Shown here: positions 1-64,000 of the stretch, piece after piece | Position numbering within the stretch: the first letter of the stretch is position 1 | Layout of the letters: every line of letters begins with the position of its first letter | NCBI GenBank assembly: GCA_030430575.1 | Contig: JAUIKF010000004.1 | Location: forward strand, 62,001-126,000 | Reading direction: 5' to 3' | From: Bacteroidia bacterium | GTDB taxonomy: Bacteria > Bacteroidota > Bacteroidia > J057 | Length of the DNA stretch: 64,000 nt | Notes under the pieces: generated by a model | The model's database searches: none | Told to the model about the DNA's origin: nothing | Seen by the model: the letters and a program-made list of their open reading frames with translations, nothing else | Program-made: the position numbers and the translations under genes

Positions 1-1
1 G

Positions 2-556
2 AGCAATCACCAAGGCGCTATTGCCTTTGTGGCGGCGATTACATACCAAAAACTAGAAGACATTATCTTGAAACTAGAGGCATCAAAGGAAAAAGCCTTA
101 TTCGTGATGCTGGACGGTGTCACAGATGTCCGTAACTTCGGCGCGATCGCCCGGTCGGCGGAATGTATGGGCGCACACGCCATTGTGGTGCCTACCCGCG
201 GCGCAGCCGCAGGCAATGCCGATGCCGTCAAGACCTCTGCGGGCGCGCTGAATCACATCCCGGTATGTAGAGAAGTGAACCTGGTTGATGCTGTATTGCT
301 CATGCAGAGCTATGGGGTTGCCGTCGTCTCTTGTACCGAAAAAGCTTCCCAAAATATCTTTGAGGAGGACTTTACAGGACCGACCTGCATTATTTTGGGT
401 TCGGAAGACAAAGGAATTACTTCTACCCTGATCAAGCGTTCTGATAAGCAAGTAAAGATTCCCTTGGTTGGGAAAGTCTCTTCGCTCAATGTCTCCGTGG
501 CCGCAGGCATGGCTTTGTCGGAAGCCCTGCGTCAGCGGGGGTATGGGGGAAAATGA
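2..556 (+). CDS. rlmB: 23S rRNA 2'-O-ribose methyltransferase, RlmB/TrmH (SpoU) family, 5'-truncated
   Basis: This is the C-terminal part of a SpoU-type rRNA ribose methyltransferase; the reading frame is open to the window edge, so the true start lies outside. The first residues read SNHQGAIAF, matching the NHQG-VA motif that precedes the catalytic domain of RlmB. The knotted SPOUT domain follows, with its three motifs: LDGVTDVRNFGAIARSAE (motif 1, with the Asn-Phe-Gly-Ala loop), IILGSEDKGI (motif 2) and IPLVGKVSSLNVSVAAGMAL (motif 3). By family knowledge it methylates a guanosine 2'-OH in 23S rRNA (G2251 in E. coli) using SAM. It converges with the GSCFA gene, and the 26-bp gap holds a small inverted repeat (560-570 / 585-595). 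TrmH-family paralogues with other rRNA targets cannot be fully excluded. Confidence 0.88.
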   Translation, partial: SNHQGAIAFVAAITYQKLEDIILKLEASKEKALFVMLDGVTDVRNFGAIARSAECMGAHAIVVPTRGAAAGNADAVKTSAGALNHIPVCREVNLVDAVLLMQSYGVAVVSCTEKASQNIFEEDFTGPTCIILGSEDKGITSTLIKRSDKQVKIPLVGKVSSLNVSVAAGMALSEALRQRGYGGK

Positions 557-559
557 TAG

Positions 560-595
560 AATGAGTGAATGGGAAAACTTGGTTATTCACTTATT
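560..595. terminator. Inverted repeat between convergent genes
   Basis: AATGAGTGAAT (560-570) pairs with ATTCACTTATT (585-595) with one mismatch. It sits between rlmB and the GSCFA gene and reaches into the last codons of the latter. It is a plausible bidirectional transcription stop, but there is no long T-run. Confidence 0.4.
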
Positions 596-1554
596 TCTGT
601 TAAACGGCGTTTGACTTCCAGGATTTCTTTTTCACATGGTATGGCTTGCTGTATGGTTTCTAGATCTTTTAACAATTTTTTCAAAAACGTCTGATAACCT
701 GATGACTGTGGCTGAAGTGGGCGATGCTTCAACGCCTTTTGGAGCTTTTGCCAACGAGTGATAAGTGCCTGTGTATCAGGAGAAAAAAAGCTTTTAGCAA
801 AACCTTCCCATATATATGCCTCGGCAGCGGATGACGGATGTGCCAGGTCGTCTGCGTAGAATCGATAATCCCGTAAATCATCCACGAGCATCTCATAAGC
901 AGGGAAATACTGAACTTGCTCAAATGCCTCTGCCAACTGATGGCAGGCGAGGCGTAAAGTCGCTTTGCTGACTGCATTTTCAGGGATGCCGTCCTTCAGG
1001 TGGCGAACTGGACTGACGGTGAGGATGACTTGCTGATGAGGCGAGAGTTCCTGGAAAAATGGAGAAAAACCTGCTACCAGTTCTTCAATTGGAAGTAATT
1101 CTTTTTGGAAAAAATCAGCTGGATACTTATGGCAATTGATGACGAGACCTTGTGTATCTTTTCTCCGATATCCCCAAGCCGACCCAAAAGTTAGGACCAA
1201 CCATTCAGCTTGTTCAAGCCCTTTTTGACTAGCCAAAGCAGCACTTTTTACTGCTTCCGCAAATGAGCCCTTATCCAGGTTGCTGAAGCTGCTGTGCAAG
1301 TCGAACGAATGCCATAAGCCATTGTACTCTGTAGACGCTGCTACTTCAGCTTTGCCTTGAGCGATTCGAAGGTGATGCAACAAAGCCATGGGGTGATATG
1401 CAATCCCCAAAGGGTTGGTTGTGGCGGAGAATTTGTTGTGAAGGAGGCGTGCGCCCATTCGCTCTGCAAAGCATGAACCCATCGCGAGCACATGCTGCTG
1501 ATGATGGATAAAATGTGCCGAAGGCTTTAGTGAGATTTCCGTTCGGAACTTCAT
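583..1554 (-). CDS. GSCFA domain-containing protein
   Basis: The product is about 323 residues and starts MKFRTEISLKP at 1554; a longer frame to 1671 exists, but family alignment favours this Met. The eponymous motif is visible near residue 28 as MGSCFAERMG, followed by NPLGIAYHP and the block VLTFGSAWGYR, and later VSPVRHLKDG and DDLAHPSSAAEAYIWEGF. GSCFA is a conserved family, mostly found in Bacteroidota, that resembles SGNH/GDSL hydrolases: the GS in GSCF takes the nucleophile position and D-x-x-H near the C-terminus the other catalytic positions. The substrate is unknown. No signal peptide is seen, so it is probably cytoplasmic. It is divergent from the sigma factor gene. Confidence 0.85.
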   Translation of the reverse strand: MKFRTEISLKPSAHFIHHQQHVLAMGSCFAERMGARLLHNKFSATTNPLGIAYHPMALLHHLRIAQGKAEVAASTEYNGLWHSFDLHSSFSNLDKGSFAEAVKSAALASQKGLEQAEWLVLTFGSAWGYRRKDTQGLVINCHKYPADFFQKELLPIEELVAGFSPFFQELSPHQQVILTVSPVRHLKDGIPENAVSKATLRLACHQLAEAFEQVQYFPAYEMLVDDLRDYRFYADDLAHPSSAAEAYIWEGFAKSFFSPDTQALITRWQKLQKALKHRPLQPQSSGYQTFLKKLLKDLETIQQAIPCEKEILEVKRRLTEISE

Positions 1555-1611
1555 GCTTTTGTGTAAATTGGTTACGTTTTTGAAACTTACCCCCACCAAG
1601 ATAAAAGAAAA

Positions 1612-2202
1612 GTGCGATATACTGACCAACAAATTGTAGCGGGATTGCTTGCAGGAGGTCGAGGGGAGCATTCTCTGTTAAAGCAATTATACCAAGTCCA
1701 TCAGTCTACCGTCTTTCGTTTCGTCCAAGAACAACAAGGTAGCAAGGCCGAAGCCAAAGACATTTTTCAAGAAGGAATTTTGGTCCTGTATAAGCAGGTA
1801 AGGGCAGGTAAATTTAGGGGAGAAAGCAGCTTGGGAACCTATTTGTTTTCTATTTGCAAATACCTTTGGTTTCAGAAACTGAAGAAGGAAAGCCGGCGAG
1901 CCGATTTATTGGAACGACAACCCCTCCCATTCACCGCCCAAGACATCGACCCTTACCGAAAAATGGAGGATAAGGAGCAACGTGACCTCATGTTGACTTT
2001 GTTTCAGCAAATCGGGGAGCAATGTCGCAAAGTGCTGCTATTTGCCCTATATGATGAAATTTCTATGGATGAAATTGCCCAAAAGATGGGCTTCAAAAGC
2101 GGGCAGATCGCCCGAAACAAAAAGTACAAATGCCTCAAACGCCTCAAAAAGGTGATGAATGAGCAGCCCGAGGCGCAGGCTTTGGTAAGGGAACTACGAT
2201 AA
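1612..2202 (+). CDS. ECF RNA polymerase sigma factor (sigma-70 family)
   Basis: The product is 196 residues with a GTG start. Region 2 is visible as VFRFVQEQQGSKAEAKDIFQEG and GESSLGTYLFSICKYLWFQKLKKE. Region 4 near residues 125-175 includes CRKVLLFALYDEISMDEIAQKMGF, the helix-turn-helix that reads the -35 element. It lies 10 bp before a membrane protein with a short cytoplasmic N-terminus, the normal arrangement of an ECF sigma factor with a membrane-bound regulator. The target regulon cannot be read from the sequence. The start is uncertain because no Shine-Dalgarno sequence helps. Confidence 0.85.
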   Translation: MRYTDQQIVAGLLAGGRGEHSLLKQLYQVHQSTVFRFVQEQQGSKAEAKDIFQEGILVLYKQVRAGKFRGESSLGTYLFSICKYLWFQKLKKESRRADLLERQPLPFTAQDIDPYRKMEDKEQRDLMLTLFQQIGEQCRKVLLFALYDEISMDEIAQKMGFKSGQIARNKKYKCLKRLKKVMNEQPEAQALVRELR

Positions 2203-2212
2203 TCACTTTGGG

Positions 2213-2968
2213 ATGGAGAACCACACACTGGATCGGATCGAGCAATACCTCAAGGGGAATCTTTCAGCGGAGGAGCACACCCGTTTTTCAGATGAAATAG
2301 CGGCAGATTCTGATCTGAAGGAAGAGATAGATCAGATGCAAACGATCTTAAAGATCGTCTCAGCCAATGGAGATGCGCAGTTTTTGGCGCAGCTCGAAAT
2401 GATTGACCGAGACTTGGCTACAGAGAATGGGGGCTTGGGTCGCTTGAAGCGGATTCGCTGGGTGAGTTGGGCCGTGGCAGCAGCCATCGTTGTGCTCCTC
2501 AGTACCTGGGGTATTTTCCAATGGAATAAAACGCCAGTGACGCCTGAGGACTTATTTGCGTCCCATTTTTTGCCCTATGATGCCCCTCAGCCTATACGTT
2601 CGAATAGTAGCGAGACCGCAGGGCTTCCCGTAGACTGGACTGCTTATCGAGCAGGTGACTATCAAGCGGCAGCGGATGTCCTGGTTGGGATTTCTGCTGA
2701 AGAGGATGCGCTCAGCTATTTGGCAGATTTCTATTTGGGACAATGTTACCTTATGTTAAATCCCCCTCAGCCACAATTGGCCATAAAAGCTTTCGAGCGC
2801 GTGTTAGAGAAAGATCACGATTACCGTGAGCAGGCCGAGTGGTACCTTGCTTTGGCCTATCTCAAGGCCGACGACTTGGACGATTCGCATGCACATTTTG
2901 AAGAAATAGCGACTAATCCAGATCATTTTTACCAAGAAAAAGCCGCGAAAATTCTTGAGAGCTTGTGA
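2213..2968 (+). CDS. Membrane-anchored TPR protein, probable anti-sigma partner
   Basis: The product is 251 residues. Residues 1-80 form an acidic, helical cytoplasmic segment (LKGNLSAEEHTRFSDEIAAD resembles the N-termini of Bacteroidota anti-sigma-like proteins). One transmembrane helix follows at about residues 83-103 (WAVAAAIVVLLSTWGIFQW). The periplasmic part, residues 130-251, has TPR-like helices: AYRAGDYQAAADVL, LGQCYLMLNPPQPQLAIKAFERVL and AEWYLALAYLKADDLDDSHAHFEEI. It starts 10 bp after the ECF sigma gene and is probably cotranscribed. The inference is that it senses an envelope signal and holds or releases the sigma factor. No zinc-binding anti-sigma motif is visible. Confidence 0.7.
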   Translation: MENHTLDRIEQYLKGNLSAEEHTRFSDEIAADSDLKEEIDQMQTILKIVSANGDAQFLAQLEMIDRDLATENGGLGRLKRIRWVSWAVAAAIVVLLSTWGIFQWNKTPVTPEDLFASHFLPYDAPQPIRSNSSETAGLPVDWTAYRAGDYQAAADVLVGISAEEDALSYLADFYLGQCYLMLNPPQPQLAIKAFERVLEKDHDYREQAEWYLALAYLKADDLDDSHAHFEEIATNPDHFYQEKAAKILESL

Positions 2969-2997
2969 GTCTTTGGCCATTCTGAACTTGAGCTTGA

Positions 2998-3020
2998 CCC
3001 TTCGATAGACTCAGGGCAAG
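2998..3020. repeat. 23-bp dispersed repeat, copy 1
   Basis: CCCTTCGATAGACTCAGGGC plus AAG. It is shared, in inverted orientation and with substitutions, with 19191-19213 (CTTCGA-N4-CTCAGG-N-CAAG core). It lies in the gap between the TPR gene and the methyltransferase gene. Confidence 0.55.
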
Positions 3021-3048
3021 ATTTGCATTTGAACTTTTCCAACTCCCC

Positions 3049-3882
3049 ATGCAAGACTACCTTCACCGATCCATAGACCTCGACGATCCCGCCATTGCGG
3101 ATACCTTTGACGAACTCTCCCTTTGGTCCTCCCACTTTGGGCGCCTGATGGTGACACATGTGCCGTTGAAGCATCATCAAAAGGTGCTCGATGTAGGCTG
3201 TGGAAATGGATTCCCTCTATTTGAATTGGCGCATATGATGGGGCCTACGGCACATTTGACGGGCCTTGACCCTTGGGAACCGGCACTCGCTCGCGCTCAG
3301 CGTAAAAAGGCAGCCTACGGATCTGCTAATATTGACCTTGTCTTAGGAGATGGAGCTGAAATGCCCTTTGACGCAGCGCAATTTGACCTCATCGTTTCCA
3401 ATGTGGGCATCAACAATTTTGCTGATCCGGAAAAGGTATTGGCAGAATGCCATCGCGTGCTGAAGCCCGGAGGGCAGATTTGTATGACTTCAAATGTTGC
3501 AGGACATATGGAGGAGTTTTATGAGGTCTTTGCAGATGCGCTAAAGGAGCTGGGATTCCACGATTTTTTGCCTGCTTTGGAACGTCAAATCGCGCACAGA
3601 GGGAGCGTCGAAGGCATCATTTTACGCCTGGAGGCTAGTGGTTTTGAAGTGACACAAGTGGTCGAGGATCACTTTGTCATGCGCTTTCTAGACGGATCGG
3701 CTTTGTTGAGGCATTGGCTCGTGGTTGTCGGATTTTTGGATGGTTGGCGTAGCGTAATAGGTAAAAAAAATGAAACAGCCGTATTTGCCAGAATTGAGGA
3801 AAAATTGACCCAATTGGCCGAGCATCAAGGTGAACTAAAAATGACCGTCCCTATGGTTTTTGTAAAAGGGAAGAAAGGTTAA
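3049..3882 (+). CDS. SAM-dependent class I methyltransferase
   Basis: The product is 277 residues with a UbiE/COQ5-type Rossmann fold. Motif I is VLDVGCGNGFPLFELA (about residues 47-62), the acidic end of beta-2 is TGLDPWEPALARAQ, motif II is LVLGDGAEMPFDAAQFDLIVSN, and motif III is ECHRVLKPGGQICMTS. It therefore binds S-adenosylmethionine, but the acceptor is not evident. The C-terminal part (residues 180-277) is less conserved and probably forms the substrate lid. It is followed on the opposite strand by a permease gene, with a tandem/inverted repeat between them. The context gives no pathway. Confidence 0.85.
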   Translation: MQDYLHRSIDLDDPAIADTFDELSLWSSHFGRLMVTHVPLKHHQKVLDVGCGNGFPLFELAHMMGPTAHLTGLDPWEPALARAQRKKAAYGSANIDLVLGDGAEMPFDAAQFDLIVSNVGINNFADPEKVLAECHRVLKPGGQICMTSNVAGHMEEFYEVFADALKELGFHDFLPALERQIAHRGSVEGIILRLEASGFEVTQVVEDHFVMRFLDGSALLRHWLVVVGFLDGWRSVIGKKNETAVFARIEEKLTQLAEHQGELKMTVPMVFVKGKKG

Positions 3883-3889
3883 AGAATGA

Positions 3890-3990
3890 AGTCTGGGGTC
3901 CGTGGTTTGTGGTCTGGTAAAGGGGGCATGGACAAACACCACAAACCACAGACTATAGACCACAAACCACAGACTATAGACCACAAACCT
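3890..3990. repeat. 21-bp tandem repeat with inverted partner between convergent genes
   Basis: A 21-bp unit (ACCACAAACCACAGACTATAG) occurs at 3938-3958 and 3959-3979, with a partial third copy at 3980-3989. Upstream at 3904-3916 lies GGTTTGTGGTCTG, which pairs with the units, so transcripts from either strand can fold into a hairpin. It is probably a terminator-like spacer. Confidence 0.7.
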
Positions 3991-3993
3991 CCT

Positions 3994-6402
3994 TCACTCT
4001 TCCCTCAACGCATCTATTGGATTCTCTGTAGTCGTTTTCCAACTTTGCAGACCAATGATGATAAGCACCAAACTCAAGATCAGGCCAGATGCAGCCAAAA
4101 AGCTTAGCAGCGAGAGGCCTGTATGATAGGAAAATTTATCTAACCAATCCTGCATCAACACATAGCTGAGCGGCCAGGCCAAAACATTTGCCAACACAAA
4201 TACTCCTATAAATTCTTTGCTGAAAAGGCCCAGCAAATGAGAAATATTGGCCCCCAGTATTTTCCTGATACTCACTTCTTTGCGTCGATGATATAGGCTT
4301 TGCAACACTAGCCCAAATACGCCCATCAAGACAATGACTATCCCCAGGAAGCTGGCAAAGTTGATGGCCTTCTTGAGTCGTGTTTCCACTTGATACATTG
4401 ACGCGACTTTATCCTCCATACTTAAGGAGACGAAGGGGACTTGGGGAAAAACTTCTTCCCAGGTTGTTGTCAATTGTTGTATCCCTGCTTGGTATTGGTT
4501 GGGGGCAATTTTGAAGGAATAATAGCGGTAAATGGGCCAGTCGGTGGCATGAACCATGATCATGGGCGCGATATCTTCATGGAGAGAAGCGAAATGGAAG
4601 TTGTCTACTACGCCGACGACGGCCCATGGAGCAGGGTTCCCCTGCACAAAAAGTTGTTGCCCTATCGGCTGCTCCCAGCCCATTTGTTGGGCCAATTGCT
4701 CGTTGATGACCAGTTGCTGACTGTTAGGAGATTGGAGAAACGTGCCTTCGAGAAGTTGGAGTTGATAGACATTGTCGTACTCAGGATCACAGACGACCAT
4801 CGTTACGGGCTGTGCCGCTTCTGCTGGGCTACCATCGGCATAGATGCTAGGCATGATGCCGACCCTTCCGTCGGGAATTTCAAAGGAAAGGGAGACTTCT
4901 GTTATTGCTGGTAATTGTTTAAAAGATTGCTTCAACTGATAGTGCTTTTCGACCCCTTCAAGGCTCCAATCTCTCGGGACCGAGGTGGCGATCAGGACAT
5001 TATCCCCAGAATACCCCAGGGGTTTTTCCAGAAAAAACCGCACTTGATCGCTAATGGTAATCGCTGAAATCAGCAGGCAGATGGCGATAAAGAACTGGAG
5101 AAAAAGCAATAAACGCTTGATCCTGAGCCCGTCTGTAGCCTTTCGGAGTTTTCCCTTAAGGGAATAGGCCGTCTCCAGCCCCGACAATACCCAGGCGGGA
5201 TAACTGCCTGCCAATAGACTGGTGGCAATGGCTACCGAGATGAGAAACCCCCAAAACATGGCGGGAGGCAAGGTCTCCAACGCCAGCATTTTTCCCACCA
5301 TTTCCCCAAAAAACGGCAAGCTCAATTCCAGCAAGGCTACTGAAACCCCAAAAGCTATCAGCGTCAGAAAGGTAGATTCAGCCAGAAATTGGAAAATAAG
5401 TTGTCGCCGATGGCCGCCTAGCACTTTGCGAATGCCGATTTCCTTGAGGCGAAGGCTTGATTGTCCAATAGTGATGTTGACAAAATTGATGATGGCCATT
5501 AGCAGGATGAAAAGGGCCACGACGGAAAGGGTCATGACCATCTTTTGCCTTCCGCCACCTCCTTGGCGGAGGTGATAACCTCGGACTGGTTCCAGGACAG
5601 TTTCAAGTTTTCCTTGAACCGTAGGCGCTGCATGCTGAGCGATGAGCGCAGCCATGGGCTCGGCGAGGTCAGCCGGCCTGACTCCTGGCTGTAGCTCTAC
5701 CAAACTCGCAATAAAGCGATTGTCCCACCATTCGTCCGCATTCTGCCCCGCAAACAAGTCTATGTTTTGCATGGATAAAAAAACAGAATAGTTGGTTTCT
5801 CCATAGTCCAAGACCGTGTTGTAGGGGGCAGACTCGATCACAGCACTGATGCGGAAATCTTTTTTGCCCGAAGGATTGGCATCTGCTTGAGAGGTTTCTA
5901 TAGTGAGTGTTTCTCCTAACACGTCTGTCGTCCCAAAAAACTTTAGGGCAATGTGGTCCTTGATCACCACAGCATTGGGGTCTTGGAGAGAGGTCGTGGC
6001 ATCGCCGCTTGCTAGTTCAAAGCCGTACATCGAAAGCAAAGAGGGATCCCCTATTTGGACGGATTCGCGAAAGTGCTTCTCGCCGTTGGAGATATTAGCT
6101 GAAATGCCGTGAATACGGTAATAATCGGCCACGAGGTGGGGGTAGTCATCTTTCATGGCCTTGGCCAGTGGCGCAAGGGTCGTGAACTGAAGACCGAGAC
6201 CTGGTTCACTCCAATTGCTTTCTATCACATATTGCCGATCTAATGCCCTCAACGAAGTATTTACGCTGATTTCATCCATTACAAATATACCGATGAGCAA
6301 AGCGCACGTTACGCCAATTGACAAGCCCAGAACGTTGATCAAGGAGTATAAAGGGCTACGCCTGACGGTACGCCAGGCGATTTTGAAGTGATTTTTTAGC
6401 AT
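3994..6402 (-). CDS. ABC transporter permease, MacB/FtsX family
   Basis: The product is 802 residues from MLKNHFKIAWRTV at 6402, chosen over a Met 13 codons upstream because family members begin this way. The first transmembrane helix is in SLINVLGLSIGVTCALLIGIFV. A periplasmic MacB-type core domain of about 240 residues follows, then an FtsX helix bundle (TLSVVALFILLMAIINFVNI; EIGIRKVLGGHRRQLIFQFL), a second periplasmic domain and a second FtsX bundle ending in NPIDALREE. This is the duplicated Bacteroidota form of the family. It has no ATPase domain and needs a separate LolD/MacB-type ATPase. It lies about 100 bp downstream of a truncated permease and is probably cotranscribed from the sigma-54-like promoter near 7375. 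Its substrate is unknown. Confidence 0.88.
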   Translation of the reverse strand: MLKNHFKIAWRTVRRSPLYSLINVLGLSIGVTCALLIGIFVMDEISVNTSLRALDRQYVIESNWSEPGLGLQFTTLAPLAKAMKDDYPHLVADYYRIHGISANISNGEKHFRESVQIGDPSLLSMYGFELASGDATTSLQDPNAVVIKDHIALKFFGTTDVLGETLTIETSQADANPSGKKDFRISAVIESAPYNTVLDYGETNYSVFLSMQNIDLFAGQNADEWWDNRFIASLVELQPGVRPADLAEPMAALIAQHAAPTVQGKLETVLEPVRGYHLRQGGGGRQKMVMTLSVVALFILLMAIINFVNITIGQSSLRLKEIGIRKVLGGHRRQLIFQFLAESTFLTLIAFGVSVALLELSLPFFGEMVGKMLALETLPPAMFWGFLISVAIATSLLAGSYPAWVLSGLETAYSLKGKLRKATDGLRIKRLLLFLQFFIAICLLISAITISDQVRFFLEKPLGYSGDNVLIATSVPRDWSLEGVEKHYQLKQSFKQLPAITEVSLSFEIPDGRVGIMPSIYADGSPAEAAQPVTMVVCDPEYDNVYQLQLLEGTFLQSPNSQQLVINEQLAQQMGWEQPIGQQLFVQGNPAPWAVVGVVDNFHFASLHEDIAPMIMVHATDWPIYRYYSFKIAPNQYQAGIQQLTTTWEEVFPQVPFVSLSMEDKVASMYQVETRLKKAINFASFLGIVIVLMGVFGLVLQSLYHRRKEVSIRKILGANISHLLGLFSKEFIGVFVLANVLAWPLSYVLMQDWLDKFSYHTGLSLLSFLAASGLILSLVLIIIGLQSWKTTTENPIDALREE

Positions 6403-6499
6403 GGAAAAGGAATTTGAACCATATAAGGAATTTAAGGGCATAGAAGGAAGAAAAGAAACCTTAAATGCGCTTATATGCCTTACATGGTTTTCTAATTAA

Positions 6500-7285
6500 T
6501 CAAACTGCTTGGAGGAAAAACGACAACTGGCCCCCTCGTCCCAGCCATCTATCAAAATTTTCTCCCAATTGGGGACGCGCATATTTTTCTACCACCAATG
6601 GCAACTGCTCCTCCAAATCGACAGGAGAAATCTCCTCATTGAGCCTCAAATAAGTGTCCATAATATGCCAAGACCAATTTTCATTGAGGTCAACGGCCTG
6701 ATGAGTGGACATAGAGAGCAACATATCGAATTGGAGGGGCGCGCAGGGCGTCATGTCATCAATGATGGCAGTGAGGGTATAGGGCTGATGATTGAGGTGA
6801 AGCTGCTGACCGAGTCGGGGATTGGGACCAAAATATCTTTCTGAACTACTTCTCGTCATCACGACAGAATAAGGCTGAGTGAGGGCATTATCTTGATCTC
6901 CCGCCTTCATTTCTACATCAAAAACCTCAAAAAAGGCCTCATCTGCACGGAAAATATGATTTTCATGAAATACTTTTCCTTCGTATCGTCCTACCGAAAA
7001 CCCTTCTGGTAGGATGCGGGTAACCGCTTTTACCTCCTCTTGAAACTCTTGCGTGAGCACATTGGCAAGTGGGGGGGGCGAAGCTACTTCTGAGGCAGAC
7101 TGCCCAGGCTGGCCTAGCAAAGCACCGACCGCATAGACTTGTTTGCCTGTCTTGTCAAGTTCTAGCTTGTGATGGGTAGAAGAATATGAGAGAATGAGGA
7201 TCGCTAAGCCCGTCAAGCTGATCATACTAATGATCCAGAAAAGCGGTTTGTAGCGCCAATTGTGTAAGGGAGACATACCTTCCAT
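6500..7285 (-). CDS. Half-length permease-like protein (MacB periplasmic core domain only)
   Basis: The product is 261 residues. One N-terminal transmembrane helix (about residues 15-34, LFWIISMISLTGLAILILSY) is followed by a MacB-type periplasmic core: EVKAVTRILPEGF, FRADEAFFEVFDVEMKAGD, YSVVMTRSSSERYFGPNPRLGQ and YTLTAIIDDM. It ends at GGQLSFFLQAV, the point where full-length relatives continue into the FtsX helix bundle. Only 97 bp separate it from the next gene, so the missing two thirds are not present in another frame. A second Met lies at 7276. It is either a deletion remnant or an accessory subunit. It is the first gene behind the sigma-54-like promoter and tandem palindromes (7375-7491), which argues that it is still expressed. 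Confidence 0.72.
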   Translation of the reverse strand: MEGMSPLHNWRYKPLFWIISMISLTGLAILILSYSSTHHKLELDKTGKQVYAVGALLGQPGQSASEVASPPPLANVLTQEFQEEVKAVTRILPEGFSVGRYEGKVFHENHIFRADEAFFEVFDVEMKAGDQDNALTQPYSVVMTRSSSERYFGPNPRLGQQLHLNHQPYTLTAIIDDMTPCAPLQFDMLLSMSTHQAVDLNENWSWHIMDTYLRLNEEISPVDLEEQLPLVVEKYARPQLGENFDRWLGRGGQLSFFLQAV

Positions 7286-7374
7286 AAGCTTTCTGTGGTT
7301 TGAAAGAATAAGAGTGGAGGTTGATCAACAAATGATCTTTCATGGATTTTGCCAAATGTCTACTTAAAATACGC

Positions 7375-7389
7375 GCAAGGATTATTCCA
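7375..7389 (-). promoter_or_regulatory. Sigma-54-type -24/-12 promoter candidate for the permease genes
   Basis: On the minus strand the sequence is TGGAATAATCCTTGC. The -24 GG (7387-7388) and -12 GC (7375-7376) are separated by exactly 10 bases, as required for sigma-54, and TTGC matches the -12 consensus. Expected transcript start is near 7363, giving a leader of about 78 nt. Two tandem palindromes lie 66 bp upstream of the GG. Confidence 0.6.
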
Positions 7390-7453
7390 CCAAGTCAATT
7401 ATCTGATAGTCAGTTGGTTATAGTTCGTTGTTGGGTGAATCTTGCTAATATTT

Positions 7454-7491
7454 GTTCCATATTGGAACGAATTATTGTTTCATATTGAAAC
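7454..7491 (-). promoter_or_regulatory. Tandem palindromic operator (activator site) upstream of the permease genes
   Basis: Two 15-mers with 6-3-6 symmetry: GTTCCATATTGGAAC (7454-7468) and GTTTCATATTGAAAC (7477-7491), separated by 8 bp, so their starts are 23 bp apart. The position, about 90-130 bp upstream of the predicted start, suits an NtrC-type enhancer-binding protein. The same arrangement occurs at 58525-58562. Confidence 0.7.
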
Positions 7492-7500
7492 AGGGAAGAA

Positions 7501-7597
7501 GTTTTGAGTTTTGGGTTTAGTGTTTTGGGTTGTATTTCGCGTCGAACGTTTAGCGGAACGTGTCGTGGACCTGAACGAAAAACTCAAAACCCCAAAC
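7501..7597. repeat. Low-complexity inverted repeat
   Basis: GTTTTGAGTTTTGGG near 7501-7516, with a second TTTTGGGTT, is answered by AAAACTCAAAACCCCAAAC near 7578-7597. It lies just after the stop of the TrpF-like gene on the minus strand and could fold as a terminator. The remaining 7286-7375 stretch holds no gene. Confidence 0.6.
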
Positions 7598-7601
7598 ATT
7601 C

Positions 7602-8195
7602 TCATAGATGTACATCTGAATAAATCGCTACCAGTTCATCCAACATTTCATAGTTCAATTCTCCAGGTGCTTCTTCTGCTTCTTCACGAAGCGAAATGCC
7701 ATAGGAAAGGTGTTGGCCCTTTTTCAGAAAATCGTGTGCCATCTGGAGGGAAGGGAAATGAAGAAACAAGCGGTCGAGTATGCTCAGAAACGGCTGAAGT
7801 TGATCGGGGCGTTGAAGGGATATCTCAAAAAAAATATCCTTTCCAGTGGAATCTCCTTTATCCAAAATAGCCGTTAATTCTGCTGGTTCTGTTGTCACAT
7901 TTGTTCTGAGCAAAACGGTCGTTTCACTTATATTTTGTGGCCAGTTGGCCAAAGGCATAGCTACCATGGCTGGAGCGACCTTTGTCTCCGCAAGCTCATC
8001 CATGCTGTCAGCATTGACTTCCAGAATGATCTCCGGCCCTTCGAGCCAGTTGGCGATATTCCAGACAAGTTCTGGGGCGAGTTTCTTTGCATGGCCTCGT
8101 TCCATGCAGAAACTGACGTAGTCAAACCCTACCGCAGCGCTATAGCGCGCGTCTTGGAGGTTGGTGAGGTGGCTGATCTTGAGTTTGGGGCGCAT
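7602..8195 (-). CDS. Degenerate phosphoribosylanthranilate isomerase (TrpF)-like TIM-barrel protein
   Basis: The product is 197 residues. Its N-terminus, KLKISHLTNLQDARYSAAVGFDYVSF, aligns with the TrpF opening K-I/V-C-G-I-T-x-x-E-D-A. However, the catalytic Cys-Gly is replaced by Ser-His. Near residue 110 the segment ILDKGDSTGKDIFF resembles the TrpF block LLD-GGTGKTFDW, and EEAPGELNYEMLDELV matches the phosphate-binding C-terminal E-x-x-P-G-x-K-D. Without the general-acid Cys it is unlikely to isomerise phosphoribosylanthranilate. No other trp gene is nearby. The role is unknown. It may be a repurposed barrel found in this lineage. Confidence 0.65.
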   Translation of the reverse strand: MRPKLKISHLTNLQDARYSAAVGFDYVSFCMERGHAKKLAPELVWNIANWLEGPEIILEVNADSMDELAETKVAPAMVAMPLANWPQNISETTVLLRTNVTTEPAELTAILDKGDSTGKDIFFEISLQRPDQLQPFLSILDRLFLHFPSLQMAHDFLKKGQHLSYGISLREEAEEAPGELNYEMLDELVAIYSDVHL

Positions 8196-8202
8196 ATGAG
8201 GA

Positions 8203-8294
8203 AATGATAAAATGATAGGATGACGAAATGATAAAATGACTACTGAAACTTCACTTATTTACTCATATAATCATTTTATCATCTTATCATTCTC
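8203..8294. repeat. AT-rich inverted repeat built from ATGATAAAATG words
   Basis: Direct copies of GAAATGATAAAATGA at 8201-8216 and 8225-8239 are answered by TCATTTTATCATCTTATCAT at 8271-8290. The arms match at about 18 of 20 positions. It is located between the divergent TrpF-like and membrane-protein genes. Confidence 0.6.
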
Positions 8295-8337
8295 TTCTGC
8301 CCTCAAAGATAGCGCATAAAATACTATTTTTGGGCCT

Positions 8338-10797
8338 ATGCCTACTCGATTCTCACTTAGCCATCGCATGGCGTTAGGGATATTGCTATTCCTCACAGCA
8401 GTGATGGTCTATCGCTATTTTGGTCCTGTGATCTCCCACCCCAACAATTACTTGTTTGGTGCTGGGGGAGATGGGTTGAAAACCTATTACTCTAGTCAGT
8501 GGTATGTGCAGCACAATCCTGAAGGCGCTACACATACAGCCCTTGCCTATCCCAATGGTAATCACCTTGTCTATGCTGACCTGAATCCTTTGCTATCTGG
8601 ATGTATCCGATGGGTAAGTCGAAATATCGTCGATATTTCACGGTATACCGTTGGGATCATTAACCTGACCATTATCCTGAGCTTTTTTCCCTGCGTATTT
8701 TTTGTTTTTCTTATTCTCCGAAAAAACCTGCTCTCGCCGCTCTATGCGCTTATTTTTGCCCTTTCCATCAGTTGGCTTTCTCCTCAAATAGACCGTTTTA
8801 CAGGACACTATGCCTTGTCCTATATCTTCTTTGTCCCGATGCTTTGGTACTTTCTGATTCGGATGTTTGAGCGGAAAAAATGGGGGTTGTGGCTGGGACT
8901 TTATCTGTTGGCACTGACCATCTTTGAATTTGCCCATCCCTATCATTTCCTGATTGGCGCTGCGCTGCTGTATAGCTACCTTTTTGTCCATCTCCTCCAG
9001 CATCTCAAACAATTTCGACAACATCGCCTGGTATACCTGGTTGCAGGCCTTACAGGCGTACTTCCCATCACGATTCTCTTGGGCTGGCAATCTGCCACCA
9101 TGACGACGGCGACAGACTTTGTCACGCGGCCTTATGGTTTTCTCTACTACCTAGCGGGCTTCGAAACCATCTTTTTGCCATGGCAGAAAAATCACTACCA
9201 GCCCTCCCCACTTTTTGACTTCTGGCATTATCTGGGCGTCTGGGACCGGGTGACGGTGACGGCAGAGCCAAAGGATGTAGCTGAGGGTTCTGCCTATGTA
9301 GGCACGGTAGGGTTGATGATGTTGGGGCTGATCGTGGTGCGCGCTGCGTGGATATTGTGGTGGAGTATAAAAGACGGCGTTATGAGGAGTCGGGAAGTAG
9401 GGCAAAGTGTAGTAGATTGGGTGAAAATTATTGGATTAGCGGTTTGGCAAAAAGGGCTAAAACGCATCGTCAGGCCAGTGCTTCCAGCACCTTTGCGGAC
9501 AGGTATTTGGGCCGCAGCCTTGCTGCTGATCATCGCTTCTGCCTGGCCCATGAAGCAGTTTCCTGCTTTGCTGGAGCATTTTGACTTTATTCGTCAATTC
9601 CGATCGCTGGGCCGACTGGCCTGGCCGTTTTATTATGTGTTTATGACGCTTTGCGCTTATTACCTTTTCGCGTTTTACCGCGATTTGAAGGTGCGAAGCG
9701 GGCAGAGCCGCTTGTGGCAAGCTGGCGTACTGGTGATCGCCTTGGCGGTCATTGGCTGGGGGCTAGAGGCCCGTATCATGACCAAGCGCAAGCGCGACTA
9801 TTTCCTCAACAATAGCATCAATCCCAACTTCGCCGACTGGCGGGCAGACTATACCAAATTCCTGGCGGATAAGGGCCATAAACCGGAAGACTTTCAGGCG
9901 ATTCTGGCTTTCCCATTTTATCATGTAGGCTCAGAAAAACTTGCGAAAGAAGGCTGGAACGCTAGCTTTTATTCTAAAGCCGTTTCACTAAATACAGGTC
10001 TTCCGATCGTCAATAACTACGTCGCACGTGCACCGCTCAGTACCTCGCTGAAGACCATTCAGCTCATGAGCGATCCGTTGATCCCAAAGCCCTTACTTCA
10101 AGAATTTCCCGATGACAGGCCGCTTTTATTGCTCTACACCTATACCGAAGAGCAGCCCATTGGTACGGAAAAACAGCTCATCGACCAATCGGAACTTATC
10201 TATCTTCATAACAATAAAATGCACTTTGCGGTGCTACCGTTGGCAGTATTTGAAAACCAGCAAGCAGCCGCCCATGAGGCTTTCTGGCAAGAAAAAGATT
10301 CTCTTTTTCAGCCTTCTCCAGGCATTTACTGCTCGGATACGACTGACGCGGTGATTGTGGAAGGGTTTGGCGATGCACTTTTTGCCAATGATACTCTAGG
10401 AGAAATGGGCAGCGTGTTTTCAGAAGAAGGCCGCCATTTGATCTTTGAAGGCACGATGGCAGGAGGAACTTCCGGCCTGCCTATGGAAGCCTCCCTTTGG
10501 GTGCGACTCGATCTCAATTCAAGCTACCTCCCTCATCTGATCTGTCAGCAGTTTGAAGGCGAAAATGCCGTTGACTGGGCGTGGAAGGAGATGAAGCACA
10601 GCACGGATGTGTGGGGCCACTGGGCACGAGTGACAGTAGATTTCGAGTTGAAGAAACCAGGCAATCGCCTGCGGATATTTGCAGACGGTGCGCCACTGAC
10701 ATTTGACAACCTGCTGATCCGCCCGAAGGGCGTAGATGTGTACTGCGGGCAGCAAGCCGATAGCAGTTTTGTGAAGAATAATTTTTGGGTGGAGTGA
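8338..10797 (+). CDS. Large polytopic membrane protein, GT-C/YfhO-like architecture
   Basis: The product is 819 residues. About ten to twelve hydrophobic helices span residues 10-480 (for example MALGILLFLTAVMVYRYFG, IINLTIILSFFPCVFFVFLIL, ALLLIIASAWP and AGVLVIALAVIGWGL). A largely soluble C-terminal region of about 330 residues, presumably periplasmic, follows; it is beta-rich near the end (DNLLIRPKGVDVYCGQ). The layout resembles GT-C fold lipid-linked sugar transferases and YfhO-like proteins, but no catalytic motif can be asserted. A TATTTTTG element (8325-8332) immediately precedes the ATG, which could mean a very short or absent leader. The gene stands alone between intergenic repeats. 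Confidence 0.72.
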   Translation: MPTRFSLSHRMALGILLFLTAVMVYRYFGPVISHPNNYLFGAGGDGLKTYYSSQWYVQHNPEGATHTALAYPNGNHLVYADLNPLLSGCIRWVSRNIVDISRYTVGIINLTIILSFFPCVFFVFLILRKNLLSPLYALIFALSISWLSPQIDRFTGHYALSYIFFVPMLWYFLIRMFERKKWGLWLGLYLLALTIFEFAHPYHFLIGAALLYSYLFVHLLQHLKQFRQHRLVYLVAGLTGVLPITILLGWQSATMTTATDFVTRPYGFLYYLAGFETIFLPWQKNHYQPSPLFDFWHYLGVWDRVTVTAEPKDVAEGSAYVGTVGLMMLGLIVVRAAWILWWSIKDGVMRSREVGQSVVDWVKIIGLAVWQKGLKRIVRPVLPAPLRTGIWAAALLLIIASAWPMKQFPALLEHFDFIRQFRSLGRLAWPFYYVFMTLCAYYLFAFYRDLKVRSGQSRLWQAGVLVIALAVIGWGLEARIMTKRKRDYFLNNSINPNFADWRADYTKFLADKGHKPEDFQAILAFPFYHVGSEKLAKEGWNASFYSKAVSLNTGLPIVNNYVARAPLSTSLKTIQLMSDPLIPKPLLQEFPDDRPLLLLYTYTEEQPIGTEKQLIDQSELIYLHNNKMHFAVLPLAVFENQQAAAHEAFWQEKDSLFQPSPGIYCSDTTDAVIVEGFGDALFANDTLGEMGSVFSEEGRHLIFEGTMAGGTSGLPMEASLWVRLDLNSSYLPHLICQQFEGENAVDWAWKEMKHSTDVWGHWARVTVDFELKKPGNRLRIFADGAPLTFDNLLIRPKGVDVYCGQQADSSFVKNNFWVE

Positions 10798-10904
10798 TTT
10801 TTTTTAGGGAAAAGGTAAAAAGTTGTTGAGATCGAAAAAGGATCTCCGTCTAATTGGGACGAACACAGCGAGAATTTTTTACTCAACCTCTAATATCACT
10901 TATT

Positions 10905-12341
10905 ATGACAAAAGTATTTTTTGCAACAATCAAAACTTTGGCAATGCTCATTGCCGCAATGCTCTTCTCTGCTACCGTACATGCCCAATTGTATTGCGGG
11001 AGTACCATCTCATGTAATGGAACCGTCGGAATAGGCGTTCAGAATACGCCCGTATTTGGTCTTACTTTTGGTCTTCGGGTAGACCACAATGCGAGTAGCG
11101 GCGGTGGATTGATGGTATCAAATCCTTCTAGTTCTGCCAGTGCTATGGGCATCTTTACTGGCAGTGCCAATGGATATGGCTTGTATTCGACAAGTACTTC
11201 AGGGTCTGCTGTTGCTGGCCTATCCACTTCAGGAAAAGCCATCAACGGCGAGACCTCAACAGGCTATGCTGTATATGGCAAAGCGACGCTTTCTTCTGGC
11301 AAGGCCGGCTACTTTGATGGCAAAGTCAAGGTGGCTGATGACCTGGAAGTGACAGATGATGTGGATGTCGCAGGGAGTGTAAATAGTACCAACCTTACCG
11401 TGACAGCTCCTGCTACTCACAATTTTGGGGTAGCCCACTTCAAAGCAGGCCCAAGCAGACAACTCTTTATTGCCGCCAATTTAGGTCCTGGCGGTTTTAA
11501 CTACCTTTCTCAAGCCAATGATTTTGGTGTCATTTTCTCGGATGGCTTGGCGAGCGGAGGCAAAAACCAAAACGCAGGCCTTGTTCTTGGCCCTTGGAGA
11601 ACAGGCGCAAAAGGCATCCGCATCGACAAAGATGGCAATGTAGGCATCGGCGTGGCGCAGCCACAGGCGGCGTTGGATGTGGTGGGAAATGCGCATGTGA
11701 GTTTGCAACTTAGCGTCCCAAAAGTCATTGGTGAGCAAAATGCCAATACCCAGTTTCAACTGTGTGCCAATACAAGTTCAAATGATGGTGGGTGTATCAA
11801 TCTGTGGGGAAATGGCAGTACCTTGCGACCAGGCCATATTTCGCTAACGGCGGGGAATGGGAATGGTACGAATAAAGGCGAAATTCGCTTTATGCAGAAT
11901 ACTGGGACAGGGTATGACCAGCATATGGTGATCGCTTCAGACGGAAATGTAGGAATTGGGATGGATGAGCCTGATGCATCTCTTCATGTAAAAGGGACCA
12001 TAAAACTAGCTGATATGTCAGGAACCAACCAATTTGAAGTAAATGAAGCAGGTGTAGTTCACTGTCGGGAAGTAGAAGTGAATATGATTCCTATTCCTGA
12101 TTATGTATTTGAACCTACTTATGAGCTCATGTCCTTATCAGATTTAAGAACCTATATTAATGAAAATCACCACCTGCCAGAAGTGAAATCTGCTACTGAG
12201 TATGAAGCAGAAGGGCATATTGATTTGGGCGAATTGAGTGTGAAGATGCTCCAAAAGATAGAGGAGTTGACGCTTTATACGTTGGAGCTAGAAGAGAAAA
12301 TTCAGAAATTGGAAGAGCAAACAGACTCTTCTCAAAAATAA
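10905..12341 (+). CDS. Secreted tail-fibre-like repeat protein with C-terminal coiled coil
   Basis: The product is 478 residues from the Met at 10905, which gives a clean signal peptide (KTLAMLIAAMLFSATVHAQ). The body is rich in Gly, Ser, Asn and Ala, with repeats of the form DGNVGIGVAQPQAALDVVG and DGNVGIGMDEPDASLHVKG. These are typical of trimeric beta-helical tail-fibre-like proteins of Bacteroidota. The C-terminus carries the conserved block LRTYINENHHLPEV, then IDLGELSVKMLQKIEELTLY and a heptad coiled coil. No T9SS domain is evident. By inference it is a fibrous surface or secreted protein. Expression with the downstream lipoprotein cluster is possible but the 36-bp gap shows no clear signal. 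Confidence 0.75.
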   Translation: MTKVFFATIKTLAMLIAAMLFSATVHAQLYCGSTISCNGTVGIGVQNTPVFGLTFGLRVDHNASSGGGLMVSNPSSSASAMGIFTGSANGYGLYSTSTSGSAVAGLSTSGKAINGETSTGYAVYGKATLSSGKAGYFDGKVKVADDLEVTDDVDVAGSVNSTNLTVTAPATHNFGVAHFKAGPSRQLFIAANLGPGGFNYLSQANDFGVIFSDGLASGGKNQNAGLVLGPWRTGAKGIRIDKDGNVGIGVAQPQAALDVVGNAHVSLQLSVPKVIGEQNANTQFQLCANTSSNDGGCINLWGNGSTLRPGHISLTAGNGNGTNKGEIRFMQNTGTGYDQHMVIASDGNVGIGMDEPDASLHVKGTIKLADMSGTNQFEVNEAGVVHCREVEVNMIPIPDYVFEPTYELMSLSDLRTYINENHHLPEVKSATEYEAEGHIDLGELSVKMLQKIEELTLYTLELEEKIQKLEEQTDSSQK

Positions 12342-12377
12342 ACCGGGCATCTTTTTACCCCCTAAATGATATTTACC

Positions 12378-13205
12378 ATGTATAATCTCATATTATCCTT
12401 TATCTCCCGTATTGAGACACTGAAAAACGGAAAAACTCAATATGCCATTTTAGCATTAATCTGTGCCAGTTTTTTCACGCTCTCAAGCTGCAAGTGTGAC
12501 GACCCCGCAGACCCTGCCTGTCGCAATTATGACCCTTGCTATGAGCAGGAAGCGACAAGTGCGGAGTTTGAGATGTTTGAACTGATAACGGGAGATACCT
12601 TTTTGGTTACTACGGGTAAGCTTTTATATACAAGAACCTTATTGTTAATAGCAAGCCAAGAAGATGCATCTGAATATACTTGGCGGATAGGTTCTGATAC
12701 TACCCTAAGAAAAGGAAAAGAGATCATCGTCACCTTTGGGCAGGCTTATGGCAAAATCCCCATTACTTTGATCGTCAAAAAAGAAACAGACATGACCTGT
12801 TTTCCACAAGATGACGGGGTGGATACCACTCAGCAAGTGATTGACCTAATCTGGATTTATGAGCTGCCTACTTGGGGAAAATATAAAGGGTTTTACGAAG
12901 ACACGCCTGGAACCTCTTTTGAAGTTGACATTCGGCTAGATACCATTTTCAATGGTGGTCTACAAGAATATTTTAATATGTATAACTTCCCAAAAGGTTG
13001 CCCCAAAATGCAATTACTTAGAATGGGTGCGAATGGAGTAATTTTTCCACGAGATGGAGGAGTCAACTCAACCTGTCTCTTTTCGTGGGGAGCTGCTCAA
13101 CTTACCTCTCCGGATTCCATTTCCATTACGATGCATGTAAAGGAGCGCGAACAAACTGCAAACAATAATTTATTAACCAGAACATTTATCGGAATAAGAC
13201 AATGA
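12378..13205 (+). CDS. Lipoprotein, paralogue A of a duplicated pair
   Basis: The product is 275 residues. The Met at 12378 is preferred over 12366 because the first 19 residues then align in length with the paralogue at 16025. The signal peptide ends in a lipobox, FTLSSC, followed by KCDDPADPAC; the acidic residues after the lipidated Cys resemble Bacteroidota surface-export signals. Several Cys suggest disulfides. The domain is not recognised. Its stop overlaps the start of the T9SS cargo gene by ATGA, so translation is probably coupled. The first 152 bp after the start region are 97% identical to the copy at 16070-16221, and the last 45 bp are also nearly identical, while the middle has diverged. 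Confidence 0.75.
   Translation: MYNLILSFISRIETLKNGKTQYAILALICASFFTLSSCKCDDPADPACRNYDPCYEQEATSAEFEMFELITGDTFLVTTGKLLYTRTLLLIASQEDASEYTWRIGSDTTLRKGKEIIVTFGQAYGKIPITLIVKKETDMTCFPQDDGVDTTQQVIDLIWIYELPTWGKYKGFYEDTPGTSFEVDIRLDTIFNGGLQEYFNMYNFPKGCPKMQLLRMGANGVIFPRDGGVNSTCLFSWGAAQLTSPDSISITMHVKEREQTANNNLLTRTFIGIRQ
12423..12574 (+). repeat. 152-bp near-identical duplication, copy 1
   Basis: It matches 16070-16221 with four substitutions in 152 bp. It covers the signal peptide, lipobox and Cys-rich N-terminus of the two lipoprotein paralogues. Confidence 0.9.
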
Positions 13206-15922
13206 AATATATAATCCTAATATCAATATTATTATGGGCATTTGCCTTTCAACTGAATGCCCAATCTTGTGATGACTTTGACCCAGAAACCTTTACACAT
13301 ACGACAAATGTATGGGATTGGCGAGTGGATGAAGATGAGAACTGGACGGCCTATATCAAAACGACTTTAGGCAATCCCTCCTATGTATCTTTGGCCTTAC
13401 CTTTTCCTTGGCGAAGCCAAAGTAATACGTATCCCAATGTAGCCCACTTAAATACCGTTACTGATTTTGATTATGAGCCTGAAGATGGTTGGGAATTGAT
13501 CGTGAAGCATTTTGGGGGAGATAGTCAGACAATGGCTACTGAAAATCCTACTTTTATCCTGTATAACCGTTTTAAAGGGATTATGCGCGTTTTCATTTGG
13601 TTTTCCTCCCCTCCAGGAGAGCTACTTAATGGAGCAGCCGTTGTAGTAAAGTTTGAACCAAGAGTTTTTGAAAAAGTTAGTTCATTATTAGGACTTATCG
13701 AAAGCCCAGTACATCCGTTAGATCAATTTAATAAGGAAATTAAGTCAGTAACTCCTAATGATTTCAGTAATCCTGTTCAAGGGGAATGGTTGTTTACAGA
13801 TATTCCTATGTTATATGACCCTTGCACTTGTGGAAAAAGTGTCAATCAACATGGAGAGTTGACAGACAATGTTTCTGAACTCTTAATATATGGCAAATTG
13901 ATTGAAACCATGAATATTACAGAGAAAAAAGATACTGAAAGCGATGAGCAAGTTGCTACCTCTGCTGCCAAAGGCACCAATATGAATAGGTATGACCCTG
14001 TAGCTGTTGTTTCAAAAGGAAGTAAGTTTTTCAAATCGTTTAATGGTCTCGTAGATCAAGTTGAGAAACTACAAAAAGGCAACGCTGCTAAACCAAACTC
14101 TGGTTCTGGATCTACAGCTCAGTATGAACAAACTAAAGAAACAAGGACTGTACGTAAAGCCACATCAAATAACAGTGGATCTCAAATGACTGTGATGAAA
14201 GTCCCTGGTTTTTTTAAACTACTCCCTGTCATAGGGGATGTTTTTGTAGCCTTCGACGCACTTATTTCTGGTGGCATGAAATCCAAAGCAGCTTCCAGTG
14301 CAAATACTGGGGCAACGGCCCAAACAAAGTTTGAGGGTGATATTACTATGACAGGTAATGTACTTGGGCACTCTATTTACACACCTGGTTCCCCACATGA
14401 TAATACGCCAAATCCAGACCCCTTAAAGCAACCTGTATATGACCATGTCTTAGGAATTTTTAACCTAATAGAAACGCCTGAAATGGAGTATACTAGTTAT
14501 GAATATGATGACAATGCAATAGGATATTATTGTCAACCTCCCAACTGGAATATATCTGTTCCCTTCGACTTCCCAGAAATACGACAGTATCATTTAAAGA
14601 CACCACTGAAATTTGTCATAAACCCTGCCTCAGAATTAGAATTGGTGGACTTAAGTGCGTCCATACTATATCAAGTTGGGAATAATTCTCTGAATGAAAC
14701 GATCCCTATTTCAAAACCTATAGCTGGGTCAACTCATGCATTAGCGTTTTATGGGCCTGTAGGAATGAAACGTAATGCAAGTTTAGACTATATTGATCGC
14801 TTAAAACTTTCTGGAGTTCATGTGGAAACATGGCCAAGACAAGACCTTAATGACCCTAATAGTCCTGGCGTAAATGACCTTAGAAAAATCGTTTATAGCA
14901 CAGGCTTTTTTCCTGCTACTTGCCTTCAAAAGCAAAGTATTTTGTTAGCCTTTCCAAATTCGACAGATATTCAGTATCATTCTTATTTGTATGAACCAAA
15001 GTTTTTCATAAAAGTAAGAGCAATCCTCAAAAGAAAAGATAGTGAAGCAGATGACGATACAGAAGCAGTTATTTTTATGGCGACTTTTCCAATGAAAGCT
15101 GCTGAAAATTCTATCGCTGGAGGACTGACGTATAGCATGACAAATAATGCTACTCCCACCCCTTCTCAATCATGTGCTTCAACCAATGAAGAGTTTCTCG
15201 TTGACTTTGCAGTTACGGGTTTCACCTCAACTTCTAATCCAAATGGCCCCCATTTCCCATTAGGATCCAATGGCCTCCCAGTAGATTTAGTTATTGAGAA
15301 TACTACTGTTGAGTCAGACCAGGAAGCGCTGAATCAGATTATTATTCGAAATAGTACAGCTCAGAGAACCCCTAGTTCTTCCTTCTTTGATCCATTGACA
15401 GGTACGATAACGATCCCACCAGGGCCACCGATTACACTCCGTGCCGGTGGGAACATAGATATTGACCCAGGCAGCCAGAGTTCTTTTATTAGTGATGATG
15501 TGACCCTCGAAATCGCACTTCCGTTGAGGTTTGGGGGGTGTGAAGAAGAACCTGTTCCAGCACCTGCTTCATGGGAAGAGGATATACGGCCGATGTGCCA
15601 AGACCAAAATAAATATAACCCTGTAGTTGCCAATAGAATGGCAGGAGATAGCCTAGAGATGCGTAAGATTCCTTTTGAAGCTCACCCGGTCCCTTCCAAT
15701 GACATGGTTACTTTTAGTTTCGAGTTGGAAGGAGAGGATGATGTTCAAATATCTCTATTTGATTTGACGGGAAGAAAGGTAATGACCATTCAGCAGAACC
15801 AAGTTTTTCATACAGGTGCACATGATGTCCAAGCAAATATTAGTAGCCTTTCTACTGGTATCTATGTTGCTACCTTAGAAACAAGCACAATCCGCCAAAG
15901 TGTCCGAGTTGTTCGTAAATAA
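13202..15922 (+). CDS. T9SS type A sorting domain-containing secreted protein
   Basis: The product is 906 residues with signal peptide MKYIILISILLWAFAFQLNAQ. The last 80 or so residues form a type A C-terminal sorting domain: HPVPSNDMVTFSFELEG, VQISLFDLTGRKVMTIQQ, DVQANISSLSTGIYVATLE and VRVVRK. The protein is therefore carried across the outer membrane by the type IX system and attached or released there. The centre (residues 230-400) is low in complexity and Ser/Thr/Lys-rich, with a short hydrophobic stretch (FFKLLPVIGDVFVAFDALISG). No enzymatic domain is recognised. The start overlaps the upstream lipoprotein stop by 4 bp, so the two are probably made together and may act as a surface pair. 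Confidence 0.82.
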   Translation: MKYIILISILLWAFAFQLNAQSCDDFDPETFTHTTNVWDWRVDEDENWTAYIKTTLGNPSYVSLALPFPWRSQSNTYPNVAHLNTVTDFDYEPEDGWELIVKHFGGDSQTMATENPTFILYNRFKGIMRVFIWFSSPPGELLNGAAVVVKFEPRVFEKVSSLLGLIESPVHPLDQFNKEIKSVTPNDFSNPVQGEWLFTDIPMLYDPCTCGKSVNQHGELTDNVSELLIYGKLIETMNITEKKDTESDEQVATSAAKGTNMNRYDPVAVVSKGSKFFKSFNGLVDQVEKLQKGNAAKPNSGSGSTAQYEQTKETRTVRKATSNNSGSQMTVMKVPGFFKLLPVIGDVFVAFDALISGGMKSKAASSANTGATAQTKFEGDITMTGNVLGHSIYTPGSPHDNTPNPDPLKQPVYDHVLGIFNLIETPEMEYTSYEYDDNAIGYYCQPPNWNISVPFDFPEIRQYHLKTPLKFVINPASELELVDLSASILYQVGNNSLNETIPISKPIAGSTHALAFYGPVGMKRNASLDYIDRLKLSGVHVETWPRQDLNDPNSPGVNDLRKIVYSTGFFPATCLQKQSILLAFPNSTDIQYHSYLYEPKFFIKVRAILKRKDSEADDDTEAVIFMATFPMKAAENSIAGGLTYSMTNNATPTPSQSCASTNEEFLVDFAVTGFTSTSNPNGPHFPLGSNGLPVDLVIENTTVESDQEALNQIIIRNSTAQRTPSSSFFDPLTGTITIPPGPPITLRAGGNIDIDPGSQSSFISDDVTLEIALPLRFGGCEEEPVPAPASWEEDIRPMCQDQNKYNPVVANRMAGDSLEMRKIPFEAHPVPSNDMVTFSFELEGEDDVQISLFDLTGRKVMTIQQNQVFHTGAHDVQANISSLSTGIYVATLETSTIRQSVRVVRK

Positions 15923-16024
15923 AGCACTAATTTATAATCTAAAAACCTCCCAAGTAAGGCCAGTACAGAAAGTAAATTTTCGTGCTGGCCTATTTTATCT
16001 TAAAACCCCTCAAATGACGACACC

Positions 16025-16858
16025 ATGAATAATTCTAAGCGATTACCTCTTGCCCATATTCAAACCTGGAAAAACGGAAAAACTCAATATGCCATTTTAG
16101 CATTAATCTGTGCCAGTTTTTTCACGCTCTCAAGCTGCAAGTGTGACGACCCTGCAGACCCAGCCTGCCGCAATTATGACCCTTGCTATGAGCTGGAAGC
16201 GACAAGTGCGGAGTTTGAGATACTAGAGCTGACTGACTGGGGAGATACATTGGAAACGCCCACAGGAAGGATAGCGCATGGAAAAAGCCTTTTGCTTATT
16301 GCTTCACAGGAAGGCTTGGAAGAATACCTGTGGAAGATAGGATCAGATACAACACTTCGAAGAGGCAAAGAGGTATGCGTTTCCTTTTGGCAACCTTATG
16401 GAGACATTCCTATTACATTGATGGTCAAGAAAATTCCTGACCTTGCCTGTTTTCCTAATGATGATGGTAAGGACACCATTCAAAAAGTGATCAAAGTTGT
16501 CTCAAGTACAGATTTGCCCATCTGGGGCGTATATAAAGGCTATAATCAAGATCAGCCAGATCATCTTTTTGAAATAGAGATTCGACTGGACTCAACCCTT
16601 AACGGGGGATCTTTTTTCATCCTTGCAAATATGTACAATTTCCCTGAAGGGTGCCCTAAACTTCAACAACTCAGGACTGCCGGAAATGGCTTTAGTTTAC
16701 AAGGGACTTCTGGGATAATTCCTAGCTGTATTGACCCTAGTGGAGTAGGTGTTCTTGTATCCCCAGACTCTCTGATTATCCCGTTTTCCGTACCTGAGCG
16801 ACAAAAAGAAGAAAACAATAATTTATTAAACAGAACATTTATTGGAATAAGACAATGA
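16025..16858 (+). CDS. Lipoprotein, paralogue B of a duplicated pair
   Basis: The product is 277 residues. It has the same signal peptide and lipobox (FTLSSC) as the protein at 12378, then KCDDPADPACRNYDPCYE. The middle aligns but is clearly diverged, sharing blocks such as LLLIASQE, IGSDTTLR and NMYNF. The end (NNNLLNRTFIGIRQ) is again nearly identical in both protein and DNA. Its stop sits in the same AATAAGACAATGA context that overlaps the next start in copy A, but here no cargo gene follows; the next gene is on the opposite strand. This suggests a duplication cut exactly at the ATGA junction, with N-terminal homogenisation by gene conversion. Confidence 0.75.
   Translation: MNNSKRLPLAHIQTWKNGKTQYAILALICASFFTLSSCKCDDPADPACRNYDPCYELEATSAEFEILELTDWGDTLETPTGRIAHGKSLLLIASQEGLEEYLWKIGSDTTLRRGKEVCVSFWQPYGDIPITLMVKKIPDLACFPNDDGKDTIQKVIKVVSSTDLPIWGVYKGYNQDQPDHLFEIEIRLDSTLNGGSFFILANMYNFPEGCPKLQQLRTAGNGFSLQGTSGIIPSCIDPSGVGVLVSPDSLIIPFSVPERQKEENNNLLNRTFIGIRQ
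16070..16221 (+). repeat. 152-bp near-identical duplication, copy 2
   Basis: Copy of 12423-12574, with substitutions only at four positions. A second matching block (about 45 bp with 2 differences) covers the 3' ends of both genes, at about 13161-13205 and 16814-16858. Confidence 0.9.
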
Positions 16859-16868
16859 ACAATCGCTC

Positions 16869-17768
16869 TCACCCACTTCCCGCATATATCAGCACTGCAA
16901 ACGTCACCACCCACCCCAAAATCGTCAATTGCAGGAAAATATCACGTAATAAAATCTTGGTGGGGCTTCCACTCTGAGCCTCCACAAAAGTGATCTGCAT
17001 ATAGCGCAGGATGCCGAGCAGTACCCAGAAGACAGTGAAGTAGAGGTGCTCACTTTCGAAAAATGCGACGGTCTGAGCGGCGGTGGTATAGGAAATATAG
17101 GCTACAATGGTCACAGAAGCCATGATCATCATGGCACCATTGATGAATTCGAGGTTGTAGCCGTCGATGGACTTGCGGACTTTCTGGCCTTTGGCCAGGA
17201 GGAGGACGTCATCTCGCCGCTTGGCGAGGGCCATGAAGAGGGCCAGGAGAAAAGCCATCAAGATGATCCACATGGAAAGCGTGATTTCTCCTACCACTGA
17301 TCCTACAAATAATCGCAGGACAAATCCTATGGCAATGATGAAGATGTCCACAATGGGGATATGCTTTAACCTAAAGGAATAAGCTACATTCATTAAGAAA
17401 TACCCCATTACCAGCGCTAATAGCACGGGTGAGAGATAAAAGGCGATCGCTCCGCCGCCAAACAACATTAGGAACATCTGTACAAAAGCAGCGTTCGGCT
17501 GGACGGCCCCAGAGGCGAGTGGACGATATTTCTTTTTGGGATGCAAACGGTCTGCGTCGCGGTCTACATAATCATTGAGAATGTAGACGGTGCTAGCGAC
17601 TAGGGAAAATGCAATAAACGCCAGGAAAGTCTCCAGCATCAAGGTGCTGTCGTCCGCTTTTTTGGCAAAAAAGGCGGGAAAGAATATCAGGAGATTCTTG
17701 ACATACTGATGCGGTCGCATCAACGCTAGATGGCCCCGAAGGGTGCTGGAAGTAGATTCAGAAGACAA
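16869..17768 (-). CDS. UbiA-family prenyltransferase (decaprenyl-phosphate phosphoribosyltransferase-like)
   Basis: The product is 299 residues with eight to nine transmembrane helices. The first Asp-rich motif of the UbiA superfamily is clear, YILNDYVDRDADRLHPKKKYRPLASG (around residues 63-88); the second is in the loop around AKRRDDVLLL. The N-terminus LMRPHQYVKNLLIFFPAFFA and the length fit the subgroup typified by mycobacterial Rv3806c (DPPR synthase), which transfers phosphoribose to polyprenyl phosphate, better than the quinone or haem subgroups. In Bacteroidota the product is unproven. It lies downstream of nuoF on the same strand, with about 100 bp of low-complexity spacer between. 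Confidence 0.78.
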   Translation of the reverse strand: MSSESTSSTLRGHLALMRPHQYVKNLLIFFPAFFAKKADDSTLMLETFLAFIAFSLVASTVYILNDYVDRDADRLHPKKKYRPLASGAVQPNAAFVQMFLMLFGGGAIAFYLSPVLLALVMGYFLMNVAYSFRLKHIPIVDIFIIAIGFVLRLFVGSVVGEITLSMWIILMAFLLALFMALAKRRDDVLLLAKGQKVRKSIDGYNLEFINGAMMIMASVTIVAYISYTTAAQTVAFFESEHLYFTVFWVLLGILRYMQITFVEAQSGSPTKILLRDIFLQLTILGWVVTFAVLIYAGSG

Positions 17769-17867
17769 ATCGCAAATTCAAGTTCAAGCACAAGTTCAAA
17801 AGGAAAAATATTTACCTCAGTCCCCTCTTCATTCTTAATTTTTCATTCTCCATTCTTAATTCTCTTC

Positions 17868-19148
17868 CTATACAGCTACCAAACTTGCCTTGATTTTCGC
17901 CTCAAAGTCAGCGCGGAAGCGGTTGATGGTGTTACGGACAGGCCATGCTGCGGCATCTGCCAATGCACATACGGTGCGTCCTTCCATGGTGTCACACAGT
18001 TCCAAGAGAAGGTCGAGGTCTTTGGTCTCGCCGTGGCCCCGGTTGATCTTGTCAAGGACCTTGACGAACCATCCTGTCCCTTCTCGGCAAGGGGTACATT
18101 GCCCACAAGATTCATGGTCATAGAACTTGGACGTTCTTAGCAGGAAATTGACAATGTCGGTGTCTTCGTCCAAGACACACATCCCCGCAGTCCCGAGGAA
18201 AGTGCCTACACTACGCAGAGAGTCGGCATCCATGGTGATGCCTTCAATCATCTCGGCCGTCAAGATCGGCACAGAGGAGCCGCCAGGCACTACCGCTTTG
18301 AGCTTCTTGCCATTGCGAATGCCACCGGCGACGTCGTAGATCAGGTCCGTGAGCTTCATGCCTGTAGGCAATTCATAGATGCCTCGGCGGTTGACGTGTC
18401 CTGAAATGCCATACAGGCATGGGCCAGGATGGGTCGTCGCGCCTATCTTGCTGTACCAATCCGCGCCGTTTTTCATGACGAGGGCGGCATGAGCGAGGGT
18501 CTCTACATTGTTAATCGTAGTAGGTTTTCCCCAAAGGCCCACTTGCGCAGGAAATGGCGGCTTGGAGCGTGGATAGGGGCGTTTGCCTTCCAAGGATTCC
18601 ATTAGAGAAGTCTCTTCTCCACAGATATAAGCACCTGCACCACGGTGGACATAAAGGTCGATATCGATGCCTGATCCCATGATATTTTTGCCCAAATACC
18701 CTTTTTTATAGGCATCATCCACCGCCTTCTGAAGCATATCGATCCAGTCAGTGTATTCTCCTCGAATGTAAACATAAGCAGCGTCCATGTGCATGGCATA
18801 ACATGCAAGGGTTGCGCCTTCGATGAAGAGATGTGGATTGTATTCAAACAGTCGGCGGTCCTTGGCAGTACCTGGTTCGGACTCATCGCCGTTGCAGGCG
18901 AGATAGCGAGGAACGCCTTCCTTTTTAGGCGGCATAAAGGACCATTTGAGGCCTGCATTGAAGCCTGCGCCTCCGCGGCCACGGATATTCGCTTTTTTTA
19001 CTTCATCTACCACTTCTTTCCGCTCCATTTTCTCCTCTACCAACACCTTACGAAGGGCACCATACCCTCCATGTTGTTCGTAGACATCGATCTGGTGATA
19101 GTTAGGGATATCAGGTAAAACGACTTTTTGATATTTTTTCCAATCCAT
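17868..19148 (-). CDS. nuoF: NADH-quinone oxidoreductase subunit F (NuoF)
   Basis: The product is 426 residues. The FMN/NADH-binding glycine-rich motif GRGGAGFNAGLKWSFMP is near residue 54, the NADH-binding block YLACNGDESEPGTAKDR follows, and RGEY and GAGAYICGEETSLMESLEG are present. The N3 4Fe-4S ligands are ESCGQCTPCREGTGW plus the distal Cys in GRTVCALADAAAWPV. It is the NADH-oxidising flavoprotein of complex I at the cytoplasmic face. No other nuo gene is in the window, upstream or downstream, so here nuoF is separated from the rest of the operon or at its border. A HoxF-like or formate dehydrogenase-associated role is less likely given the length and the absence of N-terminal fusions. 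Confidence 0.9.
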   Translation of the reverse strand: MDWKKYQKVVLPDIPNYHQIDVYEQHGGYGALRKVLVEEKMERKEVVDEVKKANIRGRGGAGFNAGLKWSFMPPKKEGVPRYLACNGDESEPGTAKDRRLFEYNPHLFIEGATLACYAMHMDAAYVYIRGEYTDWIDMLQKAVDDAYKKGYLGKNIMGSGIDIDLYVHRGAGAYICGEETSLMESLEGKRPYPRSKPPFPAQVGLWGKPTTINNVETLAHAALVMKNGADWYSKIGATTHPGPCLYGISGHVNRRGIYELPTGMKLTDLIYDVAGGIRNGKKLKAVVPGGSSVPILTAEMIEGITMDADSLRSVGTFLGTAGMCVLDEDTDIVNFLLRTSKFYDHESCGQCTPCREGTGWFVKVLDKINRGHGETKDLDLLLELCDTMEGRTVCALADAAAWPVRNTINRFRADFEAKIKASLVAV

Positions 19149-19190
19149 GCGAGGGATAATTTTGAATGAATGAATGGTTAATTTTGAATG

Positions 19191-19213
19191 CTTGTCCTGA
19201 GATTTTCGAAGGA
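19191..19213. repeat. 23-bp dispersed repeat, copy 2
   Basis: CTTGTCCTGAGATTTTCGAA plus GGA, the reverse-complement counterpart of 2998-3020. It is located between nuoF and lspA. The same 120-bp gap has AATGAATGG (near 19170) pairing with CCATTCATT (near 19252). Confidence 0.55.
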
Positions 19214-19272
19214 AAAGCCTGATAATCAGCTATCCGCAAACTCAAATGATTCCATTCATTTAATAATTCTTT

Positions 19273-19950
19273 TTAAGGGTTTTGTGCATCGACAGGTAAC
19301 GGTTCTTCTTTAGCAGCAGAGTTGGCTTCCTCTGCTTGGATGGCTTTTTCGTGTAGCTTGAAGAATTTATTCTGAAAAATAATGATGACAATAATTCCAA
19401 TTGAGATCGCAGCATCTGCGATATTAAATATAGGCCAAAGAAACAGCTTCGAGTTCTCACTTACAAATGGTACCCAGCTCGGATAGGCCCCATTATAGAT
19501 GTCGATATAGATCATATCGACCACTTGCCCAAAGAGAAATCCACCCTCATAGTCATTCATGGCTTCAAACCACAGGCCGTAAAACGTCCTGTCGATGATA
19601 TTTCCAACTGCACCGCCGAAGATAATGGCCAGGTAAAACGGCAAGGGAGATTTGTGCTTGGAGAGTTTCACGAGCATAAACCCTATGGCTGCTACGGCCA
19701 GGATCGAAAACAAGGTGAGTGCCAATTTGCCCGTTTCTGGACTGATATCAAGGCCCATCTTCGCACCAAGCCCGCTAACGGTCAGGCCAAAGGCAGCCCC
19801 ATCATTTTCAATGAAATAAAGCTTTACAATATCTCCTATCAAGTGAATATCCTGATTCAAGGTCATATTGAACTTGACCAACAACTTGGTGAGCTGATCG
19901 AGTGCGATGACGATGAAGGCAATCAGGAAATATTTTTTCGCTTTTTTCAT
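19273..19950 (-). CDS. lspA: Lipoprotein signal peptidase (signal peptidase II)
   Basis: The product is 225 residues, longer than the usual 160-170 because of an inserted loop and a C-terminal tail. Four transmembrane helices are visible. The catalytic aspartates lie in the conserved boxes GGAVGNIIDRTFYGLW and WPIFNIADAAISIGI; the family motif IENDGAAFGL is near the N-terminus. The enzyme cleaves prolipoprotein signal peptides before the lipidated Cys in the inner membrane, and this window alone encodes several substrates. Its start overlaps the stop of the DksA-like gene by 4 bp, so the two are translationally coupled. The Ala/Glu-rich tail (HEKAIQAEEANSAAKEEPL) is unusual but common in this phylum. 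Confidence 0.93.
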   Translation of the reverse strand: MKKAKKYFLIAFIVIALDQLTKLLVKFNMTLNQDIHLIGDIVKLYFIENDGAAFGLTVSGLGAKMGLDISPETGKLALTLFSILAVAAIGFMLVKLSKHKSPLPFYLAIIFGGAVGNIIDRTFYGLWFEAMNDYEGGFLFGQVVDMIYIDIYNGAYPSWVPFVSENSKLFLWPIFNIADAAISIGIIVIIIFQNKFFKLHEKAIQAEEANSAAKEEPLPVDAQNP

Positions 19951-20342
19951 CTATTCTTTGGGAGATTTTTCTGTTTGAGTTTTGCCTCAATAGAAGTCGT
20001 AGTGTGTGGAACAATACGAAGACGTTCTTTGGAAATAAGCTTTCCTGTCACTTTGCAAATACCATAGGTGCCATTTTTGATGCGCACCAAGGCATTTTCC
20101 AAGTCAAAGATAAACTTCTTTTGACGTGCCATGAGCATTTCGTTTTGCTCCTTTTCCCTACTATCTCCTCCAAATTCCGTGAAGTTATAGCTATCGGCTG
20201 AGCCTCCGCCACTTTCCTTGAGGTTGTCAGCGAGAATTTGGTGCTCTTCTCTGGCACTAGCGAGTTTTTTATTAATAATGTCTTCAAACTCCTGCAACTC
20301 TTGTCGAGAGTAGAATGCTTTTTCAGAACTTTTTTCAGACAT
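19947..20342 (-). CDS. TraR/DksA-family protein with degenerate zinc finger
   Basis: The product is 131 residues. The N-terminal half is a coiled coil with DksA-like pattern (ELQEFEDIINKKLASAREEH; MLMARQKKFIFDLENALVRI). The C-terminal block NGTYGICKVTGKLISKERL corresponds to the DksA/TraR C4 finger (YG-C-x-x-C), but only one Cys remains, and the second pair is replaced by IVPHTTTSIEAKL. It therefore probably binds no zinc while keeping the fold. By family it may bind RNA polymerase through its secondary channel. It sits between ileS and lspA in one minus-strand unit, a gene order I recall as common in Bacteroidota. Confidence 0.8.
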   Translation of the reverse strand: MSEKSSEKAFYSRQELQEFEDIINKKLASAREEHQILADNLKESGGGSADSYNFTEFGGDSREKEQNEMLMARQKKFIFDLENALVRIKNGTYGICKVTGKLISKERLRIVPHTTTSIEAKLKQKNLPKNR

Positions 20343-20387
20343 GGCAGAAATGGTTTAGGGTGAAATAAATGCTTATTTCAGGCTTGG

Positions 20388-23300
20388 CTATACTTTGGCT
20401 AGGGCGATCGTGCCCTGTACATTTTCTATTTCAATAGCATCTCCGTAAGGGATTCCCTCTACAACTGCGAGGTTCTGTGCCAGCGTCTCTTGTTGGATGT
20501 ATTGGGAAAAAGACTCAACGGCCTCATCCCAAGCTTCATTTTTTACCAACTGAATCTCGATCTTATCCGTGACGTCAAATCCCTTGTCTTTGCGCAGATT
20601 TTGGATACGATTGACCAGCTCACGGGCAATACCTTCTTGCTTCAGGTCTTCTGTAAGGGAAAGGTCAAGGGCAACAGTATACTTGCCATCGGAAGCCACA
20701 GCCCACCCCGGAATATCTTCACTGACCACTTCCAATTCATTGGAAGTCAATGTGATAGGCTCCGAAAGCTGAACTTGCAGTTCGCCTTCGGCTTCCAACT
20801 GACGAATCTCTGCCTGCGTCAGTTTCGCCAGCGCAGGTCCTAGTTCCTTGATGAGTTTGCCCAGTTTGGGACCTAGCAAGCGAAAATTCGGTTTCACTTT
20901 CTTCACCAAGACGGCATTGTCGCCGGTGATGTAGGTGATGTCCTTGACATTGACTTCAGCAGCTATGATGGCTTGTACACGGTCAAGCTGCTCGTGCATG
21001 TCCTTGCCAAGGACCGCTACCATGGCCTTCTGCAAAGGTTGGCGGACTTTGAGCTTCTCCTTTTTTCGGATCGAAAGGATCATGGAAGTCAGGCGTTGCG
21101 CCATTTCCATCCGCTCTTCGAGAGAGAGGTCTATTTCATCAGCATTGATTTCAGGGAAATTAGCTAAATGCACACTCTCACCCGCGCCCAAATCTCTGTA
21201 CAGACGATCTGAGAAAAACGGCGCAAAAGGACTCATCAACACGGCAACGGTGCGCAGGCATTCATACAATGTCTGATAAGCCGCTTCTTTCTCCTGGTTC
21301 ATCTCTCCTTTCCAGAAGATCCTGCGTGATAAGCGGACATACCAGTTGGACAACTGTTCATTGACGAAGTAGTCGATGGCACGGATGGCAGGCGTAGCTT
21401 CGTAATCGTCCATAGACGTCTGGACCGTCTTCACAAGGGAATTGAGGACAGAGATGATCCATTGGTCTAATTCACGGCGCTCAGAGACGGGGATACGCTC
21501 GCCATAGGTGAAGCCATCGATATTGGCATAAGTGGCGAAGAAGCCATTATAGGTATTGTAGAGCGTACCAAAGTATTTGCGCTTGACTTCCTGGACACCT
21601 GCCGGATTGAACCGCAAGTTCTCCCAAGGAGAAGTATTGCCCAGCATATACCAGCGAACAGCGTCTGCGCCATTTTCTTCGATCATTTCAAACGGATCGA
21701 CCACATTGCCGATGCGCTTGGACATCTTATTGCCATTCTTGTCTTGGATCAGGCCATTGGCGATGACATTTTTATAGGCGACGCTGTCTTCAAGCATGAC
21801 CGCGATTGCGTGCAAGGTGAAGAACCAACCTCGGGTCTGGTCTACGCCTTCTGCAATGAAGTCTGCGGGGAAGTTCGCTTTGAATGTTTCTTGATTTTCA
21901 AAAGGATAATGCCATTGGGCAAAAGGCATGGAACCCGAGTCAAACCAGACATCGATGAGGTCTGGCTCACGGTGCATGGGCTGACCATTTTTGCTTACCA
22001 GTACAATATCATCTACCCCAGGTTTGTGCAGGTCCACATCTTCAAGGAAGTTTTTGACAAAATCTGCTTCCATCAAGCCCGCAGCTACGGCCTTGTCCAT
22101 TTCTCCGCTCAACTCTTCTACTGAGCCTATACAGATGCTTTCCGAACCATCTTCGGTCCGCCATACAGGCAATGGAATGCCCCAGTAGCGCGAACGCGAC
22201 AGGTTCCAGTCGACGAGGTTTTCGAGCCAGTTGCCAAAACGGCCTGAGCCAGTTGAGGCAGGCTTCCAGTTGATGGTATTGTTGAGTTCGATCAGGCGAT
22301 CTTTGACGGCAGTTGTCTTCACAAACCAGCTATCCAGTGGATAGTAGAGGACCGGCTTGTCGGTCCGCCAGCAGTGTGGGTAGCTGTGCACATATTTCTC
22401 TATCAGGAAAGCGCGATCCGCCTTCTTGAGCATGATGGAGATGTCTTCATCTACCGAGCGTTCCTCTTCCTGTCCATAGTCTTTGACATAGCGACCTGCA
22501 AAGTCCGTGACTTCCTTCACAAAGCGGCCACGCTTATCGACGAGTGGAATGGGGTTGCCCTCTTCGTCTTCCACCATGATCGGCGGAATATCGTTTTGCT
22601 GGGCGACTTTGAAGTCGTCCGCTCCAAATGTCGGCGCGGTATGTACGATACCCGTTCCGTCCTCTGTCGTGACAAAGTCACCGATAATGACCCGAAACGC
22701 AGGTTTGTCGGGCTGGACGTAGGGCATAAGTTGGTCATATTCCATCCCAGCCAGTTCGCTGCCTTTCACTTCGGCTACGATCTCGATGTAGGGAATAGGT
22801 TTGCTGCCGGGCTTCACCTCTTCGGGCTGAAGATCCACTTTTTGCTCCGAAAAATACTTCGCTAACCTGTCCTTCGCCAAGATGACGATAGCAGGCTGTT
22901 GGGTATAGCGGTTGAAGGTACGCACCTTGACATAGGTGATATTTTTCCCAACAGTCAAGGCGGTATTAGAAGGCAAGGTCCACGGCGTTGTGGTCCAGGC
23001 GAGGAAGTACTCGTTTTCAGTTCCTTTGACCTTAAACTGCGCAATCGCCGACGTGTCTTTTATCTCCTGATAGGTACCTGGCTGGTTCAGCTCGTGGGAA
23101 CTGAGGCCTGTGCCCGCCGCTGGTGAGTAGGGCTGGATGGTGAAGCCTTTATACAAATAGCCTTTGTCCCACAACCGCCGAAGCAGGTTCCAGACAGACT
23201 CGATATAATTGCTCTCAAACGTGATATAAGGATCATCCAGGTCTACCCAATAGCCCATTTTGCGGGTAATGTCATCCCACAAATGTTTGTATTTCAGGAC

Positions 23301-23675
23301 ATCCTCTTTGCAGGCAGCGTTGTAGTCTTTGATACTGATTTTGGTGCCAATGTCTGCTTTGGTGATGCCCATGGCCTTCTCCACTTGCAGTTCCACGGGA
23401 AGACCGTGGGTGTCCCAGCCGCCTTTGCGCTTTACCTGAAAGCCTTGGAGGGTTTTGTACCGACAAAAAATATCCTTGATCGCGCGCGAAATGACATGGT
23501 GAATGCCAGGCTTACCATTGGCTGAAGGCGGGCCTTCGTAGAAGGTGAAACTAGGCTTGCCTTCACGTGTACTCACGCTTTTGGCAAAGGTGTCATGCGC
23601 GTCCCAGAACTTCAGAACCTCTTTTTCGAGTTCTGGAAGCGAAAGATGCTTGTACTCAGGATATTGCTTGCTCAT
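20388..23675 (-). CDS. ileS: Isoleucyl-tRNA synthetase, type 2 (IleRS2)
   Basis: The product is 1095 residues, the length of the type 2 (eukaryote-like) enzymes. The ATP-binding signature appears as GPPSANGKPGIHHVISR: the class I HXGH motif is here G57-I-H59-H60, so the first and third positions are swapped (GXHH). KMSKRIGN is at about residue 650. The CP1 editing domain is present (TTPWTLPSNTALTVG; GTGIVHTAPTFGADDF), and the C-terminal anticodon-binding part contains WYVRLSRRIFW. It charges tRNA-Ile with isoleucine and hydrolyses Val-tRNA-Ile. Type 2 enzymes are naturally tolerant of mupirocin, and the GXHH variant is reported, as I recall, to give extreme resistance. A -7-like TATATTTG lies 20 bp upstream (minus strand, 23695-23702). 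Confidence 0.95.
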   Translation of the reverse strand: MSKQYPEYKHLSLPELEKEVLKFWDAHDTFAKSVSTREGKPSFTFYEGPPSANGKPGIHHVISRAIKDIFCRYKTLQGFQVKRKGGWDTHGLPVELQVEKAMGITKADIGTKISIKDYNAACKEDVLKYKHLWDDITRKMGYWVDLDDPYITFESNYIESVWNLLRRLWDKGYLYKGFTIQPYSPAAGTGLSSHELNQPGTYQEIKDTSAIAQFKVKGTENEYFLAWTTTPWTLPSNTALTVGKNITYVKVRTFNRYTQQPAIVILAKDRLAKYFSEQKVDLQPEEVKPGSKPIPYIEIVAEVKGSELAGMEYDQLMPYVQPDKPAFRVIIGDFVTTEDGTGIVHTAPTFGADDFKVAQQNDIPPIMVEDEEGNPIPLVDKRGRFVKEVTDFAGRYVKDYGQEEERSVDEDISIMLKKADRAFLIEKYVHSYPHCWRTDKPVLYYPLDSWFVKTTAVKDRLIELNNTINWKPASTGSGRFGNWLENLVDWNLSRSRYWGIPLPVWRTEDGSESICIGSVEELSGEMDKAVAAGLMEADFVKNFLEDVDLHKPGVDDIVLVSKNGQPMHREPDLIDVWFDSGSMPFAQWHYPFENQETFKANFPADFIAEGVDQTRGWFFTLHAIAVMLEDSVAYKNVIANGLIQDKNGNKMSKRIGNVVDPFEMIEENGADAVRWYMLGNTSPWENLRFNPAGVQEVKRKYFGTLYNTYNGFFATYANIDGFTYGERIPVSERRELDQWIISVLNSLVKTVQTSMDDYEATPAIRAIDYFVNEQLSNWYVRLSRRIFWKGEMNQEKEAAYQTLYECLRTVAVLMSPFAPFFSDRLYRDLGAGESVHLANFPEINADEIDLSLEERMEMAQRLTSMILSIRKKEKLKVRQPLQKAMVAVLGKDMHEQLDRVQAIIAAEVNVKDITYITGDNAVLVKKVKPNFRLLGPKLGKLIKELGPALAKLTQAEIRQLEAEGELQVQLSEPITLTSNELEVVSEDIPGWAVASDGKYTVALDLSLTEDLKQEGIARELVNRIQNLRKDKGFDVTDKIEIQLVKNEAWDEAVESFSQYIQQETLAQNLAVVEGIPYGDAIEIENVQGTIALAKV

Positions 23676-23694
23676 GCTTTTTGAAAAATGAATG

Positions 23695-23702
23695 CAAATA
23701 TA
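23695..23702 (-). promoter_or_regulatory. Candidate Bacteroidetes -7 element for ileS
   Basis: TATATTTG on the minus strand matches TAnnTTTG and ends about 20 bp before the ileS ATG. No good TTTG -33 element is seen at the expected distance, so this is tentative. Confidence 0.35.
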
Positions 23703-23746
23703 AGGAAAAAAGAATTGCTTATTTTGGGTGAAAATTGACTAACCTA

Positions 23747-24199
23747 ATGAAAATGACGACACGGATTTTTGCTTTGTTCCTGACCTTCACGATTCTCTCT
23801 GGTTGTGCCGCGACGCGCCAGGCGCGTCAGCTTGCTTTGCACCAATTGACGCTGTCAACGATCGCCCAGCGGGACGTGCATGCTGAGGAGAAACTGGATG
23901 TCTTGGCGACCAGTCTGGTCCAGATGATGAAAGAGAGCCTGCGGATCGTCAACCCCAATAAGGCCCTGGAATATGTGACCAAGTATGCAGCAGACAACGA
24001 AGAAGCCATTGACACGATCTTGTCGGATGTGAGTAAGTGGCAGGACGACCTGAATATCTTGGAAAAAGTAGCGGTAGGTGCGCGGCTATTGAACAAGCCC
24101 TATATCAACGACTTCACCGACCTTTTTCCCAAATTTCGCCGCAAGTATAAGCAGTTGAAGTTTCTGTATAAGCTGGGGAGCTTCTTTGGGATGGTGTAG
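23747..24199 (+). CDS. Small lipoprotein of unknown function
   Basis: The product is 150 residues starting MKMTTRIFALFLTF; a TTG codon 12 bp upstream is possible but less likely. The signal peptide ends in the lipobox ILSGC, followed by AATRQARQL. The mature part is almost entirely helical and charged (VHAEEKLDVLATSLVQMMKE; WQDDLNILEKVAVGARLL; LFPKFRRKYKQLKFLYKLGS). No domain is recognised. It diverges from ileS across a 71-bp gap. The real start and function are uncertain, but codon use and the clear lipobox support a real gene. Confidence 0.7.
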   Translation: MKMTTRIFALFLTFTILSGCAATRQARQLALHQLTLSTIAQRDVHAEEKLDVLATSLVQMMKESLRIVNPNKALEYVTKYAADNEEAIDTILSDVSKWQDDLNILEKVAVGARLLNKPYINDFTDLFPKFRRKYKQLKFLYKLGSFFGMV

Positions 24200-24283
24200 G
24201 GGAAATGAAAAATGAAGAATTGAAAATGGAGAATGGAGGAGAAGGGATTTCTCTTATTGCATTCGGCCATTATTTTTCTAAAC

Positions 24284-24649
24284 CTAAGACCGCAGAATTA
24301 GCTCAGCATCGATATTCAAATTTATATGAAGGGCTTTGGCATGTTCAAAGGTCAAATTTCGCTTGCCGTTGAGAATTTCACTAACACGGGAGGGAGAAAT
24401 GCCGAGAACCTTGGCTAAATCTTTTTGCTTGAGTTTTCGCTGATACATCCTCAATTCGATCATCTCCTTGAGATTTTTGGGTTCAAAAGGATAGTGATGC
24501 GCTTCATAATCTGCAATTTGATCGGAAAGCAAATCTAATTCCTGAAATTCAGGAGAAGTAGGGTCTGTGTCATTGCCTACTATTTTGAGGAGTTCTTCCA
24601 TTCGCGCTAGGGCGTTTTTGTATGCTATTGGAGTTGGGAAAATGTTCAT
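24284..24649 (-). CDS. higA: HigA-type antitoxin with XRE helix-turn-helix
   Basis: The product is 121 residues from MNIFPTPIAYKNAL; the frame is open for 46 more codons upstream, but that stretch overlaps the toxin gene. The C-terminal HTH is explicit: LKQKDLAKVLGISPSRVSEILNGKRNLTFEHAKAL. The N-terminal region (MEELLKIVG, LDLLSDQIADYEAHHYPF) is the usual HigB-binding and dimerisation part of the larger HigA proteins. It follows the toxin gene closely on the same strand (toxin first, antitoxin second, the higBA order). By family it neutralises HigB and represses the operon. Confidence 0.85.
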   Translation of the reverse strand: MNIFPTPIAYKNALARMEELLKIVGNDTDPTSPEFQELDLLSDQIADYEAHHYPFEPKNLKEMIELRMYQRKLKQKDLAKVLGISPSRVSEILNGKRNLTFEHAKALHINLNIDAELILRS

Positions 24650-24659
24650 TTTGGAAGAT

Positions 24660-24953
24660 TTAAATCGTACTTGCGTCAATTTTATCATATTCTGCATGCG
24701 TTCCAATGAATCGAATATAGACTTTTTGGGAGGCAAAAATAATAATGACAATGAGGCGATAGTGGTTTCCTTTAATATTAAAAACAAAGCGGTTGTTGCC
24801 TACATAATCAGCTGATGGAAATGTCTTTTTAATGTCTGCCAAGTGCTGCCACGAAGCTTTCTTGGTAAGCTCATACCAATTAAGTAGGGGTATTTTAACT
24901 TTAGGATGATCTTCTGAGAATTCAGTTATTCTTCTGAGAGTTACAATTCTCAT
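24660..24953 (-). CDS. higB: HigB-type mRNA interferase toxin
   Basis: The product is 97 residues of the RelE-like HigB_toxin family. Typical blocks are LLNWYELTKKASWQHLADIKKTFPSADYVGNNRFVFNIKGNHYRLIV, and the C-terminal VYIRFIGTHAEYDKIDAST with the conserved G-T-H-A-x-Y-D. The stop of higB and the start of higA are 10 bp apart. By family it is a ribosome-dependent or ribosome-independent mRNA endonuclease active when HigA is degraded. No truncation is seen, so the pair should be functional. Confidence 0.88.
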   Translation of the reverse strand: MRIVTLRRITEFSEDHPKVKIPLLNWYELTKKASWQHLADIKKTFPSADYVGNNRFVFNIKGNHYRLIVIIIFASQKVYIRFIGTHAEYDKIDASTI

Positions 24954-25036
24954 GCTAGGCTTGGTTTACGAAAATTAAAAATAAAAAGTTCCCAAATATA
25001 GAACTTTATTTATAAAATGGGAAAATTATTTCATTT

Positions 25037-25618
25037 TTATACTATCACATCCTCATACAGCTCTCTCATCGACAGGATAATCCCTATCGAAGCCAACTCA
25101 ATCTCCTTATCCAGGCCGATCACAGTTTTGATCTGCCAATGGTCATCGGCAATCCTTCGATAGGACTCTACGAGGGCCTGTTCTTGGTCGATCATCACAT
25201 ATTCCTCAAAACTGGGATTGGCGCGATAAAGCCTGAATTTTTGTACCTGATCGTATTTTTGAGTGGATTTAGAAAGTACTTCAATGATGAGTTTTGGATT
25301 CTGAATCGCCTGATTAGGCGCATTTTGATCATTAATTTCTCCACATACGACAAATACATCGGGATAGAGATAAGAATTGGTGGATTCTATAAAAACTTTC
25401 ACATCCCCACTGAATGTTTTACAAGGTTTCCCAGCTTTTCGAATGCCTTCCCGAATCCAGTAAAGGGCGTTACTGATAAGAAGGCCATGATTAATGGTCC
25501 CTCCTGCCATGGCATAAATTTGACCATCCACATATTCATACTTTGCTTCAGGATCAGCGAGTTCCAGTTGAAGGTATTCTTCAGCTGTATATTGTCGATT
25601 GAGTTTATGCTCAGCCAT
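25037..25618 (-). CDS. Uma2-family (DUF820) PD-(D/E)XK endonuclease-like protein
   Basis: The product is 193 residues. Hallmarks are the N-terminal YTAEEYLQLELADPEAKYEYVDGQIYAMAGG, the nuclease core YLYPDVFVVCGE (with P-D) and PKLIIEVLSKSTQKYDQVQKFRLYR (the E-V-L-S-x-S-T motif with downstream D), and the terminal region EYVMIDQEQALVESYRR. The family is highly expanded in cyanobacteria, Chloroflexota and some Bacteroidota. Its biological role is unresolved, with suggestions of mobile-element or defence links. It sits next to higBA, giving a small accessory block between housekeeping genes. Confidence 0.88.
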   Translation of the reverse strand: MAEHKLNRQYTAEEYLQLELADPEAKYEYVDGQIYAMAGGTINHGLLISNALYWIREGIRKAGKPCKTFSGDVKVFIESTNSYLYPDVFVVCGEINDQNAPNQAIQNPKLIIEVLSKSTQKYDQVQKFRLYRANPSFEEYVMIDQEQALVESYRRIADDHWQIKTVIGLDKEIELASIGIILSMRELYEDVIV

Positions 25619-25688
25619 TTAGTGTTTCTTTTCAGGTTGTTATTTAAAATTCAGAAAAATTAAGGAGAAGGCCAAGAACAAACGATTT

Positions 25689-26192
25689 CTACCCCCGCGT
25701 CAATCTCCCAATAACCCCCTCACAATGAGGGTATTCCTCCAACAACACCTCCCTCTTCCCCATCTCAAAATCCGCAAAGTCAAAGCCTGGCGCCACCGTG
25801 CAGCCCACGAGCGAGTAGCTCCCCTCTGTCGCTACTTCCGCCGCGAACCAATACCCCGCAGGCACCACCACCTGAAAAGCTTCGCCTTTCTCCGGATCAT
25901 TGCCTACCCGCAATTCCGAATATCGCCCATCGGGCGAGATGAGGGAAATTCGAACGGCATCTCCAGCGTAGTGATGCCACAGCTCATCGGCTTGTAGGCG
26001 ATGGAAAGCGGAGAAGTTTTCGCTGGTGATCATAAAATAGATGCCTGTGGCAAAGCTGCGATTTCCTTGAAAGCGAGCTGGCAAAGCACCTTCGGGGATG
26101 GATTCGGCAGAACGATAGACTTCTTTATAATAGCCGCCTTCAGGGTGGGGCAGCATGTCGAGGTGGGTGACCCAGTAGGAGAGTGGTTTCAT
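25689..26192 (-). CDS. Cupin protein, DUF985 family
   Basis: The product is 167 residues from MKPLSYWVTHL (a longer frame to 26231 lacks family similarity). It shows the DUF985 pattern: LDMLPHPEGGYYKEVYRS, ATGIYFMITSENFSAFHRLQADELWHHYAGD and the end SLVGCTVAPGFDFADFEMGKREVLLEEYPH. The HRL-x-x-DELWH-xY segment carries the cupin metal or ligand positions. Family members are small beta-barrels, and some bind sugar-like ligands. The physiological reaction is unknown. It is a stand-alone gene downstream of the sigma/anti-sigma pair on the same strand. Confidence 0.88.
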   Translation of the reverse strand: MKPLSYWVTHLDMLPHPEGGYYKEVYRSAESIPEGALPARFQGNRSFATGIYFMITSENFSAFHRLQADELWHHYAGDAVRISLISPDGRYSELRVGNDPEKGEAFQVVVPAGYWFAAEVATEGSYSLVGCTVAPGFDFADFEMGKREVLLEEYPHCEGVIGRLTRG

Positions 26193-26274
26193 GGGAAAGA
26201 ATTTGGGGAAAGGAAAAAGTAAAAATAACAAACAAGGAAGTCAAAAGTACTCCTCGTAGATGCTTCTCATGCTG

Positions 26275-27390
26275 TTATTTAATGGTGTTGTCCCAAGTCC
26301 CATTCAGAAAGTCGCTGAGTGATTGAAAGTCGGAAAGTGACTCAACTGTTTTTAGCGAAATAACTTTCAGATCTTCATCTTCTATCATTTTTTCAACATC
26401 TGCCGCTCGCAAGACTGCCAATTGCCGATCCTTCGTGACAGCCCAAATGGCCTGAATTTGACCTGCCTCAAATCGCAAATCATGCCTGTCTCCATCTAGC
26501 GGGCAGTAAACCAGGGTATTGACATTTCTCATCACGACAAATGGCCCCATTTGGTAGGGCGAGGCAGCCGAGGTAATGGGCTTGCGCCCTTCTGCCTTGA
26601 GGCGAATATGCCTAGACTCGGTGGGCAAAGCTCGTTCCTTTCCAAGGGCGTAGATGCCTAATTGGTGGATGTGGAGTTGAGGGAATTGAAAAGTGTCACT
26701 GTCACTGGATTCTTTTATTAGAGCAGGTGACTGAGGATAAAGGATCCACTTCCGTTCGTTTTCGTCCAAATAATAAGCGTGGTAACTACCTTCAGCACTT
26801 AAAAGGCCATGAGAGACGATCAGTTGAACGCCTTTCTGTAGAAAAACAGATTGGCTGTCTTGGTAAGCCCTGATCTCCATCATTCCTTCTGACTCCAACA
26901 GGCTAGGATCTCCCAAATTCATCGGAATTCCGGCAATGAAGAAATCCGCTGGGTTGCGCAATTCCCGAAATTTGAGGGTGATAGGATCAGAAACAACGTT
27001 CCCTGCACTATCGACAAAAGCATGGGCTGGTAACTTTATTCGAATAGGGTTGACAAGCTGATAGACTTCGTCAGTTGGAGGATAAGTGTCTGTTTTGGTA
27101 GAAGGATCAGGGATAATGAGTTGGGTAAAAGGCACATCCACCGAAAGCGGCGCATATACACAAGGCGTCTCCAGCCTTTTCTCCTCCATCGTCGCATCAT
27201 ACACCAACAGCCCCACGGCAATGATCATGACCAGCGTCGCAAAGTAACGCGGATTGGTGCGCAGCTCTCGCCAAAAGCGGAAGCGCGTGGCCGTCTCGTA
27301 CTGCCCATACAACCGCTTGAAGTCCTTGTACTTTGCAATTTCATCCTTGGAAGGAAGCGGTTTGTCAATATGTATCTTGTATTTAGCCAT
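26275..27390 (-). CDS. Single-pass membrane protein, probable anti-sigma partner of the ECF factor
   Basis: The product is 371 residues. A basic and acidic cytoplasmic N-terminus (residues 1-48, IDKPLPSKDEIAKYKDFKRLYGQYE) is followed by one transmembrane helix at about residues 50-69 (YFATLVMIIAVGLLVYDA). The large periplasmic part contains ADFFIAGIPMNLG and VDSAGNVVSDPITLKFREL, reminiscent of the ZU5-like beta domains in Bacteroidota envelope proteins. It directly follows the sigma factor gene across a 33-bp gap with a perfect 15-bp hairpin. By inference the N-terminus binds the sigma factor and the periplasmic domain senses envelope state. No enzymatic motif is present. Confidence 0.68.
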   Translation of the reverse strand: MAKYKIHIDKPLPSKDEIAKYKDFKRLYGQYETATRFRFWRELRTNPRYFATLVMIIAVGLLVYDATMEEKRLETPCVYAPLSVDVPFTQLIIPDPSTKTDTYPPTDEVYQLVNPIRIKLPAHAFVDSAGNVVSDPITLKFRELRNPADFFIAGIPMNLGDPSLLESEGMMEIRAYQDSQSVFLQKGVQLIVSHGLLSAEGSYHAYYLDENERKWILYPQSPALIKESSDSDTFQFPQLHIHQLGIYALGKERALPTESRHIRLKAEGRKPITSAASPYQMGPFVVMRNVNTLVYCPLDGDRHDLRFEAGQIQAIWAVTKDRQLAVLRAADVEKMIEDEDLKVISLKTVESLSDFQSLSDFLNGTWDNTIK

Positions 27391-27404
27391 TATGAGAACA
27401 CCTC

Positions 27405-27440
27405 AACACCTAACAGATTTTCTTCAATCTGTTAGGTGTT
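27405..27440 (-). repeat. Perfect 15-bp stem hairpin at the sigma/anti-sigma junction
   Basis: AACACCTAACAGATT (27405-27419), a 6-nt loop, and AATCTGTTAGGTGTT (27426-27440). It overlaps the last codons and stop of the sigma gene and ends 15 bp before the next start. It could attenuate, stabilise or tune translation of the downstream gene. It may also be a dispersed palindrome. Confidence 0.8.
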
Positions 27441-27999
27441 CAGAAGTGGAAAGCCATTTTTTCATTTTTGCCAAAATCCGGTACATCCGCACCTTGGCGT
27501 TATTTTCAGTAATATTATAAATCTGCGCCACTTCTCTAAACGACATTTTTTCGAAATACCGCAACTCCACCATCTGCACTTCTGCTGGTTTGAGTTGGTC
27601 AAGTGCTGCCACCATCAACTGTATATCCCCTTCATTATCAGTGAATTGCACTTCTTCGATCATGTGCTGAAGTCCTGCACTTTCTATGCTAATGGCGCGC
27701 TGCTTCTTCGTTTCTCGAAAAAACATATTCACCTCATTGATCGCAATGCGGTAGAGCCAGGAAGAAAAGGGAAGCCCTTTGAAGGTATACTTCTTGAGGT
27801 TGAGCATCGCCTTGAGAAATACTTGAGAGGTGAGGTCGGCGGCGTGGTCCTCATCACTGACACGCTTCAGCACAAAGATAAAAAGCTGCTCGTAATAGCG
27901 TTCATAGATCGGGGCAAAATGCCTCGAATTCTTTTGAGCGGCCTTCAGCTGCTTTTGCTCTTCTGCAATTTGACTTTTGGTGCGGTGATAAGTCGTCAA
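27424..27999 (-). CDS. ECF RNA polymerase sigma factor (sigma-70 family)
   Basis: The product is 191 residues. Region 2 is YYEQLFIFVLKRVSDEDHAADLTSQVFLKAMLNL followed by FSSWLYRIAINEVNMFFRE; region 4 is LKPAEVQMVELRYFEKMSFREVAQIYNITENNAKVRMYRILAKMKKWL, a clear sigma-70 HTH. The N-terminal 30 residues are extra relative to short ECF factors. It is the first gene of a two-gene unit with a membrane protein behind it. The unit diverges from recR. The regulon is not identifiable from the window. Confidence 0.88.
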   Translation of the reverse strand: MTTYHRTKSQIAEEQKQLKAAQKNSRHFAPIYERYYEQLFIFVLKRVSDEDHAADLTSQVFLKAMLNLKKYTFKGLPFSSWLYRIAINEVNMFFRETKKQRAISIESAGLQHMIEEVQFTDNEGDIQLMVAALDQLKPAEVQMVELRYFEKMSFREVAQIYNITENNAKVRMYRILAKMKKWLSTSEHLTD

Positions 28000-28101
28000 G
28001 ATAGGCGGTCGTTTCTACTATAATGCGATAATGGCTATAAGATACAGATAATTACTACTTTTGATTTTAATTTTCATTTTGATTCTCATTTTCATTCCCC
28101 C

Positions 28102-28716
28102 ATGGAATATCCTTCTAAAGCAATCAAATCAGTCATAGATGAATTGGCAAGCCTTCCAGGCATAGGCCGCAAAACGGCCTTGCGGCTCGCGCTTCATATC
28201 TTGAAGCAGTCGGAAGAGGAAGCGGAGCGCCTCGGTCAGTCGATCGTAGACTTGCGAAAAAACATCAAATACTGCACAGAATGCCATAATATCTCCGATA
28301 CAGACATCTGTAATATTTGCAATAATCCTCGCCGAGATACGGATGTACTTTGCATTGTAGAAGACACCAAAGATGTCATCGCCATAGAAAGCACGGCGCA
28401 GTTTACGGGCCGCTATCATGTCCTTGGCGGACTGATCAATCCTTTGCAAGGCATAGGCCCTTCTCAACTCAATATTGAGTCTTTGCTTAGTCGCTTGCGC
28501 GAGCGTCCTTGCAAAGAAATCATCTTTGCTTTCAGCGCCAACATCGAGGGCGACACCACAGTGTTTTACCTCACCAAAAAGCTCAAGCCATTGGGTATCA
28601 AAGTCTCCAGCATTGCACGCGGCATACCGGTCGGCATGGACCTAGAGTTCACCGATGAGGTGACGCTGGCGCGCTCTCTGATGAATCGCACGATGATTTC
28701 TGTGGATGAAGGGTAG
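28102..28716 (+). CDS. recR: Recombination protein RecR
   Basis: The product is 204 residues, the standard length. The N-terminal helix-hairpin-helix (VIDELASLPGIGRKTALRLALHIL), the C4 zinc finger (YCTECHNISDTDICNICNNPRRD) and the Toprim domain (LCIVEDTKDVIAIESTAQFTGRYHVLGG, EIIFAFSANIEGDTTVFYL) are all present, as is the terminal Walker-B-like region IARGIPVGMDLEFTDEVTLARSL. It acts with RecO and RecF in loading RecA onto SSB-coated gaps. It is a lone gene here, preceded by a T-rich low-complexity leader (28060-28100). Confidence 0.95.
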   Translation: MEYPSKAIKSVIDELASLPGIGRKTALRLALHILKQSEEEAERLGQSIVDLRKNIKYCTECHNISDTDICNICNNPRRDTDVLCIVEDTKDVIAIESTAQFTGRYHVLGGLINPLQGIGPSQLNIESLLSRLRERPCKEIIFAFSANIEGDTTVFYLTKKLKPLGIKVSSIARGIPVGMDLEFTDEVTLARSLMNRTMISVDEG

Positions 28717-28752
28717 GGGATTTGGCAGAATGGTCAATAGCAATGACCTTGA

Positions 28753-29109
28753 TCAAGCAGCAGCATATCCAGTGGCTGGACGCATATACTCAGGGCGAAA
28801 GCCCAATACAATGTCAGATGACAAAACACCTTTTTCCACTAATTCTTCAGCTAGAAGTGTTTCTGTATTATTCTGTTGAATCCAAATTTTCCCATCAGGT
28901 TTCAGATCAAAATGCATGAGCACCATGAAATAAAACCGGTGATCATGCCAGCCTGTCCTTGTCAATTGGAAATGTCCGTGTTCCTGGTCTGTAATGACTA
29001 GATGTTGGAGGTCGTCATCGGGGTAATTTTCGCACTGCGCTGCAAGCATTTTTAGGTAGGTAGTGAGAATACCTTTGTACTGGCTTATCTTGTTGGTTAC
29101 TTTTTCCAT
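28753..29109 (-). CDS. XisI-family protein (fdxN element excision controlling factor-like), orphan
   Basis: The product is 118 residues from MEKVTNKISQYKG at 29109. It matches the XisI family: the N-terminal helix with QYKGILTTYL, then HLVITDQEHGHFQLTRTGWHDHRFYFMVLMHFDLKPDGKIWIQQNNTE and the closing LVEKGVLSSDIVLGFRPEYMRPATGYA. In cyanobacteria XisI pairs with the nuclease-like XisH and was linked to excision of the fdxN element. No xisH-like frame is present on either side here: recR is downstream and a small membrane protein is divergent. The function without XisH is unknown. Confidence 0.82.
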   Translation of the reverse strand: MEKVTNKISQYKGILTTYLKMLAAQCENYPDDDLQHLVITDQEHGHFQLTRTGWHDHRFYFMVLMHFDLKPDGKIWIQQNNTETLLAEELVEKGVLSSDIVLGFRPEYMRPATGYAAA

Positions 29110-29147
29110 TGGACGATTTCCTCTTATTTTAGAATCAAATATACAGA

Positions 29148-29462
29148 ATGAAATCAAAAGAAAAGCGAATTACCCAAGGGGCCAATTTCAGCCTAATCTT
29201 CATGTTGTGTTTGATTGGATTTAGTTTCCTCGGAATCTTTCAGACTGGATATCAACTAGAAACGGACCTTTTCCCAGCAAGTATTGTCTGGCAGATTATT
29301 TCACCCATTATTTTTCAAGGATGTGTGATGACATTTATCCTAATTATCAGCTGTCTTTTCCAAATAGCAGGAAAGCAAAAGATAGCCTTAGGCATTAATA
29401 TAATTGCGGTATGCCTCTTTTCATTTCTCCGAGACATTTATTTTTTGCTCCTCTCCCCTTAA
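29148..29462 (+). CDS. Small three-helix membrane protein, unknown
   Basis: The product is 104 residues, with hydrophobic helices at about residues 14-34 (FSLIFMLCLIGFSFLGIFQTG), 48-72 (WQIISPIIFQGCVMTFILIIS) and 77-98. The N-terminus is basic. No family is recognised. It diverges from the XisI-like gene with 38 bp between starts. The composition is that of a genuine inner-membrane protein, but the small size keeps confidence moderate. Confidence 0.5.
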   Translation: MKSKEKRITQGANFSLIFMLCLIGFSFLGIFQTGYQLETDLFPASIVWQIISPIIFQGCVMTFILIISCLFQIAGKQKIALGINIIAVCLFSFLRDIYFLLLSP

Positions 29463-29541
29463 TCCTCGAACTTTCGAAGATTATCAAACAAGTCAAGCCC
29501 CAAACGCTCGAACTATCGAACGCTCAGACGCTCGAACCTTT
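29463..29541. repeat. Short-word direct repeats (CTCGAAC/TATCGAAC)
   Basis: CTCGAACTTTCGAAG, CGCTCGAACTATCGAACGCTC and GACGCTCGAACC occur within 80 bp before the glycosyltransferase gene. The TTCGAAs allow local pairing. No promoter is evident. Confidence 0.5.
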
Positions 29542-29546
29542 TCCTT

Positions 29547-31511
29547 ATGGATTTATCCGTCATCATCGTCAATTACAATGTCAAGCACTTCCTGGAGCAA
29601 TGTCTCTTGTCGGTGCAGCGAGCAGCTGAAGGCCTGGAGGTGGAAGTCATTGTCGTGGACAATAACTCTTCCGACGGCAGTCAGGAGATGGTGAAAGCGA
29701 AGTTTGGCGATGCCGTTACCCTTATCGAAAATCGCGATAATCCAGGCTTCTCTCGCGCCAACAACCAAGGCATAGCCATCGCCAAGGGACGTCATGTCCT
29801 ATTGCTCAATCCCGACACCGTCGTGGAGGAGGAGACCTTCCAGCAATGCATGGCCTTCATGGACAGCCGCCCATTGGCAGGTGCGCTGGGCGTGAAGATG
29901 ATCGATGGACAAGGGCATTTTTTGCCAGAATCGAAACGAGGGCTTCCGACACCTTGGGTTTCGTTTTATAAGATATTTGGCCTCTCAAAGCTTTTTCCCA
30001 AAAACAAGACATTTGCCCGCTACCACCTCAGCTACCTCGACAAAGAGGAGTCTCATGAAGTAGAAGTGCTTTCAGGGGCGTTTATGTGGATCAAAAAGGA
30101 AGTGTTGGACAAAATTGTAGGATTGGATGAGACCTTCTTCATGTATGGGGAAGACATCGATTTGTCGTATCGCATAGAGTTAGCTGGGTACCAAAACTAT
30201 TATTTCGCGGGAACAAAAATCATTCACTATAAGGGCGAATCCACCAAAAAAGGAAGCTTGAACTATGTTCGCGTGTTTTATCAGGCGATGATCATTTTTG
30301 CGCAAAAACACTTTGGCGGACGGAAGGAGCAAGTCTTTATCTTCTTCATCCGCATGGCGGTGTATTTTCGGGCTTTGCTGGCGATCCTCAATCGCGTGGT
30401 GAAGCGCCTGGGCTTTCCCTTGATCGAAGCAGGGCTGATCTATGGGATTATACAGGGTATCAAAGCCTATTGGGAGCATTATGTGAAATACGTGGAAGGC
30501 GGTGAATATCCCCCCACTTTTGACTATGTCGCAGCGCCGATTTATGCGCTGGTCTTTGTGGGCTTATTGGGCATCGCGGGCGCCTATAAGCGCCCTTTTC
30601 GCATTCCGCCCATCGTGAGTGCCACGTTTGGGGGCTTTGTCGCGATCGCTACGGTCAGCTATATTTTCCCCGAAATCAACTTCTCAAGGGCCATCGTGGG
30701 GCTTTCATCCATCTTTGCCATGATCATGGCACTGACCACTCGCGGCCTGATCAATATCCGCGAAAAAGGACAGTTTTTCTTCTCCGAACCCCGCCAAAAG
30801 CGGGTGTTGATCGTGGGAGATGCAGCGGGCGTGAAGCATATTCATTCGCTGTTGAAAAATGACCTGGACTACCGCGTGACGATTTTGGGAGCTGTTGGGA
30901 CAAAAAACGGTCAATTATTCCAAATCCCATATCTCGGAACCCAAGACCAGTTATCGGCTATTCTCGATTTTTATCCTATAGAAGAGGTGATTTTTGATGG
31001 AAATAGCCTGTCCAATTCGGAGATTCTCTCGGAGATGGAAACGCATAAGCGCGAAGGACTCAGTTTTAAAATTTTGCCCGAAGGCACTGACTTTCTGGTA
31101 GGTTCCCAATCGATACAATCTGCCGATCGTCAGCATATTTTATCCTCTCCATTAACCCAAAAGCCACATCGTACGAAAAAGCGCCTGCTTGAAGTAGGGG
31201 TAAGCCTTTTCCTGCTAGCAAGCTTCCCTTTGCTCTTTTGGCGCTATGAGCGTGCGGGCAGAAGTTTTGGAAACCTGTTGCGGGTGATATTGGGGAAATC
31301 CCATATGGTGGGGTATATTGAGGAACAGCCCAATGGCTTGCCACCGCTGAAAACGGGTTTCCTCTCCATGCGTCATCGCAGCGATTCAGATCCTGAGGAA
31401 GCGCTGGATGCTCGTGAGCTAGACCGCTATTATGCGCGAAATTATAGCTGGGAACTGGATGGAGAGATTGTCTGGAAAGGGTGGCGGAAGATTGGGGGAG
31501 AGGAAAAATAA
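29547..31511 (+). CDS. Glycosyltransferase family 2 fusion with membrane, CoA/NAD-binding-like and degenerate sugar-transferase parts
   Basis: The product is 654 residues. The N-terminal 250 residues are a GT2 (GT-A) domain: DLSVIIVNYNVKHFLEQCLLSV, EVIVVDNNSSDGS, NPGFSRANNQGI, LLLNPDT (the DXD-equivalent) and FFMYGEDIDLSYRIELAGY (acceptor-side acidic residues). Membrane helices follow (IYALVFVGLLGIAGAY; VSATFGGFVAIATVSYIF; AIVGLSSIFAMIMAL). A Rossmann-like segment KRVLIVGDAAGVKHIHSLL begins near residue 416. The final part, KKRLLEVGVSLFLLASFPLLFWRYERAG, looks like the start of a polyprenyl-phosphate sugar-1-phosphate transferase without its catalytic region. It is probably a rhamnosyl- or glycosyltransferase in surface polysaccharide assembly. 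Confidence 0.82.
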   Translation: MDLSVIIVNYNVKHFLEQCLLSVQRAAEGLEVEVIVVDNNSSDGSQEMVKAKFGDAVTLIENRDNPGFSRANNQGIAIAKGRHVLLLNPDTVVEEETFQQCMAFMDSRPLAGALGVKMIDGQGHFLPESKRGLPTPWVSFYKIFGLSKLFPKNKTFARYHLSYLDKEESHEVEVLSGAFMWIKKEVLDKIVGLDETFFMYGEDIDLSYRIELAGYQNYYFAGTKIIHYKGESTKKGSLNYVRVFYQAMIIFAQKHFGGRKEQVFIFFIRMAVYFRALLAILNRVVKRLGFPLIEAGLIYGIIQGIKAYWEHYVKYVEGGEYPPTFDYVAAPIYALVFVGLLGIAGAYKRPFRIPPIVSATFGGFVAIATVSYIFPEINFSRAIVGLSSIFAMIMALTTRGLINIREKGQFFFSEPRQKRVLIVGDAAGVKHIHSLLKNDLDYRVTILGAVGTKNGQLFQIPYLGTQDQLSAILDFYPIEEVIFDGNSLSNSEILSEMETHKREGLSFKILPEGTDFLVGSQSIQSADRQHILSSPLTQKPHRTKKRLLEVGVSLFLLASFPLLFWRYERAGRSFGNLLRVILGKSHMVGYIEEQPNGLPPLKTGFLSMRHRSDSDPEEALDARELDRYYARNYSWELDGEIVWKGWRKIGGEEK

Positions 31512-31523
31512 AAAAGAATGGGT

Positions 31524-31670
31524 GTCATCTCGACGATGCCCTGAGGCTTTGTGAAGGGCAGAGGAGAGATCTAACACGCCCTTTTATACTGGCTGTGCAT
31601 TGTGAGTTCCAAACGATTCGAACAGGCTACTAGACCATATTGTTAGATTTCTCCCGGTGGTCGAAATGAC
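31524..31670. repeat. Long palindromic intergenic repeat (REP-like)
   Basis: The outer arms GTCATCTCGAC (31524-31534) and GTCGAAATGAC (31660-31670) and inner arms AGAGATCTAAC (31565-31575) and GTTAGATTTCTC (31642-31653) make an imperfect 147-bp palindrome. GCCCTGAGGCTTTGTGAAGG (31538-31557) lies inside. This type of element is widespread between Bacteroidota genes. It fills most of the gap between the glycosyltransferase and the kinase. Confidence 0.75.
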
Positions 31671-31732
31671 AGCAAAGCTGTAAGCGTAAAAAAATTAACA
31701 TCAAAGGTTTCAGAATCAATATCACCCTTCGT

Positions 31733-33025
31733 GTGCTCCTGATTGCAACGGGAGCCTTTGCACTCATGTACTGCATATTTTTTACCCAAATGTATGTAGT
31801 GACTTTTCTGACGGGTTTAGCGGTGATTGGGCTGGTGGTTGAAATGATTCATTACATCGATCGGACGAATCGAGACATCGCCTCTTTCTTGCTCTCAATG
31901 CGTCATGACGACTTCTCGACTTCCTTCAATAGCACCCGCATGGGGCGGTCCTTTCGGGAGTTGTATGGCTCATTTAACGAAATCACAGAAGTCTTCCAGC
32001 GTATCCGCGCCGAAAAAGAGACCAACTTCCAGTACTTGCAAACAGTGGTCAAACACGTGAATGTGGGGCTGTTGTGTTTTGAGGAAAATGGAGAGGTGCA
32101 GTTAATGAATCGGACGTTGCAGCAATTATTAAATAAGCCCTACCTCACCCATATCCATGCCCTGGAAAAGATCGCGCCTGAACTCCTCGAAGGCGTCAGA
32201 ACCCTCCAACCGGGTGAACGAGAACTCGTCAAGGTCACGCTCCAGGGAGAAGTGCACCAGCTCGCGATGCGGGCGGTGGAGTTTAAACTCCAAGACACGC
32301 CCTATAAGCTGATTTCTATGCAGGATATTCAAGGGGAATTGGAGGTAAATGAGCTGGAAGCTTGGCAAAAGCTCATTCGCATCCTCACGCATGAAATCAT
32401 GAATTCGGTCAGCCCAATCGTATCACTGACAGCGACGATTCAAGATATGCTTCAGGAGGATGAGGTGGCTGATAGTGAGTCGATTACAGATATGCGAGAT
32501 GCTGTAGGGGCCATCAATAAACGCAGCCAAGGCTTGCTGCATTTCACCGAAGCCTATCGCGATCTTACCCGAGTTCCTGTGCCCCAATTACAAACTATTA
32601 GTGCCAAAGAATTGCTGGAGGGGTTGGAAGTATTGTTTCGGGCAAATTTGGACGAAAAAGGGGTGAAAATGGACCTCCATTTACCTGCCAAGGACTTCTC
32701 CTTCCAAGCTGATCCCGAACTATTGGAACAAGTCCTCATCAACCTCATCAAGAATGCCCTAGATGCTTTGGAAGGGCTTCCGCTGGCTACGGTCAGCTTG
32801 GCGGCCCAGATGAATGAACAGGGTAAAACCCAACTTACTGTAAGCGATAATGGTCCCGGCATTTCTCCAGAACTCCTGGAGCAGATTTTTGTGCCGTTCT
32901 TCACCACCAAAGGCACAGGTTCAGGCATTGGCCTCAGCCTCTCACGCCAGATCATGCGCCGCCACAAGGGTAGCCTCTCGGTCCAGTCTGTCCCAGGCCG
33001 CACGACCTTCACCGTGCAACTGTGA
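31733..33025 (+). CDS. Sensor histidine kinase, NtrY/AtoS-like
   Basis: The product is 430 residues from a GTG. The frame is open upstream to 31670, and the segment before it (KINIKGFRINITLR) looks coding, so the true start may be a rare ATT near 31694. Two transmembrane helices lie in residues 1-45. A PAS-like domain includes VVKHVNVGLLCFEENGEVQLMNRTLQQLL, the dimerisation and phosphoacceptor helix is ILTHEIMNSVSPIVSL (His in H-E-I-M-N), and the HATPase boxes are LINLIKNALDAL (N), DNGPGI (G1), FVPFFTT (F) and GTGSGIGLSLSRQI (G2). H-E-I-M-N-S kinases usually pair with sigma-54 activators. No response regulator gene is in the window. A permease gene follows 180 bp downstream. Confidence 0.88.
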   Translation: MLLIATGAFALMYCIFFTQMYVVTFLTGLAVIGLVVEMIHYIDRTNRDIASFLLSMRHDDFSTSFNSTRMGRSFRELYGSFNEITEVFQRIRAEKETNFQYLQTVVKHVNVGLLCFEENGEVQLMNRTLQQLLNKPYLTHIHALEKIAPELLEGVRTLQPGERELVKVTLQGEVHQLAMRAVEFKLQDTPYKLISMQDIQGELEVNELEAWQKLIRILTHEIMNSVSPIVSLTATIQDMLQEDEVADSESITDMRDAVGAINKRSQGLLHFTEAYRDLTRVPVPQLQTISAKELLEGLEVLFRANLDEKGVKMDLHLPAKDFSFQADPELLEQVLINLIKNALDALEGLPLATVSLAAQMNEQGKTQLTVSDNGPGISPELLEQIFVPFFTTKGTGSGIGLSLSRQIMRRHKGSLSVQSVPGRTTFTVQL

Positions 33026-33037
33026 AGAATTATTAAT

Positions 33038-33113
33038 AAGTTCAAGTATCAAGCACAAATTCAAGCTCAAGAAGCCACCTTTTGAATTTGTACTTGTATT
33101 TGAGTTTGAACTT
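33038..33113. repeat. Inverted repeat of GTTCAA/AAGTAC words
   Basis: AAGTTCAAGTATCAAGCACA (from 33038) pairs imperfectly with the region ending TTGAGTTTGAACTT (to 33113). It lies downstream of the kinase stop and could terminate its transcript. Confidence 0.5.
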
Positions 33114-33136
33114 CTCTTTTTATTCTATCATTCTCT

Positions 33137-33192
33137 CATCCATTCATCCATTCATCCATTCATCCATTCATCCATTCATTCACTCATTCACT
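33137..33192 (+). repeat. 8-bp tandem repeat (microsatellite) in front of a permease gene
   Basis: There are five perfect CATCCATT units (33137-33176) and then two CATTCACT variants (33177-33192), ending 14 bp before the permease ATG. The unit is not a multiple of three and lies in the promoter/leader zone, so slippage could change spacing or leader structure. Confidence 0.9.
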
Positions 33193-33206
33193 CATTTCCC
33201 CTCCCC

Positions 33207-35549
33207 ATGCTATCCAACTACCTCAAAACAGCCTTCCGCGCACTCTGGCGTCAGAAGCTCTATTCCCTCATCAATATCTTGGGCTTGTCCATCGGCTTGG
33301 CTACCTGCATGCTGATTTTGCTCTATGTTCAGGATGAATTGAGTTTTGATCAGTTCCATGAGAAGAAAGCGCGGATTTATCGCGTGACGACCTCTTTCGA
33401 AAATGGCAATCATTGGGCGGTGCCTTCCTTTCCCGTAGGCCCTGCGCTGAAAGCAGACTACCCAGAAGTGGAGGACGCATGTCGGATGATTTATTGGGGA
33501 AATGTGCTGATGACACTGGGGGATGATAAACGGAGTGAATCTTACTTCAGGTTTGTCGATCCTTCGATCTTTGAGGTGTTGTCATTTCCTTTAGTCGCTG
33601 GGGATCCCCAAAAGGCGCTTTCAGCCCCCTATAATATGGTGTTGACTGAGACCAAGGCACGGGAATTCTTCGGAGAAGGAGAGGCCATGGGCAAACAGTT
33701 GACCGTCAAACAAGGAGAAACAGAGAAGCTATTTACCATAACAGGTATTGCAAAAGATCCTCCTCCCAATTCAAGTGTGGAGTTTAATTTTTTGGTACCC
33801 TTCCAGACGGCTGAGGAATACGGGATGAATTTGGAGAATTGGGGAAACTGGGGCCCAGAGACGTATGTGTTGCTTAATCATGAGGTGTCCGTTGATGCCT
33901 TTGAACCGAAGATCGGGAACTTTATTTTTGAGAAATCTAAACAAGGGAAAACGGCGACACTTCACCTCCAGCCGATCTCTCGGGTGCATCTCTATCCCCT
34001 AGAAGGAGGCAATGGCCGCATCACGTATGTCTACCTTTTTTCCATTATCGCCTTATTCATTCTGCTCATTGCCTGTATCAACTTCATGAATTTGACGACG
34101 GCCCGCTCTATGATTCGAGCGCGGGAGATCGGCGTGCGCAAGGTCGTTGGCGCTAAGCGATCAGACCTGATCTTTCAGTTTTACAGCGAGTCGATCTTGC
34201 TTTCATTTATCGCCGCTGGCATCGCCATCGGCTGGGTGGCCCTGTTGCTGCCAGGGTTTAATATCCTGGCGGAGAAGGAGTTGACCTGGATGGAAAGCTC
34301 TGTGTTTGGGTATTTGTTGATCATTACCCTTGTAACAGGCTTATTATCAGGGAGCTATCCCGCTTTGTCGCTTTCTTCCTTTAGGCCTGTGCTTGTGCTA
34401 AAAGGCGCATTTAAAACGAGCCGCAGAGGCATATTTTTGCGAAAAATCCTCGTGGTGACCCAATTCTGTATTTCCATTATCCTCATCATCTGTACCCTCA
34501 TCACCCGCGATCAATTGACCTTTATTCAGCAAAAATCGCTGGGATACGACAAAGACCAGGTCCTTTATATTCAAGACGTCGCGGACTTCATGAATAAATA
34601 CCCGCGCATCAAACCTGCGCTGCTCAAGAGCCCGCATATCCACCATGTGACGGCTTCGAGTAGCCTTCCCACAGCGATTTACACCCACGGGGGTGTGCCT
34701 GACTACGAAGGTCGCGACCCCGAAAGGACCATGGATTTCCTCTTTACCAATGTAGCCTTTGACTATCCCGAGACCTTCGGAATGGAAATGGCAGAAGGGC
34801 GCAGTTTCTCCATTGATTTTCCCTCTGACAGCACCCAAGCATACCTGCTCAACGAAGAGGCCGTCCGCCAAATGGAACTCGAAAACCCACTCGGCACCAA
34901 ATTGAACTTCTGGGGCAATGATGGGCAGGTCGTAGGCGTGGTGAAAGACTTTCACTTTTCCTCCTTTCGTGAAGGCATTGAGCCGCTCCTGATCCGCGTC
35001 AATTTCAATTGGCTGGAGTATGTCTGCATCAAGCTGGAAGCAGGCCGTATGCAAGAAGGTCTCGCACATATCGAGAAGGTTTGGGAGCAATACATGGGCA
35101 CCGTCCCTTTTGACTATCACTTTGTGGATGAGTCTTTTGAAGAGACGTTTGAGGCGGATCAAAAAGTCTCGACGATCTTCACCTATTTTGCCTATCTCGG
35201 CATCTTCATCTCCTGTCTTGGCCTACTCGGCCTAGCCGCCTTCATGGCGCAGCAGCGCCGCAAGGAGATCGGCATCCGCAAGGTCATGGGCGCCAGCGTC
35301 TCCCAACTCGTGCGCATGCTCACCCGCGAATTCACCAAACTGGTGGTATTTGCCTTTATCCCCGCGGCCTTGCTCGCGTTTTACTTCATGCACACCTGGC
35401 TCGCAGGATTTGCCTACCGAACGGCGATCAGCCCGTGGATCTTTATGCTGGCGGGTGGCGCAGCCCTGCTGATCGCCTGGCTGACGGTGAGTTGGCAGTC
35501 GTTTCGGGCGGCGAGTATCAATCCGGTGGAGGCGTTGAGGGATGAGTGA
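33207..35549 (+). CDS. ABC transporter permease, MacB/FtsX family
   Basis: The product is 780 residues from MLSNYLKTAFRALWRQKLYS. The frame is open far upstream through the 8-bp repeat, but family members start here. The order is: first helix (SLINILGLSIGLATCMLILLYV), periplasmic core with RIYRVTTSFENG and LVAGDPQKALSAPYNMVLTE, FtsX bundle (YLFSIIALFILLIACINFMN; EIGVRKVVGAKRSDLIFQFY), second core (DQVLYIQDVADFMNKYP), and final bundle with EIGIRKVMGASVSQLVRML, ending NPVEALRDE. It lacks an ATPase domain and presumably pairs with a LolD-like ATPase. It is a full-length homologue of the gene at 3994, but the tandem palindromes seen there are not found here. Confidence 0.88.
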   Translation: MLSNYLKTAFRALWRQKLYSLINILGLSIGLATCMLILLYVQDELSFDQFHEKKARIYRVTTSFENGNHWAVPSFPVGPALKADYPEVEDACRMIYWGNVLMTLGDDKRSESYFRFVDPSIFEVLSFPLVAGDPQKALSAPYNMVLTETKAREFFGEGEAMGKQLTVKQGETEKLFTITGIAKDPPPNSSVEFNFLVPFQTAEEYGMNLENWGNWGPETYVLLNHEVSVDAFEPKIGNFIFEKSKQGKTATLHLQPISRVHLYPLEGGNGRITYVYLFSIIALFILLIACINFMNLTTARSMIRAREIGVRKVVGAKRSDLIFQFYSESILLSFIAAGIAIGWVALLLPGFNILAEKELTWMESSVFGYLLIITLVTGLLSGSYPALSLSSFRPVLVLKGAFKTSRRGIFLRKILVVTQFCISIILIICTLITRDQLTFIQQKSLGYDKDQVLYIQDVADFMNKYPRIKPALLKSPHIHHVTASSSLPTAIYTHGGVPDYEGRDPERTMDFLFTNVAFDYPETFGMEMAEGRSFSIDFPSDSTQAYLLNEEAVRQMELENPLGTKLNFWGNDGQVVGVVKDFHFSSFREGIEPLLIRVNFNWLEYVCIKLEAGRMQEGLAHIEKVWEQYMGTVPFDYHFVDESFEETFEADQKVSTIFTYFAYLGIFISCLGLLGLAAFMAQQRRKEIGIRKVMGASVSQLVRMLTREFTKLVVFAFIPAALLAFYFMHTWLAGFAYRTAISPWIFMLAGGAALLIAWLTVSWQSFRAASINPVEALRDE

Positions 35550-35945
35550 GGCAGGTTTAAGGGTTTAAGTTGTTCAAGGGTTTAAGGGAATCGCGTTGCG
35601 ATTTGGGCTTGGAGACATCCCGATCGCACAGGCCCCAACCCTTCAAAGGGTTTTCCCGCAGGCCGAAACATAGCTTCTTTTTTGGGGGGGCTTGTGGGTC
35701 GTTCCCTTTGAAGGGAACGGGGATTGTGCGGGAGGGATGTTTAACCCTGGATCGCGAAGCGACTTCTCATTCCCGAAAATCTCTTCCACTTTTTCAAAAA
35801 GTCCCAATCCCCATCCCATTTCCCCTACAAAAACGACCTTTCCCCAACATCTTTCCCTATTCAGGAACAAAATTATACAACTCCCACTCATGGATGAGTT
35901 ATATTAGCAAGTAATTGATTACTTTAACTGAAAACTTATCCATTT
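35550..35945. other. Gene-free 396-bp spacer with a long inverted repeat
   Basis: It starts with GTTTAAGGG/GTTCAAGGG word repeats (35554-35588). The inverted repeat has arms at about 35614-35650 (ACATCCC...CCCTTCAAAGGG) and 35704-35740 (CCCTTTGAAGGG...GGGATGT), separated by 53 bp. The rest up to the lipoprotein ATG is C/T-rich without a convincing gene or promoter. Confidence 0.7.
35614..35740. repeat. Long inverted repeat, REP-like
   Basis: Left arm 35614-35650 and right arm 35704-35740 are imperfect reverse complements of each other (shared CATCCC, CGCACA, CCCC, CCCTTCAAAGGG blocks). It is probably a dispersed palindromic intergenic element. Confidence 0.65.
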
Positions 35946-36869
35946 ATGAAAGTCATCAACAGTACCCTTATACTGATGATCCTCGCTTCCTTGCTGGCGC
36001 TTACGGCCTGTGGAGAAGGGGAGGATATTTTGGTACCTGATAATAATTCTCCTCCCTATGATGGCGTGCCAACCATTCTCGTCGAAAACTACATCAACAG
36101 AATCTACATAGACTTGATCGGCCGTGAGCCGATCGATGCGGAGATGAACCGTGACGTCGCGGATTTGCGGGCGGGAGACCTCGGCGTAGATGCGCGGATT
36201 GCCTTGATCACGCGCTTGCAGTCGAGTACGGAGTTTGTGGAAGGGGATTCCTCCTATAAAGAAGCGTATTACTTCCGCTTCTATGAGCTGTCCAAGGCGC
36301 GCATGCTGGAAGGCGTTTCAGATGGGGAAATCTACAGAGAGATTGGGTTGATCAATGATGACATTCTGCGCGATTCCCTGGCTGGCGACTGGGTTCAATT
36401 GCAAATTGACAAGGCAAAAAAACAGAAGCTGGTTAACGTATTGGCTTGCCTAGACCAATACCGTGAAGGCGATATTTCTATCAATGAAGTCTATGCGCGG
36501 ATGCTCTATAATGGCATCTACGACATCATTAACATGAATTCCATCAACTTCATTCGCGCCTGTTTTGATGACCTGTTTTTCCGCTATCATACCTTGGCTG
36601 AATTTGACCAATCCTTCCCTATCATCGAATACGGTACCTCTGGGACTATTTTTGGGCAGCCTGCTTCAAATAAGCTAGAGTATATCGATGTGCTGGTAAA
36701 TTCGCGGGAGTTTTATGAGGGGAATATTCGCTGGGCCTATAAGACCCTGCTGGCGCGTGAGCCTGACGCGGCTGAGATAGAAGCAGCCATGCAGGATTTT
36801 TATCAAAGCAAAAACTACCAAAAAGTGCAGTTAGATATCATGGTGACGGATGAGTATGCGAACTTCTAA
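35946..36869 (+). CDS. Lipoprotein with DUF1549-like segments
   Basis: The product is 307 residues. The signal peptide has lipobox LTAC followed by GEGEDIL, an acidic stretch like Bacteroidota surface lipoprotein signals. YINRIYIDLIGREPIDAEMNRDVADL near residue 50 resembles the start of DUF1549 (PSCyt2: ...R-x-Y-L-D-L-x-G-R-x-P-T-x-x-E). A related C-terminal motif is WAYKTLLAREPDAAEIEAAM, ending with VTDEYANF. It is the first gene of a plus-strand cluster with a second such lipoprotein, a DUF1501 protein, a CX4CH lipoprotein and others. The similarity is motif-level only, so the function is unproven. Confidence 0.72.
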   Translation: MKVINSTLILMILASLLALTACGEGEDILVPDNNSPPYDGVPTILVENYINRIYIDLIGREPIDAEMNRDVADLRAGDLGVDARIALITRLQSSTEFVEGDSSYKEAYYFRFYELSKARMLEGVSDGEIYREIGLINDDILRDSLAGDWVQLQIDKAKKQKLVNVLACLDQYREGDISINEVYARMLYNGIYDIINMNSINFIRACFDDLFFRYHTLAEFDQSFPIIEYGTSGTIFGQPASNKLEYIDVLVNSREFYEGNIRWAYKTLLAREPDAAEIEAAMQDFYQSKNYQKVQLDIMVTDEYANF

Positions 36870-36948
36870 GGTGTTCTAGGTTCTAAGTTTTGAGTTTTAG
36901 GTTCCTCGCCTGTTTTTATTTTGATTTTCATTTTAATTTTCATTCCAT

Positions 36949-37431
36949 ATGAAATACATTCTCTACGCTTTATCCCTCCTCTTTCTATTTACAAGCTGTC
37001 AACCCGAAGATAAATACCTCTATGAAGTCAATGAGGTGGATGTGCTTCCTGTAAATGCGAATAAGAGTAAGCAGAAGACTATCGAGCAGTTTGTCTCGAT
37101 CCTGCATGCCAATCTCTTCCAAAAGGCGCTATCGGCAGATGAGATGGTCGAAATCCGCAAGGTGATTGAGTCTATTGGTGACAAGGAATTGGCGTATGAA
37201 ATTCTCATCAGCAATTTCATGAATAAGCCAGGCGTCATCATCCCTCCAGATGAAGACATGCGCGCCGATATCGATGAATTTTTGGTGGATACCTATAAGC
37301 GCTTTTTTGTGCGCTTTCCGACTGAGGCTGAAAAGGCGTATATGCGCAATTTCATTGAAGCGGATCCTAATGTTACGGCCGAGTTGGTCTATTTTTCCTT
37401 CGCCTTATCTAATGAATATCAATTTTATTGA
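36949..37431 (+). CDS. Small lipoprotein related to the preceding one
   Basis: The product is 160 residues. The signal peptide has lipobox FTSC followed by QPEDKY. The C-terminal half repeats the motif of its neighbour: IDEFLVDTYKRFFVRFPTEAEKAYMRNFIEADPNVT...ALSNEYQFY (R-F-P-T-E-A-E; S-N-E-Y), comparable with the DUF1549-type R-x-P-T-x-x-E and closing E-Y. It is helical, with no catalytic residues visible. It lies between the first lipoprotein and the DUF1501 gene, with all starts on the same strand, so a shared transcript is likely. Confidence 0.7.
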   Translation: MKYILYALSLLFLFTSCQPEDKYLYEVNEVDVLPVNANKSKQKTIEQFVSILHANLFQKALSADEMVEIRKVIESIGDKELAYEILISNFMNKPGVIIPPDEDMRADIDEFLVDTYKRFFVRFPTEAEKAYMRNFIEADPNVTAELVYFSFALSNEYQFY

Positions 37432-37492
37432 TGATTGATTGTTATCACGAAGAATCAATAATTAATAATCAGTCAATTAATAATTTCTACTT

Positions 37493-38827
37493 ATGAAGAG
37501 ACGCAAATTTATCAAAACGACGGCTGCCGCCGCTGCTGCGACCATAGGCATGCCTTATATACTTCCTACTGGACGGCTGTTTGCTCGGACCAATTCTCGC
37601 TTGGCGGAACATGTAGTGTTTGTACTATTTGCTGGGGGCGTACGCCAGCAAGAAGCGGTAGGCATGCAATACCTGGATGGGAGCCAAAACGAGCGTATCC
37701 CTGGCAATATCATGTATAATATGCTCACGGGAGCCCCTCCTACTGACAAAATCGTCTATGGGACTGATGCCAATTTGGCGGGTGAGATTCCGATTCCGAA
37801 GATTCTGAATACAACCCTTCAAGAGCAAGGGACCTTGTTCAAGGAGATGCGCGCTACCCAGATAGGTCATTATGGAGGACTGAATGTCGCTCTACAGGGC
37901 AATACCCTTTATTCACAGGGATTAAAACAAAAGCCGCTCAATCCTACGATTTTTGAATACTTACGTCGTCATGGAGGGATTCCTGCTTCCAAAGTTTGGT
38001 TTGTAGGAAATGGGATTGGTAATTCCGTGCCGCTGCTCAATCACAGCTTGCACGAAGACTATGGCCGTCTATACGCTGCCAACTTTATCGCCCCTTCTGT
38101 GACCTTCAGTTCCATAGGGTTTAAGCACTTGGCCAATGCCAAGGTATATCACCCTGAGCATGAGCTAGATCCCGTCTATAAGATGAAGTACTTTTTGGAT
38201 AATAATTTCAAAAATGCAGCCCAGACGATTGGGGGGATTGGCAATACGTTTGAAGAAAAGCAAGACATAAAGAAATTTATTGAGGCTACTTTTGAGAAAA
38301 CAGCCAACAATATTCAGATCCGTCCCCCTGTAAGTGGCGGCGGCGATTTGGAGACGATAGGCTACGCCTGTGAGGTATTGGAATGGTTTAAACCCACTTT
38401 CCTGACAGTCAACCTGAACAATGTGGACGGCTGCCACTCTAATTTCACAGGGTATCTCCGCGCCCTTCACCGCGCCGACCACGGGGTAGGCTTCCTTTGG
38501 GACTTTATCCAGAAAGACCCTGTTCTTAAGGACAATACCATCATGATTGTTATGCCAGAATGTGGCCGTAACTTGAACCCCAATCCGATCTTAGATCACA
38601 ATGACTGGTATGGCTATGACCATTCAGATGCGAATGCCAGACGAATCTTTGGCATGATGGTGGGCCCCAATGTGCCTTCCAACTCCGTGATTGGTTCTGA
38701 GACAAATCCCAAAGGCCATTCGGTAGACATTGCGCTTACGGTAGCAGATATTTTAGGATTAAAAGATACGGTAGCCAATGTGGGATTGGTCGCGGGGAAT
38801 TCACGGTCACTTTTTGATAGAATTTAA
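37493..38827 (+). CDS. DUF1501 family protein, Tat-exported
   Basis: The product is 444 residues. The N-terminus MKRRKFIKTTAAAAAATIGMPYI is a twin-arginine signal (R-R-K-F-I-K). The fold resembles the alkaline phosphatase/sulfatase superfamily: LAEHVVFVLFAGGVRQQEA at the N-terminus, LTVNLNNVDGCHSNFTGYLRALHRADHGVGFLWDFIQ, IMIVMPECGRNLNPNP and HDNDWYGYDHSDAN-like DHNDWYGYDHSDANARR, ending GHSVDIALTVADILGL. The Asp/His residues could bind metal. The activity of DUF1501 proteins is unknown. In planctomycetes they sit beside DUF1549/DUF1553 cytochrome proteins, and here beside DUF1549-like lipoproteins and a haem-motif lipoprotein. Confidence 0.85.
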   Translation: MKRRKFIKTTAAAAAATIGMPYILPTGRLFARTNSRLAEHVVFVLFAGGVRQQEAVGMQYLDGSQNERIPGNIMYNMLTGAPPTDKIVYGTDANLAGEIPIPKILNTTLQEQGTLFKEMRATQIGHYGGLNVALQGNTLYSQGLKQKPLNPTIFEYLRRHGGIPASKVWFVGNGIGNSVPLLNHSLHEDYGRLYAANFIAPSVTFSSIGFKHLANAKVYHPEHELDPVYKMKYFLDNNFKNAAQTIGGIGNTFEEKQDIKKFIEATFEKTANNIQIRPPVSGGGDLETIGYACEVLEWFKPTFLTVNLNNVDGCHSNFTGYLRALHRADHGVGFLWDFIQKDPVLKDNTIMIVMPECGRNLNPNPILDHNDWYGYDHSDANARRIFGMMVGPNVPSNSVIGSETNPKGHSVDIALTVADILGLKDTVANVGLVAGNSRSLFDRI

Positions 38828-38845
38828 TAAAACACCTCTGCTTGT

Positions 38846-39793
38846 ATGAAATATTTCGTCACTGCCTTGATTGGATGGCTAGTATTACTAGCTGCCTGCA
38901 ATACCGATACAGATCCTCCTCCCAATCCATTTGATGGCATTCCGCCAGATACAGTGGCCATCGTAGTACCTGCTGATGTCAACCCCAAATCCATTGTAGG
39001 CCTACACTACAATATTTTTGCTCCCACTTGCGCCAATTCAGGATGTCATGATGGTACCTTTGAACCAGACTTTCGTACCGTAGAATCTTCCTATAATACC
39101 ATGGTCTATCATCCGATTATCAAGAATAATCCTCAAGGAATATTTAATGTACGGGTGATGCCTGGAAATGCGGATAAGTCTGTCCTGTGGAACCGGCTAA
39201 ATGTGGACATTGATGGGCAATCGGGGATTATGCCGCTGGCACTTGAGCCAGATTCTGACTGGCCTACCAAGAAGGATGAATACCTTGCCAATATCAAAGC
39301 ATGGATCAATGAAGGCGCCAAAGACATGTTTGGCAATTCGCCTGTCGCCGGCAATATTCAGCCTTATATGCAAGGTGTCATTGCATTTGCGAATGGCGGC
39401 AGTACGCCGCTAGGGCGAGATGCTGGAACGGGCCATGTGATGATTCCTGGTGGAACTAATTCGCTGGAGATTTGGGTAAGTCTGAAAGATGATACCACAG
39501 ACCCCAAAGACCTTGGCTTCAATAAGGCAAAATTTGCTACTCAGATCAATGGGTTTGACGGTGTTACAGGCAAAAACATGCAAGTCGTGACTACCCCTAA
39601 AAATGAGCTAGACTTCTTTGGAAATCCCGCAGATTATTATCACAAGGTGACCATCAATCCTGCTGATTTTCCTGCTGATGCGCGCATCTTCATGCGGGTA
39701 TATGTAAAAGACCCCAGCCTTCCCAGCAATACTGAGATTCCAGGCGATGGGAGCGCAGACTATATCAAAGAGTATTTTTCCTTTCAAAAATAA
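38846..39793 (+). CDS. Lipoprotein with a CX4CH haem-type motif
   Basis: The product is 315 residues. The lipobox is LAAC, then NTDTDPPP. Near residue 62 it has IFAPTCANSGCHDG, a C-x4-C-H motif in the context (YNIFAPTC..SGCHDG) seen in exported c-type-cytochrome-like domains. A distal MPLALEPDSDW and ANIKAWINEGAKD fit the Met ligand and final helix of such a domain. The rest is a beta-rich domain (SLEIWVSLKDDT; FMRVYVKDPS). If haem is attached, this is the redox member of the cluster. Otherwise the Cys may form a disulfide. The gene is 18 bp after the DUF1501 stop and 1 bp before the next start. Confidence 0.75.
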   Translation: MKYFVTALIGWLVLLAACNTDTDPPPNPFDGIPPDTVAIVVPADVNPKSIVGLHYNIFAPTCANSGCHDGTFEPDFRTVESSYNTMVYHPIIKNNPQGIFNVRVMPGNADKSVLWNRLNVDIDGQSGIMPLALEPDSDWPTKKDEYLANIKAWINEGAKDMFGNSPVAGNIQPYMQGVIAFANGGSTPLGRDAGTGHVMIPGGTNSLEIWVSLKDDTTDPKDLGFNKAKFATQINGFDGVTGKNMQVVTTPKNELDFFGNPADYYHKVTINPADFPADARIFMRVYVKDPSLPSNTEIPGDGSADYIKEYFSFQK

Positions 39794-39794
39794 T

Positions 39795-40238
39795 ATGCGA
39801 TATTTTATCCCCCTTTTTTGTTTATTTCTCCTCTCTTTTTCCGCATGTACTGACGATGAGGACCCCATCCCAAATGGGGTTCCCATTATTCGGGTAGAAA
39901 GCATTTCGCCGAAAACGGCGAAGCAATTTGAAGAGCCTGTCGAGCTGGTCTTGTATTATGAAGATGCCAATGGAGACCTTGGATCAGAGGACCCCGATGA
40001 ACTGACTTTGGCTGTCAAAGACAGCCGCCTGGAGAATCCAGACATGTATCATGTCAAGCCCATCGCCCCTCCTGGCGCAAATGTCCCCATCCAAGGCACG
40101 TTGAGCGTGATCATTAAGTCTGTATTTCTATTGGGAAATGGGGATAGCGAGCAAATCACCTTTTCGGTTAGGATTCAAGATCAGGCTGGCAATTGGAGCG
40201 AAGAGGCTGTTTCTCCGCCTATTACGGTAGAGAAATAG
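39795..40238 (+). CDS. Small Ig-like lipoprotein
   Basis: The product is 147 residues from MRYFIPLFCLF at 39795, one base after the upstream stop. The lipobox is FSAC, then TDDEDPIPNG, strongly acidic after the Cys. The mature part is one predicted beta-sandwich: IIRVESISPKTAKQFEEPVELVLYYEDANGDLG, then ITFSVRIQDQAGNWSEEAVSPPITV. It resembles the Ig-like accessory lipoproteins of Bacteroidota. Tight spacing ties it to the CX4CH lipoprotein gene, so the two are probably a functional pair. Confidence 0.78.
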   Translation: MRYFIPLFCLFLLSFSACTDDEDPIPNGVPIIRVESISPKTAKQFEEPVELVLYYEDANGDLGSEDPDELTLAVKDSRLENPDMYHVKPIAPPGANVPIQGTLSVIIKSVFLLGNGDSEQITFSVRIQDQAGNWSEEAVSPPITVEK

Positions 40239-40282
40239 TGGTCAAAAGAAAATGATTCAAGGCTGTCCTCATTTCTTGTTAT

Positions 40283-40368
40283 GTTACTTTTTTTAGAAAA
40301 AAGTAACCAAAAAATCGAAGCGAGCCAACCATTTCCAGCCCTTCTGTCCGTCCGCGCACGCTCGCTTC
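40283..40368. repeat. Palindromic intergenic element
   Basis: GTTACTTTTTT (40283-40293) and AAAAAAGTAAC (40297-40307) form an 11-bp perfect stem. A second pair, GAAGCGAGC (40317-40325) and GCTCGCTTC (40360-40368), follows. It looks like a dispersed Bacteroidota palindrome and may act as a terminator for the lipoprotein cluster. Confidence 0.7.
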
Positions 40369-40413
40369 ACCCCAGCCGCACAAAAAATTACACATACACA
40401 AACTGAAAAATAT

Positions 40414-43400
40414 ATGGGCAATTTTCTACCTGTTTTCCCTAAATTTTTTATCCCAAAACCTCTCCTTCGACCTTCCCTTTTCCTATGGGTATGTGTGATA
40501 GGCCTATTGTCTGCTGTCAATGGCCAGGCGGTGTATAACATGACCAATGCGCGGGTGGACGATTGTAAAGGCACGCTGCTGGGAAGTAATAATGGGGCGG
40601 TCTCAGGCCATTATGATCACAATGAGAACTATACGTTTACGATCTGTGTGCCTGGTGCGAAGTCAATTACGATGAGCTTTATCGCTTTTTGTACGGAGCT
40701 TGATTATGATTCGCTTCGATTATTCGATGGACCGAATATCGCTTCCCCCCAGATAGGCCCCGCCTATTCGGGCAATGGGATTCCTCCCACCATCAGCACG
40801 ACAGGCCCTTGCCTGACCATTAATTTCATCTCAGATGCCAACGTCACCTGTACGGGCTGGATTGCGAACTGGACCACCCAGATTGATATTCCTCCATTTC
40901 CTGCTTTGGACTTAAACCTGATGCCTACTTGTAGCACTGGTACGATGACGGTGACCTTTGACCGACCGATTCATTGTGATTCAGTAAATGCAGGCGCCTT
41001 CTCGATCACAGGGCAGTTGCCCAATACCGTCATGACGGCCACCCCTGTCAATTGTACCAATGATAGTACCACCATGGCCAACCTGACTTTCACACCAGGA
41101 TTGGATCAGAGTGGCTTTTATTACATTACCTATTCGAGTTTTTATATAGATCAATGTGACAGCGTCTGGACCTTGATTACGACAGATTCTGTGGCTGTTC
41201 GAGACTGTCCCTTGGAGGTCATGATCAATGCGAATAATGACACGATCTGTGAAGGGGATTGTGCGACGTTGGTCGCAGATGCTGAGGGGGGCGATTTCCT
41301 GACGTACAGTTTCTCTTGGAGTAATGGAGCTGTCGGCCCTGGCCCCCACAATGTCTGCCCAATCACAACGACGACGTACAGCGTTACGGTCAGCGATGGA
41401 GCAGGCTCAACGCCAGCCACCGATAATATCACCATTGTGGTCTTGCCTGCGCCTACCATGCCTCCACCTCAGTCAATTTGTGAAACGGCTGCGCCGATCA
41501 CGCTCAATGCAGGCCCCGCGGGTGGTAGATGGAGTGGCCCGGGTATCACCAGTGCAGTGAATGGCACTTTCGATCCTGGGGTAGCTGGCGCAGGAACTCA
41601 CATCGTGACCTATACCGCACCCAATGGTTGCTCGGGAGAAGCGACGATCGTCGTAAGAGGGATTTTTGCAGGTCCTGTGCAAGCGGCTTGTCCAGGTACG
41701 CCGGCCTTCCAGCTCCAAGGAGCTACGCCTCCTGGAGGGACCTGGTCTGGTCCCAATGTGACGCCTTTTGGCGTTTTTACCCCAACGCCTACGAGGGGCA
41801 TCTTTAGGCTACAATATGACTTTAATGGGTGTATCGACTCCATGACCGTCTATGTAGACACCATTACGTTGATGCCTGTTGATACGGTATGTGAGTCACT
41901 GAATCCCTTCAATTTTACCTTTTATCCGCCAGGCGGTTTTTGGCAAGGGACGGGTATTACTAATACCGCTACGGGGCGTTTTGACCCTGTAAGGGCAGGG
42001 CTTGGAAATCATACCATGGTGTATTTCATCAATGGCTGCAATAAGTTTTTTGATATTTATGTAAAGGAAATAGATGTAGGCCCGCGCTTATGGGCGTGCC
42101 CGTTGCAGCCCGCATTTCTATTACCTGCCCCGACACCAGCAGGTGGTATGTGGACAGGACCAGGAATTATTAATGCCTTTACGGGGCAATATAACCCTGC
42201 GAATCTGCCCAATAACCGTAATGATACCTTGATCTACAATGTAGATGGTTGCGATGCAGAGCTTGTCGTACGGGTAAGACATACAACCATTGGGAATGAT
42301 ACCATGGAGTTTTGTCCGCCAGATCCGCCGATAGATTTGAATTGGGCGAATATGCGGAGAAGCCCTTCGAATGGCGTCTGGAGCGGTCCCGGAATTACTT
42401 CGCCCAGTGGTCCGGGGGAATTTGATCCGCCGACGGCAGGCCCGGGAAATCACACGATTCTCTATGTCGCCAATACTTGTAGTGCTACGGCGACTATGAT
42501 TGTCCATCCCTATTCGCTGTTAGGGGATACGTCCTTGTGTGAAGGCAGCCCGCCTTTCAACTTGCGAAATCGGGTTCCCGGAGGCGTATGGAGTGGAAAT
42601 GGTATTACGGATGTCGTATTGGGAACCTTTGATCCCGTGATCTCTGGGGTAGGTGTCCACACAGTGTACTACTTGCCGCCCACAGGCTGTCTGGATTCGC
42701 TTACCGTGACGGTTTATTTACCGCCAGTACCCTCGATCTCTAATTTGGATGTGACCTATTGCTATAAGGATACCAATATCTTCTTGGTAGGGATGCCTGC
42801 AGGTGGCATCTTCACAGGGCCAGGAATTTCTGGTAGCGTTTTTAACCCTTCGGTAGCAGGCCCTGGTCAGCATTTTATTAATTATAGTGTAGGGGATGGT
42901 CCTTGTGAACGGATGGCCCTTGCCGTGACGAATGTGGGTGATCCCATGCAGATATCGGTGCCTTTGGCGGCAGATACGATTTGTGCGGGAGAATATGTGA
43001 CTATTTCAGCGGATGCGCAGGGTGGCTCCACGGGTAATTTTACCTATACCTGGATGCCAGGAGGGATTGTGGGAAATTCTATCGCTGTCAATCCTGACGT
43101 GACCACAGTCTATACCGTTACGGCAACGGATGGCTGTACAGACCCTGTTTCTGACATTGTGCGGATCGAGGTGAGCCCTCCTTTCAGCTTGCGATTTGAC
43201 GGTAGCGGCCCTGGTTGTTATGGTGATTCTGGATATGCGGTAGTAATTGTCGATGGGCCGAGTACTTATTTCCATGAATGGCATACCATTCCACCTGTTT
43301 TTGACGATACGTTGAGTGGTGTGACAGGCTTTAATATAGGGGTAACAGTTACTGATCTGGAGTCTGGCTGTGAAGAATCTGGCCTTACGGACATCATCAG

Positions 43401-43968
43401 TTACCCGTATGTCCACGCCAAATTTTCCGCCAACCCCAATGGCGAATGTAAACACATCTCCGATCCTACCTTTGACTTTATTGACCTCAGTTCTGGGGGC
43501 GTCACGGGGCGCTGGGACTTTGGGGATGGGACAGTAGAGGAATACATAGAAGGCGTGCCCATCAAGCATACCTATCCTGGCGTAGGGGTTTATGAAGTGA
43601 AATTATTTATAGAAAATGAAGGAAGCTGCTCAGACTCTGCAATTATCGAAGTCTGTGTCATTCCAGACATCTCTGCCTTCTATGTGCCTACAGCCTTCTC
43701 GCCAAACGGCGATGGGAAAAACGACATCTTCCGCCCCAAAGGCGTCAATGTCTTAACCTATAACCTCAAAATATTTAACCGGTGGGGCAATCTGATTTTT
43801 GAATCCAATAACATGAGTGAAGGGTGGGATGGAACCTACAAAGGCGCAGACGCGCCTGAAGGCGTGTATATCTTCGTCATTCGTGGTTCCATCACCGCGA
43901 ATAGCCAGCAGAATAATTATGCACCGCAAAAGCTGGAACGAGAGGGGAATGTAACGCTAATAAGGTAG
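40414..43968 (+). CDS. T9SS type B sorting domain protein with CUB-like domain, seven Cys-paired repeats and PKD domain
   Basis: The product is 1184 residues. A signal peptide (about residues 20-42, ending VNGQA) is followed by a CUB-like domain (DCKGTLLGSNNGAVSGHYDHNENYTFTIC...DSLRLFDGP...CTGWIANW). Seven tandem repeats of about 65-72 residues span roughly residues 350-840, each with one Cys near its start, G-G-x-W-x-G-x-G-I in the middle, a F-x-P-x-x-A-G turn, and a second Cys. A PKD domain (FIDLSSGGVTGRWDFGDGT...HTYPGVGVYEVKLFI) precedes the type B sorting domain (YVPTAFSPNGDGKNDIFRPKG, LKIFNRWGNLIFES, GWDGTYKGADAPEGVYIFVI). It is a large adhesin-like surface protein carried by type IX secretion. 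Confidence 0.88.
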   Translation: MGNFLPVFPKFFIPKPLLRPSLFLWVCVIGLLSAVNGQAVYNMTNARVDDCKGTLLGSNNGAVSGHYDHNENYTFTICVPGAKSITMSFIAFCTELDYDSLRLFDGPNIASPQIGPAYSGNGIPPTISTTGPCLTINFISDANVTCTGWIANWTTQIDIPPFPALDLNLMPTCSTGTMTVTFDRPIHCDSVNAGAFSITGQLPNTVMTATPVNCTNDSTTMANLTFTPGLDQSGFYYITYSSFYIDQCDSVWTLITTDSVAVRDCPLEVMINANNDTICEGDCATLVADAEGGDFLTYSFSWSNGAVGPGPHNVCPITTTTYSVTVSDGAGSTPATDNITIVVLPAPTMPPPQSICETAAPITLNAGPAGGRWSGPGITSAVNGTFDPGVAGAGTHIVTYTAPNGCSGEATIVVRGIFAGPVQAACPGTPAFQLQGATPPGGTWSGPNVTPFGVFTPTPTRGIFRLQYDFNGCIDSMTVYVDTITLMPVDTVCESLNPFNFTFYPPGGFWQGTGITNTATGRFDPVRAGLGNHTMVYFINGCNKFFDIYVKEIDVGPRLWACPLQPAFLLPAPTPAGGMWTGPGIINAFTGQYNPANLPNNRNDTLIYNVDGCDAELVVRVRHTTIGNDTMEFCPPDPPIDLNWANMRRSPSNGVWSGPGITSPSGPGEFDPPTAGPGNHTILYVANTCSATATMIVHPYSLLGDTSLCEGSPPFNLRNRVPGGVWSGNGITDVVLGTFDPVISGVGVHTVYYLPPTGCLDSLTVTVYLPPVPSISNLDVTYCYKDTNIFLVGMPAGGIFTGPGISGSVFNPSVAGPGQHFINYSVGDGPCERMALAVTNVGDPMQISVPLAADTICAGEYVTISADAQGGSTGNFTYTWMPGGIVGNSIAVNPDVTTVYTVTATDGCTDPVSDIVRIEVSPPFSLRFDGSGPGCYGDSGYAVVIVDGPSTYFHEWHTIPPVFDDTLSGVTGFNIGVTVTDLESGCEESGLTDIISYPYVHAKFSANPNGECKHISDPTFDFIDLSSGGVTGRWDFGDGTVEEYIEGVPIKHTYPGVGVYEVKLFIENEGSCSDSAIIEVCVIPDISAFYVPTAFSPNGDGKNDIFRPKGVNVLTYNLKIFNRWGNLIFESNNMSEGWDGTYKGADAPEGVYIFVIRGSITANSQQNNYAPQKLEREGNVTLIR

Positions 43969-43973
43969 AGAAA

Positions 43974-44028
43974 GTTCAAGGGTTCAAGGCATTCAATGTT
44001 CAATTATTTCCCCATTCAACCCTTGAAC
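43974..44028. terminator. Inverted repeat between convergent genes
   Basis: GTTCAAGGGTT (43974-43984) pairs perfectly with AACCCTTGAAC (44018-44028). It is located between the T9SS cargo and purM and could stop transcription from both sides. Confidence 0.6.
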
Positions 44029-44049
44029 GATTTGAACAATTTTCCCTTC

Positions 44050-45216
44050 CTAGTCATAGACCAACTGACCGTCTGGCCCCTTCAGGGTCAGGCGGTTTTG
44101 TTTGGCAGCTTCGCAGCGCCCCACGATTTGGGCTGCAACGCCAAAGCTTTCTGAAATATCAATGATCGCTTCAGCGGTTTTTGCATCGGTGTAGACCTCC
44201 AAGCGGTGCCCCATGTTGAAAACCTGGTACATCTCCTCCCAAGAGGCATTAGATGCCTTTTGAATCATGTCGAAGATAGGAGGCACCTCAAAGAGATTAT
44301 CTTTGATGACATGTAGATTCTCCACAAATTTCATGACCTTGGTCTGGCCGCCACCTGTGCAGTGAATCATGCCATGAATTTGGTCGAAATGGGTGTCAAA
44401 AATCTTTTTGGCGATGGGGAGGTAGGTGCGCGTGGGGCTGAGTAAAAGCTTCCCAATGGGAATGCCCAATTCCGGATGTACATCAGTGAGCTTGTGAGGA
44501 CCTGCATACACCAGGTCTTCCGGCACCGCCGAATCAAAGGATTCGGGATATTTCTCTACATACTCATGCGAGAGCACGTCATGACGGCCATTGGTGAGCC
44601 CGTTGCTTCCGATGCCGCTGTTATAAGCGGTTTCGTAATTCGCCTGGCCAGAGCTACTGAGCCCCACGATGACAGAACCAGGGCCGATGCGATCATTGGG
44701 GATGATTCGCTTGCGCGGAAGGCGCGCAAAGGCCGTCGCATCGAAGATGAGGGTGCGCACGAGGTCGCCGACGTCTGCGGTCTCCCCGCCAGTATTTTGG
44801 GCAGCCACGCCATGTTCATTGAGCATTCCGAAGACATCCTCCATTCCACCCAGAATCTCTGCCAAGACTTCGCGGGGAATCTTGAACTTGTTGCGGCCAA
44901 TGGTGTTGGAAAAGAGGAAACTGTCCACGGCACCGACACAGAGCATATCATCTGTATTCATGACCAAGGCATCCTGGGCCAAAGCCCGCCACACGGATAA
45001 GTCACCCGTCTCTTTCCAATAGATATAGGCCAAAGAGCTTTTTGTCCCTGTGCCGTCGGCATGCATGATATTGCAATAGGCCGGATCACCTGCTACCAGA
45101 TCTGGCAAGATCTTGCAGAAGGCATTGGGATACAGCCCTTTGCCTAGCTGCTTGATGGCAAAGTGGACATCTTCCTTGCCGGCGGACACGCCGCGTTTTG
45201 CATAATTTTCACTCAT
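44050..45216 (-). CDS. purM: Phosphoribosylformylglycinamidine cyclo-ligase (AIR synthase)
   Basis: The product is 388 residues, somewhat longer than the typical 345. PurM blocks are visible: the ADGTGTKSSLAYIYWKETGDLSVWRALAQDALVMNTDDMLCVGA core (metal/ATP site D-G-x-G-T-K and N-T-D-D), NTGGETADVGDLV, PGSVIVGLSSSGQANYETAYNSG, and GMIHCTGGGQTKVMKF. It converts FGAM to AIR with ATP in purine synthesis, in the cytoplasm. The start overlaps the stop of the upstream 178-residue protein gene by 4 bp. The variant is divergent from E. coli PurM (for example the MSENYAKRGVSAGKEDVHFAI N-terminus), as seen in other Bacteroidota. Confidence 0.9.
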   Translation of the reverse strand: MSENYAKRGVSAGKEDVHFAIKQLGKGLYPNAFCKILPDLVAGDPAYCNIMHADGTGTKSSLAYIYWKETGDLSVWRALAQDALVMNTDDMLCVGAVDSFLFSNTIGRNKFKIPREVLAEILGGMEDVFGMLNEHGVAAQNTGGETADVGDLVRTLIFDATAFARLPRKRIIPNDRIGPGSVIVGLSSSGQANYETAYNSGIGSNGLTNGRHDVLSHEYVEKYPESFDSAVPEDLVYAGPHKLTDVHPELGIPIGKLLLSPTRTYLPIAKKIFDTHFDQIHGMIHCTGGGQTKVMKFVENLHVIKDNLFEVPPIFDMIQKASNASWEEMYQVFNMGHRLEVYTDAKTAEAIIDISESFGVAAQIVGRCEAAKQNRLTLKGPDGQLVYD

Positions 45217-45749
45217 TTTCCTTCTCCTTTGAAACTGTCTTCCTGGTGTTTAAAGAGCACGTTAAACGTGGTTAAACTCCCATAGCTCCTTGTGATGTAT
45301 TGTTGAATATGGACCTTCTCCTCAGCACTGAGGTTTTTGCTTTTGTTGATATTTTGTTCCAAAACCCTCAGTCGATCCCGAATCATAACAATCTTGTGAA
45401 ACAGCGTTTCGATGGGAATTTCCTTAGGCTTTTGGTTTGGGTCTGCAGGCTGTAAGATCATCTTTCCCCCCTTCCAGCGATTCCCTAGCGGGACAATCTC
45501 TGTGATGCCAGCCCACTTCCTCAACACTTCTCCCATGATATGTTGGATGTCTCCTACCGCTAGCCTATTCTCAGGAAGAGGAGCTAATTCTAGAATTTCA
45601 AGGTCTTCAAAAGACTTGGCGATCGCCTTTTCGCCATGGTGCTTGAACACAACGGTATAAGCAGCCTCCATGCTATTGTCGAGGATAATGCCCGCTCCAT
45701 AGACGGGGTGCTTGATCCGTGTGCCGATGGAAAGAGAGGGTTTGGACAT
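45213..45749 (-). CDS. Conserved protein of unknown function, translationally coupled to purM
   Basis: The product is 178 residues. The N-terminus, LSIGTRIKHPVYGAGIILDNSMEAAYTVVFKHHGEKAI, has the pattern of a small SH3/Tudor-like or CarD-like barrel (G-x-x-V-x-H-P-x-Y-G-x-G) also found at the end of UvrD-type helicases. The C-terminal part is helical (IETLFHKIVMIRDRLRVLEQNINKSKNLSAEEKVHIQQYI). A nucleic-acid or polymerase contact is possible but unproven. The 4-bp overlap with purM implies coexpression. Confidence 0.75.
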   Translation of the reverse strand: MSKPSLSIGTRIKHPVYGAGIILDNSMEAAYTVVFKHHGEKAIAKSFEDLEILELAPLPENRLAVGDIQHIMGEVLRKWAGITEIVPLGNRWKGGKMILQPADPNQKPKEIPIETLFHKIVMIRDRLRVLEQNINKSKNLSAEEKVHIQQYITRSYGSLTTFNVLFKHQEDSFKGEGK

Positions 45750-45802
45750 GATTGGGAATAAATTAAAAGATGAAATGGAACCTTGAAATTGGTTAAAAAG
45801 AC

Positions 45803-45843
45803 AATGAGCGCCAAATCCTTGGGGACTTGGCGCTCATTTTTTT
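45803..45843. terminator. Strong bidirectional hairpin terminator
   Basis: AATGAGCGCCAA (45803-45814) and TTGGCGCTCATT (45827-45838) form a perfect 12-bp stem. On the plus strand a run of seven T follows; on the minus strand GTCTTTTT follows. It lies directly downstream of the small minus-strand gene at 45856-45966. Confidence 0.8.
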
Positions 45844-45855
45844 GTTTGGAAGCGA

Positions 45856-45966
45856 TTAGATGCCGTACTCGTACCAATCATCGGCGTCATCAGGATCGTC
45901 AGACCAGATGATCATAGGAGGTAAAGGGTCAATGCTTTCATGCAAAAGTCTAGTTGGGCTTTTCAT
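45856..45966 (-). CDS. Small acidic-tailed protein (36 residues)
   Basis: The minus-strand frame starts MKSPTRLLHESIDPLPP and ends IIWSDDPDDADDWYEYGI. The N-terminal half is basic or neutral, and the C-terminal third is very acidic with aromatics. It has no signal peptide or membrane helix and is not a recognised family. The hairpin at 45803-45843 begins 13 bp after the stop on the same strand, so the frame looks like an independent transcription unit with its own terminator. It could be a small regulatory protein, an anti-restriction-like DNA mimic, or a peptide precursor, but none of these is demonstrated. Confidence 0.45.
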   Translation of the reverse strand: MKSPTRLLHESIDPLPPMIIWSDDPDDADDWYEYGI

Positions 45967-46314
45967 AATGGTTGTATTAATTGGTTATATGCGTTATACT
46001 TTCCAAACGATAAAATATGCAAAAAAGTTGTATCTGAATGCTTAACTTTTTGAATATATTTTTTGACTGAATCTTTGGGGCGGTTGTAGATTATTGTGGA
46101 CAAAAATGTCGACGTAGGTTCTCGGAATTTCTTGGCAAAAGGGGCTGATTATTAGCTGTTTCAAGCGTTGGTTGGGAAGATGATAATCATATGGCTTATG
46201 ATCGGTTAACTATTGGTATTTGTATTCTTTTTAGACAGTTCACTTTCTCCTTTTGTAGACAAATGCCATGCCGTCTTTTGGGTTGATGAAAGAAGATTTT
46301 TTATCTTGGTCGAG
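45967..46314. other. Gene-free 348-bp spacer
   Basis: It is AT-rich and lies between the divergent small acidic gene and the helicase gene. No RNA gene, convincing promoter or repeat was found. The plus-strand frame is open from 46213, but the stretch before the ATG at 46315 lacks family similarity. Confidence 0.5.
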
Positions 46315-49300
46315 ATGCGTGAGATCATCCATAATTATAAACTTCGTCTGACAAATCTCAGTCAGGGAAATCGTGCCTTAAAACTGAGTCGTCTCAGCAG
46401 TAGGCGCGATGTGGATGTAAGAGACCTTGGATTTCTCGAAAAGGACCGCCCGGAAGCATTACTCCAAAAGATCATCGCAGGGAAGGACATTCCTCTTATC
46501 CGTCGCCTAGATCCACGCCTCGAAAAAGTCAACCTGATTGACCGTCGCCTCAATAATATTTATCGAGAACTCAATACGCTGTTTGAAGAAACGGGAAGTT
46601 ATGACCTCTATGTAGGTTACCCTTTTGTTGAAGGCAAATTTGTAGATGGAACGAGTGTCAGATGCCCTGTGCTGCTATTTCCTGTTCGCCTGAAACGCTC
46701 TCTCAAAGGCGCTCCCCGCTGGAAGCTCGCTTCCATCAATGACGAACCCGTCCTATTCAATCGGACTTTTTTGCTTGCTTATGAGCTGTATCAGCAGCTA
46801 CGGCTGCCTGAAGAAATATGGGACGAAGAGATTGAACGCAAAAGCGATTGGCAAGCCTGGCTCAACCATTTCTATGCACGGATCAAGGACATGGAATTGG
46901 CCCTGAATTTCAATTCAGACCTTTTTAAACAAGAATTAAGAACGTTTCGGGACTACTCAAAAGATGAGATGGAGGCCTTTGGCGTGGGGAAACTCACGTT
47001 TCAGTCGCAGGCCGTCTTGGGGATATTTCCCCAGTCAGATTCTGCGTTGCTACAGGACTATGAGCAGATCGAACAACAAGCTGCGGACTTCAGTCTGGAG
47101 CGATTTTTCCCACGCTCAGACGAAGTCTATATGCCTTCAGCCTCCTCAGAAGATGGCTATATCCGCGAAGAAGATCGCTACTTTGTCACGCCCGTGGATC
47201 AGTCGCAGGAGGCGGCCCTCCTCCGCATCAAGCAAGGGGAATCCCTGGTCATCCACGGCCCGCCTGGGACGGGCAAGTCCCAGGTCATCGTCAACATCAT
47301 CGCCGATGCGTTAGCGCATGGAAAGAAGGTCCTTCTGGTATCCCAAAAGCGCGCTGCGCTCGACGTCGTCTACAAGCGCCTTAGCGCCTTAGGACTCAGT
47401 CGCTTTGCTGTACTAGTCCATGACTATCGCCACGATCGAAAGGATATTTACCAGAAAATCCGGAAGCAGATTGATGGAATTGATGACTTCAAAAAGCAGC
47501 TGGCAGACCTCAACCTCACCAAATGGGACCACGATTATAAAATCTTGTCGCGCCAGATCGACCAGCTTCATCGGACCTTTGAAGAGTTGCATATGGCGCT
47601 TCAGACTCGTGAGCCTTATGGTGTCAGCCCCCACGAGCTGTACCAAAAAGTAGATACGGCGTTGCAGATTTTGGACGTGGGAGAGGTGGCGACCACATTT
47701 GATCAAGATAAACTGACCTATTTCCTCGAAAAACTGCGGGCCATCCTGGACTATGAAGAGCTCCTGGCTGAAGATCATCCCTGGAATGATCGAATGAGCT
47801 TTCATCACTATGCCCATAATGACCGAACGCGCTTGATGGGATTATTGGCTGATTTGCCTACCCAAGTGGCGGATCTTCACGAGGTGCATACGACACTTGC
47901 TACAAACCTCAAAGGTCCTTTATTAGATAGTCAAGCGAATCAAGCAGAAATAGAAGCATTTAACCAAATCAACTCTCTCCTTGAAACGCCCCCTATTCGG
48001 AAGGACATAGAAGCGATCCATAAGGACGAATTGACTACGAGTTATGTCAAAAAGAAGCTGGGGCAGTTTGAGCGTGTGATAGAAGAATTGGCAGAGATAA
48101 AGGTGCTAAATGACTTTCCATGGCGTTTGTACTCGGACTTGAAACGGCATGTAGAGACGTATAAGAAATATCAAAAAGCAGCCTTTAGGATGCTTTCTAT
48201 CCCGTTTCTGCGGGCGCGTTGGTTTTTGAAAAGTGTGTTGCATGCTAAAGGCTTAAAATTGGATGAAGGGACATTTAAGGACTTGAATCGAGAGTATCGA
48301 TTTTTTGTTCAACTGCATCAGCATTATACCAAAACCTATGAGTTAGATTTTTTCCATGACTTTCCCTTATTAGAAGAATTGCCTGCCAAGCAACAATGGT
48401 TAGTCAAAAAGCAGAATCATTTGGCGGCTTATAAAAAGGTGGATCAACTGAAGGGGTTTAAATCTTTACATCCCGTCTTTGAATTTGGCGAATTAAAGGT
48501 AGAAGCGTGGCAAAAGTCGATGGGCCATATTGCAGCGTTGAAGCGGTTTAATCAGTTGCTGGTGAAGGTAGTGGGGCAATGGCGAACGTACTTGACGGCT
48601 ACTCAATGTCAGCGATTGCTTAAGGGCGTCGCTGTGAGAGATGGAAGTAAGGCATTTATCATGGCCCTCCAGGAAAGTGCCCAGCGCGACTTCGCTGACA
48701 TCAAAAACCTCGATCTGCTGTTAGCAGATCTTAGTGGAAAGGAACAAGGTGCCTTTTCAGCCCTCACAAAAGATCCTGAATGGCGCACACACTTGACCTC
48801 TTCGGAGGCATTTCTTCATCTAGTGGAAAATAGTTTTCACTTCTATTGGTTAGAGAATTTGGAGCGCCAATACCCCATCCTCGAAGAGGTGAGTAGCAGA
48901 GGCTGGGAGCGAAAGCAGCGGAGTTTTGGCGAAAAAGTGGCGGCCCGCCAGACAAAAGTCACAGAGCTGATTCAGCAGCGCAGCAAGGAAAAGATCGTGG
49001 GCATTTTGCGCTATAATCGCTTGAAAAATCCGATTACCTTTCGTCAGATTTACCACCAAGTCACCAAAAAACGCTTAATATGGCCGATCCGGCGACTAGT
49101 CAGAGAGACGTGGAAAACGGGCTTAAATGAACTCGTGCCTTGCTGGATGGCTTCCCCAGAGTCTGCCGCGGCCATTTTTCCTATGGAAAAAGATTTTTTT
49201 GATTTGGTGGTCTTTGATGAAGCTTCTCAATGTTTTGTGGAGCGAGCCGTCCCTGTCCTTCTGCGCGGCAAGCAAAGTATCGTCGCAGGCGACGATCAGC

Positions 49301-50466
49301 AACTCAAGCCCTTTGACCTCTATCGTGTCAAATTTGAGGACACGGAGCGAGATTTCACGGCATCGGAGATTGCCTTGGAGGTGGAGAGCATCCTCGACCT
49401 CGCCAAGCGAAGCTTGGAAGAGCGGAAACTCACCTGGCATTATCGCTCACAGGAAGAAGAATTGATCAATTTTTCCAACCATGCTTTTTATGAAGGCAAG
49501 CTCCAGGTCATCCCACCAGCGACGCATGACACCACCAATTATCCGCCGATGGAGTGGGTTGGGGTTAAAGGGCAATGGGCCAATAATCGAAACCTTATAG
49601 AAGCGGAAGCGGTTGTGGAGCTGGTTGAACGCCTGGTTCAGCGAGATGATGCCCCTTCCATCGGTATAGTGACCTTTAATTATCATCAGCAAGAGTTGAT
49701 CAAGGACTTGCTGGAGGCGCGATTAGAGGCCTTGGCAAATGAAGATGAAGCCTTATACCAATGCTTACAGCTTGCGATGATGAAGACGGAGTCGGAGGAG
49801 TTTCAGGGACTTTTTGTGAAAAATATTGAAAATGTCCAGGGAGATGAACGCGATATTATCATCTTCTCTATTGCCTATGCGCCCAATGAATCGGGAAAAT
49901 TAGTGACCCGCTTCGGACTTCTGAATCAGAAGGGAGGAGAAAATCGCCTCAATGTGGCGATCACGCGTGCCAAGAAGAAGATTTTTGTCATCTGTAGTTT
50001 TGAACCTTCTCAACTCAAGGTGGAATCAGCCCTCCAAGATGGTCCACGTGTCTTCAAAAGTTATTTGCAATATGTACGGGCTGTCAGTGACCTTCGCTCA
50101 ACCGATGCAGCACATCTGCTCAATATGCAGTCCAAAGAAGACTTTAGCATTCGTCCCGAAAACCCGATTGCAGATGAGTTGGCAGGGATGCTAGCGGCGG
50201 AAGGCTATGAGATCATTCGCGATTTTGGGGATACGGCCTATAAGTTAGACATTGTGGTGAAGGATGGGGCTAAGGACAATTCTTTTTTGCTGGGGATAGA
50301 ATGTGAAGGCGCACATTATTTCAGCGGAGAAAGCAGTAAAGAACGAGAGGTGTATCGGATAGCCTTGCTGGAGGCCCGTGGATGGAAGACCTATCGGGTA
50401 TGGGCCCGGAATTGGTGGATGGATAAGGAGCGTGAGGTTAAAAAAATTCAGGCACTTCTACCATGA
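46315..50466 (+). CDS. DUF4011-type superfamily 1 helicase fused to a C-terminal Vsr-like nuclease (REase_MTES_1575)
   Basis: The product is 1383 residues from MREIIHNYKLRLTNLSQGN at 46315. The N-terminal DUF4011-like domain (residues 1-150) includes DLYVGYPFVEGKFVDGTSVRCPVLLFPV. The helicase core has the Q-like DQSQEAALLRIKQG, Walker A HGPPGTGKSQVIVNI (about residue 317), Walker B DLVVFDEASQC (near residue 965), AGDDQQLKPF, HYRSQEEELINFSN, NVQGDERDIIIFS and the arginine-finger motif RLNVAITRAKKKIFV. A long helical insert (about residues 370-940) separates motifs I and II. The end, YKLDIVVKDG...LLGIECEGAHYF...RIALLEARGWKTYRVWARNWW, is a PD-(D/E)XK fold of Vsr type. Related proteins are common in defence islands, but here it stands alone. 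Confidence 0.85.
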   Translation: MREIIHNYKLRLTNLSQGNRALKLSRLSSRRDVDVRDLGFLEKDRPEALLQKIIAGKDIPLIRRLDPRLEKVNLIDRRLNNIYRELNTLFEETGSYDLYVGYPFVEGKFVDGTSVRCPVLLFPVRLKRSLKGAPRWKLASINDEPVLFNRTFLLAYELYQQLRLPEEIWDEEIERKSDWQAWLNHFYARIKDMELALNFNSDLFKQELRTFRDYSKDEMEAFGVGKLTFQSQAVLGIFPQSDSALLQDYEQIEQQAADFSLERFFPRSDEVYMPSASSEDGYIREEDRYFVTPVDQSQEAALLRIKQGESLVIHGPPGTGKSQVIVNIIADALAHGKKVLLVSQKRAALDVVYKRLSALGLSRFAVLVHDYRHDRKDIYQKIRKQIDGIDDFKKQLADLNLTKWDHDYKILSRQIDQLHRTFEELHMALQTREPYGVSPHELYQKVDTALQILDVGEVATTFDQDKLTYFLEKLRAILDYEELLAEDHPWNDRMSFHHYAHNDRTRLMGLLADLPTQVADLHEVHTTLATNLKGPLLDSQANQAEIEAFNQINSLLETPPIRKDIEAIHKDELTTSYVKKKLGQFERVIEELAEIKVLNDFPWRLYSDLKRHVETYKKYQKAAFRMLSIPFLRARWFLKSVLHAKGLKLDEGTFKDLNREYRFFVQLHQHYTKTYELDFFHDFPLLEELPAKQQWLVKKQNHLAAYKKVDQLKGFKSLHPVFEFGELKVEAWQKSMGHIAALKRFNQLLVKVVGQWRTYLTATQCQRLLKGVAVRDGSKAFIMALQESAQRDFADIKNLDLLLADLSGKEQGAFSALTKDPEWRTHLTSSEAFLHLVENSFHFYWLENLERQYPILEEVSSRGWERKQRSFGEKVAARQTKVTELIQQRSKEKIVGILRYNRLKNPITFRQIYHQVTKKRLIWPIRRLVRETWKTGLNELVPCWMASPESAAAIFPMEKDFFDLVVFDEASQCFVERAVPVLLRGKQSIVAGDDQQLKPFDLYRVKFEDTERDFTASEIALEVESILDLAKRSLEERKLTWHYRSQEEELINFSNHAFYEGKLQVIPPATHDTTNYPPMEWVGVKGQWANNRNLIEAEAVVELVERLVQRDDAPSIGIVTFNYHQQELIKDLLEARLEALANEDEALYQCLQLAMMKTESEEFQGLFVKNIENVQGDERDIIIFSIAYAPNESGKLVTRFGLLNQKGGENRLNVAITRAKKKIFVICSFEPSQLKVESALQDGPRVFKSYLQYVRAVSDLRSTDAAHLLNMQSKEDFSIRPENPIADELAGMLAAEGYEIIRDFGDTAYKLDIVVKDGAKDNSFLLGIECEGAHYFSGESSKEREVYRIALLEARGWKTYRVWARNWWMDKEREVKKIQALLP

Positions 50467-50603
50467 CATTTATGGAATCATGTGAAGTTCCGGCTCCCCT
50501 AATCGAAACATGCAAAGATTAGGTTGATTGATGTTTGACCCTCAAAATCACAGCTAAATGGTCAAATTTTCAAACTTTCTCTTACTTGTTATTTGTTTTT
50601 GCT

Positions 50604-50611
50604 TAATTTTG
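50604..50611 (+). promoter_or_regulatory. Candidate Bacteroidetes -7 element for the PstS-like gene
   Basis: TAATTTTG matches TAnnTTTG and lies 24 bp before the ATG at 50636. TTG elements upstream are at non-ideal spacing (about 15). The position supports 50636 as the true start. Confidence 0.4.
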
Positions 50612-50635
50612 CACCTTCCCAAAAACCATATACTT

Positions 50636-51637
50636 ATGCGAGTTAGCCTATTAGGGGGATTTTTGTTGGCTTTATTAGTAGTACTTGAGAGCTGTTACCA
50701 GCCTCCCAATCCTTCAACAGATGCAACAGGCACATCTGAGACCACCCCAACAACTAAACGGGAAACTGCGATCTCTGGCGATATCCATATTGCAGTAGAT
50801 GAGACTTTCCAACCGATAATCCAAAGCCTTTTGGATACTTATAAAGTCACCTATCCAGATGCGAACATCCAGCCGCATTACTTGCCCGGAGAAGAGGCTA
50901 TTCATGAGATGTTGACATCAGATAGTATGCGATTGGTTGTCGCAACGCGTGAACTCACTAAGAGTGAAAAGCAGATTCTGATTAATAAAAATACAAGTGC
51001 TAAAACTTTTCCCTTGGCAACGGATGCCATTGCACTCATAGTCAGTAAGTCGAATAAAGACACTGTCCTGACACAATCCCAACTCCAGGGAATCCTCAAA
51101 GGAGAAATCACGACGTGGAAGCAGATCAATCCGGACTCACCGCTGGATTCTATTCGAGTCGTATTTGATCACCCCCTTTCAAGCACTTATCAGTACCTGA
51201 GAGATGAGTTTATGAGAGGAGAAGGTCCTCGTGGTTCGGCGATGAAGAATAACCTGGAAGTAGTCGAATATGTCGGCAAGCAGAATAAAAACGCTTTGGG
51301 TGTCATCGGATTAGCCTGGATTAGCGATAGCGATAGCCAGCAAGCGATTGGGTTTAAGCGTGATATTACGGTATGTAAAATTGACAATCCTAATCGAGAC
51401 AGAGCGTGTGGGAGTTATGGGACTACCTACCAGCCCTATCAGGGACTGATCAAGCTGGGCTGCTATCCACTGACGCGGTCTGTGATTGCCATCTCGCGCG
51501 AGACAAGATTTGGCCTGGGGACGGGCTTTATTAATTATGCTGTAAAACCCGAAACTGGGCAGCGACTGATCCTCAAATCGGGCCTTGTGCCAGCCTATGG
51601 CGTGCCAAGGATCGTCCAGTTTCCCGCCAAGAAATAA
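50636..51637 (+). CDS. PstS-like phosphate-binding lipoprotein
   Basis: The product is 333 residues from MRVSLLGGFLLALLVVLESC; a frame start at 50558 would place the promoter-like element inside the gene. The lipobox is VLESC. The mature protein is a PBP-like domain: GDIHIAVDETFQPIIQSLLDTYKVTYP, IHEMLTSDSMRLVVATRELTKSEK, TDAIALIVSKSN, LQGILKGEITTWKQIN, SSTYQYLRDEF and IGLAWISD. These correspond to the PstS oxyanion-binding segments, although the usual D-x-S-R is changed to A-T-R. No pstCAB or phoU genes are nearby, so transport is doubtful. It may be a sensor or scavenging lipoprotein. Confidence 0.8.
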   Translation: MRVSLLGGFLLALLVVLESCYQPPNPSTDATGTSETTPTTKRETAISGDIHIAVDETFQPIIQSLLDTYKVTYPDANIQPHYLPGEEAIHEMLTSDSMRLVVATRELTKSEKQILINKNTSAKTFPLATDAIALIVSKSNKDTVLTQSQLQGILKGEITTWKQINPDSPLDSIRVVFDHPLSSTYQYLRDEFMRGEGPRGSAMKNNLEVVEYVGKQNKNALGVIGLAWISDSDSQQAIGFKRDITVCKIDNPNRDRACGSYGTTYQPYQGLIKLGCYPLTRSVIAISRETRFGLGTGFINYAVKPETGQRLILKSGLVPAYGVPRIVQFPAKK

Positions 51638-51763
51638 AAAATAGCCTCACATTTATTATCTTTCGTGCCGTTTTGTTGAACAATTGACATAATCATTGGA
51701 ACTCAATTTGCACTTTATTACTGATAGAGAACCGTTATCTAATTATTTAAAAAAAGCATTGAA

Positions 51764-53470
51764 ATGGAATCGACACTGAGAATTGCACTGATTGCGCTGA
51801 TAAGCATCCTTTTTGTAGGACTCTCTAATGGCTTGGCTCAAGATGCGCCACCAGACCAAAAAGTTCTGGATATGATTGAGCAGGAATTGTATGATGAAGC
51901 AAAAGCTGAAATCAATAAGCGAATGCAAGCAAATGCGAAAGATCCTGCTCCTTATTACCTCAAAGGAATACTTAATTTGGCACTTGAAAACTATACAGGT
52001 GCAAAGGAGACTTTCCAAGCAGGAATAAAAGCGCGCTCAAAGTATGCCTACAATCATATTGGTCTGGCTAGGGCTTATAATAAATTGGGAATGGCTGAAG
52101 ACCGCGACAATAGTATTGCCCAAGCAATCAAAGTCAACAAAAAAGAAGATGTAAATATCGCGCTTGGATTGGTCAAAGCATACCTTGAAGCAGACAAATT
52201 GGAAGACGCGAAAGTTTTATTGTATCAGTTAAGGGAGGCATATCCCGATGACCCTCGTCCATGGTTTATGCTAGGAGAGTATTATACAACTAAAGGAGGC
52301 GTTGACGAATTGGCGCAGCCTAACTTTGAAAAAGCGTTGGAGATAGATGATAGTTTTATCACTGCCTATTTTGAGCTGGCGAGGATTTATATCCGCCAGA
52401 AAGAATACCAGAAGGGTCTGGAGTACCTCAATACAGCGATTGAGAAGAACCCTGAATTTGCGCCTGCCTATCGCGAGCGCGGAGAGCTCTGGCTGAAAGC
52501 GGGTGAGTACGAAAAAGCGCGCTCCAACTATGAGAAGTATGTTTCCATGCTGCCCAACGATGTTCGCGCGCAGTTGCGTTTCGCTAGTTTCTTGTACTTA
52601 ACAGGTAAATACGATGCATGTCTCAAAACCCTAGGATCATTGGATACCTTTACACTTGTCAGCCAGCGCCTGACAGGCTATTGCCATATGGAAACAGGTC
52701 AGTATGACAAGGCACAAGCTGAAATGGACAAATATTTCAGCATGGCACCAGCTGAGAAGATACTTGCTGAAGACTATGAAGCATTGGGGAAAATGTACCA
52801 AAAGATGGGTGATGATAAAAAAGCAGTTGAAAACTACACCACAATGTTTGCCCGTGCCATAGAGAGAAAAAGTAAGGAAGAACGTTTCGAGGATCCCAAG
52901 GCTTTCTATGAAAAAATAGCTATTAAGTATAAAAAAGCAAAAGACTATCCAAGGGAAAGTTTTTACCGACAGACGGTCGTAGACAATGCAGATCCTGTAT
53001 CTTCTAAAGATTATTACAATCTAGGCGTTGCAGCGCGTAAATCAAGCGACTATGCTACTGCTCAAATGGCATTTGGCCAGGTTGCAGAGCTTGCACCTGA
53101 TTATGTCCCGGGGCAGTTTTGGTATGGGTATGCCACTACTCAGATCGCGCAAAGCGATTCTACCTCTGAGGCTGCTAAAGCGATATACCCTGGCTTGGAA
53201 CAGTATCAGAAGGTATGGGAATTGTTGGCTGAAAAGCCTGAGGAAGACTTGACAAATAGTGACAAATATTATCTAGGTAATACAGGCCTCTACCTCGTAA
53301 TGCATGCTTTTGACCCTAATAAAGATGAGAATTATAATTGTGCGGCTACAGAACCATTTATTGAAAAAATCACTTCTTTGGACCCCAATATCACGTCTAG
53401 AGATGAAGGCTCAGCCCTTAAACAAATCATGGAATACTGCGAAGCAGTAAAAGCGCAAGGAGGGAAATAA
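51764..53470 (+). CDS. Periplasmic TPR protein
   Basis: The product is 568 residues. The signal peptide MESTLRIALIALISILFVGLSNGLAQ is followed by about ten TPR-type helix pairs, such as APYYLKGILNLALENYTGAKETF, AYNHIGLARAYNKLGMAEDRD, FITAYFELARIYIRQKEYQKGLEYLNTAI and APAYRERGELWLKAGEYEKARSNYEKYV. Two helices near the end are more diverged. It has no catalytic domain and is a protein-protein interaction scaffold, probably in the periplasm or at the outer membrane. A clear terminator follows at 53494-53525. Confidence 0.85.
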   Translation: MESTLRIALIALISILFVGLSNGLAQDAPPDQKVLDMIEQELYDEAKAEINKRMQANAKDPAPYYLKGILNLALENYTGAKETFQAGIKARSKYAYNHIGLARAYNKLGMAEDRDNSIAQAIKVNKKEDVNIALGLVKAYLEADKLEDAKVLLYQLREAYPDDPRPWFMLGEYYTTKGGVDELAQPNFEKALEIDDSFITAYFELARIYIRQKEYQKGLEYLNTAIEKNPEFAPAYRERGELWLKAGEYEKARSNYEKYVSMLPNDVRAQLRFASFLYLTGKYDACLKTLGSLDTFTLVSQRLTGYCHMETGQYDKAQAEMDKYFSMAPAEKILAEDYEALGKMYQKMGDDKKAVENYTTMFARAIERKSKEERFEDPKAFYEKIAIKYKKAKDYPRESFYRQTVVDNADPVSSKDYYNLGVAARKSSDYATAQMAFGQVAELAPDYVPGQFWYGYATTQIAQSDSTSEAAKAIYPGLEQYQKVWELLAEKPEEDLTNSDKYYLGNTGLYLVMHAFDPNKDENYNCAATEPFIEKITSLDPNITSRDEGSALKQIMEYCEAVKAQGGK

Positions 53471-53493
53471 ACCTTCTTGAATCGAAAATATAC

Positions 53494-53525
53494 GGCGCAT
53501 ACTCAAATGGGTGTGCGCCTTTTTT
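53494..53525 (+). terminator. Rho-independent terminator
   Basis: GGCGCATAC (53494-53502) and GTGTGCGCC (53511-53519) form a 9-bp stem with one G-T pair, followed by TTTTTT (53520-53525). It lies after the TPR gene and touches the aroE stop codon on the other strand. Confidence 0.85.
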
Positions 53526-54264
53526 AGTACCTGTTCCAGATTTCCCAAGCTCCCTCGGCTTGTAAACGAAGCATTTCTGACCCGTTTTGTACCATAGCCC
53601 CTTTGCTTCGGGCATGACGCATCATTAACGTCTCTTCAGGGTTGTAGACCAAGTCAAACACAAAATGATCACTCCCTAATTGATGATAAGGAATGGGGGG
53701 ACAAAAATCGATGTTGGGATAGGTGCCCAATGGCGTTGTGTTGACAATAAGCGGAAAGTTATTCAAGTCCAATTCAAAAAGGGCTTCGTAGCTGAGTTGG
53801 TCACTGAGAGGCGTTCTGGAAACAAATGATACATTTATAAAGCCTAGTTGGTTTGTGAGGACATAATGTACGGCTTTAGCTGCACCGCCTGTTCCTAAAA
53901 TTAAGGCTGAAGACAGCCTTTTGCTTCCCAAAAGCGTCTTCAATGAGGCTGCAAAGCCGTAAGCATCTGTATTGTGACCTTCAAGCCCAGTAGGGAGAAT
54001 GCAAACGGTATTGACTGCGCCAATAGCTTCTGCTTCGGGGGAAATATCGTGTAGAAAAGGAATGATTGATTCCTTATAGGGGATGGTGACGTTAAACCCA
54101 CGAAGCGTGGGTTCTGCCCGTAGGCGCATAGGTAATTCAGCTATTTCTTCTAGCTCAAATAGTTTATATCGCGCTTGAATCCCTTCTTTTTGGAATTTTG
54201 CAGTGAAATATCGCTTCGAAAAGCTATGGACCAGGGATTTGCCGATTAGGCCGTATACATCCAT
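53524..54264 (-). CDS. aroE: Shikimate dehydrogenase (AroE)
   Basis: The product is 246 residues from MDVYGLIGKSLVHSFSK at 54264. The shikimate-binding N-terminus is G-K-S-L-x-H-S-F-S-K-R-Y-F, with the catalytic K-D region as LRGFNVTIPYKESIIPFL (N-V-T-I-P-x-K) and AIGAVNTVCIL. The NADP Rossmann loop is LILGTGGAAKAVHYVL, and the end has VFDLVYNPEETLMMRHARSKGAMVQNGSEMLRLQA. It reduces 3-dehydroshikimate in aromatic amino-acid synthesis. The next gene in the other direction begins 63 bp away. Confidence 0.93.
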   Translation of the reverse strand: MDVYGLIGKSLVHSFSKRYFTAKFQKEGIQARYKLFELEEIAELPMRLRAEPTLRGFNVTIPYKESIIPFLHDISPEAEAIGAVNTVCILPTGLEGHNTDAYGFAASLKTLLGSKRLSSALILGTGGAAKAVHYVLTNQLGFINVSFVSRTPLSDQLSYEALFELDLNNFPLIVNTTPLGTYPNIDFCPPIPYHQLGSDHFVFDLVYNPEETLMMRHARSKGAMVQNGSEMLRLQAEGAWEIWNRY

Positions 54265-54327
54265 TTTGGCGTCGTTTTTGTCCGATAATTTATCAACCAA
54301 TCATTTGAAAAGTCTGCCCCAAATTAC

Positions 54328-55797
54328 ATGAAAAAAATCCTTGTTATTGTATGGTTTTGCTGGATGAGTAGCGCCTTTGCTACTGATCTTGGAAGCCGAT
54401 TACCTGTGGAAGTGAAAATTGCACAGTTTCACTTAGATGCTGCTGCTGCAGAAGCGAACATGCTTCCCAATACAGGGGTGCGCGATTTTTACCTATGTAA
54501 TATCCTCATTTACAAATACTTAAGTACCCAGAACGAAACATATCTCAAGGCTTTTGATGAACTGTGGGATGATGCAGTGGATGAAGTAGAAGACCTCCCT
54601 GATAGCCTTGCCCTTCGCAATGTCATGCTTGCAGAACTCTATGGAAAGCGTTCTGCTTTGGAGTTTTTACAAGAAAATTACCTGACAGCTATCAGGCTTG
54701 TGAGGACTTGTAGGCGGCTGATTCGAAAAAATGAGGGGAAATTCCCAGATAATATTGAACAGAAGAAGTTTCTAGGGTTGTTCAATGTGGTGTTTGCAGC
54801 AGTGCCCAAGAAGTATCACTGGCTGACCCACACGCTGGGGTATAAAGGAGATATGGCCTTGGGCATGAAGCAGTTGGAGGAGGCGGCAGCCCACAGTAGT
54901 ATGCTGCGACTAGAAGCGCAGTTTATTGCATTTTATGCAGAGAAGAATATGCTAGGCCGGCCAGAGCAAGCGATTAGTCGCCTGGCCAAGGAGCGAAATA
55001 AAGTGGGCGGAAATATCTTGTTCGACTTTTTACTCTCTTCAGCCTATTGCAGTGTACAGCAAAATGAGAAATCCTTAGAACTCCTGGAACAACGGGCACG
55101 ATACGCTGACGATCCCAACGTTTTTTTTATTACCTATTGGGACTACGCTTTAGGAAAAGGGTATTATTATCAGGAAAAATATACTTCGGCGAAAACCTAT
55201 CTCTCCAAATTTCTGGACACCCACAAGGGGAATATCTTTCGGACAGATGCGACTTTTCGCTTGGGCATGGCCCTCAGCCTAACGGACAATGATCGCATCG
55301 CCCAAATATTTTTCCAAAGCCTTCAGGATACCAAACCGTCTCCATTTGATGAAGACGAATATGCGATGCATATGGCTAAGTTATTTGCCGAGAAAGCGCC
55401 AAGCCCTTTTCTCAAAGACCTTTTTCGTGCGCGAAATTTATTTGATGGAGGGTACCACACCAGAGCCTTACAAGTTTTAACAAAATTAGAAGGGCAGAAA
55501 AATGAGTTAAGTTCAGGCGAATTAGCAGAGCTTTATTATCGATTTGGGCGGGTATATCATTCTTTGGGAGAACTGACCAAGGCGACGCAATACTATCAAG
55601 AATCAATCGCTCAACCGCCTAGCGATCAGCTGTGGATGCAGGTATATGCCCATTTTTATTTAGGGCAAATGCTCAAAGATGCAGGAGATCATGCGGCTGC
55701 CAGCCTGTATTTCAACAAAGCCCTCACCTTTGACAAATACTTTTATCAAGGAGGACTCGAAAATCGCTGCAAAGCAGCATTGGCTGAGATGGGATAG
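54328..55797 (+). CDS. Exported TPR protein of unknown function
   Basis: The product is 489 residues. The signal peptide is MKKILVIVWFCWMSSAFAT. The body is helical with TPR-like pairs throughout, clearest in the C-terminal half: LLEQRARYADDPNVFF, TSAKTYLSKFLDTHKGNIFRTDATFRLGMALSL, ELAELYYRFGRVYHSLGELTKATQYYQESI and HFYLGQMLKDAGDHAAASLYFNKAL. No enzyme domain is seen. It diverges from aroE and precedes a membrane glycosyltransferase-like gene by 60 bp. Confidence 0.8.
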   Translation: MKKILVIVWFCWMSSAFATDLGSRLPVEVKIAQFHLDAAAAEANMLPNTGVRDFYLCNILIYKYLSTQNETYLKAFDELWDDAVDEVEDLPDSLALRNVMLAELYGKRSALEFLQENYLTAIRLVRTCRRLIRKNEGKFPDNIEQKKFLGLFNVVFAAVPKKYHWLTHTLGYKGDMALGMKQLEEAAAHSSMLRLEAQFIAFYAEKNMLGRPEQAISRLAKERNKVGGNILFDFLLSSAYCSVQQNEKSLELLEQRARYADDPNVFFITYWDYALGKGYYYQEKYTSAKTYLSKFLDTHKGNIFRTDATFRLGMALSLTDNDRIAQIFFQSLQDTKPSPFDEDEYAMHMAKLFAEKAPSPFLKDLFRARNLFDGGYHTRALQVLTKLEGQKNELSSGELAELYYRFGRVYHSLGELTKATQYYQESIAQPPSDQLWMQVYAHFYLGQMLKDAGDHAAASLYFNKALTFDKYFYQGGLENRCKAALAEMG

Positions 55798-55857
55798 CTT
55801 GCGATTGTAGGCCGCAACCCCTAAACTTGGGGTTTTTACTTCCGCTCAGTAGTTTTC

Positions 55858-57693
55858 ATGCAACCTGCCAACCACCGTATTTCCTTTTATGTCTGGGCAA
55901 TCTTATGTTATATATTGCTCCAACTGGCACACCTCAAAGGTGCTTGGGCGACTCACGATGTGATTACCTGGGATGTTTTTGGCTTTTATTTATACCTCCC
56001 TTCCTTTTTTATCTATGAAGACCTCGGAACACTAGGGTTTTTGCAAGAAGTGTTTTTTGAAGGATATCATAAACCCGTAAGTGCCTATGCCTCTGCCTTG
56101 CCTGATGGCGAGGGATATGTCATGAAGACTTCTATGGGCATGGCGGTGTTATATCTGCCGTTTTTTCTCCTTGGGCATGGCTATGCCTTGGTTTCGTCCC
56201 CCCTCGCGGATGGCTTTTCTGCCCCTTATCAATATGCGGTAGCCGTAGGCTGTATCATTTATGCATGTGTGGGTCTTTGGGTTATGCGCAAATTGCTGCT
56301 TCATTATTTCAGTGATCAAGTAGTGGCCATTTGCCTGATCCTCATAGTTTTGGGCACCAATTATTTGCCATATGCTGTCTACAAAAGCACTATGGCACAT
56401 AGTCCGCTATTTACCCTATATGCTTTCCTCTTATGGCTGACACACTGCTGGCACGAGCGGCAGAAAAAAAGAATTGCCTTAGCTATAGGGCTATTGATAG
56501 GGCTGATCGCGTTAGTGCGGCCTACGGACATAGTTTGCGCATTGATCCCGCTTGTATGGGGGATCTATGATAAAGAAAGCTATCGAAAGAAATGGGAACT
56601 CATTGTAAAGCACAAAGGCCATCTTGGGATTCTCGTGCTAAGTGTATTCTTGGTAGGCAGCCTCCAATTAATCTATTGGAAGAGCTATTCTGGTGACTGG
56701 TTATATTACAGTTATGATGAGCAGGGCTTCAACTTTCTCCGACCGATGTTGAAAAAAGGCCTAATCAGTTGGCACAAAGGATGGCTTATCTATACGCCGA
56801 TGATGGCCTTTGCGATCTTGGGTTTTATTCCCCTATATAAAAAGAATAAACCCATTTTCTGGGCGATCTTAGCCTACGGCTTGATCAATTATTATATCGT
56901 CTTCAGTTGGAAGATTTGGGCATATGGAGGCAGTGTCGGTGCTCGCGCATTGGTTCAGTCTTATGCAGCGCTGATGTTTCCACTTGCAGCGCTGGTGAGT
57001 TGGCTACTTGCACAGAAGAAGTATTACTTGAAGGTGGCAGTCCTGGCGATCATGGTCTTTTTTATAGATAAAAATATGTTGCTCACCTGGCATGCAACAG
57101 CTGATGGGGGAGGATTTGTTTCAGAGCACATGAATCGAGCCTACTATTGGAAGCTTTTTTCGACTGTCAATATCAAAAAAGATGATAAACAACTGCTGGA
57201 TGCACCGCATGTGATGAAGCATCCTGAGCTGATGGAGGCCCGGACCCTTTACTTCAACGGCTTCGAGAATCCTCGAAGCAAATTTAAAGTCACTCAGACG
57301 CAACGCCGGAATGGCATGCATGCCATGGTGGCTGACACAGCGGCACGCCGATTTGACTTTGTAAATACAACAATAGACCAAATCGACCCCAAGCCTGGAA
57401 GTTGGGTGAAGGTTCAGGCTCAGGTAAAGTATTTGCAAAACGAATGGGATATCTGGCGCCAGGCACGGATGGTCTGTGGGGTTTGGCGTGAATATAAATG
57501 GCTAAGTTATGACTGGGTCCGGGTGCAATGGCTCACTGAAAGTGGTGTCTGGTACCCCCTGAGTTATGATCATCCCTTACCCGAAGATCTCCTTCCCACC
57601 GACGAGCTTCAGATCTATTTCGAACTAGATTCCAACAGCACCAAAACTGTATTCCTGGACAATGTGGCGATAAAGCTTTATGAACCCAAATAA
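55858..57693 (+). CDS. Polytopic membrane protein, GT-C glycosyltransferase-like
   Basis: The product is 611 residues. About ten to twelve helices occupy residues 10-430 (for example ISFYVWAILCYILLQLAH, VVAICLILIVLGTNYLPYAVY, IALAIGLLIGLIALVRPTDIV and LGILVLSVFLVGSLQLIYW). The first periplasmic loop has the acidic THDVITWDVFGFYLYLPS, comparable with the catalytic Asp loop of GT-C enzymes (ArnT/PMT type). The R-P-T-D segment after helix 6 is common in lipid-linked mannosyltransferase-like proteins. The C-terminal 150 residues are a soluble beta domain. The donor would be a polyprenyl-phosphate sugar, but donor and acceptor are not identifiable. Confidence 0.7.
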   Translation: MQPANHRISFYVWAILCYILLQLAHLKGAWATHDVITWDVFGFYLYLPSFFIYEDLGTLGFLQEVFFEGYHKPVSAYASALPDGEGYVMKTSMGMAVLYLPFFLLGHGYALVSSPLADGFSAPYQYAVAVGCIIYACVGLWVMRKLLLHYFSDQVVAICLILIVLGTNYLPYAVYKSTMAHSPLFTLYAFLLWLTHCWHERQKKRIALAIGLLIGLIALVRPTDIVCALIPLVWGIYDKESYRKKWELIVKHKGHLGILVLSVFLVGSLQLIYWKSYSGDWLYYSYDEQGFNFLRPMLKKGLISWHKGWLIYTPMMAFAILGFIPLYKKNKPIFWAILAYGLINYYIVFSWKIWAYGGSVGARALVQSYAALMFPLAALVSWLLAQKKYYLKVAVLAIMVFFIDKNMLLTWHATADGGGFVSEHMNRAYYWKLFSTVNIKKDDKQLLDAPHVMKHPELMEARTLYFNGFENPRSKFKVTQTQRRNGMHAMVADTAARRFDFVNTTIDQIDPKPGSWVKVQAQVKYLQNEWDIWRQARMVCGVWREYKWLSYDWVRVQWLTESGVWYPLSYDHPLPEDLLPTDELQIYFELDSNSTKTVFLDNVAIKLYEPK

Positions 57694-57703
57694 ACTCAAG
57701 CGT

Positions 57704-58396
57704 TTATCCTGCTCTATTCTCTTCTGTCAGGTGCTCTTCTTCAATCCATCCATCTTTTAAACGGACAATTCGATTGCCATAACGGGCATTCTTATCTGAA
57801 TGCGTCACCTGGACGATGGTCATCCCGTCATTATTCAATTGTTTAAAAAGATCCATGATCTCTTCTCCTTGTTTGGTGTGGAGGTTGCCGGTAGGCTCAT
57901 CGGCGAGGAGCAGGGCTGGCTTGCCAATGATGGCACGGGCTACGCCTACGACTTGCTGTTGGCCGCCAGAAAGCTGATGAGGAAAAAGGTCTTTTTTGGC
58001 TACCATATTGAAGCGATCTAGCATTTCTGCTACCATACTTTTTCGCTCGCTACCTTTGATTTTTTTATATAAAAGAGGTGTCTCAATGTTTTCATATACC
58101 GTCAGCTCGTCAATCAGGTGATAAGCTTGAAAAACAAATCCAATATGGTTTTGGTGGATTTTGGTGCGCTGGCGCTCATTGAACTTATGCGTTGCCTGTC
58201 CATTGAAATGGTATTCACCACTATTGGGCTTTTCTAATAACCCTAAGATATTGAGCAAGGTAGACTTGCCAGCCCCACTAGGCCCCATGATCGTTACAAA
58301 TTCTCCTTCTTTGATCGTGAGGCTTATGTCGCGCAGCACATACGTTCGCTGCATACCTGCTTTGTAGTACCTTTCTATGTTTTTGATGTCAATCAT
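57704..58396 (-). CDS. ABC transporter ATP-binding protein, LolD/MacB/FtsE type
   Basis: The product is 230 residues. Walker A is GPSGAGKST (about residue 38), the Q-loop is [18 protein letters not shown], the signature is [14 protein letters not shown], Walker B is [14 protein letters not shown], and the H-loop is VTHS. Length and motifs place it in the LolD/MacB family that energises FtsX-type permeases. No permease gene adjoins it, but its upstream region (58445-58562) copies the tandem-palindrome and -24/-12 architecture found before the permease genes at 3994-7285, suggesting that they form one transporter. A G replaces the usual Arg in the signature helix (Q-V-V-G-V-A), a modest deviation. 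Confidence 0.9.
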
Positions 58397-58444
58397 GTAG
58401 GTGGTTGGTAGAATAGTTATTGGTCATTTTTTATAGAACAAAAA

Positions 58445-58459
58445 TCAAGAAACATTCCA
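58445..58459 (-). promoter_or_regulatory. Sigma-54-like -24/-12 promoter candidate for the ABC ATPase gene
   Basis: The minus strand reads TGGAATGTTTCTTGA. The TGGAAT half is identical to the element at 7384-7389, and TTG(A) takes the place of TTG(C) at the same spacing. The -12 position departs from the usual GC, so activity is uncertain. The leader would be about 38 nt. Confidence 0.45.
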
Positions 58460-58477
58460 TTCTCTTAAGGTAGTGAA

Positions 58478-58493
58478 TGTCAATCAATTGACA
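58478..58493. promoter_or_regulatory. Additional palindrome TGTCAAT-CA-ATTGACA
   Basis: A 7-bp-arm palindrome lies between the -24 element and the tandem operators. A different symmetry suggests a second regulator or local supercoil-sensitive site. Confidence 0.5.
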
Positions 58494-58524
58494 TAAATCA
58501 GGCTGAAAAGGTTGCGCACCTCCT

Positions 58525-58562
58525 GTATCATGGTGATACAATTTGCTGTGCCAATCTGGAAC
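58525..58562 (-). promoter_or_regulatory. Tandem palindromic operator upstream of the ABC ATPase gene
   Basis: GTATCATGGTGATAC (58525-58539) and GTGCCAATCTGGAAC (58548-58562, one mismatch in the arms) have the 6-3-6 form. They are 8 bp apart and start-to-start 23 bp, as at 7454-7491. They lie 67 bp upstream of the -24 GG versus 66 bp at the permease locus. The divergent gene at 58613 starts 50 bp away. Confidence 0.68.
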
Positions 58563-58612
58563 ATATTTCTTTCTCTCTGAATATTCCCTAATTTTAAGCA
58601 AAAATCACCAAG

Positions 58613-58978
58613 ATGTCAGAATATAAACGCTTTAAACGAATGCTGAAAAGCATGATGCCAGATTTTTCCCTCAAACGGAAAACCATTGATCACTATTATG
58701 AACCTGAGGATGCACGGATGATGATCACTGACCTCGGGATGGAAATCCCTGCCAATGTCCTCAAAGCCTTGACCAATTCCGATGTGGTCTTGGATGAGTT
58801 TGTCACGGGCGTTTATTTAGTAGAAGATGAGGTAGGGGAAAAAATAGTCACAGACTTCGCTACGATTGATAGTCAATATGATCCCAAGGTCTATCAAGAG
58901 GGCAACATGATTGGCTTCACGGTGAGCTATAAAGGCGAGCGAATCGTCTTTGCTGAATTTAAGCTGAACTTTAAGTAA
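58613..58978 (+). CDS. Conserved hypothetical small protein
   Basis: The product is 121 residues, basic at the N-terminus (MSEYKRFKRMLKSMMPDFSLKRK), then acidic and mixed alpha/beta (EDARMMITDLGMEIPANVLKAL; LDEFVTGVYLVEDEVGEKIVTDF; IGFTVSYKGERIVFAEFKL). There is no signal peptide or membrane helix, and no family is recognised. It is divergent from the ABC ATPase gene and convergent with prmC. The frame is intact and well-composed, so it is probably real. Confidence 0.7.
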   Translation: MSEYKRFKRMLKSMMPDFSLKRKTIDHYYEPEDARMMITDLGMEIPANVLKALTNSDVVLDEFVTGVYLVEDEVGEKIVTDFATIDSQYDPKVYQEGNMIGFTVSYKGERIVFAEFKLNFK

Positions 58979-58993
58979 AGGGACCTGCTGGCT

Positions 58994-59875
58994 TTACTTA
59001 ATTGGACGTCTTGCTTTTACCATGCGATCCTTCCCCTTAAGGTCTTGTCGAACAATTATTTCAAGGTATCCTCTTTGTTGAAGCAAATCTTTTATACGCT
59101 CACCCATCGCTTCATTGATCTCAAAAAATAACATTCCCCCAGGGCGTAACCAATGAAAGGCGCAGTCCGCAATTTTTTCATAGAAGATTGTGGGATCCTC
59201 ATCCGCTACAAATAATGCGGTAGCAGGTTCATGTGCCAACACATTGTCATGCATATATTGACGCTCAGACTTCCTTACATAAGGAGGATTGCTGACAACA
59301 ACGCTCAAGCCTTCAAAATCATCATGCTGAGCTGACAAGATATCCCGCTGATGGAATATGACCGGTGCCCCTAGCTGCTCTGCATTTACTTTGGCTACTT
59401 CCAGGGCTGATGAACTGACATCCAAGGCTTGTACATTGGCTGCTTTTCCCAGTTCTAGCTGAAGCGTAATGGGAATACATCCACTACCTGTTCCAATATC
59501 GAGAATTTGATGGGGAAAAGGGGGTGGAGAAGATAACTCCTTTAATACCCAGTGAACAAGCTCCTCTGTTTCTGGGCGTGGAATCAGCACATGCTCATTT
59601 ACCATGAAATCCCTTCCATAAAAAGGAGCCTTACCCAAAACGTATTGGATGGGCTCTCCAGTGATCAGACGACGAGCTAGCTTCTTCGCTAGTTGATGCG
59701 TGGTAGATGAAAGGGCTTTTTGGGGATGCATCGCCAATCGGCCCCACGCCTGACCTGTAAGGTCTTCTAGAAGCCATTGCGCAATAGCTGTTGCTTCTTG
59801 GGGAGCATATAGCGGCAGGAGTTGAGATGTAAGCCAGTCCCGAAAAGCCTTTATATATATAGGTATAGGCGTCAT
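58994..59875 (-). CDS. prmC: Peptide chain release factor N5-glutamine methyltransferase (PrmC/HemK)
   Basis: The product is 293 residues. The N-terminal helical recognition domain contains ITGEPIQYVLGKAPFYGRDFMVNEHVLIPRPETEELV, the family hallmark. The SAM-binding motif is ILDIGTGSGCIPITL (about residue 123), and the catalytic N-P-P-Y is in VVSNPPYVRKSE (about residue 197). The GGMLFFEINEAMGERIKDLL block follows. It methylates the Gln of the GGQ motif in release factors RF1 and RF2. A short gap separates it from the gldN-like gene, which is divergent. Confidence 0.93.
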   Translation of the reverse strand: MTPIPIYIKAFRDWLTSQLLPLYAPQEATAIAQWLLEDLTGQAWGRLAMHPQKALSSTTHQLAKKLARRLITGEPIQYVLGKAPFYGRDFMVNEHVLIPRPETEELVHWVLKELSSPPPFPHQILDIGTGSGCIPITLQLELGKAANVQALDVSSSALEVAKVNAEQLGAPVIFHQRDILSAQHDDFEGLSVVVSNPPYVRKSERQYMHDNVLAHEPATALFVADEDPTIFYEKIADCAFHWLRPGGMLFFEINEAMGERIKDLLQQRGYLEIIVRQDLKGKDRMVKARRPIK

Positions 59876-60032
59876 ATTGGCGGATGAATTTGGGGGATAA
59901 GGCGAAAGGACATACTAATAAGAATCCTCCTGCCGTTCTTATAACACTTTTCTAATTAATACTTTCAGCCTTTTTCCTGCCTATGAGATAGACGGTTTAC
60001 GCTTTTCATTTTTTTACAAATAAAGCAAGATT

Positions 60033-60926
60033 ATGAAACCGTTTGGATTGTATCTCCTGATTTGTATTCTTTTCCTTGTTGATTTTTCTGACACTATTGC
60101 GCAAGTACCTGTTCGCGCAGAAGATCATTTTTGGCGGAAGCGCGCTGTCCGTAGAATAGACTTGAATGAAAAAATCAATCGCCCTCTGGTGAATCACGAG
60201 TCTCAGTATTATATAGATGACAAATATACGGAGCAAAACGGCATAGTCGCTGCCTTGATCAATGGGCTCAAGCGAAGAGAGTATATAGCTTTCCATCCAG
60301 ATGATTGGGATAAAACCCTGGATTATGGCCTGCTGGTAGAGCGGATGATTGAGTTTGACCAGGCGTTGACGGGTATCCAAGAAGAAATGGACTATGATGC
60401 GGAGGGTGCAGAAATGGATAACCTCTATGAGGAGTTTGATTTAGAAGAACCTAAGGGTACAGATGGCTGGGGCAGTTTTGAGTATGAAGGTGTCTCTGTC
60501 AAAAAAGAAGCTGATGGAATGCAAACTACTCCTTTTCGTGCTGAAGTCGCCGATTATCAAATAGACTATGCCTATTATGAAGAATCGCTGCATATCGTAG
60601 AAGATTGGATCTTCAACCGTGCGCGTAGCAGCATGCAACAGAATATCGATTATTTCGAGGTTATCTGGACGGATCCTTCAGGGATGCTAGCTGAAAAAAT
60701 ATTAGCAAGATTTAAATGGGAAGATGTTAAAGAGATTCTCGCTCGTACCCAATGGAAAAATCGCTTCAACGATTCAGAAGTACGCTCTATCAAAGAAGTC
60801 TGTGAATTGCGGATTTTTCATGGGTATCTGATCAATTACGGCGGAGTAGACATCCGAACCCTAGGAGAAGCCCAAAAGCGCGAACTCGAAATGATCGAAT
60901 TTGAACACCACCTTTGGAGCCATTAA
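60033..60926 (+). CDS. gldN: GldN/PorN-like type IX secretion and gliding motility protein
   Basis: The product is 297 residues. A signal peptide (MKPFGLYLLICILFLVDFSDTIA) is followed by the GldN pattern: AEDHFWRKRAVRRIDLNEKINRPLVN (compare W-x-x-x-V-W-R-x-I-D-L-x-E-K-I-N-x-P-L) and GIVAALINGLKRREYIAF. Near the C-terminus it has LHIVEDWIFNRARSSMQQNIDYF, IKEVCELRIFHGYLINYGG and EMIEFEHHLWSH. GldN is a periplasmic ring component that binds GldK under the outer membrane. It normally closes a gldKLMN operon, whereas here the neighbours are prmC and rpsL, so it is a detached or paralogous copy. The two T9SS cargo proteins in this window would depend on the machinery it belongs to. Confidence 0.75.
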   Translation: MKPFGLYLLICILFLVDFSDTIAQVPVRAEDHFWRKRAVRRIDLNEKINRPLVNHESQYYIDDKYTEQNGIVAALINGLKRREYIAFHPDDWDKTLDYGLLVERMIEFDQALTGIQEEMDYDAEGAEMDNLYEEFDLEEPKGTDGWGSFEYEGVSVKKEADGMQTTPFRAEVADYQIDYAYYEESLHIVEDWIFNRARSSMQQNIDYFEVIWTDPSGMLAEKILARFKWEDVKEILARTQWKNRFNDSEVRSIKEVCELRIFHGYLINYGGVDIRTLGEAQKRELEMIEFEHHLWSH

Positions 60927-60959
60927 TTGCTCATATACATTTTTATCGTCCATGTCAGA

Positions 60960-60992
60960 CGCTCCAAATTCTTTTTGGAGCGTTTTCTTTTA
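60960..60992 (+). terminator. Rho-independent terminator after the gldN-like gene
   Basis: CGCTCCAAA (60960-60968) and TTTGGAGCG (60974-60982) form a perfect 9-bp stem with a 5-nt loop, followed by TTTTCTTTT. It ends about 10 bp before the str promoter. Confidence 0.85.
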
Positions 60993-61001
60993 GATGGTTG
61001 T

Positions 61002-61032
61002 TTTGAAATAAAAATTATTCTTTCTACCTTTG
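61002..61032 (+). promoter_or_regulatory. Bacteroidetes housekeeping promoter of the str operon
   Basis: TTTG (61002-61005), a 19-bp spacer, and TACCTTTG (61025-61032): a perfect fit to TTTG-N19-TAnnTTTG. The start is expected near 61039, which leaves a leader of about 178 nt before rpsL. Confidence 0.75.
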
Positions 61033-61038
61033 GCACCT

Positions 61039-61216
61039 CAATGAGAAAGAGGCATCCGACGGCGAAAACCCCATCTCAAAAAAGACTGTTTTACGCTCAT
61101 TATTGTCTCACTCATACTTCTTAATTAAGCCTTTGTTTATCAGGCCATTAAACGCGGATTTTTTATAATCCATTCTATAATATTGTACGCTCAAAGAAAA
61201 AGCGGATAAGAAAAGT
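61039..61216 (+). other. Long 5' leader of the str operon
   Basis: It runs from the predicted transcript start to the rpsL ATG. It contains a short G/C-rich segment (CATCCGACGGCGAAAACCCC) and then an AT-rich stretch. No known riboswitch or strong hairpin is recognised. A second promoter within it is possible but unsupported. Confidence 0.4.
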
Positions 61217-61591
61217 ATGCCTACTATTCAACAATTAGTACGTAAAGGAAGGTCCTCCAAACATGAGAAAAGCAAGTCTCCAGCACTTGAGTCTTGCCCT
61301 CAGCGTCGAGGCGTATGTCTTAGGGTGTATACTACTACCCCTAAAAAACCTAACTCTGCATTGCGTAAGGTCGCTCGTGTGCGCCTCACCAATGGCAAGG
61401 AAGTCAACGCCTACATCGGAGGTGAAGGCCATAACCTTCAAGAGCACTCAATTGTATTGGTGCGTGGAGGAAGGGTGAAAGACCTTCCAGGTGTAAGGTA
61501 TCACGTGGTTCGCGGCTCACTTGATACAGCGGGTGTAGATGGCAGAAGACAAGGCCGCTCCAAGTATGGTGCTAAAAGACCTAAAAAATAA
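61217..61591 (+). CDS. rpsL: 30S ribosomal protein S12
   Basis: The product is 124 residues, full length. The start [15 protein letters not shown] and the two decoding-centre loops [18 protein letters not shown] and [17 protein letters not shown] are standard. The lysines equivalent to E. coli K42/K43 and K87 are all wild type, so no streptomycin-resistance substitution is visible. The usual Asp-88 (methylthiolated in some bacteria) is present in K-D-L-P. It is the first gene of rpsL-rpsG-fusA, 21 bp before rpsG. Confidence 0.98.
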
Positions 61592-61612
61592 CTCTTCCAT
61601 AATTAAGAGACT

Positions 61613-62080
61613 ATGAGAAAGGCAAGAGCTAAAAAACGACCTATTACGCCAGATCCAAAATATAAAAATGAACTGGTTTCTCGCTTCGTCAATAACTTGA
61701 TGAACGACGGTAAAAAGAGTACGGCATACCGCATATTTTATGATGCCTTGGACTTGATTGAGAAAAGGACAGAAGAGAGTGGACTAGAAGTGTTCCAAGC
61801 TGCGATAAATAATGTAATGCCAGGTGTGGAGGTAAAAAGCCGTCGTGTAGGTGGCTCTACCTTCCAAGTACCAACGGAAGTGAAGCCTAATAGAAGGTTG
61901 GCATTGGGAATCAGATGGCTGATTAAGTACTCCCGCTCTCGCAATGGTAAGTCGATGAAGGATAAGCTCGCCGCTGAATTCATGGCAGCAGCAAAAGGTG
62001 AAGGAGCAGCAGTCAAGAAAAGAGAAGATACCCATCGTATGGCAGAAGCCAATAAAGCGTTCTCTCACTTTAGGTTTTAA
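61613..62080 (+). CDS. rpsG: 30S ribosomal protein S7
   Basis: The product is 155 residues. The N-terminus is [19 protein letters not shown]; the rRNA-binding core is [61 protein letters not shown], ending [20 protein letters not shown]. It binds the 3' major domain of 16S rRNA at the exit site and in many bacteria represses its own operon. It lies between rpsL and fusA in the conserved str order, with 47 bp before fusA. Confidence 0.98.
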
Positions 62081-62127
62081 GAAAAATTAATATAAACAAA
62101 GCAGCCTAAGCGAAAGGATTTTTTTCC

Positions 62128-64000
62128 ATGAAAAAAGTAGATCTAAAACATACGCGCAACCTCGGCATCATGGCTCACATTGATGCAGGGAAGACGACTA
62201 CCACGGAGCGTATTCTCTATTATACTGGGATTACCCATAAAATTGGAGAAGTACACGACGGGGCAGCTACGATGGACTGGATGGAGCAAGAGCAAGAGCG
62301 TGGTATCACCATTACCTCTGCGGCTACCACTGCCTATTGGCCATACAATGGCAAAGAACATCGTATCAATATCATTGACACGCCTGGTCACGTGGACTTC
62401 ACAGTAGAAGTAGAGCGTTCACTTCGCGTGCTTGATGGGGCGGTAGCTGTTTTCTGTTCAGTAGGTGGTGTAGAGCCACAGTCTGAGACAGTTTGGCGCC
62501 AAGCGGATAAGTACAAAGTGCCACGTATGGGCTTTGTCAATAAAATGGACCGTAGGGGCGCAGACTTTTTTGAAGTTGTAAAGCAGATCAAAGAGATGCT
62601 TTCTGCAAACCCTGTCCCTATTCAGGTACCTATTGGTTCTGAAGAGAATTTCCGTGGCGTTGTTGACCTTTTGGACAAAAAAGCCATCATCTGGAATGAA
62701 CATGACATGGGCATGACCTATGAAGAAGTTGAAATTCCAGCAGATCTAGTAGAAACTGTAGATAAGTATAGAAATGAACTGATTGAGGCAGTAGCGGAGT
62801 ATGATGAAGTATTACTTGAAAAATACTTTGAAGACGAGGACTCAATCACACGTGAAGAGGTATTAGAGGCATTGCGCAAGGCGACTCTCGATATGGCTAT
62901 CACACCTATGATGTGTGGCTCTGCCTTCAAAAACAAAGGAGTCCAGGCGATGCTTGATACGGTTTGTGCGTTGTTGCCTTCTCCACTGGATGTACCACCT
63001 GTAGAAGGGATCAATCCATATACTGAGAAAACCGAAATACGCTCAGCGTCAGAAGAAGAGCCATTTGCAGCGTTGGCATTTAAGATCATGACTGATCCTT
63101 ATGTTGGGCGTTTGGCATTCTTCCGTGTCTATTCTGGAAAAATTGATGGCGGATCTTATGTACTCAATAATCGTTCTGGGAAAAAAGAGCGCTTGAGCCG
63201 TATCCTCCAGATGCACTCAAATAAGCAAGAACAGATTCCAGCTATTGGAGCAGGTAATATCGCTGCAGGTATTGGATTTAAGAACATCCGTACTGGGGAT
63301 ACCCTCACGGATGTCGATCATCCACTCAATTTGGAAACCATTACCTTCCCTGATCCTGTGATCCAGAAGGCAGTAGAGCCAAAAACACAGTCGGACGAGG
63401 AGAAACTTACTACCGGCCTAGTGAAATTGGCGGAAGAAGATCCTACTTTCAAAGTCCATACAGATGAAGAGTCAGGTCAGACCATTATCTCTGGTATGGG
63501 CGAACTTCACCTGGAGATCATCATTGACCGCTTGAAGCGTGAGTTTAAAGTAGAAGTAAACGAAGGAGAACCTCAGGTATCTTATCGTGAAGCGATTACA
63601 GGAAATGTGACACACCGTGAAGTATACAAGAAGCAGACTGGTGGTCGTGGTAAATTCGCAGATGTCCAGATTGAATTCTCTCCACTCCCAGAAGATTCTG
63701 AAGTGGAATTCGAATTCGAGAATGCGATTAAAGGAGGAAATATTCCTAAAGAATTTATCCCTTCTGTAGAAAAAGGAATCAAAGGAGCCTTGTCTGAAGG
63801 AGTTCTTGCAGGTTATCCATTGAGTGGGGTCAAAGCAAGGCTATTTGACGGTAGCTTCCACGCAGTAGACTCAGATCAGCTTTCTTTTGAATTGGCAGGT
63901 CGTCTGGCATTTAAACATGCTGGAGCGAAAGCTAAGCCAGTTCTGAAAGAACCTATCATGGCAGTAGAAGTAGTTACCCCAGAGGAGTATATGGGAGCTA
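62128..64000 (+). CDS. fusA: Elongation factor G, 3'-truncated by the window edge
   Basis: About 624 codons are visible from [17 protein letters not shown], out of the usual 690-710. G-domain motifs are [19 protein letters not shown] (P-loop), [14 protein letters not shown] (switch I), DTPGHVDFT and NKMDR. Domain II, domain III ([26 protein letters not shown]) and domain IV ([28 protein letters not shown]) are also seen. The frame is open at 64000. It drives ribosomal translocation with GTP. It is the third gene of the str operon, presumably followed by tuf or rpsJ outside. Confidence 0.97.

Follow-up and report, generated by a model that had tools for sequence, protein, structure and literature searches.

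Permeases of the ADOP family (TIGR03434) have an internal duplication of the permease domain and no adjacent ATPase gene, and the Dar exporter has one ATPase. In the darobactin exporter DarBCD (NF038008/NF038010/NF038007) a duplicated permease of ~780 aa is accompanied by a separate adaptor and a separate ATPase, and MacAB-TolC brings together MacB_PCD and FtsX domains, an HlyD/RND-type adaptor and the MacB nucleotide-binding domains. ATPases common to several transporters are also known, MsmK and MsmX being examples. MceG of mycobacteria is described as a shared ATPase serving several transporters (PMC9947336). For Bacteroidia, a 2025 study reports an enrichment of predicted sigma-54 promoters ahead of COG0577/FtsX-like permeases (PMC12316311); it concerns the same phylum as ours and ties sigma-54 to the same permease family, and its accessible part gives no operator, activator, shared ATPase or adaptor. 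A sigma-54 motif has been described in a flavobacterium in a paper whose main text contains neither "permease" nor "ABC transporter" (PMC9723704), and the terms sought were also absent from the main text of a paper on sigma-54 and the bacterial exterior (PMC3162934). No description of the operator reported here, or of a shared ATPase for these permeases, was recognized among the titles and abstract openings of the open-licence literature.

We analyzed a 64,000-nucleotide stretch of DNA, hereafter the window (C107:62001-126000), from an 8.16-Mb Bacteroidia genome of 127 contigs. It carries an orphan ABC ATPase gene (ATPase-B) and an operon with an ADOP-like duplicated permease (Table 1). The window permease matches TIGR03434 over nearly its full length, with two halves and no adjacent ATPase as in ADOP, but three of the permeases score 224.0, 280.1, and 327.8 bits, below the cut-off of 622.3, and no match above that cut-off was found in any of 148 Bacteroidota genomes. 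The Dar models are the best NCBIfam matches for the adaptor and both ATPases of the system described here, with all scores below the cut-offs (DarC 192.5 against 450; DarD 286.9 for ATPase-A and 249.3 for ATPase-B against 375; DarB 110-151 against 700), and the difference from DarBCD lies in the presence of two ATPases and many permeases. Domains, adaptor type and a MacB-like ATPase are shared with MacAB-TolC, from which the system differs in that the ATPase is a separate gene and the permease is internally duplicated and lacks an ATPase of its own. As for MceG and MsmK/MsmX, one unlinked ATPase would serve several transporters, although the transporter families are unrelated. We know of no A/B ATPase pair with this operator among shared-ATPase systems.

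Table 1. Positions of the exporter genes and promoter elements in the window.
Feature	Position	Strand	Description
ADOP-like duplicated permease, 815 aa	3994..6441	(-)	2 MacB_PCD + 2 FtsX stretches
Stand-alone MacB-like periplasmic core domain protein, 261 aa	6500..7285	(-)	Pfam; no FtsX domain found
Sigma-54 -24/-12 type element TGGAATAATCCTTGCG	7374..7389	(-)	operator to TGG = 64 bp
IHF-like box TATCAGATAATTG	7396..7408	(-)	9/9 to WATCARNNNNTTR; end 6 bp ahead of -24 element
Tandem 15-bp palindromes, putative operator	7454..7491	(-)	ahead of permease operon; 23-bp period
ATPase-B, orphan ABC ATPase, MacB/LolD/DarD superfamily	57704..58396	(-)	Pfam ABC_tran 123.8 bits; D-loop GNLH
Sigma-54 -24/-12 type element TGGAATGTTTCTTGAT	58444..58459	(-)	operator to TGG = 65 bp
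Tandem 15-bp palindromes, putative operator	58525..58562	(-)	ahead of ATPase-B gene; 23-bp period

The two loci probably belong to one dispersed sigma-54 regulon whose product is a modular tripartite ABC exporter. The regulon would be of a known type, and so would the exporter, here in a dispersed form with a shared motor. At the level of sequence, a shared promoter architecture and its conservation, a gene cluster in relatives, co-occurrence across genomes and an altered D-loop are all demonstrated in the sections below.

The window promoters and their probable regulon

The operator of ATPase-B consists of GTATCATGGTGATAC (6/6 pairs) and GTGCCAATCTGGAAC (5/6) with an 8-bp linker and a 23-bp period, and that of the permease operon of GTTCCATATTGGAAC and GTTTCATATTGAAAC, with 6/6 pairs each and the same 6-3-6 form. 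Tandem operators of this form, linker and period are thus present at both places, as the first-pass annotation had described; its distances of 67 and 66 bp to the sigma-54 element were rejected for those measured from operator edge to TGG (Table 1), and the 1-bp difference between the sites stood. The sigma-54 consensus is TGGCAC-N5-TTGC, and TGG-N8-TTG, which has the -24/-12 spacing, was found at both window promoters and at nine further promoters of the source genome (AGG at C117). There are six 23-bp-spaced pairs of 6-3-6 palindromes with at least 5/6 pairs each in the window; by reading, the two operators are the only ones among them in which every half-site, four of four, has the GT...AC ends.

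No FtsX permease adjoins ATPase-B and no matched ABC ATPase adjoins the window permeases, in agreement with the earlier description of a LolD/MacB-type ATPase without an adjacent permease and of permeases without an adjacent ATPase. The source genome has 85 FtsX-domain matches, from which 36 duplicated permeases of about 800-900 aa were listed. An ATPase-B search (E<=1e-6) of the stretches around the duplicated permeases found no ATPase gene adjoining any of them, the nearest matches being two of 24-26% identity several kb away. The 261-aa core-domain protein has an ortholog (49% identity) ahead of the orthologous permease in the closest relative (L179:5709-6344); because a similar stand-alone stretch occupies the same place there, 6500-7285 looks like a conserved small gene, and we rejected the possibility that it is a broken permease.

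Several other features of the window were observed. Positions 32850-35549 hold a further duplicated permease (FtsX at 34044-35525) that overlaps the end of a histidine kinase ORF (31733-33025), and composite-promoter scans found no C67-type operator (see below) at this permease/kinase pair (31733-35549). ATPase-B is adjoined at 58613-59875 by a 121-aa gene and a gene that is HemK/PrmC-like by reading (58994-59875), also in the closest relative (L097). By eye, short tandem repeats lie close to genes of this system at 3930-3990 of the window and near 15200 of L062 (accacaaaccacagactatag-like and aaccctgaaccctg-like).

The first-pass annotation had proposed a motif scan of the whole genome. Our operator model R1 (38 positions) was made from 13 operators, eight of the source genome and five of its closest relative (G001), and was searched over both genomes; it represents the operator alone, with the sigma-54 element left out, and is consequently a more independent test than a scan for the complete promoter. 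At E<=0.01 it identified 11 places in the source genome, namely the eight training sites, which include the operators of ATPase-B (41.3 bits, E 3.6e-5) and the window permease operon (48.7 bits), plus C62, C117, and C84. In G001 there were six places at the same threshold, with C11 untrained, and a further one, C5, at E=0.0134. All five untrained places at E<0.02 (three own, two in G001) have a sigma-54-like element 63-64 bp downstream, that of C117 with AGG in place of TGG. Four further G001 matches were weak (E 0.94-4.5). A match at C120:15708 (25 bits, E=0.105) was excluded from the regulon as no -24/-12 element was recognized nearby by eye.

The genes downstream, listed by gene order and Pfam, comprise permease operons on C107, C45 (two permeases), C38 (three permeases), C1, C66, C24, and C117, the ATPase-B gene, an AraC-type regulator gene (C62) and, on C67, an operon of an HlyD-type adaptor and a second ATPase (ATPase-A), divergent from a pair of genes for a kinase and a sigma-54 activator. 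By gene order, 10 of the 36 listed duplicated permeases are under the operator; some of the others are beside other activators with other palindromes, and for others no operator was found. The first-pass annotation had suggested that the ATPase and permeases form one complex of dispersed parts. A dispersed transporter is supported by our results, and the physical complex would follow by inference, but a scope of one ATPase and one permease is too narrow: because the operator leads six further permease operons and the adaptor/second ATPase operon, ATPase-B is probably common to many permeases and paired with ATPase-A.

One conserved regulon member, supported by Pfam, is not a transporter. At C62 (L230:4435-7076) and at C11 of G001 (L232:5636-8241) the operator lies between genes for an AraC-type regulator and a divergent beta-lactamase-family serine hydrolase that carries TPR repeats, and in both genomes the sigma-54 element faces the AraC gene. 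At C84:239-276 (L231) a complete composite promoter (operator, box, and -24/-12 element) is directed out of the contig, the gene being beyond its end.

In the source genome the sigma-54 DNA-binding domain of RpoN was matched once, on C31, and the sigma-54 activator domain 18 times, 10 of these matches being strong. The C67 operator is at the start of a gene for an NtrC-type response regulator (receiver, AAA+, and Fis-type domains), with the adaptor and ATPase-A genes opposite and a gene encoding a histidine kinase ATPase domain adjacent; G001 has the same arrangement and the same operator. The recognition helix of this activator, GRTTLYRKMNKY, is identical in the G001 ortholog (85.7% identity over the last 42 aligned residues) and absent from nine other activators of the source genome and from those compared in L151, L168, and G002. 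Based on position and helix, the C67 protein is the likely activator acting at this operator. The helix of the C34 activator is close (GRSTLYRKMEKY vs. GRTTLYRKMNKY), and that protein could read a similar site. The activators beside other duplicated permeases (C1, C56, and C45) face palindromes of other sequence, as judged partly by eye. The sigma-54 contact loop, usually GAFTGA, is GAFTDA in six of ten own activators, that of C67 included, and GAFTSA in one (L084, two in L063, L065, L061, L057, and L090 for the two forms together).

Relatives and co-occurrence

The closest relative, G001, is the Bacteroidia metagenome bin Co_bin.136, which has the best ATPase-B match (85% identity); the match in G006, of the same genus, does not differ from it in contig, position or identity, and the two are probably one genome. 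The comparison with related genomes that the first-pass annotation had also proposed found the operator to be kept in G001, where it precedes the orthologs of ATPase-B (85% identity), of the adaptor (71%), and of the permease operon (50%), together with four further permeases (C43, C68, C14, and C5), of which that on C68 lacks a standard -24 element and that on C43 has CGG. The lack of conservation in close relatives by which the annotation could have been refuted was thus not observed. The G001 ATPase-B operator was recognized by position, as it scores only 19.4 bits (E=1.87) and has a 22-bp period; a sigma-54-like element lies at 64 bp. No composite element was found ahead of ATPase-B in another relative, G008. 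The half-site form GTNYCA was seen in the source genome, G001, G008 (adaptor), and G015 (ATPase-B), whereas the palindromes of distant relatives differ, with GTTC-N6-GAAC and a period of 20-22 bp.

We compared the gene layouts of 80 loci around ATPase-B homologs by protein comparison. In several Saprospiraceae and other Bacteroidota there is an undivided cluster, with an activator divergent from adaptor, ATPase-A, ATPase-B, and permeases (L168 with a kinase; L105, L151, and L166 with no kinase called in the stretch; L101, L107, L127, L147, and L175 partial). Because some other Bacteroidota carry these genes as one cluster, the arrangement in the window can be considered the dispersed version. 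A duplicated permease on the same strand lies within 400 bp of ATPase-B in 25 of the 80 loci, and 46 have none in the stretch examined, which is incomplete for 10 of these. A composite promoter was recognized in 32 of the 80 loci by several readings combined and a scan without a shuffle control: 18 are ahead of ATPase-B (including L097), 11 ahead of a permease upstream of ATPase-B, two ahead of the adaptor and one ahead of a core-domain gene. Genome G003 is also dispersed, with such promoters at ATPase-B (L111), the adaptor (L242), and four permease genes (L236, L237 twice, and L241), and its half-site is GTTC-N6-GAAC. The shared control that had been claimed for the two window loci is therefore well supported by sequence: they have the same operator and spacing, which are kept in the closest relative, and the genes form one cluster elsewhere.

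In a set of 40 genomes, made up of the source genome and relatives, nine have full-length duplicated permeases, and these are also the nine with the A/B-type ATPase (E<=1e-62); the permease class was assigned by best E value, below 1e-90 in the nine and above 1e-45 in the rest. In a set of 148 Bacteroidota genomes of at least 90% completeness, in which at most 19 ATPase and six permease candidates per genome were scored, ATPase-B (called at >=60% identity) was identified in 32, and all 32 have both an A-like ATPase (48-55% identity to ATPase-B) and at least two duplicated permeases, statistics that ignore phylogeny. Four of the 116 genomes without ATPase-B have at least two duplicated permeases, so ATPase-B is not strictly required; all four have an A/B-type match. 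Nine genomes lack a duplicated permease and have an A/B-type match of lower identity (44-47%).

The AraC/hydrolase pair conserved in G001 is in keeping with an explanation by shared control only, in which the activator runs independent envelope functions and ATPase-B works with another, unlinked permease. We consider this unlikely given the neighborhood of ATPase-B next to duplicated permeases in the 25 relatives' loci, the linkage of the A-like ATPase and ATPase-B genes, which share a contig in 26 of the 32 genomes at distances of 0.7 to 47 kb and in several have permeases in between, and the finding that each genome with ATPase-B in the set of 148 has at least two duplicated permeases. Moreover, three other MacB/LolD-like ATPases of the source genome adjoin FtsX permeases of their own (C107:31347, C73:16100, and C56:27722).

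If the loci do belong to one exporter regulon, its operation may be envisaged as follows. The histidine kinase would phosphorylate the NtrC-like activator, both encoded on C67, which would bind at the tandem operator, two dimers probably sitting on the same helix face; the DNA would loop, with an IHF-like box ahead of most own promoters, allowing the activator to reach the sigma-54 polymerase 52-76 bp away. The adaptor (DarC/MacA-like), ATPase-A, ATPase-B, and about ten ATPase-less duplicated permeases would then be switched on together. The two ATPases would act as a motor for all of these permeases, probably paired as an asymmetric A/B heterodimer beneath each two-half permease. The result would be a modular exporter similar to DarBCD/MacAB, with one adaptor and two shared ATPases for many permeases. 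The C67 adaptor passes the RND/HlyD adaptor model TIGR01730 (141.1 bits against a cut-off of 94.9).

ATPase-B and its predicted partner

The D-loop position of ATPase-B is occupied by a residue other than aspartate in all 81 homologs (72 His, eight Gln, one Asn), and a second set of six, which overlaps the first in at least three records (L097, L098, and L165), has five His and one Asn. ATPase-A has the D-loop aspartate in 11/11 sequences and again in 11/11 of a second set. The residue after LSGGQQQ is Leu in ATPase-B (Val in the source genome) vs. Arg. ATPase-B is not clearly a dead partner, as its Walker A motif and Walker B glutamate are intact and the H-loop pattern is recognizable in 79 of the 81 homologs. 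Nucleotide-site asymmetry is known from heterodimeric ABC exporters, and an asymmetry between ATPase-B and ATPase-A would fit a two-half permease, but ATPase-B retains its catalytic glutamate. That ATPase-B, with ATPase-A, energizes the permeases, that the two form a heterodimer and that transport is in the export direction are predictions.

ATPase-B scores below the curated cut-off of each of the best 25 of 193 NCBIfam families matched. One of the models is that of LolD (TIGR02211, 200.7 bits), and the solved structures related to ATPase-B are those of MacB and LolD, so that it might be taken for the lipoprotein-release ATPase, with an incidental operator. We believe this to be very improbable: the score is far under the LolD cut-off of 307.75 and under those of ATPase-B for DarD and MacB; 116 of the 148 Bacteroidota genomes have no ATPase-B match of at least 60% identity, while lipoprotein release is expected in all Bacteroidota; and the six next-best own ATPases after ATPase-A all have the D-loop aspartate, the altered form not being seen in them.

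Taken more broadly, and tentatively, since we rate it at somewhat less than even, many Bacteroidota may run a plug-in exporter in which one adaptor and an obligate asymmetric pair of ATPases (a canonical A and a D-loop-altered B) serve dozens of interchangeable, scattered duplicated permeases, while one sigma-54 activator matches motor and permease supply via the composite promoter of tandem palindromes, IHF-like box, and -24/-12 element. If true, this would name the ATPases that drive "orphan" ADOP-like permeases. Such permeases are multiplied in Bacteroidota, with the 36 listed in the source genome and the 28 and 33 copies "of unknown function" in two Dyadobacter genomes (PMC11573002), and no named motor for them was found in the literature searched. 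The motor question is now testable, as two ATPases can be named as candidates, together with an adaptor and a likely regulator. In addition, where PMC12316311, so far as its accessible part goes, ties sigma-54 to FtsX-like permeases by enrichment, an operator, a likely activator, and genes can now be specified.

Promoter geometry and the IHF-like box

Composite promoters were found eight times in 641,092 bases of own DNA (the window together with 40 stretches chosen to surround FtsX permeases and activators) and not at all in each of six first-order Markov shuffles, a comparison that is partly circular because the consensus was tuned on these same sites. Although the motif was picked by eye and single 6-3-6 palindromes with at least 5/6 pairs are common (478 in the window), this count, the -24/-12-like elements at the five untrained model matches, and the conservation of the operator ahead of orthologs make it barely conceivable that the likeness of the promoters is due to chance or generic palindromes.

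The distances from operator to TGG in the source genome are 52, 53, 63, 64, 65, 65, 65, and 76 bp, plus 64 bp at each of C62, C117, and C84. For 12 promoters of the source genome and G001 (52, 53, 63, 63, 64, 64, 65, 65, 65, 65, 75, and 76 bp; C43, C68, C5, and C11 of G001 were outside this test and that of the box), the phasing gave R=0.90 at 11 bp, a helical period picked after inspection of the distances, a value reached by 0 of 20,000 random sets; at 10.5 bp the values were R=0.85 and 5e-5. The 29 promoters of relatives, many of which are orthologs, have distances of 43, 53-55, and 64-67 bp (R=0.90). The distances thus group near 43/54/65/76 bp, in steps of one helical turn. Near-identical promoters (L102, L136, L137, L149, L157, L161, and L163) were excluded from the 29, as were two places that had been listed twice (L242 and L247), L133, L244, and the second of the rows for each of L099, L104, and L126.

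The IHF consensus is WATCARNNNNTTR. A box matching it at 8/9 or better, ending 5-7 bp ahead of TGG, is present at 6/8 own, 3/4 G001, and 14/29 relatives' promoters, whereas the shuffled sequences gave means of 0.12, 0.06, and 0.57; since the box had come to notice on promoters of the source genome and G001, the independent look is that at the 29 relatives' promoters only. The ATPase-B promoter of the window does not have a good box (7/9). Among the G001 promoters outside the main test the match is 6/9 at C43, 9/9 at C5, and 8/9 at C11, and at C62, C117, and C84 of the source genome the box matches at 8 or 9 of 9 positions.
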